From NCBI GenBank assembly GCA_016871895.1, contig VHBO01000021.1, positions 1-32,130 of the forward strand: a stretch of DNA of 32,130 nucleotides, in the 5' to 3' direction. The notes under the pieces are model-generated. The model had not been told where the DNA came from. It did no database searches and saw nothing but the letters and a program-made list of their open reading frames with translations. Every line of letters begins with the position of its first letter. Positions within the stretch are counted from its first letter, which is position 1. Below, one piece after another: positions 1 through 32,130 of this stretch. The position numbers and the translations under genes were made by a program. The DNA comes from Gemmatimonadota bacterium (GTDB lineage Bacteria; Gemmatimonadota; Gemmatimonadetes; Gemmatimonadales; Gemmatimonadaceae).

Positions 1-942
1 GTCTCCGAGATCCTCGAGTCGAACGGCTCCTCCTCGATGGCGTCGATCTGCGGCGGCTCGCTCGCCTGCTTCGATGCGGGCATCCCGCTTAAGGCGCCGG
101 TCGCCGGCGTTGCGATGGGGCTCATCAAGGAAGGGAAGAAGTACGCGATCCTGACCGACATCCTCGGCACCGAGGATCACCTCGGCGACATGGACTTCAA
201 GGTCGCCGGGACGGAGCAGGGGATCACGTCGATCCAGATGGACATCAAGATCCAGGGACTCGATCTCAAGATCATGACCGAGGCGCTCGCGCAGGCGCGT
301 GAGGGCCGGTTGCACATCCTCGGCGAGATGAAGAAGGCGCTCCCCGCGGCGCGCCCGGACCTCTCGCCGTACGCCCCGCGCATCGTCACGATGACGATCA
401 ACCCCGAGAAGATCGGCGACCTCATTGGGCCGAAGGGGAAGACGATCCGTGGGATCCAGGAGGAGACCGGGGCCGAGCTCACGGTCGACGACTCCGGACT
501 CGTTACCATCGCCGCCGTCGGTGGCGAGGCGATGGAGCGCGCGCGGCAGATGGTGCAGGCCATCACCGCGGAGCCGGTCGTCGGCGAGACGTACACGGGC
601 ACGGTGAAGTCGGTGACGGCGTTCGGCGCCTTCGTCGAGATCATGCCGGGCACCGAGGCGCTCCTCCACGTCTCTGAGATGCGGCATCACCGCGTCGAGA
701 AGCCGGAGGACATCGTCAAGAAGGGGGAGCAGGTCACGGTGAAGCTCATCGATCGCGATGAGCGTGGCCGTCTGCGCCTCTCGATGAAGGCGCTCCTGCC
801 GAAGCCCGAGGGTGGCGCCGAGGCGCCGGCCGGCGGCGAGTCGGCCGAAGGCGGTGAGGGTGGTGAGGCGCGCGCTGAGCGGCCGCGCGGCGATCGTCCC
901 CGGGGCGGCCGCGGTGGCCGCGGGGGTCGCGACAAGGAGTGA
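1..942 (+). CDS. pnp: Polyribonucleotide nucleotidyltransferase (PNPase), 3' part
   Basis: PNPase is a phosphorolytic 3'-to-5' exoribonuclease of mRNA decay and sRNA metabolism. The frame is open from base 1, so the 5' part lies outside the window; 313 residues are visible. They start in the second RNase PH domain ([14 protein letters not shown]), continue through the acidic active-site stretch [16 protein letters not shown], then a KH domain (about 128-190; [15 protein letters not shown] is the KH core) and an S1 domain (about 195-265; [15 protein letters not shown]). The last 45 or so residues are a low-complexity Gly/Glu/Ala tail ending in an Arg-Gly-rich stretch. The stop codon overlaps the next gene's GTG start (GTGA). 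A following M16 peptidase is a common arrangement for bacterial pnp. Identification is very secure. Confidence 0.97.
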
Positions 943-2204
943 CCGACGCGTCCGTGCGCCGCACCGCGGAGCGCGGTGTGCAGCGGACCGTCCTGCCGAA
1001 CGGACTGACCGTACTCTCGGAGCAGATGCCGGGAGTGCGGTCGGTCGCGTTAGGGGCCTGGGTCCGCGCCGCCTCCATCCACGAGACGCCCGATCAGATG
1101 GGCGTCTCGCACCTCCTCGAGCATATGGTGTTCAAGGGGTCCGAGCAGCGGTCCGCGCGCGAGATCGCGCTCGCCCTCGAGGCCCTGGGTGGCTCGCTCG
1201 ACGCGTATACCGGTCGGGAGCACACCTCGTTCCAGGCGCGGGTGCTCGACGAGCATCTGCCGCAGGCCGCGGATGTCCTCTTCGACCTGATGTTCCGGCC
1301 GATGCTCCGGCCTGCCGACCTCGAGCTCGAGCGAGGGGTGGTGCTCGAGGAGATCGCGATGGTCGAGGACACGCCGGACGACGTGGTCTTCGAACTGCAC
1401 AACGCCGCCCTGTGGGGCGAGCACCCGTTCGGCTACTCGATCCTCGGGACCGAGGAGACGGTGGGCGCGCTGCAGGTGCAGGATCTGCGGGCGCTGCACG
1501 ACCGGGCGTATCGCGCGGGGAACGTCGTCGTGGCGGCGGCGGGCAACGTCTCGCACGAGCGGTTGCTCGAGGTGCTGACCGCGGCCGGCTGGACTGATCT
1601 CCCGGGGGGCGGCGTGTCGCGCGTCCCCGTACCACCCGCGCGCCCGATGCCCGCGTCAGAGCAGCGAGTCGAGCGGGACACCCAGCAGCTGCACCTCGTC
1701 TACGGCAACGCGATCGTCCCGCACGGGGATCCGCGGCGGTACGGGCTGATGCTCGTGAACTCCCTCTTCGGGGGCGGGATGAGCTCGCGGCTCTTCCAGC
1801 GGGTGCGTGAGGAACTGGGGCTCGCGTACTCGGTGCACAGCTTCCAGAGCTTCCACGTGACCGCCGGGTCCCAGGGCATCTATGTGGGGTGTGCCCCTGA
1901 GCGCGCCGACGAGGCGGCGGCGGCGGTGCATGCGGAACTGGAGGCGTTGGTGACGCACGGCATCCCCGAGGACGAGCTCCTGATGGGGAAGCAGCAGCTC
2001 AAGGGGCAGATCACCCTCTCGATGGAGAGTGTGAGCGCCCGGATGTATCGGGCGGCGGCGGTCGCGCTCTTCAACGAGCCGTATCGTCCGCTCGATGAGG
2101 TCCTGGCCCGCGTCGACGCGGTGCCTACTGGTGAAGTCGCGGCCGTTTGCCGAGACTTCTACGGCGCCGACCGGCAGACGATCGTCCGGTTGGGGCCTGT
2201 CTGA
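939..2204 (+). CDS. M16 family zinc metallopeptidase (pitrilysin/processing-peptidase-like)
   Basis: 421 residues. The N-terminal half carries the inverted zinc motif HxxEH (H58-LLE-H62, in [11 protein letters not shown]), with the third ligand glutamate at about E138 (VVLEEIAM), 76 residues after H62 as is usual in the family. The C-terminal half has the M16 arginine/tyrosine motif ([20 protein letters not shown]), which shapes the substrate site in two-domain M16 enzymes. The length fits the compact bacterial type found beside pnp, such as Bacillus MlpA. No signal peptide is visible, so it is probably cytoplasmic. The GTG start overlaps the pnp stop (GTGA), implying translational coupling. 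Family assignment is firm; the physiological substrate cannot be read from sequence. Confidence 0.93.
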
Positions 2205-2267
2205 CCGTTCGGCCGTGAATGGGTCGTGCGGCGAATCCCCTGACACTCTTCCGAGTATCCCTGCGCC

Positions 2268-3383
2268 ATGAAGATCGGCATCCCGAAGGAGATCAAGACC
2301 AACGAGAACCGTGTCTCGCTGGTCCCCGCTGGTGCGGAGGCCCTCGTGGCCGCCGGCCACTCCGTCTACGTCGAGCAGGGCGCTGGTGAGGGCTCCGGCT
2401 TCAGCGACGACCAGTACACGGCTGTCGGCGCCAAGCTCCTCCCGACGGCGGATGCCGTCTGGAAGGAGGCGGAGATGATCATCAAGGTGAAGGAGCCGAT
2501 CGCCGTCGAGTGGCCGCGGATGCGGAAGGGGCAGACGATCTTCACCTACTTCCACTTCGCCGCGGATGAGAAGCTGACCAAGGCGCACCTCGACTCCGGG
2601 GCGACCTGCATCGCCTATGAGACGGTGGAGCTCCCGACGCGCGAGCTGCCGCTGCTGACCCCGATGTCCGAGGTGGCCGGGCGGATGGCGGTGCAGGAGG
2701 GGGCGAAGTACCTCGAGAAGCTCTACGGCGGGCGTGGCGTGCTCCTCGGTGGCGTGCCGGGCGTGCCGCCGGCCAAGGTGGTGATCCTCGGCGGTGGCGT
2801 CGTGGGCGTGAATGCGGCGAAGATGGCGGCGGGGATGGGCGCCAAGGTCGTCATTCTCGACACCTCGCTCCCCCGCCTGCGCTACCTGAGCGACGTGATG
2901 CCGTCGAACGTGCAGCTGATCTTCTCGAACCGGCAGAACGTCCTCGAGCAGATCGCGACGGCCGACCTCGTGGTCGGCGGCGTGCTGCTCCCCGGCGCGA
3001 AGGCGCCGAAGCTCATCCGTCGTGAGGACCTCAAAACGATGCGGCCGGGCGCGGTGATCGTCGACGTCGCGATCGACCAGGGCGGCTGCGTGGAGACCAT
3101 CAAGGCCACCACGCACGAGAATCCGGTCTACACGGTGGACGGGATCATCCACTACGGCGTGGCGAACATGCCGGGCGGCGTGCCGCGCACGTCGACCCTC
3201 GCGCTCACCAACGCGACCCTCCCGTACGCGCTCAAGCTCGCGAACAAGGGGTGGAAGCAGGCGCTCCACGAGGACGGCGCGCTCCTCAAGGGGCTCAACG
3301 TCGTCGACGGCAAGGTGACGTATCAGGGTGTCGCCGAGGCGTTCGGGATGGAGTACCACGCGCCGGAGCAGTTCCTCAAGTAA
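2268..3383 (+). CDS. ald: Alanine dehydrogenase
   Basis: NAD-dependent reversible oxidative deamination of L-alanine to pyruvate and ammonia. 371 residues, the usual length. Substrate and catalytic residues sit at the family positions: R15 (KTNENRVSL), K75 (IIKVKEP), H96 (TYFHFAAD) and the Asp in VDVAIDQGG. The Rossmann motif [16 protein letters not shown] is intact. The start ATG gives the canonical N-terminus [10 protein letters not shown]. It lies 63 bp after the M16 gene and 2 bp before the next start. The only -10-like sequence is TATCCC ending 6 nt before ATG, without a matching -35, so its promoter is uncertain. Homologous to the NAD(P) transhydrogenase alpha subunit, but the length and residues fit Ald. 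Confidence 0.96.
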
Positions 3384-3385
3384 CG

Positions 3386-4525
3386 ATGGGGATCCGGGCC
3401 CTCGGGATCCGGTGGCTGGCGGTCGTGGCGCTTGGCGCCGCGACCGCCAGTGTGCTTTCGGGGCAGGCGTCGGGCCGTCTCGAGGGCGTCGTGCAGGATG
3501 CCGATGGCCGTCCGCTCGCGGGCGCGCGCGTCACGCTCCTCCGCGGGACGGAGGCGGGCGCGGAGGTCGAGGCGGATTCGCTCGGCCGCTTCACCTTCCC
3601 GGTGACGGCGCCCAGCGGGGGGCGTGTCGTGGCGCGGCGGCTCGGCTTCACGCCTGACACCGTCCCAGTTTTCGATGCCGGGGGCGAAGCGTTGCTGCTC
3701 GTGCTCGGCCGAGTGTCGCCCCGGCTCCCGCCGGTGGTCGTCACCGGGCGACGCGACCTGCGGGGGCCGCTCGCGGGCTTCTACGCGAGGCGGGCGCAGG
3801 GGCAGGGGCGCTTCTTCACCGCGGAGGAGATCGATAGGGAAGGGAGTCGTCGTCTCTCCGACCTCCTGCGCGGCCTGCCGGGGCTGCAGCTGCAGGCCCG
3901 CCGCGGCGGGATGACCACGATGCGACTCCGTGGGGCGAATGTCGCCCCGCTCGTCTGGTTGGATGGGGCGCCCTTGGGGGGCGTCGAGCTCGACATCGAT
4001 GCGTTCGATGCCCGGACCTTCGCCGGGGTGGAGGTCTATGCCGGCCCCGCGACGGTGCCGGCCCAGTTCGGCGGGGCGGGGCGGTCGTCCACCAGCGGTG
4101 GGACGATCGTGCTCTGGAGCCGAGAGGGGCAGGCCGTCACCCCGCGGCGTCGTCGCGGGGACCCGACCCCGTTCGCGCGGGCCGCGGCGCTCGTCGAGGC
4201 GGGTGAAGCGCTGCTGGCGGCGCAGGTGGAGACGCCGGCCCGCCTGGCGGATGCGCGCGGTCTCGCGCCGCTCTACCCCGACTCGCTCCACGCCGCCGGC
4301 ATCCCGGGGGCGGCGGAGGTGGAGTTCGTGCTCGATGCGGCGGGCCGGGTGCGGCTCGACACCTTCGGTGTCGTCTGGGCCACCCATCCAGCCTTCGGGG
4401 AGTCGGTCCGGCGGGCGGTGGCCGCGCGGGCGTGGCGGCCGGCGGTCCGTGATGGAGCGGCGGTCCCGCAGCTCGTGACGCTGACGGTGCTCTTCGACCC
4501 GCAGGAGTCGCCGGGCCGGCCCTGA
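3386..4525 (+). CDS. Secreted protein with carboxypeptidase-regulatory, TonB-receptor plug and TonB-C-like domains, no beta-barrel
   Basis: The ATG 2 bp after the ald stop gives 379 residues beginning with a signal peptide (about 1-27; hydrophobic WLAVVALGAATASVL, likely cleavage after SGQA). Residues about 30-110 resemble the carboxypeptidase D regulatory-like beta-sandwich that precedes many SusC-type receptors (GRLEGVVQDADGRPLAGARV). Residues about 117-245 resemble a TonB-dependent receptor plug (PVVVTGRR, LSDLLRGLPGLQLQ, MRLRGANVAPLVWLDGAPL, VEVYAGPATVPAQFGG). Residues about 305-372 resemble the TonB C-terminal fold (AEVEFVLDAAGRVRLDTFGV, HPAFGESVRRAVAARAWRPA). There is no room for the usual 22-strand barrel. 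A frame open upstream to 3251 lies inside ald and would bury the signal peptide. Domain calls are by eye; function is unknown. Confidence 0.75.
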   Translation: MGIRALGIRWLAVVALGAATASVLSGQASGRLEGVVQDADGRPLAGARVTLLRGTEAGAEVEADSLGRFTFPVTAPSGGRVVARRLGFTPDTVPVFDAGGEALLLVLGRVSPRLPPVVVTGRRDLRGPLAGFYARRAQGQGRFFTAEEIDREGSRRLSDLLRGLPGLQLQARRGGMTTMRLRGANVAPLVWLDGAPLGGVELDIDAFDARTFAGVEVYAGPATVPAQFGGAGRSSTSGGTIVLWSREGQAVTPRRRRGDPTPFARAAALVEAGEALLAAQVETPARLADARGLAPLYPDSLHAAGIPGAAEVEFVLDAAGRVRLDTFGVVWATHPAFGESVRRAVAARAWRPAVRDGAAVPQLVTLTVLFDPQESPGRP

Positions 4526-4612
4526 GCACCGGCGGTCCGTCGGTCGCGCCACCGGCGGCTGACGGTCCTCTGGCGGTCGCTGCGCACGCCGTCGCGCTGG
4601 CTGACGGGCTGG

Positions 4613-4642
4613 CTGTCGCGGCCGCGATCGTCCCGCTAACTT
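4613..4642 (+). promoter_or_regulatory. Candidate mreB operon promoter
   Basis: The 193-bp gap before mreB contains TAACTT at 4637-4642, a -10-like hexamer similar to those before accD, hisS and tesB, with a poor -35 match (CTGTCG at 4613-4618, 18-bp spacer). It would give a 5' leader of about 70 nt before the ATG at 4719. The rest of the gap is GC-rich, with two copies of ACCGGCGG about 30 bp apart near 4530-4560 and no recognisable gene. Weak evidence. Confidence 0.35.
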
Positions 4643-4718
4643 CAATGGGCCCCGGCACTTCCCCTCCGTCGTCAGCCTCCGGTCCCGCGTCGCGGGGTCG
4701 CGCGAGCGAGTCTCTCCC

Positions 4719-5756
4719 ATGCGTTGGCCGTCCTTCAATCTCGGTGGTCTGCTCACGGCGAACGCCATCGCCGTCGACCTCGGGACCGCAAACACGCTCG
4801 TGTATGTGAAGGGCGAGGGCATCGTGCTGAACGAGCCGAGTGTCGTCGCGATCGATCGCGAGACGAAGCGCATCAAGGGAGTGGGGCTCGAGGCGAAGCG
4901 GATGCTGGGGCGCACGCCCGAAGGTGTGATCGCCGTGCGGCCGATGAAGGACGGTGTGATCGCCGACTTCGAGGTCACCGAGAAGATGCTGCGCTTCTTC
5001 CTCGAGCTGATCATCAAGAACCATGTCTTCCGCGTGAAGCCGCGCGTGATCGTCTGCGTGCCGTCCGGTATCACCGAGGTGGAGCGGCGCGCGGTGCGCG
5101 ACTCAGCGCTCGGCGCCGGCGCGAAGGAGGTCTTCATGGTCGCGGAGCCGATGGCGGCGGCGATCGGTGTGGGACTCCCGGTCGACACGCCGACGGGAAA
5201 CATGGTGATCGACATCGGCGGCGGGACGACGGAGATCGCGGTCATTGCGCTCTCGGGGATCGTCTCGGACACCTCGATCCGCACCGGCGGCGACGAGCTT
5301 GACACGAGCATCGTGCAGTTCATGCGGAAGAGCTACAACCTCCTCATCGGGGAGCCGACGGCGGAGCAGATCAAGATCCAGATCGGGTCGGCGGCGCCGC
5401 TCGGCGAAGAGCGCGAGATGGAGGTGAAGGGCCGCGACCTCGTCTCCGGGATCCCGAAGACGGTGCGCGTGCATTCGGCGGAGATCCGCGAGGCGGTGCA
5501 GGAGCCGGTGCAGCAGATCGTGAACGCGGTGCGCCGCGCGCTCGAGATCACGCCGCCGGAGCTCGCCTCCGACATCGTCGACCGGGGCATCGTGATGACC
5601 GGTGGCGGCGCGTTGCTGCGGGGGCTCGATGTGCTCCTCACGCAGGAGACGGGGCTCCCCATCCACGTCGACGAGGATCCGCTGACCTGCGTGGTGCGTG
5701 GGACGGGCCGCATCCTCGACGACGAGGAGCGGTACTGGTCGGTGCTCACGAGCTGA
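4719..5756 (+). CDS. mreB: Rod shape-determining actin homologue MreB
   Basis: Actin-fold ATPase that polymerises on the inner membrane and guides lateral cell-wall synthesis. 345 residues, the family norm. The phosphate-1 loop ([13 protein letters not shown], about 18-30), phosphate-2 loop ([13 protein letters not shown], about 163-175) and adenosine motif ([13 protein letters not shown], about 290-302) are all present. The N-terminus [12 protein letters not shown] precedes the fold and may help membrane attachment. It is the first gene of the mreB-mreC-mreD-mrdA-rodA operon; mreC begins 13 bp after its stop. The cluster predicts a rod-shaped cell, at least in some growth phases. Confidence 0.98.
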
Positions 5757-5769
5757 GCGGCCGCGACGC

Positions 5770-6603
5770 GTGGCACGCGGCGCCCGTTCGAACGACCGTC
5801 TGGACAGCGTGCTCGTCGTGGCGTGTGTCCTCGCCGCGCTGACGCTCCGTACGCTCGCCCCGGCCCGACGCGATCCGATCGCGCAGGCGGTCCGCGAGAC
5901 GTTCATCACGCCGCTCCTCGCGGGGCAGTCCTCGGTGACGCGGTCCGAGCGGGCGCTTCGCGAGGCGAATGCGCTGCGTCGCGCGACCGACAGTCTCACC
6001 CGCCTCGCGCAGGACGCCGCGGGGCTCGCCGCCGAGAACGCGTCGCTGCGTGGATTGCTCGGTCTCGCTCCGCGGGTGGCGTGGGGGTATGTCGCGGCGG
6101 AGGCCCTGCCGGCGTCGGCCCCAGGCGGTGCAGCGACGCGGCTGCTCTCGGTCGGCGTGCGGGACAGCATCGCCCCGCTGAGTCAGGTGGTGACGTCCGC
6201 TGGCGTGGCCGGTCTCGTCGCTACGGTGGATGCGCGGTCGGCGGTGATGCTCACCTGGGCGCACCCGGATTTCCGTGTCAGTGCGATGAGCGCTGACGGG
6301 GCTGCCGTGGGAATCGTGACGGCACACGTGTCGACTCGTGGCGGTGAGGGATTGCTGGAGCTCACGGGGGTGCCGTTCCGGGCGTTGCTCGCGCCGGGGA
6401 CGGCGATCGTGAGCTCCGGGCTCGGCGGGGTCTTCCCGGCGGGGGTGCCGGTCGGGACGGTGCTGCGCGTGCTGTCGGATGAAGGGGGGTGGGTGCGGAG
6501 TTACCTCCTGCGTCCGGCGGTGCCGCTTCAGGCCATCTCCGGGGTGCTCGTCCTCCGCGCGCCGCGCGTCGCCGCCGGTCTTGACAGCGTCTGGAGTCGG
6601 TGA
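5770..6603 (+). CDS. mreC: Rod shape-determining protein MreC
   Basis: Periplasmic scaffold of the elongasome that activates PBP2/RodA. The GTG at 5770 gives 277 residues with a short basic N-terminus, one membrane anchor (about 12-30, LDSVLVVACVLAALTLRTLA), a dimerising coiled coil (about 58-98, rich in Leu/Arg/Glu: SERALREANALRRATDSLTRL) and a beta-rich periplasmic domain (VAAEALPAS..., GVAGLVATVDARSAVMLTW, GTAIVSSGLGGVFPAGVPVG), matching the MreC layout. The frame stays open upstream to 5698, but that would overlap mreB and add a non-conserved basic stretch. The stop overlaps the mreD start (TGATG). Confidence 0.93.
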   Translation: MARGARSNDRLDSVLVVACVLAALTLRTLAPARRDPIAQAVRETFITPLLAGQSSVTRSERALREANALRRATDSLTRLAQDAAGLAAENASLRGLLGLAPRVAWGYVAAEALPASAPGGAATRLLSVGVRDSIAPLSQVVTSAGVAGLVATVDARSAVMLTWAHPDFRVSAMSADGAAVGIVTAHVSTRGGEGLLELTGVPFRALLAPGTAIVSSGLGGVFPAGVPVGTVLRVLSDEGGWVRSYLLRPAVPLQAISGVLVLRAPRVAAGLDSVWSR

Positions 6604-7094
6604 TGGAGCGTCGCACCCTCGGACTCGTCGTAAGCGTCGCGGCACTCGTGCTGCTCGACCTCGCGGTGGTACCGGTGCTGGGTGGCCGCGTCGTGCTTGA
6701 CCTGCTACTGATCGCCGTGGTAGCGGCCGCCGGCCGCGTGCGACCCGGGGGCGCTGCGCTCATCGGCTTCGCCTTCGGGGTGCTTCGGGACTCTACCGCA
6801 CCGGACGCGTTCGGCGCCTCGGCACTCGCGCTTAGCATCGTGGCCTACGGAGTGTCTCGGCTCTCGGCCGGGGCGTTCGAGGAACGACTCGCGGCGACCG
6901 CCGCCGTGCTCGCCACTGCGCGCGTCGTGTCGGATGTCCTCGCCGTCTTGGTCGCGGGTCGACTCCACGGCACCGAGCTGCTCCTGCGCCTCCTCTGGTG
7001 GGCTCCGGTCGGGGCAGTCGTGACGACGGTCGTCGGGGTCTTCGTGCTCCGCCTCCTCCCACCGCCAGTGGACCTCCGCCGAGGGCGACGGTGA
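6603..7094 (+). CDS. mreD: Rod shape-determining membrane protein MreD
   Basis: 163 residues, very hydrophobic, with about five predicted membrane segments (for example 8-27 and 33-60) and a basic C-terminal tail (PPPVDLRRGRR). Sequence conservation in MreD is low; size, topology and position between mreC and the PBP2 gene decide the call. The phrase GVLRDSTAPDAFGASAL resembles the conserved G.l.D......G..al region of the family. The ATG at 6603 overlaps the mreC stop, with GGAG 6 nt upstream; a GTG at 6600 directly before it is an alternative. The stop overlaps the GTG of mrdA. Confidence 0.9.
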   Translation: MERRTLGLVVSVAALVLLDLAVVPVLGGRVVLDLLLIAVVAAAGRVRPGGAALIGFAFGVLRDSTAPDAFGASALALSIVAYGVSRLSAGAFEERLAATAAVLATARVVSDVLAVLVAGRLHGTELLLRLLWWAPVGAVVTTVVGVFVLRLLPPPVDLRRGRR

Positions 7095-8863
7095 GTTTCC
7101 AGCCGAACGAGGTGCAACGGCGGGCGCAGCTCGCCTCAGCCCTCGTCGTCCTCGCGCTGAGCGTGCTCCTTGCCGCGTTCTTTCGGGCGCAGGTACTCGA
7201 GTATGCGCGCTTCCGTCTGGCGTCGGAGGACAACCGACTCCGCGAGGTCCCGTTGCCGGCGGCACGGGGGATGATCCTCGACCGGAAGGGCGCCGTCATC
7301 GCGGAGAACGTCCCGAGCTACACCGTCTCGTACCTCGCGCGCACCGAACGGGCCGTGCGCCAGATGATGCAGCGGATCGGGGCCCTGAGCCCGGTGACGC
7401 CCGAGCAGGTGGGGGGCGCGATCCGCCGATACCGCCACGATGCGTCGCGCCCGGTGGTGCTCTTCACCGATGCGCCGTTCCGTCTCGTCGCGGCACTCGA
7501 GGAGCGGCGGCTCGAATTCCCCGAGTTGATCATCCAGTCGGCGCCCAAGCGCTGGTATCCCGACAGTTCCGTCGTCTCCGCGCTCGTGGGCTACACCGGG
7601 GAGATCAGCGACCGGGAACTCGAGGACACGACCTTCACCGGCTACAAGGCGGGACAGCAGGTCGGGAAGGACGGGCTCGAGAAACAGTATGAGGAGCGCC
7701 TCCGGGGGCGAGAGGGGGTCCGCTTCGTCGAGGTGGACGCGCGCGGGCGGATGGTCCGGGACCGCGCCCGTGGCGATGTCGCGCCCGCATCGCCGGAGGC
7801 GCTGCGGACCAATCTCGATCTCGACCTGCAACGATTTATCGCGGGGATCTTCGGCGACTCGCTGATCGGGGGAGTGGTCGCGATGGTGCCGCAGACCGGC
7901 GAGGTGCTGGCGTTGCATTCCGCTCCAACCTTCGATCCGAACCGCTTCACCGGCGGCATCCCGCGCAGCTACTGGAATGCGTTGCAGTCCGACCCGCGCC
8001 GTCCGCTTTACAACAAGGCGATCAAGGGGACGTATCCGCCCGGGTCCATCTGGAAGCTCGCGACCGCGATCACCGCGATGGAGGCGGGGCTCGTCGACAT
8101 CGACGATCGGATGGCCACGCCCTGTCGTGGCGGCTTCCAGTACGGCAACCGCTACTTCCGGTGCTGGGATCCCAAGGGCCACGGCAACGTGACGCTCGCC
8201 GGCGCCATCCAACATTCGTGCGACACCTACTTCTATCAGCTCGGCTTGAAGATCGGGCTGCAGCGGCTCATCGCGGGCGGGCTCAAGCTCGGGGCGCGGC
8301 AGCGCTCGGGGATCGACCTGCCGTCGGAGAACCGTCCGCTCTACCCGACCGACCCCGCCCGAGAGTACTACGACCGCCGCTTTGGGCCCCGTGGGTGGAG
8401 CAATGCGGTCACGCTGAACCTCTCCATCGGGCAGGGGGAGCATTCGCAGACCGTCGCGAACATGGCGCGGTTCTACACGGCGCTCGCCACCGACGGCACC
8501 GCGGCGCAGCCGATGATCGTCGGGGCGTCGGAGGCACGCGTCCCCCTCTTCGCGCTGACGCCCGAGCAGATGCAGGGGATCCAGGAGGCGCTGGCCGCGG
8601 TGGTGGGCGCGGGGACCGCCGCCGGGTCGCGGCTCGAGGGGATCACCGTCGCGGGGAAGACCGGGACCGCGCAGAACGCGGCGGACATCCGCCGGGACCA
8701 CGCCTGGTTCGTGGGCTATGCGCCCGCCGAGGCGCCGACAATTGTCGTTGCGGTGATGCTCGAGTTCGGCCTGCACGGGTCGCGTGCCGCGCGCATCGCG
8801 ACGCGCATCATGGAGCACTACCTCAAGCGTGAGGTGGTCGCGATGCCGGAGACGGAGGGATGA
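7091..8863 (+). CDS. mrdA: Penicillin-binding protein 2 (class B peptidoglycan transpeptidase)
   Basis: Transpeptidase of the elongasome, partner of RodA. The GTG at 7091 gives 590 residues: a cytoplasmic tail, one membrane anchor (about 14-36, LASALVVLALSVLLAAFFRAQ), a dimerisation/pedestal domain beginning RGMILDRKGAVIAENVPSY, and a transpeptidase domain. Catalytic motifs are complete: S319-IWK322 (PPGSIWKLAT), S376-C-D378 (QHSCDTYFYQLG, the SxD form used by PBP2) and K523-TG (VAGKTGTAQN). GAGGG-like GAGGG lies 5 nt before the start and the start overlaps the mreD stop (GTGA). The frame is open further upstream but only inside mreD. Confidence 0.96.
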   Translation: MSFQPNEVQRRAQLASALVVLALSVLLAAFFRAQVLEYARFRLASEDNRLREVPLPAARGMILDRKGAVIAENVPSYTVSYLARTERAVRQMMQRIGALSPVTPEQVGGAIRRYRHDASRPVVLFTDAPFRLVAALEERRLEFPELIIQSAPKRWYPDSSVVSALVGYTGEISDRELEDTTFTGYKAGQQVGKDGLEKQYEERLRGREGVRFVEVDARGRMVRDRARGDVAPASPEALRTNLDLDLQRFIAGIFGDSLIGGVVAMVPQTGEVLALHSAPTFDPNRFTGGIPRSYWNALQSDPRRPLYNKAIKGTYPPGSIWKLATAITAMEAGLVDIDDRMATPCRGGFQYGNRYFRCWDPKGHGNVTLAGAIQHSCDTYFYQLGLKIGLQRLIAGGLKLGARQRSGIDLPSENRPLYPTDPAREYYDRRFGPRGWSNAVTLNLSIGQGEHSQTVANMARFYTALATDGTAAQPMIVGASEARVPLFALTPEQMQGIQEALAAVVGAGTAAGSRLEGITVAGKTGTAQNAADIRRDHAWFVGYAPAEAPTIVVAVMLEFGLHGSRAARIATRIMEHYLKREVVAMPETEG

Positions 8864-10107
8864 TCCGGCCGCTCCGGTTGCCGGCGGATTGGCCCCTCGC
8901 GCTCGTCGCGCTCCTGCTGACCTGCTTCGGCCTCTCGATGGTGTACTCGGCCGGGCAGACCGACGTGCCGACCTTCGTGGAAGGGCTCTGGCGGGTACAG
9001 CTGGCGTGGGTCGTGCTCGGGGTGGCGGTGGGCTACGTGCTCACGCGGCTGAGCAGTCGGCTGCTGGAGGCGGTGAGCGTGCCGGCGTACATCGCGGCGT
9101 GTGTCCTCCTCCTGCTGCTCATCTTCGTCGGGAAGGGAGCGGGGACCGCGGCAAGCACCAAGAGCTGGCTCGCCATCGGCGGGGTCCGCCTCGGCCAGCC
9201 GTCCGAGCTCGCGAAGATCGCCGTCGTCTTGATGTTGGCCCACGTGCTCAGTGCCGCCCGTCGGGCACCGTCGACGCTCTTCGAACTCATTCCTTCGGCC
9301 ACGGTCGTGGGCATCCCCTGGCTGCTGATCATGGCGCAGCCCGACCTCGGGACGGGCATCGTCTTCATCGGCATCTACTACGCGATGCTCTTCTGGGCCG
9401 GGGTCAGCTGGTGGCTCCTCCTGCTCGCCGCGAGCCCGGGCGTGAGCCTCATCCTCGCCTTCAGCACCGGGCTCTGGGGGGCATGGTTCCTCATGCTGTT
9501 GGCGGTGCTCGCGCTCGTGCGGCCGGCCCGATGGGAGGGTGTGGTCGTCGTCGCCGGGAACCTGATGCTCGGTGTCCTCGCGCCACTCCTGTGGAACCGG
9601 CTCGATCCCTATCAGCAGCGGCGCCTCCTCGTCTTCCTCGACCCATCGAGCGATCCGCGGGCCTCCGGCTACCATCTCATCCAGTCCCAGGTGGCGATCG
9701 GGTCCGGGGGGTTGTTCGGCAAGGGATTCACGCTCGGGTCGCAGAAGCGACTCGCCTTCCTCCCGGAGCAGCAGACCGACTTCATCTTCCCCGTGGTGGC
9801 GGAGGAGTTTGGATTCCTCGGGGTGTCGATCGCCCTGGCGCTCTTCGCGGCGCTCCTGCTGCGCACCATCCGGGTGGCCGTCCGGTCGTCGACGCCGTTC
9901 GCCTCGTTGGTGGCCTTCGGGCTCACCTCGGCGTGGTTCACCCACCTGATGGTGAATGTCGGGATGACCGTCGGGCTGATGCCGATCACGGGGATCCCGT
10001 TGCCGTTCTTCTCGTATGGAGGGTCCTTTATGCTGGCGAGCTGGCTCTCGGTGGGGATCCTCCTGCTGATCTCGTCCGAGGGGCGCGGACAGGCCGACCG
10101 GCTCTAG
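8860..10107 (+). CDS. rodA: SEDS peptidoglycan polymerase RodA
   Basis: Glycosyltransferase of the elongasome that polymerises lipid II; it works with PBP2. 415 residues with about ten membrane segments. SEDS signatures are visible: AQPDLGTGIVF (D162), GYHLIQSQVAIGSGGLFGKG, and LPEQQTDFIFPVVAEEFGF containing D307, the Asp in the loop regarded as catalytic in RodA. The C-terminal MTVGLMPITGIPLPFFSYGGSF (positions near 370-390) is typical. The start overlaps the mrdA stop (ATGA), the tightest coupling in the operon. FtsW is the alternative, but adjacency to mrdA supports RodA. Confidence 0.96.
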   Translation: MIRPLRLPADWPLALVALLLTCFGLSMVYSAGQTDVPTFVEGLWRVQLAWVVLGVAVGYVLTRLSSRLLEAVSVPAYIAACVLLLLLIFVGKGAGTAASTKSWLAIGGVRLGQPSELAKIAVVLMLAHVLSAARRAPSTLFELIPSATVVGIPWLLIMAQPDLGTGIVFIGIYYAMLFWAGVSWWLLLLAASPGVSLILAFSTGLWGAWFLMLLAVLALVRPARWEGVVVVAGNLMLGVLAPLLWNRLDPYQQRRLLVFLDPSSDPRASGYHLIQSQVAIGSGGLFGKGFTLGSQKRLAFLPEQQTDFIFPVVAEEFGFLGVSIALALFAALLLRTIRVAVRSSTPFASLVAFGLTSAWFTHLMVNVGMTVGLMPITGIPLPFFSYGGSFMLASWLSVGILLLISSEGRGQADRL

Positions 10108-10125
10108 GGGCGCCGCCGGCCCTGC

Positions 10126-10154
10126 TTGCCCGGGCCCCCGGCTCAGTCCAGCTT
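10126..10154 (+). promoter_or_regulatory. Candidate accD promoter (leaderless type)
   Basis: TTGCCC (10126-10131), a 17-bp spacer, then CAGCTT (10149-10154), ending 7 nt before the accD ATG at 10162. Transcription would start at or beside the A of ATG. No Shine-Dalgarno sequence is visible before this ATG. The hexamers and spacing resemble those before hisS and dusB. Confidence 0.5.
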
Positions 10155-10161
10155 TCCGTCC

Positions 10162-11025
10162 ATGGTATGGTTCCGGAAGGAAAAGAAGCCCCTCCGCCCT
10201 CGGGGGGAGCGCCTCGAGATTCCCAAGGATGCGTGGGAGAAGTGCGAGGCCTGCGGGCACACCGACATCGCGGAGAAGTTTGCCCGCAATCACAATGTGT
10301 GTCCCGCCTGCGACCATCATCGGCGGTTCCGGGCGCACGAGTACGCCGCGTTGCTCCTTGACGAGGGGACCGCGGATGAGAAGGACGAGGAGGTGGCATC
10401 GGTGGACCCGCTCGGGTTCCCCGACTACCCGGGCCGGCTGGCGAAGTCCCGGAAGGGGGCGGGGCCGCACGATGCGATCCTCACGGTCTCCGGCCAGATG
10501 GACCGGACCCCGGTCAATCTCGGGGTGATGGACTTCGCCTTCATGGGCGGCTCGATGGGGTCGGTCGTCGGCGAGAAGATTGCCCGACTCGGGAACCGGT
10601 CCCTCGAGAAGAAGTGGCCCCTCATCCTGCTCTCCTGCTCCGGTGGGGCCCGGATGCAGGAGGGCGTGCTTTCGCTGATGCAGATGGCCAAGACGTCGGC
10701 GGTGCTCGCCCAGCTGGCGGAGCGCCGGATCCCGTACGTCTCGGTCCTCACCAACCCGACGACCGGCGGCGTCAGCGCCTCGTACGCGATGCTCGGCGAC
10801 GCGATCCTGGCGGAGCCGGGCGCGGTGATCGGGTTCGCTGGGCCCCGAGTCATCAAACAGACCCTCGGGCAGGATCTCCCGGAGGGGTTCCAGACCGCGG
10901 AGTTTCTCCTCGAGCACGGGATGGTCGACCGGGTGGTGCATCGGCACCAGCTGAAGCGGACCATCGGCCAGCTGCTGCGGCATATGAGCGGGAAGCCTGC
11001 GGCGACGGGGTGGGCGACCTCCTGA
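10162..11025 (+). CDS. accD: Acetyl-CoA carboxylase carboxyltransferase subunit beta
   Basis: With AccA it transfers carboxyl from carboxybiotin to acetyl-CoA, giving malonyl-CoA for fatty-acid synthesis. 287 residues from the ATG at 10162 (MVWFRKEKKP). The N-terminal four-cysteine zinc ribbon is intact (C28, C31, C47, C50: KCEACGH ... NVCPACDHH). The crotonase-like carboxyltransferase core follows (GGSMGSVVGEKIARL, CSGGARMQEGVLSLMQMAKT, NPTTGGVSASYAMLGD, GFAGPRVIKQTLGQDLPEGF). folC follows with a 16-nt overlap, the same accD-folC order known in E. coli. accA is not in the window. Confidence 0.97.
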   Translation: MVWFRKEKKPLRPRGERLEIPKDAWEKCEACGHTDIAEKFARNHNVCPACDHHRRFRAHEYAALLLDEGTADEKDEEVASVDPLGFPDYPGRLAKSRKGAGPHDAILTVSGQMDRTPVNLGVMDFAFMGGSMGSVVGEKIARLGNRSLEKKWPLILLSCSGGARMQEGVLSLMQMAKTSAVLAQLAERRIPYVSVLTNPTTGGVSASYAMLGDAILAEPGAVIGFAGPRVIKQTLGQDLPEGFQTAEFLLEHGMVDRVVHRHQLKRTIGQLLRHMSGKPAATGWATS

Positions 11026-12308
11026 GCGGCACCGACTATCGTGCCGCGCTCGAGGCCCTCTTCGCGCGGACGACGGGGCAGTGGCGGCTCGGGCTCGACC
11101 GGGTGGAGGCGTTGCTTGCCGCGCTCGGGGACCCGCATCGCCGCGTCCCCGTGCTCCACGTGGCCGGCACGAACGGAAAGGGGAGCGTCTGCGCCGCGCT
11201 CGAGCACGTCCTGCGGCGTCGCGGCTGGCGGGTCGCGAAGTACACCTCCCCGCATCTGGTCGACTTCCGTGAGCGGTTCCTGATCGACGGCCGCCCGGTG
11301 GATGAGGCGGCGATCGTCGCGTTCCTCGAGCGGTGGACCCCAACGGTCGAGCGCCTCGGCGCGACCTTCTTCGAGGCGACGACCGCAATGGGCTTTCAGC
11401 TCTTCGCCGACGCCGGCGTGGATGTGGCGGTGATCGAGACGGGGCTGGGGGGACGGCTTGACGCGACCAACGTCGTCGATCCGCTCGTCGCCGGGGTGAC
11501 GGGGATCGGGCTGGACCATATGGAGTTCCTCGGGACCACCCGCGCGCAGATCGCGCCGGAGAAGGCGGGGATCTACAAGCCGGGGCGGCCGGCCGTCGTC
11601 GGGGAGCCCGAAGCGGAGATCCGCGCGATCCTTGCGGCGGAGGCGGCCCGACGCGGGGCGACCCCGGTGCGGGTGGTGGCGGAGGAGGGCCGCCCTACGG
11701 CGGTCGAGCCGACGGGGACGGGGACCCGATTCCGCTGGGAGCGCGTTGGGGCGGACTCCCTCGACGTGGTGATGGGGCTCCCGGGCCGCCACCAAGCGAG
11801 CAATGCGCTGGTGGCGCTCACGATGCTCGATGCCCTGCCGGCGCCGTTCCACGTCGCCCCGGCGACCGCGGCGCCGCTGCTCGCTGACCTCCGCCTCGCG
11901 GGGCGATTCTCCCGGCACGGCGACTGGATCTTCGACGTCGCGCACAACCCCGATGGGGCGCTCGTCTCGGCGGCCACCCTCCGGGCTGTCGCGCCGGGTG
12001 GACCGGTCGTCGCGATCGTGAGCGTCTTGGGCGACAAGGACTGGCGGGGGATTTTGGATGCGCTGGGCCCCGTGGTGGACCGCTTCATCCTGACGAACGC
12101 CCCCACGGCGCCGGCGAGCCGGGCGTGGGATGCCGAGGTGGCCCGGCGGTATGCCACCGATGCCGGTTGGGCCGCGGAGCTCGTCCCAGATTTCGACGCG
12201 GCGTTGGCCCTCGCCCCGTCGCGCGGGGCGACGATCCTCGTGACGGGGAGTTTTCACACCGTCGGCGACGCGATGGCGCGGTTGCAGGTGAATCCGGCCA
12301 CCGGGTAG
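11010..12308 (+). CDS. folC: Bifunctional folylpolyglutamate/dihydrofolate synthase
   Basis: Mur-ligase-family enzyme that adds glutamate to dihydropteroate and/or extends folylpolyglutamate tails. The GTG at 11010 overlaps the 3' end of accD and gives 432 residues. The P-loop is HVAGTNGKGSV (GTNGKGS at 53-59), followed by the folate-loop motif YTSPHLVDFRERF, the family signature VIETGLGGRLDATNVV and GLDHMEFLGTTRAQIAPEKAGI, whose Lys is the candidate carbamylated metal-site residue, and in the C-terminal part DVAHNPDGA. The frame is open upstream to 10614 only as a shadow inside accD. Whether it has both activities cannot be decided from sequence. Confidence 0.95.
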   Translation: MGDLLSGTDYRAALEALFARTTGQWRLGLDRVEALLAALGDPHRRVPVLHVAGTNGKGSVCAALEHVLRRRGWRVAKYTSPHLVDFRERFLIDGRPVDEAAIVAFLERWTPTVERLGATFFEATTAMGFQLFADAGVDVAVIETGLGGRLDATNVVDPLVAGVTGIGLDHMEFLGTTRAQIAPEKAGIYKPGRPAVVGEPEAEIRAILAAEAARRGATPVRVVAEEGRPTAVEPTGTGTRFRWERVGADSLDVVMGLPGRHQASNALVALTMLDALPAPFHVAPATAAPLLADLRLAGRFSRHGDWIFDVAHNPDGALVSAATLRAVAPGGPVVAIVSVLGDKDWRGILDALGPVVDRFILTNAPTAPASRAWDAEVARRYATDAGWAAELVPDFDAALALAPSRGATILVTGSFHTVGDAMARLQVNPATG

Positions 12309-12311
12309 CTT
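12282..12311 (+). promoter_or_regulatory. Candidate hisS promoter (leaderless type)
   Basis: TTGCAG (12282-12287), an 18-bp spacer, and TAGCTT (12306-12311) lie in the 3' end of folC. The -10-like hexamer ends exactly 6 nt before the hisS ATG at 12318, so the transcript would begin at the start codon. No Shine-Dalgarno sequence precedes the ATG. Confidence 0.5.
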
Positions 12312-12317
12312 TCCCGG

Positions 12318-13694
12318 ATGAGTGGTGCGGCCCTTCCAGGTTTCCGCGATTTCTATCCCGACGAGCTGGCCCGCCGAGCCCACATCTTCCAGGCCTGGCG
12401 GGCCGTCGCGCGCCGGTATGCCTTCGTCGAATACGACGGCCCCCCGCTGGAACCCCTCGACCTCTACACCCGCAAGAGCGGGGATGAGATCGTCGCCCAG
12501 CTGTACAACTTCACGGACAAGGGGGGGCGGGAGGTCGCGCTCCGTCCCGAGATGACCCCCACCTTCGCCCGGATGGTCGGGGCGCGGGCGAATGCCCTCC
12601 GGAAGCCCGTGCGCTGGTTCTCCATCCCCCAGCTGTTCCGGTACGAGCGGGCGCAGCGCGGACGGCTGCGCGAGCACTACCAGCTGAACGTTGACATCGT
12701 CGGCGAGTCGAGCGAGGTGGCGGATGCGGAACTGCTCGGGGCCGCCATCGACATCATGCGCGAGCTCGGGCTGACCTCCGCGGACGTCCGCGCGCGCGTC
12801 AGCGACCGCCGGCTGCTGGGTGGGATCCTGACGACGCTCGGGGTCACCGAGACGCAGATTCCCGCCGTGTATGCGGTCGTCGACAAGATCGCGCGCCAGC
12901 CGCGCGAGGTGTCGGCGGAGAAGCTCGCTGCCGCAGGGCTCACCCCGGCGCAGGTGGAACGCATTCTCGGCCTCGCTGCCGGGACGACCTTCGACTCCGT
13001 CCGTGCGGAATTCGGTGCGGCCCCGGCGGCGGCCGAGCACGTGGAGAGATTCGGCCGCTTTCTCAAGCACCTCGATGCGCTCGGATTCGGCGAATGGGTG
13101 GACCTCGACCTCTCCATCGTCCGCGGGCTCGCCTACTACACGGGGATCGTGTTCGAGCTCTTCGACGCCAAGGGCGAACTCCGCGCCATCTGCGGCGGCG
13201 GGCGCTATGACACCCTGCTCAAGTCGCTCGGCGGCGTCGACCTCCCCGCGCTCGGTTTCGGGATGGGCGATGTCGTGCTCGGCGAGCTGCTGGCCGATAG
13301 AGGGCTATTTCCAGCGCCCGGGGCCGATGGGGCAGACCTCTACCTCGTAGCGGGGAACGGGGCTGTCGGTCGCCCGTATGCCGAATCGCTCCGCCTCGTG
13401 AGCGCGCTCCGGGGGGCTGGGTTCAGCGTCAATCACGGCCTCAACGCCGAGCGGTTCCTCTCGCAGGCCACGCGAAACCAGGTGGATGGCGCGAAGAAGG
13501 CAGGTGCCGCCGCGGTGATCGGGGTGCGCGAGGATGGCCGGCTCGAGGTGACCTCGATCCTGGGGCGGATGAAGGACGCCCCGACCCACCTGATGGACCC
13601 TGCGGCGACCCTCGCCGGGGATACGACGACCCTGCAGGCGTTGCGCGACTGGCTGGCCGAGCAGCGCGCGACCGCCCGAGAGACGAATGGCTGA
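12318..13694 (+). CDS. hisS: Histidyl-tRNA synthetase
   Basis: Class II aminoacyl-tRNA synthetase charging tRNA-His. 458 residues, somewhat longer than E. coli HisS (424). Motif 1 region [11 protein letters not shown], the histidine-binding/motif 2 region ([33 protein letters not shown]), the HisA-type motif at R269 ([14 protein letters not shown]) and motif 3 ([14 protein letters not shown]) are present. The usual RGLDYYTG is RGLAYYTG here. The C-terminal anticodon-binding domain ([18 protein letters not shown]...) is recognisable but has [20 protein letters not shown] in place of the common lysine-rich LKKQLKYADK-type stretch. It overlaps proS by 8 nt. Confidence 0.93.
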
Positions 13695-15159
13695 CGACAA
13701 GAAGCTGACGACCCGCGCCGACGATTTCAGCGCCTGGTACAACGAGCTCGTGCTCCGCGCCGAGCTCGCCGACTATTCCCCCGTGAAGGGCTCAATGGTG
13801 ATCCGCCCCAACGGGTACGGGATCTGGGAGCGCATGCAGCGCGCCCTGGACGACATGTTCAAGGCGACGGGCCATCAGAACGCGTACTTCCCGTTGTTCA
13901 TCCCGCAGAGCTTCCTGCAGAAGGAGGCACAGCACGTCGAAGGGTTCGCGCCCGAGACGGCCGTCGTGACCCACGGGGGCGGGAAGGCGCTCGAGGAGCC
14001 GCTCGTCGTGCGGCCGACCTCCGAGACGATCATCTACCACATGTTCGCCAAGTGGGTGCAGTCGTACCGCGACCTCCCCATCCTGATGAACCAGTGGGCG
14101 AACGTGGTGCGGTGGGAGATGCGGACCCGGTTGTTCCTCCGGACGCTCGAGTTCCTCTGGCAGGAGGGGCACACCGCCCACGCGACGCACGACGAGGCCG
14201 AGGCGGAGACGCGGCGGATGCTCGGTGTCTACCGTGAGTTCATGGAAGGCTGGATCGCGATGCCGGTCGTCACCGGGCAGAAGACCGAGAGCGAGAAGTT
14301 CGCCGGCGCGCTCCGCACGTACTCGTGCGAGGCGATGATGCAGGACAACAAGGCGCTGCAGGCCGGCACCTCGCACAACCTCGGGCAGAACTTCGCCAAG
14401 GCGTTCGATCTGAAGTTCCAAGACGAGGGCGGTGAGATGGCCTTTGCGTGGAACACGTCGTGGGGGGTCTCGACCCGCATGGTGGGCGGGCTGATCATGA
14501 CTCACTCCGATGACAACGGGCTCGTCTGCCCGCCGCGGCTCGCGCCGGTCGAGGTTGTCATCATCCCCATCTACAAGTCGGACGACGAGAAGGCGCGGGT
14601 GGTGGAGGCGGCGTACAAGGTGCGGGACGAGCTGACGCAGTGGGCAGGGCGCGGCGCGACCGATCGCCTCCGGGTGATCGTGGATGCGCGCGAGGGGATC
14701 AAGCCGGGCGCCAAGTACTACGAGCACGAGATGCGCGGGATCCCGCTGCGCTTGGAGATCGGCCCGAAGGACCTCGAGAAGGGGTCGGTCTTCTCCGCCC
14801 GGCGCGACACCCGGGCCAAGGCGGCGCTCTCGATGACGGGGCTCCCGGAGGCGGTCGCCCGGCTTCTCGAGACCATTCAGGCCGACCTGTTGGCCGCCGC
14901 GACGGCTCGTCGCGAGGCGAACTCGCACCGCAACGTGACCTCTTACGCGCAGTTCAAGGAGATCATGGAGGGACCGGGTGGGTTCGTCTACGCCGGCTGG
15001 AACGGCGATCCCGCCGTCGAAGCTCAGGTGAAGGAGGAGACCAAGGCGACGATCCGCTGCATCCCCGATCCGGAGTTCCGCACGGCCGAGGCGCCGACCA
15101 CCTGCCTTATCACGGGTGAGCCCGCGCGACACGAAGTCATCTGGGCCAAGGCATACTGA
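13687..15159 (+). CDS. proS: Prolyl-tRNA synthetase, type 3 (archaeal/eukaryote-like)
   Basis: Class II synthetase charging tRNA-Pro. 490 residues. It lacks the editing insertion found in the long E. coli-type enzyme and has the short archaeal/eukaryote-like layout: catalytic core starting with the motif 1 region ([21 protein letters not shown], near 36-56), [21 protein letters not shown], motif 2 ([24 protein letters not shown]), motif 3 region ([20 protein letters not shown]), an anticodon-binding domain ([13 protein letters not shown]), and a C-terminal extension ending in ICWAKAY-like VIWAKAY with two cysteines (IRCIP, TTCLI). The ATG overlaps the 3' end of hisS, so the two are translationally coupled. 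Confidence 0.96.
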
Positions 15160-16418
15160 TGAGCTTCGAGCGCGTCGACGGCGTGTTGCACGCCGAGTCC
15201 GTCGCGCTCCCGCGGCTGGCCGAGGCGGTGGGGACGCCGTTCTACGTGTATTCGGCCGAGCGGATCCGTGCGCAGCTCGGGGCCCTCACCGCCGCGCTTG
15301 ACGGCCTCCCGCATCGGATCCACTTCGCGATGAAGGCGAACGCCTGTCGCGGCGTCCTCGAGGTGGTGCGCGGGTTCGGCGCCGGGGTCGACGTGGTCTC
15401 CGGTGGCGAGCTCGACCGGGCGCGCCGTGCCGGGTTCGCGCCTGACGACATCCTCTTCGGCGGGGTCGGGAAGCAGGCCCACGAGCTCCGCGAAGCGCTC
15501 GTCGGCGGCGTCAAGGTGATCAACGTCGAGTCGCCGGCGGAGCTCACGCTCGTCGCGGAGATCGCGGCGTCGTTGGGGGTGATCGCGCCCGTCGGACTGC
15601 GGGTGAATCCCGAGGTTGACGTCGAGAACGCGCATCGGTTCATCGCGACGGGGGAGAAGGGGCACAAGTTCGGCATCCCGATCGGCGAGGCGTTCGCGGC
15701 GGGGCAGCTGGCGCTCGCCTCACCGCATCTCCGGCTCGTCGGGCTCGATATGCACGTGGGGTCGCAGCTCCTCTCGCTGGAGGCGTACCGCCACGGCGCG
15801 ACGCGCCTCGTGGAGCTCGGGCAGGCGCTGCAGGCGACGGGCGCCAAGCTTCGGTACCTCGACGTCGGGGGTGGCCTCCCGGTGCGGTATCGTGACGAGG
15901 CGGCGCCGGATCTCACCGCATACGCGACGATCGTCGGCGGCGCGGCGGCGGCGCTCGGCGTGTCGCTCCTCGTCGAGCCGGGGCGGTTCGTGATCGCCGA
16001 CGCGGGGATGCTCGTGACGCGCGTGCTCTACCGGAAGGGGAACGCTGGGCGCACGACGCTCGTCTGCGATGCGGGGATGACCGAGCTCGTGCGGCCCTCG
16101 CGCTATGATGCGTACCACCAGATCGAACCGGTGCGGCCCGCTCACGGGGAGGAGCTCGTCGATGTGGTAGGGCCGGTCTGTGAGACGGGGGATTTCCTCG
16201 CGCTCAAGCGACCGATGCCGGTCGTCGAGGCTGGGGCGCTGCTCGCCGTCCACGCGGCGGGGGCGTATGGCTCGGTCATGGCCTCGCAGTACAACGCCCG
16301 CCCGAAAGCGCCGGAGGTGATGGTGGATGGGGCGCAGTGGGCGGTGGTGACGACGCGGGAGACCTATGACGATCTGGCGCGCCACGATGTGGCGGCGCCG
16401 GACTGGAGACAGGACTGA
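15159..16418 (+). CDS. lysA: Diaminopimelate decarboxylase
   Basis: PLP-dependent (fold III) decarboxylation of meso-diaminopimelate to L-lysine, the last step of lysine synthesis. 419 residues. PLP lysine K59 (HFAMKANACRG), H199 (LDMHVGSQL), the glycine loop DVGGGLPVRY (235-244), EPGRFVIADAG (273-283), catalytic C341 (GPVCETGDFLA) and the substrate-binding region GAYGSVMASQYNARP (368-382) are all present. The ATG overlaps the proS stop (TGATG). Related ornithine/arginine decarboxylases are less likely because the CETGD and GSVMASQYN motifs are of the LysA type. Confidence 0.95.
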   Translation: MSFERVDGVLHAESVALPRLAEAVGTPFYVYSAERIRAQLGALTAALDGLPHRIHFAMKANACRGVLEVVRGFGAGVDVVSGGELDRARRAGFAPDDILFGGVGKQAHELREALVGGVKVINVESPAELTLVAEIAASLGVIAPVGLRVNPEVDVENAHRFIATGEKGHKFGIPIGEAFAAGQLALASPHLRLVGLDMHVGSQLLSLEAYRHGATRLVELGQALQATGAKLRYLDVGGGLPVRYRDEAAPDLTAYATIVGGAAAALGVSLLVEPGRFVIADAGMLVTRVLYRKGNAGRTTLVCDAGMTELVRPSRYDAYHQIEPVRPAHGEELVDVVGPVCETGDFLALKRPMPVVEAGALLAVHAAGAYGSVMASQYNARPKAPEVMVDGAQWAVVTTRETYDDLARHDVAAPDWRQD

Positions 16419-16927
16419 TGCGCATCGGGGTGATGTCGGACTCGCACGACCGCGTCCCTGCGGTCGATGCACTCTTGCGGCAGATGGTGGCGCGCGAGGT
16501 GACGATGGTCTTGCACGCGGGGGACTTCTGTGCGCCGTTCGCGCTGCGCCCCTTCCGCGACCAGAACGTCGCGATGGCCGGAGTCTTCGGCGGGAACGAT
16601 GGGGACCGGGCCGGCCTCCGGGCGTTCGCGGAGCAGGGGATGGGGCAGGAGCTCTTCGAGTCGCCGCATTCCGTGAAGTTCGGTGACGTGAAGGTGCTCC
16701 TGGTCCACGACCTCGCCGACGTGCACGAGGGCTCGATTAGCGCCCACGATATCGTCGTGTACGGGCATACGCACGTCGCCGCGGTCGAGCAGCGTGGGGA
16801 GACCCTGCTCGTGAATCCCGGCGAGGCGTGCGGGTGGCTGCACGGCACGCCGACCGCCGCCATCATCGATCTCGACACCAAGCAGGTGGAGATGCTCACG
16901 CTCGATCCGACGGAGTGGACCCGGTGA
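16418..16927 (+). CDS. YfcE/MJ0936-type metallophosphoesterase
   Basis: Small calcineurin-like phosphoesterase of 169 residues. All metal-binding motifs are present: D8-S-H10 (MSDSHD), D36 (HAGDFC), N60-D61 (GGNDGD, the GNH/GND motif), H96 (LLVHDL) and H116-T-H118 (VYGHTHVA). Members of this family hydrolyse phosphodiesters, some of them cyclic nucleotides, but natural substrates are mostly unknown. It is coupled on both sides: its ATG overlaps the lysA stop and its stop overlaps the guaA GTG. Co-transcription with guaA may hint at nucleotide metabolism, but that is only positional. Confidence 0.9.
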
Positions 16928-18468
16928 CGTCCCGTGTATTGATCCTCGACTGCGGCTCGCAGTTCACGCAGCTCATCGCCCGCCGGGTGCGCGAGGCGCG
17001 CGTCTTCTCGGAGATCCACCCGCCGACGCGCTCCCTCGAGTGGATCCGCGCGTGGCAGCCCACGGCGATCATCCTCTCGGGTGGCCCGAGCTCGGTCACG
17101 GACGAGGGCGCGCCGACGTTCGATCCCGCGATCCTCGACGTGGCGCCCGTCCTCGGCGTCTGCTACGGGATGCAGTGGATCGCCCAGACGGTGGGCGGCG
17201 CGGTGAAGGGGGGCGGGCGTCGTGAGTACGGTCGCGCCGAGATCGTCGTCAAGGATACCGGTGGGCTCTTCGCCGGCTTCGACGACGGGGAGCGCTCGGT
17301 CGTCTGGATGAGTCACGGCGATCACGTCGAAACGGTCCCGCCGGGCTACGTGCTCACGGCGTCGAGCGACGGGAATCCGGTCGTCGCCTTCCGGCACGCC
17401 ACGAAGCCGATCCACGCGGTGCAGTTCCACGCCGAGGTGGCGCATACCGTGCGTGGCGCGGAGATCATCCAGAACTTCCTCTTCGGTGTCGCGGGGTGCA
17501 CCCCCGACTGGACGCCGGGGCATTTCATCGAGCAGGAGGTCGCGCGGATCAAGGCGCTCGTCGGTGACGCGCAGGTGATCTGTGGCCTCTCGGGTGGCGT
17601 GGACTCGTCCGTCGCGGCGGCGCTGGTGCATCGCGCGATCGGAGACCAGCTGACCTGCATCTTCGTGGACACGGGCCTGCTGCGGCTCCACGAGCGCGAG
17701 CAGGTCGAGCGGACGATGGGGCAGCACCTCGGTATCCGCCTGATCACCGTCCGGGCGGAGGATCGGTTCCTCGGCGCGCTGCAGGGGCTCGATGATCCCG
17801 AGAAGAAGCGAAAGGCGATCGGGCACACCTTCATCGACGTCTTCGAGGATGCGTCGGCCGAGGCGGGGAAGGACGCGAAGTTCCTCGTGCAGGGGACGCT
17901 CTATCCCGATGTGATCGAGTCGGTCAGCGCGAAGGGGGGGCCGAGCGCGACGATCAAGACGCATCACAACGTCGGTGGGCTCAAGCCCGATATGAAGTTC
18001 CAGTTGATCGAGCCGCTGCGCGAGCTCTTCAAGGACGAGGTGCGGAATGTCGGCCGTGAGCTCGGCCTCCCCGAGGAGATGGTCGGGCGGCATCCGTTCC
18101 CCGGTCCCGGACTCGCGATCCGCGTGCTCGGCGCCGTCGACCCCGTCAACGTGGAGACGCTCCGCCGCGCGGATGCGATTTATCTCGAGGAGATCCGCGC
18201 GGCGGGGCTCTACAACGAGATCTGGCAGGCGTTCGCCGTCTTCCTCCCCGTGCGATCGGTCGGCGTGATGGGGGACGGGCGAACCTACGAGCACGTGATC
18301 GCGCTCCGCGCGGTGACGAGCACCGATGGGATGACGGCGGATTGGTTCGCGTTCCCGACCGAGGTGCTCGCGCGCGTCTCGAATCGGATCATCAATGAGG
18401 TTCCTGGGATCAATCGCGTCGTGTACGACGTGAGCTCCAAGCCGCCCGCGACGATCGAGTGGGAGTGA
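16924..18468 (+). CDS. guaA: GMP synthase (glutamine-hydrolysing)
   Basis: Converts XMP, ATP and glutamine to GMP. The GTG at 16924, with GGAG 8 nt upstream and overlapping the previous stop (GTGA), gives 514 residues. The class I glutaminase domain has C80 ([10 protein letters not shown]) and H169/E171 ([10 protein letters not shown]; the usual HPEV is HAEV here). The ATP-pyrophosphatase P-loop is SGGVDSS (223-229), and the C-terminal dimerisation/XMP-binding domain has [13 protein letters not shown] and ends ATIEWE as usual. A frame open upstream to 16828 lies within the phosphoesterase gene. Confidence 0.97.
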
Positions 18469-18472
18469 GCCC

Positions 18473-19852
18473 GTGCTGAGCTTGCTCGCGCGACTCCGGC
18501 CTACGCGGGCCGAGTTGCGGGAGATGCTGGCCATCGCCGGGCCGATCGTGCTCGTCAGCCTCGGGCAGCAGCTGATGGGCGTGGTCGACGTCGTGATGCT
18601 GGGGCGGGTCTCGGCGGCCGAGCTGGCCGCCGGCGGGCTCGGCAACCTGTACTTCCATCTCACCGGGATCGCGGGGATCGGTGTCCTCCTCGCGATCGAC
18701 CCGGTCGTCGCGCAGGCTGTCGGCGCCGGGGATGACGAGGGGGTGGCGCGCGGTGTACAGCGGGGACTGCTGCTCGCCCTGCTGGTGACGGTGTTGGTGG
18801 GGCTCACCGCCCTCCCGTCAGAGCGCCTCTTCACCCTGATGCGACAGCCGGCGGAGGTGACCCCCGCCGCCGCCCGCTTCGTCTGGTGGAGCCTCCCGGG
18901 GCTCCTCCCGTTCTATCTCTTCGTCGCGCTGCGGCAGGTGCTGCAGGCGAAGCACCTGATGCGTCCCGTGCTACTCTCCGTGCTCGTCGGGAACGTGTTG
19001 AATGTGCTGCTCAACTGGGTGTTCATCTTCGGACATCTCGGGGTGGCGGCCGGCGGCTCGATCGGTTCGGCGCAGGCGACGTCGATCGCGCGCTGGGCGA
19101 TGCTGGTGTGCCTCCTGTGGACCGCGTGGCCGGCGCTCGGGCCGATCCTGACGCGGTGGCGCCGGGAGAGTCTGGCGCTCGCGCCGCTCGGGCGGATGCT
19201 GGCGATCGGCATCCCGATCGGCCTGCAGTTCTTCGCCGAGGTGAATGCCTTCGGCCTCGTGACGATCATGGCGGGGTGGATGGGCACGGCGACGCTCGCC
19301 GGACACGAGATCGCGTTGAACCTCGCCTCCACGACCTTCATGGTGCCGCTCGGCGTCGCGAGCGCGGCATCGGTGATGGTCGGGCACGCGATCGGTGCCG
19401 GGGACACCGCCGCGTCCCAGCGGGATGCGGTCGCGGCGCTCGCACTGGGCGTGGGCTTCATGGCGGTGATGGGGGTCGTGCTCCTGCTCGCCCCGGGCCC
19501 GTTCGCGCGGCTGTACACCGCGGATGCGTCCGTCGTGCTCATCGCGGCGGGGTTGCTGCCGATCGCCGGGCTCTTTCAAGTGTTCGACGGGATGCAGGCG
19601 GTCGCGTCCGGCATCCTACGCGGGGCGGGCGACACCACCGCCGCGATGCTGCTCCACGTGCTGAGCTTCTGGGGGATCGGGGTGCCGCTGTCGTGGGCGC
19701 TGGCATTCCCGCTTGGCTACGGGGCGGCGGGGCTCTGGTGGGGGCTCTCTGCCGGCCTATCGACCGCCGCTGTGCTGCAGCTGGCGCGGGTGCGGACGAA
19801 GCTCCGCCGCCCCGTGGCCCGCGTGACACTCGACTTTCCCGTCGTCCCGTAG
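18473..19852 (+). CDS. MATE family multidrug/Na+ (or H+) antiporter
   Basis: 459 residues with about twelve membrane segments in two homologous halves. The N-terminal region (MLAIAGPIVLVSLGQQLMGVVDVVMLGRVSAAELAAGGLGN) and the start of the second half (GIPIGLQFFAEVNAFGLVTIMAGWMGTATLAGHEIALN) are typical of the NorM branch of MATE exporters; GILRGAGDTTAAM is a conserved late motif. It begins 4 bp after guaA, with GGGAG 7 nt before the GTG, so it is probably the last gene of the hisS-guaA run. No clear intrinsic terminator follows in the 81-bp gap to the convergent ptsN; only a short palindrome is seen at 19913-19922. Substrate unknown. Confidence 0.93.
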   Translation: MLSLLARLRPTRAELREMLAIAGPIVLVSLGQQLMGVVDVVMLGRVSAAELAAGGLGNLYFHLTGIAGIGVLLAIDPVVAQAVGAGDDEGVARGVQRGLLLALLVTVLVGLTALPSERLFTLMRQPAEVTPAAARFVWWSLPGLLPFYLFVALRQVLQAKHLMRPVLLSVLVGNVLNVLLNWVFIFGHLGVAAGGSIGSAQATSIARWAMLVCLLWTAWPALGPILTRWRRESLALAPLGRMLAIGIPIGLQFFAEVNAFGLVTIMAGWMGTATLAGHEIALNLASTTFMVPLGVASAASVMVGHAIGAGDTAASQRDAVAALALGVGFMAVMGVVLLLAPGPFARLYTADASVVLIAAGLLPIAGLFQVFDGMQAVASGILRGAGDTTAAMLLHVLSFWGIGVPLSWALAFPLGYGAAGLWWGLSAGLSTAAVLQLARVRTKLRRPVARVTLDFPVVP

Positions 19853-19933
19853 CGCGTCACGTCGATCGGCTCGCGGACGGTTGCATCGAGGTCCGTCAGC
19901 GCCGGAACCACATCGGCGCCGACGGTGGGTGCG

Positions 19934-20386
19934 TCAGACGCCCTTCTCCTGCAGCAGCGCCATGAAATCGGCCGGGGAAGCGATCGTCAGCAGGCGATCC
20001 GGCACATCGGTCTCCTTCGAGAACTGCGCGATCTTCCCGAGGACGGGGAGATACTGATTGGAGACCTCCAGGGGCGGCGCGACGATCAGGAAGAAGCACC
20101 GGACGGGCTGCCCATCGATTGCCTTGAAGTCGAGACCGGTGGCCTTCCGACCGAAGGCGACGCGGAGCTTGTTCACCACGAGGGAGCGGCAGTGGGGAAT
20201 GGCAATCCCGCGGCCGATCCCGGTGGAGCCCAGGTTCTCCCGGCGCTTCAGCATCTTGTAGAGGGTGGCCTCGTCCTTCTCGTCGAGGCGAAGGAGCCCG
20301 ATGAGCTCCCGGAGGATGTCGTCCTTGCTCTCGCCCTTGAGGTCGAGTGCGACGGCGTCTTCGGAAAAGAATTCACGGAGTTCCAT
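19934..20386 (-). CDS. ptsN: PTS EIIA-like nitrogen-regulatory protein
   Basis: 150 residues, the size of a stand-alone EIIA of the fructose/Ntr family. The phosphorylatable histidine is H65 in GRGIAIPHCRS. The N-terminal MELREFFSEDAVALDLKGESKDDILRELI and the PVRCFFLIVAPP strand match the fold. No transport subunits (EIIB, EIIC), HPr or EI are in the window, so a regulatory rather than sugar-transport role is likely. It is divergent from dusB and convergent with the MATE gene. The promoter candidate predicts a transcript starting at its ATG. Confidence 0.9.
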   Translation of the reverse strand: MELREFFSEDAVALDLKGESKDDILRELIGLLRLDEKDEATLYKMLKRRENLGSTGIGRGIAIPHCRSLVVNKLRVAFGRKATGLDFKAIDGQPVRCFFLIVAPPLEVSNQYLPVLGKIAQFSKETDVPDRLLTIASPADFMALLQEKGV

Positions 20387-20392
20387 CCTGCG

Positions 20393-20421
20393 AACCTACC
20401 CGGTGCCTGGAAGGGTGTCAA
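20393..20421 (-). promoter_or_regulatory. Candidate ptsN promoter (leaderless type)
   Basis: On the - strand, a perfect -35 TTGACA (20421-20416), a 17-bp spacer and TAGGTT (20398-20393) end 6 nt before the ptsN ATG (first base 20386). Transcription would start at about 20386, giving a leaderless mRNA. It is back to back with the dusB promoter. Confidence 0.6.
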
Positions 20422-20430
20422 CGTGTGATG

Positions 20431-20460
20431 TTGCAACGAGTTGCGTCAGGTCCTTATAGT
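20431..20460 (+). promoter_or_regulatory. Candidate dusB promoter (leaderless type)
   Basis: TTGCAA (20431-20436), an 18-bp spacer and TATAGT (20455-20460), the best -10 match in the window, end 6 nt before the dusB ATG at 20467. Transcription from about 20467 would give a leaderless mRNA. The stretch around it is locally AT-richer than its neighbours. Confidence 0.6.
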
Positions 20461-20466
20461 TCGCAG

Positions 20467-21462
20467 ATGCCCTTCCCGTACCCCGTCGCCCACGATGTGC
20501 CCCTCATCCTCGCCCCGATGGCGGGGGTGTCCGAATCGCCGTTCCGGCGACTCTGCCGGGCCTGGGGCGCGGACGTCGTGGTGACGGAGTTCCTCTCCGC
20601 CGAGGGGATCCGGCGGGAGAACGAGGCGACGATGTCAAAGCTCCGGTTCGGTGCCGACGAGCGTACGATCGGCGTCCAGATCTTCGGGGCCGATCCCGTG
20701 GGGATGCGCGAGGCGGCGGCCTTTGTGACCGACGTATTCCAGCCGGACTACATCGACATCAACTTCGGCTGCCCGGTGAAGAAGGTCGTCCGGCGGAACG
20801 GGGGATCGGGGTGCCTCAAGGACCTCGGGCTCGTGCAGGAGATCATCCGCGCCGTCGTGCAGGGGACCCATCTCCCCGTGACGTGCAAGGTGCGGAGCGG
20901 TTGGAGCGAGGAGATGCGCGACCCCGTCACGATCGGGCTGCGCTGCCAGGACGCCGGCGTGAAGGCGATCGCGCTGCATCCGCGCACGCGCACGCAGATG
21001 TACTCAGGGCATGCACGCTGGGAGGAGATCGCGGCGATGAAGGCGGCGCTCGAGATCCCCGTCATCGGCAACGGGGACATCAAGACGCCGGAGGACGCGG
21101 CGCGGATGCGGCGGGAGACCGGGTGTGACGGCGTGATGATTGCCCGCGGCTCGTTCGGCCAGCCGTGGATCTTCCGGCAGGCCCGCGCGTTGCTGGACGG
21201 CGAGCCGATGCCGGCCGCTCCGACGGTGGCGGAGCGCTTCGAGGTCGCGCTGAACCACGCCCGGATGGTGCAGGCGTATGAGCCAGATCCCATCGGTGCC
21301 GCGATCGAGTTCCGGAAGCATCTGGGCTGGTATGTGAAGGGGCTGCCGCACTCGGCGGACCTGCGCAAGCAGTTGCACGCAGTCAACGACTTCGGGGAGG
21401 TCGAGGGGATCTTCCGGTCCTACGTGGCGAGCGGCGCCGCGCACGAGGCGGAGGCCGCGTGA
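20467..21462 (+). CDS. dusB: tRNA-dihydrouridine synthase
   Basis: FMN-dependent reduction of uridines in tRNA to dihydrouridine, using NADPH. The ATG at 20467 gives 331 residues. The TIM-barrel start ILAPMAGVSESPFRRLCR, the catalytic cysteine C102 in DYIDINFGCPVKKVVRR, the FMN-phosphate motif VIGNGDIKTPEDAARM and GVMIARGSFGQPWIF are typical of the DusB group. The frame is open upstream to 20347, across the divergent promoter region, but no conserved sequence is there. larB follows with a GTGA overlap. The call DusB rather than DusA or DusC is by general motif resemblance. Confidence 0.93.
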   Translation: MPFPYPVAHDVPLILAPMAGVSESPFRRLCRAWGADVVVTEFLSAEGIRRENEATMSKLRFGADERTIGVQIFGADPVGMREAAAFVTDVFQPDYIDINFGCPVKKVVRRNGGSGCLKDLGLVQEIIRAVVQGTHLPVTCKVRSGWSEEMRDPVTIGLRCQDAGVKAIALHPRTRTQMYSGHARWEEIAAMKAALEIPVIGNGDIKTPEDAARMRRETGCDGVMIARGSFGQPWIFRQARALLDGEPMPAAPTVAERFEVALNHARMVQAYEPDPIGAAIEFRKHLGWYVKGLPHSADLRKQLHAVNDFGEVEGIFRSYVASGAAHEAEAA

Positions 21463-22256
21463 GGCGCGACCGCGCCATCGCCCTCCTCGAGCAGGTGGCC
21501 GCTGGTCAGCTTTCCATCGATGCGGCGTTGCGACAGCTCGATGCCGCGCCGGTCGAGGAGATCGGCGTCGCGAGTGTGGATACCCACCGCGCACTTCGGC
21601 AGGGGTACCCTGAGGTCGTCTTCGGTGAGGGGAAGACGCCGGAGCAGATCGTGGCAATCTGCGAGCGTCTCGCGGCCCACGGGGATGGATTCCTCGTCAC
21701 GCGTGTCGCGCCGGACGGGCAGGCCGCGCTGCGGGCGCACTTCCCGACGGTGGAGGTCAACCCGCTCGGCCGCACGGTACTGCTGCGGGCGGCGACCGCT
21801 CCGGCGGACCGCGTCGCCGGCGACCTCTCGTCGACCGCGCGGCCCGCGACGCGCACCGTCGCGGTGGTGACGGCGGGGACGAGCGACCTGCCGGTCGCCG
21901 AGGAGTGCGCGGTGACGCTCGATGCGATCGGGCATCGAGTGGCGCGGGTCACCGATGTGGGGGTGGCCGGGATCCATCGGATCCTCGCGCGCCGGGAGAC
22001 GCTCGCGGATGCGGCGGTGGTGATCGTGATCGCGGGGATGGATGGCGCGTTGCCGAGCGTCGTCGGTGGGCTGGTGCGGGCGCCGGTGATCGCGGTGCCG
22101 ACGAGCGTGGGGTACGGATCGGCGTTCGGTGGGCTGGCCCCGCTGCTCACAATGCTCAATTCGTGCGCCGCCGGTGTGACGGTGTGCAACATCGACAATG
22201 GCTTCGGGGCCGCGGTCGCGGCGAGTCGGATCCTGCACGCCACCCGCGGGGCCTGA
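21459..22256 (+). CDS. larB: LarB-type NaAD carboxylase/hydrolase (AIR carboxylase-like)
   Basis: LarB carboxylates and hydrolyses nicotinic acid adenine dinucleotide, the first step in making the nickel-pincer nucleotide cofactor of lactate racemase-family enzymes. 265 residues: an N-terminal helical part (LEQVAAGQLSIDAALRQL), FGEGKTPEQI, then a PurE-like domain (VVTAGTSDLPVAEECAVTL; GMDGALPSVVGGLVRAPVIAVPTSVGYG; FGGLAPLLTMLNSCAAGVTVCNIDNGFGAA) with the family's GYG.AFGGLAPLL.MLNSCA signature. The GTG overlaps the dusB stop, with GGAGG 4 nt upstream. Neither larC, larE nor a racemase gene is in the window. It is distinguished from true PurE by length and by the LarB signature. Confidence 0.9.
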   Translation: MRRDRAIALLEQVAAGQLSIDAALRQLDAAPVEEIGVASVDTHRALRQGYPEVVFGEGKTPEQIVAICERLAAHGDGFLVTRVAPDGQAALRAHFPTVEVNPLGRTVLLRAATAPADRVAGDLSSTARPATRTVAVVTAGTSDLPVAEECAVTLDAIGHRVARVTDVGVAGIHRILARRETLADAAVVIVIAGMDGALPSVVGGLVRAPVIAVPTSVGYGSAFGGLAPLLTMLNSCAAGVTVCNIDNGFGAAVAASRILHATRGA

Positions 22257-22328
22257 TCGCCTCGCCTGCGGTCGGTCGCGCCGAATCGCTCGCGCCGGAT
22301 CGCGGTCGCGTCTGTGGTGTCGTGTGCG

Positions 22329-22357
22329 TTGAACATTCTGCAGCCGCCGGGTACCAT
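22329..22357 (+). promoter_or_regulatory. Candidate ssrA promoter
   Basis: TTGAAC (22329-22334), a 17-bp spacer and TACCAT (22352-22357). Transcription would start near 22364, about 8 nt before the mature tmRNA 5' end at 22372, leaving a short leader for RNase P to remove. The rest of the larB-ssrA gap (22257-22328) shows nothing recognisable. Confidence 0.6.
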
Positions 22358-22371
22358 TCAGGGGTAGCAAC

Positions 22372-22728
22372 GGGGGCGACTGGTTTCGATTGTGTAGGTG
22401 GCTTCGTGGCTGCGCGCCCAGGTCCTCGGGTCCCTGGTAAAACACTCGGGAACTGTACAACTGCGAATTCTGACTTCGCTCTCGCCGCGTAAGGCCTAGC
22501 CTTACCCCGGCAGTGCCGGACCTGCAGCCCGCCCGGGGCGGCGGTCCGGTATCGCAAATCCGGGCTGGCCCAACGGTGCGCCTGCCACCGACGGGCGAGA
22601 TTCCAGTAGGCTCATCCGTGTGTGGGCGGCCCGTCGGCCAGCGCTCGGAGACATCAATCGGCGGGATACGCGCGTAGACGCTGCGGAAGATCTTATGCAA
22701 GACGGGAGTTCGAATCTCCCCGCCTCCA
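22372..22728 (+). ncRNA. ssrA: Transfer-messenger RNA (tmRNA)
   Basis: Rescues stalled ribosomes with SmpB. The 5' end GGGGGCGACTGGTTTCGA pairs with the 3' end CGCCTCC-A (22721-22728): a 7-bp acceptor stem with one G-U pair. The T arm GGAGTTCGAATCTCC is at about 22705-22719. CCA is not encoded. The tag frame ends with GAC TTC GCT CTC GCC GCG TAA (stop at 22491-22493), giving the hydrophobic end DFALAA. If the resume codon is GGG at 22449 the tag is GNCTTANSDFALAA; if it is GCG at 22464, ANSDFALAA. I could not define the pseudoknots by eye. It is one-piece (not permuted), about 357 nt. Confidence 0.95.
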
Positions 22729-22750
22729 CTCACCGCCAGACGCGGTGATT

Positions 22751-22785
22751 CGAACCGGGCCGCCCCGTCGGGGCGGCCCGGTTCG
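22751..22785. terminator. Strong GC-rich inverted repeat, likely bidirectional terminator
   Basis: A perfect 17-nt inverted repeat with a single central base (arms 22751-22767 and 22769-22785), folding as about 15 bp with a small loop. It lies 22 nt after ssrA and 6 nt beyond the stop of the convergent - strand gene. On the + strand it is followed by TTCGTCTC, only weakly U-rich. Its place between convergent units makes termination of both the likely role. Confidence 0.75.
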
Positions 22786-22791
22786 TTCGTC

Positions 22792-23028
22792 TCAACCCCG
22801 TCGCTCCTCGCGCCAGGCCCAGAGCACGAAGGTCAGGAGGGCGACGAGCAACGCCGGGACGAGCATCACCATCCCGACCTGCAGGACCCCTTCGGCAAGC
22901 GGGCTCCACGCCCCAGCGCCCGCGTCCCCGATCCGAAAGGCCGCGCCGAACGCGAGCCCGCGCCAGAGGGTGAGCGGGACCCAGATCAGGATGAAGGCCA
23001 CCGCGGCCCACCGTGCGCCGCGTCGCAT
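22792..23028 (-). CDS. Small membrane protein of unknown function
   Basis: 78 residues starting MRRGARWAAVAF. Two hydrophobic segments (about 7-25 and 51-72) are joined by a Gly/Ala-rich loop, and the C-terminus is charged (WAWREERRG), consistent with a two-helix inner-membrane protein. It starts 2 bp after the tesB stop, so it is probably translated by coupling and is the last cistron of the long - strand operon. The frame is open upstream to 23361 but that part is antisense-like sequence inside tesB. I do not recognise a family. Confidence 0.6.
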   Translation of the reverse strand: MRRGARWAAVAFILIWVPLTLWRGLAFGAAFRIGDAGAGAWSPLAEGVLQVGMVMLVPALLVALLTFVLWAWREERRG

Positions 23029-23030
23029 CG

Positions 23031-23909
23031 CTACTTCGCGCCGTCGCGCAGGCGGATCAGCCCCTCCTGGGCCACCGAGGCGATGAGCTGGCCCTCGCGG
23101 GTGAACACCTGTCCACGGACGAATCCACGGGCACCGTGCGCCGAGGGGCTGTCGCTGACATAGAGGAGCCACTCGTCTGCGCGGAATGGGCGGTGCATCC
23201 AGAGCGTGTGGTCGAGCGAGGCGATCTGCACGCGGCGGTCGCGCATCGTGAGCCCGTGCGGCAGCAGCGCGGTCGGCAGGAAGCCGTAGTCCGACGCGTA
23301 GGCGAGCACGGCTTGGTGGACGATGGGCGTGTCGGGGATCCGGTCGACAACCCGGAACCACGCGGCGCGACGCGCCTCGACTGGCCCGACGGCCTCGCCG
23401 GGGACGAAGGGGTTCCTCGGCGTGATGAGCCGGAGGTCGATCGGTCGATCCTGCGTCCAGATCGCTCGGATCGGCTCCGGGATCAACTGCGCGTTCGCCC
23501 GGATGAGGTCGAGCTCCGACGAGAGGCTCTCCGGCTCGGGGACCTCGGGCATCGGCAGCTGGTGATCGATCCCCGGCTCGACGACGTGGAACGAGGCGGA
23601 GAGGTGGAAGATCGCCTCGCCGTGCTGGATCGCCGTGACGCGTCGGCTCGTGAAGCTACGGCCATCGCGGGGCCGGTCGACGAAGTAGACGATCGGGGTG
23701 GTGAGGTCCCCCTCGCGCAGGAAGTAGCCGTGCACCGAGTGGGCCTCGCGACCGTCCTCCACGGTGCGTCGCGCGGCGACGAGCGCCTGCGCGAAGACCT
23801 GCCCGCCGAAGACGCGGCCGGTCCCGAGGTCGCGGTTCTGGCCGCGATAGATGTTGTGCTCGAGGGGTTCGAGCTCGAGGAGCTCGAGGAGTTTCGCGAC
23901 GACGGTCAT
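23031..23909 (-). CDS. tesB: Acyl-CoA thioesterase II
   Basis: Double-hotdog hydrolase releasing CoA from acyl-CoAs. 292 residues, close to E. coli TesB (286). The first hotdog has NRDLGTGRVFGGQVFAQAL (25-43) and SVHGYFLREGDLTTPI; the second has D207 (AYASDYGFL), S231-L-D-H (SLDHTLWMHRPF) and Q281 (ASVAQEGLIR), matching the Asp/Thr-or-Ser/Gln catalytic set of the family. It lies 28 bp after glbO; that gap holds a TAGCTT hexamer ending 6 nt before the ATG, so it may have its own leaderless transcript as well as read-through. Confidence 0.93.
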   Translation of the reverse strand: MTVVAKLLELLELEPLEHNIYRGQNRDLGTGRVFGGQVFAQALVAARRTVEDGREAHSVHGYFLREGDLTTPIVYFVDRPRDGRSFTSRRVTAIQHGEAIFHLSASFHVVEPGIDHQLPMPEVPEPESLSSELDLIRANAQLIPEPIRAIWTQDRPIDLRLITPRNPFVPGEAVGPVEARRAAWFRVVDRIPDTPIVHQAVLAYASDYGFLPTALLPHGLTMRDRRVQIASLDHTLWMHRPFRADEWLLYVSDSPSAHGARGFVRGQVFTREGQLIASVAQEGLIRLRDGAK

Positions 23910-23915
23910 CCTGAG

Positions 23916-23921
23916 AAGCTA
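23916..23921 (-). promoter_or_regulatory. TAGCTT -10-like element before tesB
   Basis: On the - strand TAGCTT ends 6 nt before the tesB ATG, the same hexamer and distance as at hisS. I see no convincing -35 at 16-18 bp upstream, so this is supported mainly by its likeness to the other sites. Confidence 0.4.
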
Positions 23922-23937
23922 ATCGAGCGTCGGGGGC

Positions 23938-24351
23938 CTAGGTCTCGTCCGGGAAGACGACGTCATCTGGGCGGTTGCGCATATGGTCGGCAAGGGCGGC
24001 GAAGCGGTCCTGCAGGAACGCCTTCACGGCGTCGGGCGCGGGGTGCTCCGCGAGCGCGCGGTCCATGCACCAGAGCCACTCGTCCCGCTCCCGCGACGCG
24101 ATGGGGAACGGGAGATGGCGCGCGCGGAGCCGCGGGTGGCCGTACTTCGACTCGTACAGCGGGGGGCCGCCGCTCCAGCCGGTGAGGTACTCGAAGAGCT
24201 TCTCCCGACTCCGCTTCAGCGACGCGGCGTGCAGGCGTCGGATGGTTGCCGCCTCGGGCGCGGTCTCCATCAGGTCGTAGAAGCGATCGACGAGCACCCG
24301 GATGCCGGACTCGCCGCCGAGGGCGTCGAAGGGAGGCGTCGGGGAGGTCAC
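23938..24351 (-). CDS. glbO: Group II truncated haemoglobin
   Basis: Haem protein of the 2-on-2 globin fold, family II (TrHbO/YjbI), linked in other bacteria to O2 or peroxide chemistry. 137 residues. Family features: LGGESGIRVLVDRFYDLM (helix B, F24-Y25), the segment GGPPLYESKYGHPRLRARHLPF with proximal histidine H79, and ERDEWLWCMDRAL with the group II Trp (probably W92). The start is a GTG 9 bp after the ppdK stop; no Shine-Dalgarno sequence is seen. It sits between ppdK and tesB in the same direction, an unobvious functional neighbourhood. Confidence 0.9.
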   Translation of the reverse strand: MTSPTPPFDALGGESGIRVLVDRFYDLMETAPEAATIRRLHAASLKRSREKLFEYLTGWSGGPPLYESKYGHPRLRARHLPFPIASRERDEWLWCMDRALAEHPAPDAVKAFLQDRFAALADHMRNRPDDVVFPDET

Positions 24352-24360
24352 CGGAGAACG

Positions 24361-27021
24361 TTACGCCCCCACGGCCTGTGCCGCCGCGAGCCGGGCGATC
24401 GGCACCCGGAACGGAGAGCAACTCACGTAGTCGAGCCCGGTGGCGTGGCAGAAGCCCACGGAGCGTGGCTCGCCGCCGTGCTCGCCACAGATCCCGACCT
24501 TCAGCCCGGTGCGGGCGGCACGGCCCTCCGTCGTGGCGAGCGTGATGAGCCGGCCGACCCCGTCCACGTCGAGCACCTGGAAGGGATCGTCGCGGAAGAT
24601 CCCGCGCTCAACGTAGAGCGGGAGGAAGCGCCCGGCGTCGTCCCGGGAGAGCCCCAAGGTGGTCTGCGTGAGATCGTTCGTGCCGAAGGAGAAGAACTCC
24701 GCCTCCGCGGCGATCGCCCGGGCGGTCAGCGCCGCGCGCGGGAGTTCGATCATCGTCCCGACGAGATACTTGATCGCCGTCCCGGTCTCGCGGGCCACCG
24801 CGGCGGCGATGCGGTCGACGATGGTTCGCTGGTGCCGGAACTCCTCCACCGTCCCGACGAGCGGGATCATCACCTCGGGGAGGACGATCCCGCCACGACG
24901 CGTCACCGCGGTGGCCGCTTCGAAGATCGCCCGCGCCTGCATCTCGGTGATCTCCGGATAGGTGATCCCGAGCCGGCACCCGCGGTGGCCGAGCATCGGA
25001 TTGGTCTCGCGCAGCGCGTCGACCACGCGCATCAGCTCACTGCGGGTCACGCCGACGCGGCGCGCGAGGAGCTTCGCCTCCTCGCCGCCGTGCGGGAGGA
25101 ACTCGTGCAGCGGCGGGTCGAGGAGGCGGATGGTGACGGGGAAACCGTCCATCGCGGTGAAGATCCCCTCGAAGTCCTCGCGTTGCATCGGAAGGAGCTT
25201 CGCGAGCGCCCGGCGGCGCCCCCCTTCGTCGTGCGCAACGATCATCTCACGCATCGCGTGGATCCGCTCGCCGTCGAAGAACATGTGCTCAGTGCGGCAG
25301 AGGCCGATCCCCTCGGCTCCGAACCCGCGCGCCACCTTCGCGTCGTGCGGTGTGTCGGCGTTCGCCCGAACCTTGAGCCGGCGACGTGCATCGGCCCAGC
25401 CCAGGAGTTCGGCGAAGCCACGATACACGGGCGCGGCCTCGGCCGACCGTGTGCCGGCGCTCACCTGCATCACCTCACTCGGCATCGTGGGCAGGTCGCC
25501 GAGGAACACTTCGCCCGTCCCGCCATCGAGCGTAAGCCAATCCCCCTCACGCACCTCGGTCTCGCCGACGGTCACGCGATGATGTGCGGCGTCGACGCGG
25601 AGGACACCGCAGCCTACGACGGCGCACTTGCCCATCCCGCGCGCGACGACCGCGGCGTGGGAGGTCATTCCACCCCGTGAGGTGAGCACGGCCCGGGCCG
25701 CGACGATCCCGTGAAAGTCCTCCGGTGTCGTCTCGTCGCGGATGAGGATCACCGCGTCCCCGCGCGCCGCCCGGGACTCGGCGACATCGGCGTCGAAGAC
25801 CGCGATGCCCGAGGCCGCCCCGGGGCTCGCCGGGAGGCCGATGCAGAGCGGCGTCCCGCGTGCGGCCGCGTCGATGACGGGATGCAGCAGTTGGTCGAGC
25901 TGCTGGGCGGGGACGCGGTGCATCGCCTCCGGTCGCGAGATCAATCCCTCGGACACGAGATCCCGGGCGATGCGCACCGCCGCCGCCGCGGTCCGCTTCC
26001 CCGTCCGGGTTTGAAGCAGGTAGAGCCGCCCGCGCTCCACGGTGAACTCGAGGTCCTGCATATCGCGGAAGTGTCGCTCGAGGAGCGACTGCGTGCGGAG
26101 AAGCTCCGCGTACGCGTCCGGCAGCCGGTCGGCCATCACCGCGATCGGCTGCGGCGTCCGGATGCCCGCCACGACGTCCTCCCCCTGCGCGTTCACGAGG
26201 AACTCGCCGTAGAAGATGCGCTCCCCCGTGGACGGATCCCGCGTGAAAGCCACGCCCGTTCCGGAGTCATCGCCGAGATTCCCGAAGACCATCGCGACGA
26301 TGTTGACGGCGGTACCCGGCGTCTCGGCGATGCCGTTCACGCGGCGGTAATCCACGGCCTTCTTGAGTGTCCAAGATTTCCAGACCGCTTCGATGGCGCC
26401 CCAGAGCTGTTCGCGCGGGTCGTGGGGGAAATCCGTCCCAGTCACCGAGCGGATGAGCTGATGGTACTCTGTCACCAGCGCCTGAAGCGCCTCGGCGGGC
26501 AGCTCGGCATCGGTCTTCGCGCCGGTGGTGAGGCGCTTCGCCGCCAGCAGATGCTCGAAGTCGTGCAGGGGGACGCCGAGGACGACATCGCCGTACATCT
26601 GGAGGAGACGGCGGTAGGAGTCGTAGGCGAATCGAGGGTTCCCGCTCAGCACGGCGAGCCCACGCACGGTATCGTCGTTCAGGCCGAGATTGAGGATCGT
26701 CTCCATCATCCCGGGCATCGACACACGCGCGCCGGACCGGACGGAGACGAGCAGGGGGCTCTCCGGGTCGCCGAAACGCTTGCCCGACGCCTCCTCGAGC
26801 CTCGCGAGCGCCCGGTCGACTTCGGCGGGCAGCTCGGCGGGGATGCGGCCGTCCGCGAGGTATCGGTCGCAGAGCGGGCAGGCGAGGGTGAACCCGGGGG
26901 GCACGGGCACCCCGAGGTTCGTCATCTCGGCGAGGTTCGCCCCCTTCCCACCGAGGAGATCCTTGTCGTCCTTGGTGGCCTCAGCGCGGCCGTTGGCGAA
27001 GAAATAGACGGATTGCTGCAC
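24361..27021 (-). CDS. ppdK: Pyruvate, phosphate dikinase
   Basis: Interconverts pyruvate, ATP and Pi with PEP, AMP and PPi. 886 residues, the full three-domain length. The ATP-grasp domain begins VYFFANGRAE...DLLGGKGANLAEMTNLG. The phosphohistidine is H455 in LTSRGGMTSHAAVVARGMGK, the same position as in the Clostridium symbiosum enzyme, with T453 as the possible regulatory threonine. The C-terminal PEP/pyruvate barrel carries the catalytic Cys at C845 (VGICGEHGGEP). GTG start with GGAGG (27032-27028) 6 nt upstream, one of the best Shine-Dalgarno sites here. The GMTSH motif and full length distinguish it from PEP synthase. It is 36 bp downstream of purF. Confidence 0.97.
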   Translation of the reverse strand: MQQSVYFFANGRAEATKDDKDLLGGKGANLAEMTNLGVPVPPGFTLACPLCDRYLADGRIPAELPAEVDRALARLEEASGKRFGDPESPLLVSVRSGARVSMPGMMETILNLGLNDDTVRGLAVLSGNPRFAYDSYRRLLQMYGDVVLGVPLHDFEHLLAAKRLTTGAKTDAELPAEALQALVTEYHQLIRSVTGTDFPHDPREQLWGAIEAVWKSWTLKKAVDYRRVNGIAETPGTAVNIVAMVFGNLGDDSGTGVAFTRDPSTGERIFYGEFLVNAQGEDVVAGIRTPQPIAVMADRLPDAYAELLRTQSLLERHFRDMQDLEFTVERGRLYLLQTRTGKRTAAAAVRIARDLVSEGLISRPEAMHRVPAQQLDQLLHPVIDAAARGTPLCIGLPASPGAASGIAVFDADVAESRAARGDAVILIRDETTPEDFHGIVAARAVLTSRGGMTSHAAVVARGMGKCAVVGCGVLRVDAAHHRVTVGETEVREGDWLTLDGGTGEVFLGDLPTMPSEVMQVSAGTRSAEAAPVYRGFAELLGWADARRRLKVRANADTPHDAKVARGFGAEGIGLCRTEHMFFDGERIHAMREMIVAHDEGGRRRALAKLLPMQREDFEGIFTAMDGFPVTIRLLDPPLHEFLPHGGEEAKLLARRVGVTRSELMRVVDALRETNPMLGHRGCRLGITYPEITEMQARAIFEAATAVTRRGGIVLPEVMIPLVGTVEEFRHQRTIVDRIAAAVARETGTAIKYLVGTMIELPRAALTARAIAAEAEFFSFGTNDLTQTTLGLSRDDAGRFLPLYVERGIFRDDPFQVLDVDGVGRLITLATTEGRAARTGLKVGICGEHGGEPRSVGFCHATGLDYVSCSPFRVPIARLAAAQAVGA

Positions 27022-27032
27022 GGTAGGCCTCC

Positions 27033-27049
27033 GCGCCCCGGAGGGGCGC
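27033..27049 (-). other. GC hairpin in the purF-ppdK gap
   Basis: A 7-bp stem with a 3-nt loop (GCGCCCC / GGGGCGC on the - strand) directly abuts the ppdK Shine-Dalgarno at 27032-27028. No U-run follows, so it is a poor intrinsic terminator. CCTCC inside it (27044-27040) is complementary to the Shine-Dalgarno GGAGG and could form an alternative 5-bp pairing. It may be an RNA stability or processing element. Confidence 0.45.
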
Positions 27050-27057
27050 TCAGGCCG

Positions 27058-28430
27058 TCAGCTGCGCCGGAGCTGGACCGGGGCGGCGGGCGGCCGGGTG
27101 GGGTAGCTCCCCGAGAAGCAGGCGTGGCAGAACCCGTCCGGCCCATTCGGCACCGACTGCAGCATCCCATCCAGCGAGATGTAGCCGAGGGTGTCGACCC
27201 CGATCAGCCGAGCGATCTCCGACACGTCGTGCTGGGCCGCGATGAGCTGCGCGCGGTCCGGGGTGTCGATGCCGTAATAGCAGGGTCCCGTGATCGGGGG
27301 GGAGGACACCCGCATATGCACCTCACGCGCGCCGGCGGCGCGGATGAGGGAGACGAGGCCCCGCGTGGTCGTCCCGCGGACGATGGAATCATCCACCATC
27401 ACGACGGACTTCCCCTCGAGAATCTCGCGTACGGCGTTGTACTTCACCTTCACCTTCTCATCGCGCCCCTGCTGCGTGGGCTGGATGAACGTGCGTCCGA
27501 CATAATGGTTTCGGATTAGCGCCAGCTCGAGCGGCAACCCACTCGCCTCGGCGAACCCGAGGGCGGCGGAATTCGACGAGTCCGGCACCGAGAAGACGAA
27601 GTCTGCACCGGGGGCCGGATGTTCCCGGGCCAAACGGCGCCCTAACGCTCGGCGTGCGCGGTCGACGGAGCCGCCGAAGACCCGCGAGTCCGGCCGCGCG
27701 AAGTAGACGTGCTCGAAGACGCAGCGGTGGAGGACCGGCGCCGGCGGCCGCTGCAGTGTGCGGGTGGTGCCATCGGGTTCGACGGCGACGATCTCGCCGG
27801 GCGCGACCTCGCGGACGGCGACCGCGCCGACGATGTCGAGCGCGCAGGTCTCGGAGGCGAAGACGGTTGCGCCATTGAGGCGCCCCATCGCGAGCGGCCG
27901 CCATCCGTACGGGTCGCGCGCCGCGAGCAGGGTCTCACCGATCGCCACGAGGAGCGAGTACGCCCCTTCGATTCCCTCGAGCGCCTCGGCAAGCTGGGCC
28001 TCGGGTGCGGCGGTCCGCGCCTTCGCGAGGCGATGGACGATCACCTCCGAATCCGCGGAGGAACTGAAGATCGATCCCTCCGCCTCTAGGCTGTCCTTGA
28101 GTTCTGCCGCGTTCGTGAGGTTTCCGTTGTGGGCGAGGACGATGTGCCCACCGCGGAAGTGCACGAGTTTCGGCTGGGCGTTATCGATCGTGCTCGACCC
28201 CGCCGTCGAATACCGGGTGTGCCCGATGGCGACCGTGCCGATGAGCGTCGCCATCGCCTCCGCGGAGAATTTGTCGGAGACGAGCCCCATCGCCCGGATG
28301 GCGCGCACCTGCTCGCCGTCGACGGCGACGATGCCCGCCGACTCCTGGCCGCGATGCTGAAGGGAGTAGAGGCCGAGGTGCGTCAGCGCCGCGGCGCTGG
28401 GATGGCCGGAGATGCCGAAGATGCCGCACA

Positions 28431-28431
<1 letters not shown>
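27058..28431 (-). CDS. purF: Amidophosphoribosyltransferase (Fe-S type)
   Basis: First committed step of purine synthesis: PRPP plus glutamine to phosphoribosylamine. The ATG at 28431 overlaps the purL stop (TGATG), with GGAGGG 9 nt upstream, giving 457 residues. The N-terminal nucleophile is C2 (MCGIFGISG), so only Met removal is needed and there is no propeptide, unlike Bacillus. Ntn-type glutaminase motifs follow (YSLQHRGQESAGI, GHTRYSTAGS, AHNGNLTN). The PRPP loop is VVMVDDSIVRGTTTRG. Four cysteines, C237, C384, C435 and C438 (GFCHAC), sit where the Bacillus enzyme binds its 4Fe-4S cluster, so this is an oxygen-sensitive Fe-S type PurF. Confidence 0.97.
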
Positions 28432-30731
<2,300 letters not shown>

Positions 30732-30734
30732 TGG

Positions 30735-31427
30735 TCAGGCCTTCACGGAAGTGAGCAGGGATTCGAAGAGGACGAGGCCATCGGTCGAGCCGAGGAGGGG
30801 CTCGAGCGCGCGCTCGGGATGGGGCATCATGCCGACCACGGTGCCACCGGGGTTACAGACCCCGGCGATGTTGCGCATCGAGCCGTTGGGGTTGGCGGCC
30901 TCGGTCGGCTCGCCGTGCGCGTCGATATACCGGAAGACCACCTGTCCCTCGCCCTCAAGCCGGGCGAGCGTCTCGGCATCCGCGGTGTAGCGGCCGTCCC
31001 CGTGGGCGATCGGCATCGTGAGGCGCGCGCCGGTGCGGGCGGCGTGGGTGAACACCGTCTGGGTCGTCTCGACGCGCAGCGTGACCGGCATCGAGCGGAA
31101 CTGGAGACTCACGTTGCGGAGCAGGGCGCCGGGTAGCAGTCCGGCCTCGCACGCGATCTGAAAGCCGTTGCAGATCCCGACCACGGGTCCGCCGCGACGC
31201 GCGTGGGCGACGACCTCCTGCATGATCGGCGAGAAGCGGGCGATGGCCCCGGAGCGGAGATAGTCACCGTAGCTGAAGCCGCCGGGGAGGATCACGACGT
31301 CAGCACCCTGGAGGTCGTGGTCCTTGTGCCAGAGCAGGACGGCCGACTCGTGCAGGCGCTCCACGATCGCGAGGAGCGCATCCTCGTCGCAGTTGGAGCC
31401 CGGGAAGGAGACGACGCCGACCTTCAT
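30735..31427 (-). CDS. purQ: FGAM synthase glutaminase subunit PurQ
   Basis: Class I glutamine amidotransferase supplying ammonia to PurL. The ATG at 31427 (MKVGVVSFPGSNCDED) gives 230 residues. Catalytic triad: C86 (VVGICNGFQIA), H203 and E205 (GMMPHPERA). ILPGGFSYGDYLRSGAIA is the oxyanion-region signature. The ATG overlaps the purS stop (ATGA). A frame open upstream to 31490 lies inside purS and adds only unconserved basic sequence. Confidence 0.97.
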   Translation of the reverse strand: MKVGVVSFPGSNCDEDALLAIVERLHESAVLLWHKDHDLQGADVVILPGGFSYGDYLRSGAIARFSPIMQEVVAHARRGGPVVGICNGFQIACEAGLLPGALLRNVSLQFRSMPVTLRVETTQTVFTHAARTGARLTMPIAHGDGRYTADAETLARLEGEGQVVFRYIDAHGEPTEAANPNGSMRNIAGVCNPGGTVVGMMPHPERALEPLLGSTDGLVLFESLLTSVKA

Positions 31428-31681
31428 GCGGGGCGGATCCCCGCGATCTCGAAGTCTTCGGTCACGGGATTCGCGAGGAGCCGACCGCACATCTCGCGGA
31501 CCGTTCGCTCGGCCCCGGCGGCATCCGCGGCTTCAAGGTCGAGCACGAGGTGGCGCCCGACGTGCACGTCGTGCACACCGGCGAAGCCGAGGGTCCGGAG
31601 GGAATCGGCGACCGCCTTTCCCTGCGGGTCGAGGAGCCCCTTCCGGGGCACGATGTGGACGTTGACGACGAAGCGGGTCAC
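31424..31681 (-). CDS. purS: FGAM synthase subunit PurS
   Basis: Small subunit bridging PurQ and PurL for ammonia transfer. The GTG at 31681 gives 85 residues, the family size: MTRFVVNVHIVPRKGLLDPQGKAVADSLRTLGF, with the conserved V.V..K.G.LDPQG..... L...GF pattern and the ending ANPVTEDFEI. The GTG overlaps the upstream stop (GTGA), with GGAGG 10 nt before it. The separate PurS is expected with a small PurL and a stand-alone PurQ. Confidence 0.94.
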   Translation of the reverse strand: MTRFVVNVHIVPRKGLLDPQGKAVADSLRTLGFAGVHDVHVGRHLVLDLEAADAAGAERTVREMCGRLLANPVTEDFEIAGIRPA

Positions 31682-32130
31682 GAGCGGACGTCCTCCGGGC
31701 CGTCGGCAGGTGCCGCGAGGCCATCGGGATCGAGGGGGTTGGGGAGGTCGAGCACGCCACGGAGCAGGGCAATCACGATGCCGATGATCACGTACGAGAC
31801 GCCGACGGGGAAGAAGAACTCGCGCGGCATCACAAAGAGCGCGACGACCGAAGAGACGAGCAGCAGCAGCCCCAAGGCGCCGTCGAGCGTGCGGACGCTG
31901 AACCGCGGCCACGCCCGATACGGCACGTTGCTGATCATCAGGAAGCTGAGCGTCAGCATCAGCCAGCGGAGGATCGTCTCCCACGGCCAGCCGGCGAAGA
32001 GCGTCTGGTAGAGCGGGGTCTGGCTGAACCAGAAATACGTCGCGAGCGTACCGCCCGCGGCCGGGCTCGGGAGCCCGGTGAAGTACTTCGCCTTCGTCTC
32101 CGCGCCCGCCTGTTCGATGTTGAACCGCGC
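31678..32130 (-). CDS. pssA: CDP-diacylglycerol-serine O-phosphatidyltransferase, C-terminal part
   Basis: CDP-alcohol phosphatidyltransferase making phosphatidylserine, the precursor of phosphatidylethanolamine. The frame is open to the window edge, so the 5' part, including the catalytic CDP-alcohol motif, is missing; 150 residues are visible. They begin ARFNIEQAGAETKAKYFTGL, then PSPAAGGTLA, the family-typical region after the active site, followed by at least three membrane segments (ETILRWLMLTLSFLMISNVP; LLLLVSSVVALFVM; FPVGVSYVIIGIVIALLRG) and a polar tail. The stop overlaps the purS start. It places phospholipid synthesis at the head of the visible purine operon. Confidence 0.88.
   Translation of the reverse strand, partial: ARFNIEQAGAETKAKYFTGLPSPAAGGTLATYFWFSQTPLYQTLFAGWPWETILRWLMLTLSFLMISNVPYRAWPRFSVRTLDGALGLLLLVSSVVALFVMPREFFFPVGVSYVIIGIVIALLRGVLDLPNPLDPDGLAAPADGPEDVRS

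Follow-up and report, generated by a model that had tools for sequence, protein, structure and literature searches.

In the usual description of TonB-dependent transport, TonB contacts the TonB box of a receptor, and a plug and a TonB C-terminal domain usually belong to opposite partners in this contact. A sequence-only reading had noted this division, which holds, and had pointed to a gene product that contains both parts. What might such a protein do? It is encoded in the window, by which we mean the whole stretch of 32,130 nucleotides of a Gemmatimonadaceae contig that was analyzed, where positions 3386-4525 of the plus strand form an uninterrupted open reading frame that translates into 379 residues. 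We named this protein PTX; its parts and neighbors are the following.

2268 to 3383, plus strand: upstream neighbor, which we take to be ald (alanine dehydrogenase-like); same order in relatives
3386 to 4525, plus strand: whole PTX gene, 379 aa, intact
3386 to 3466, plus strand: signal peptide, residues about 1-27, with a putative cleavage site (hydrophobic N-terminus, low pLDDT)
3467 to 3721, plus strand: NTE (CarboxypepD_reg, transthyretin-like), residues about 28-112 (Pfam, 9hfj match)
3728 to 3748, plus strand: TonB-box-like segment PPVVVTG, residues 115-121, in the same place as the BT1763 TonB box
3773 to 4135, plus strand: plug, residues about 130-250 (Pfam Plug, SusC 6z9a match)
3941 to 3943, plus strand: codon of V186, a column that holds Cys in most family members and is paired with column 238 (alignment)
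4097 to 4099, plus strand: codon of G238, the partner Cys column (alignment)
4136 to 4228, plus strand: linker, residues about 251-281, with a helix at 262-271 (alignment, AlphaFold2)
4229 to 4507, plus strand: TonB C-terminal domain, residues about 282-374 (Pfam TonB_C, 6i97_D match)
4719 to 5756, plus strand: downstream neighbor, which we take to be mreB; marker of the site by its order across relatives

Three Pfam domains were matched in PTX: CarboxypepD_reg at residues 32-95 (E 6.9e-11, 42.8 bits, cut-off 32.3), Plug (PF07715) at residues 144-224 (E 2.1e-11, 44.7 bits, cut-off 23.9), and TonB_C (PF03544) at residues 295-371 (E 7e-6, 26.8 bits, cut-off 24.6). The NCBIfam model of the TonB domain, TIGR01352, stayed below its cut-off (22.2 versus 27.1 bits). 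A chance match to TonB_C is ruled out by the family alignment, where Plug and TonB_C are matched in all 31 members, PTX included (CarboxypepD_reg in 29 of the 31), and by the fold match given below. The outer-membrane barrel (PF00593) was absent from the eight Pfam families listed for PTX up to an E-value of 10, and the plug is followed by only about 130 residues, that is, the linker and TonB_C. Hydropathy averaged over 19 residues peaks at the N-terminus (mean 1.77 from residue 6); no later membrane anchor was seen, the highest such mean beyond residue 35 being 1.37. The translation contains no cysteine, which rules out a lipoprotein, and PTX is probably cleaved at its signal peptide and periplasmic.

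The AlphaFold2 model of PTX, built from an alignment of 31 rows (PTX and 30 homologs), has a mean pLDDT of 83.5 and a pTM of 0.69, with pLDDT values below 50 at residues 1-7 and 9-27. Structure comparison matched the NTE to the NTE of SusCdex (9hfj; Z 11.7, rmsd 3.2, 80 residues aligned) and the plug to SusC (6z9a; Z 9.7, rmsd 3.5, 104 residues), FyuA (4epa; Z 9.6, rmsd 3.1, 109 residues), and a model of Fiu, the three plug matches spanning Z 9.6-9.9, rmsd 3.1-3.5, and 104-109 aligned residues. The C-terminal domain matched that of TonB in its complex with FoxA (6i97_D; Z 9.6, rmsd 1.9, 89 residues). A profile search against PDB sequences likewise led from residues 32-256 to SusC homologs (5t3r, E 7.3e-9) and from residues 294-372 to TonB. 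Because the fold matches and the PDB profile matches agree, the front half of PTX is of the SusC kind, NTE included, and goes beyond a generic plug. The anatomy proposed earlier, with a signal peptide, a CarboxypepD_reg domain, a plug, and a TonB_C domain in 379 residues free of barrel and anchor, is thus borne out by Pfam, hydropathy, and AlphaFold2, and the plug and TonB-C folds, whose absence from a predicted structure would have counted against it, are present in the model and have matches among known structures. That account did not contain the SusC-like N-terminal half, the link to SusC and SusD, the paired cysteines, or the group of short related proteins described below.

Could PTX be a damaged gene? 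A survey of the same taxonomic family retrieved 39 further full-length homologs in 31 of its 58 other genomes; full length meant a match that starts at query residue 34 or before, ends at residue 365 or after, and has an E-value of 2.9e-34 or better (40 matches in 32 of 59 genomes with the window's genome counted). No stop interrupts the match in 38 of the 39, and one has a TAG. Compared with the nearest relative (L064), whose MreB is identical to that of the window, the dN/dS of PTX is 0.29 overall, 0.156 for TonB box plus plug, 0.185 for TonB_C, 0.41 for the NTE, and 1.1 for the signal peptide (18 codons); among neighboring genes it is 0.13 for mreC and 0.06 for rodA. Judged by these ratios, PTX evolves faster than its neighbors yet is constrained in both contact domains. 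A frame-shifted remnant, which had been named as the outcome that would undo the earlier interpretation, is ruled out by the 39 full-length homologs, the domain matches in 31 of 31 members, and the dN/dS of 0.29. The same three results also stand against the view that PTX is what is left of a full TonB-dependent receptor after loss of the barrel. Its NTE, TonB box, and plug are all receptor-like, but the NTE-plug part groups with barrel-less proteins, apart from the N-termini of 25 SusC proteins, and we regard this view as very improbable.

The barrel-less proteins in question are short secreted NTE-plug proteins of Gemmatimonadota (here PT; L123-L142 are among their loci), 195-264 aa long as called. 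In a tree of the NTE-plug part, the 25 SusC rows come together in one starred clade, with 33 PTX rows and 19 of the 20 PT rows on the opposite side; the remaining PT row (L138) joins next to SusC, unsupported. The branching of PT is not clean, because PT requires three changes in this tree. A recent copying of the PTX front half from a neighboring SusC is not supported, the SusC N-termini being a starred clade apart from PTX and PT. Across 200 genomes of the phylum (matches down to an E-value of about 3e-43, at most nine candidates per genome scored), all full-length matches among those listed, and with them the three-domain form, were in a single family, f1. Alignments from other families of the class end at about residue 265 among the matches listed, and none of the six genomes outside the class was matched among them. 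Judged by the matches listed, PT proteins are class-wide, and the fusion to a TonB domain appears confined to one family. A pattern scan that reached other phyla and is biased to close relatives returned 30 loci. Of these, 28 have titles with the names Gemmatimonadota, Gemmatimonadetes, Gemmatimonadaceae, or Gemmatimonas, whereas L046 is titled "bacterium" and L054 "Candidatus Kuenenia". The last, a contig labeled Candidatus Kuenenia stuttgartiensis, holds a Gemmatimonadota-like PTX gene, and its bin label is probably wrong.

The plug of PTX starts with a motif seen throughout the family alignment, AGFYxRRxxGxGxFxT, and most family members carry a pair of cysteines in it. At columns 186 and 238, both residues are Cys in 52 of 67 members and neither is in 15 (the window protein, with V186 and G238, is one of these); no member has a single one. 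In a second alignment, whose rows were cut at 68% of length, both cysteines were found in 19 of 20 PT proteins, with one single, and in none of 25 SusC proteins; of the 33 PTX rows in it, 25 have both, seven have neither, and one has an apparent single, a class that is empty in the fuller alignment. The pair may form a disulfide that stabilizes a plug without a barrel. Loss of the cysteines is not tied to loss of SusCD, because both PTX copies in L056 and both in L060 also lack the pair yet adjoin SusC or SusD.

Between the NTE and the plug, PTX has the segment PPVVVTG (residues 115-121). In BT1763, according to the accessible part of the source, the TonB box DEVVVTG sits between NTE and plug (PMC7782687), and the PTX segment occupies the matching place. 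Residues 117 and 119 are hydrophobic in 64 of 67 family members, and a V-x-V pattern is kept in members other than the window protein. The exact letters VVVTG occur in one of the 67, the window protein, so binding of TonB by this box is not assured. A second AlphaFold2 model, of residues 26-258 and thus truncated before the TonB domain, bears on what the segment might do. There, strand 117-120 is gone, residues 115-122 fall below a pLDDT of 50, and the pTM is 0.53 versus 0.69 for the full-length protein, a comparison that is only rough between models of unequal length. All the remaining listed helices and strands are kept, their ends shifted by two residues at most. In the full-length model, the mean pLDDT over ten residues is 82 at 111-120 and 68 at 121-130. 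Since strand 117-120 is present only together with the TonB domain, in these models it depends on residues 259-379. The TonB C-terminal domain pairs with the TonB box by strand augmentation, as the part of the source available to us states (PMC6699858). Given this mode of binding and the loss of the strand on truncation, the models suggest that the TonB domain of PTX clasps the protein's own TonB-box strand. The partner of the strand is deduced here from its loss on truncation and not from model coordinates, and a second structure comparison repeated the matches of NTE and plug and yielded no information about that partner. The earlier suggestion of a self-associating scaffold hence finds indirect support from the models in an intramolecular form.

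With which system, then, does PTX work? We examined flanks of up to 8 kb, some of them short, around 40 loci (the 39 full-length ones and a partial one, L107), using three queries for SusC. At 11 of the 39 full-length loci, SusC is encoded directly downstream in the same orientation; its match begins 50-456 nt past the PTX stop, and SusD was found after SusC in nine of these 11. SusC is elsewhere in the flank at three more of the 39 (L098, L100, and L104) and at the partial locus; with three queries, and flanks that are partly short, none was detected in the fetched flanks of 25. There is no SusC directly downstream in 28 of the 39, nor in the window. At least 351 SusC matches were counted in 24 genomes of about 106 Mb together, from which about 0.05 cases within 700 nt would be expected by chance, and SusC was found in 0 of 20 control regions of 13 kb each from the same genomes. 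Part of the PTX family is linked to SusC. Nine of the 11 linked SusC proteins (L085, L088, L089, L092, L093, L094, L096, L097, and L101) group in a single starred SusC clade; of their PTX partners, eight group in a single starred PTX clade, L101 being outside the PTX rows. The linked SusC proteins of L078 and L090 fall in different SusC clades, and their PTX genes are sisters. Among PT genes, 8 of 20 have SusC within the fetched flank (up to 6 kb).

The linkage is common and not universal, because other PTX genes occupy other recurring places. At L040-L042, PTX stands beside what is presumably an enoyl-ACP reductase-like gene. At L043-L047 and L049-L052, the gene after it encodes a secreted protein (KEIGRTSIGTP...KESWYY) with a called length of about 90-180 aa, and several of these loci have upstream genes that we take to be TolB/tricorn-like and phosphodiesterase-like. 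In the window, the ald stop and the PTX start are separated by two bases (3384-3385); because this spacing is shared with L009, L062, and L063, PTX may be co-transcribed with ald in the window's lineage.

The site between ald and mreB has a varied history of its own. Among ten genomes of the genus, it is empty in four (G023, G110, G122, and G204), although in G122 PTX-type genes accompanied by SusC and SusD are found at another place (L201). Four have PTX alone (G000, which is the window's genome, G049, G193, and G159), and one, G156, has PTX-SusC-SusD-PTX. In G209, all that the site holds is the decayed C-terminal end of a SusD (L200 1229-1932, G209:C5), matched over 43 residues, 65% of them identical (E 5.6e-13). 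The same frame contains a stop, and we read this SusD end as the scar of a lost SusCD cassette. In named loci, the site holds PTX-SusC-SusD-PTX (L056/L194), SusC-SusD-PTX (L055), and, at a contig edge, SusD-PTX-PTX (L060). The 193-nt gap between PTX and mreB in the window gave no SusC or SusD match up to an E-value of 1 in a sensitive search, and only two matches to the PTX query (E 0.13 and 0.26). The window's genome, of 2.3 Mb, has at least four SusC matches. In the PTX tree, which was made by a quick method with SH-aLRT support only and is unrooted, the window copy falls in a starred clade, and six of the 11 rows in this clade are linked to SusCD. Most simply read, the site once had a SusCD cassette together with PTX, of which the window's lineage would have kept PTX alone; because the tree is unrooted, gain and loss at the site are not strictly separable. 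The role of the window copy may have changed, because it lacks the cysteine pair and its site lacks SusCD.

The SusC linkage, the SusC-like front, and the TonB end make the contact between TonB and SusC the likely place of action. Our preferred reading, to which we assign a probability of roughly 0.4, is that PTX is a periplasmic accessory of SusCD systems, self-clasped at rest, that acts as a gate or relay in the energizing of SusC. PTX would copy the part of SusC that faces the periplasm (NTE, TonB box, and plug) and have a TonB C-terminal domain in place of the barrel. At rest, its TonB domain would clasp its own TonB-box strand. When a SusC partner exposes its TonB box, the TonB domain of PTX could swap onto that box, and the TonB that is anchored in the membrane could then capture the released TonB box of PTX. 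PTX would thereby work as a gate or relay and decide when, or which, SusC is energized; both the swap and this regulatory role are extrapolated from the models. Against this stand the 28 loci that have no SusC directly downstream, the placement of the L078 and L090 SusC proteins in different clades, and the loosely kept letters of the TonB box. TonB_C is also frequent in soluble proteins and lipoproteins of these genomes other than PTX, and its presence does not have to signify coupling to energy. Proteins that are small, secreted or lipoprotein-like, and have little beyond a TonB C-terminal domain are encoded at L164, L167, L168, L181, L174, and L121, and because of them we conclude that TonB_C is used outside TonB in these genomes.

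Such soluble TonB_C proteins, and the short NTE-plug proteins that lack TonB_C, speak for the view that PTX is a periplasmic binding protein or sensor whose soluble plug binds the substrate being imported and whose TonB_C is just a structural or dimerization module. Usher et al. reportedly found in 2001 that the FepA plug binds siderophore without its barrel, which also fits. However, a ligand binder of this kind would leave unexplained why the TonB-box-like strand of the models depends on the TonB part and, beyond upkeep of the fold, why TonB_C is constrained (dN/dS 0.185); we consider it unlikely, although ahead of the other alternatives. Next, and unlikely as well, comes a physical insertion of PTX between TonB and SusC. 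PTX would be a self-clasped switch that unites both sides of the TonB interaction in a single soluble chain; with its TonB domain on the SusC box and TonB on its own box, the pulling force would run through its plug, presumably held by a disulfide in most members. If true, TonB-dependent transport would include a relay step in the periplasm that is so far not known.

The earlier note had also raised the ideas of a decoy and of an adaptor, both of which are conjecture so far. As a decoy, PTX would soak up TonB by way of its TonB box and plug, or cover the TonB boxes of SusC, so that transport is damped and no force is passed; it has both interaction halves and neither barrel nor anchor, and part of the family adjoins SusC. 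On the other hand, a self-clasp as modeled would hide both surfaces, and the letters VVVTG are not kept across the family. We place the decoy a step below the insertion, among the unlikely readings. More doubtful than either is a biogenesis helper that would keep hold of a new SusC by its NTE, TonB box, or plug up to its assembly, with the TonB domain as a handle. PTX does directly precede SusC in the 11 linked loci, but it also stands at sites without SusCD (the window, G049, G193, and G159), and nothing points to chaperone features.

Four groups come closest to PTX. SusC/RagA proteins (TIGR04056; BT1763, BT3090, and RagA) are laid out like PTX from signal peptide and NTE to plug, with a TonB box where PTX has its TonB-box-like segment; unlike them, PTX has no barrel, has a C-terminal TonB domain, and in most members of its family has plug cysteines, and it reaches only 22.8 bits against the TIGR04056 cut-off of 368.25. 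With TonB (PF03544/TIGR01352), PTX shares the fold and motifs of the C-terminal domain, and its residues 270-373 are 37% identical to the TonB of this genome, which is encoded in what we take to be a tonB-exbB-exbD-like cluster (L003). Here, the anchor is replaced by a signal peptide-like N-terminus and the proline-rich arm by NTE and plug, and PTX is not beside exbB or exbD, whereas the exbB/exbD-like genes that were found adjoin tonB in that cluster. PT proteins share the NTE and the barrel-less plug with PTX, whose front half groups with them and not in the SusC clade. The cysteine pair, present in 19 of 20 PT proteins, is found in 52 of 67 PTX family members and is absent from the window copy. 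PT stops after the plug, whereas PTX adds a TonB domain. A further parallel is MxcH, the myxochelin receptor (NF038079), a receptor-length model with a TonB_C-like stretch: residues 296-376 of PTX match its positions 11-89 of 792 (21.5 bits, cut-off 925), so that this TonB-like part is at the start of MxcH and at the C-terminus of PTX. The match suggests that one chain can contain both a receptor and a TonB-like domain.

M56 sensor proteins with plug or TonB_C domains occur in Bacteroidota, and our literature search found no paper on them. The same search, of titles and abstract openings with few subscription papers covered, found no barrel-less plug with a TonB domain and no mention of this Gemmatimonadota group, nor anything on barrel-less plugs or on plug/TonB-dependent systems in Gemmatimonadota. 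As far as its accessible part goes, a TBDT survey demands plug and barrel together (PMC6434023); because both are required, barrel-less proteins like PTX are excluded from such surveys. A conserved soluble protein that has both contact surfaces, and whose gene adjoins SusCD in some members, suggests a third player that could gate or share TonB. For work on plugs, PTX is a natural example free of a barrel, and it is relevant to what the SusC NTE does, which is described as unknown in the part of the source available to us (PMC7782687).

In the window's genome, the end of a 333-aa open reading frame (G000:C5, about 60340-61341; L004 814-1815, L118) is a copy of the TonB C-terminus: it has three differences from the last 100 residues of the genome's TonB (L003/L119) in the ends compared, and the N-terminal part of the frame is different. 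We take this for a recent duplication of the end of TonB into a different gene.
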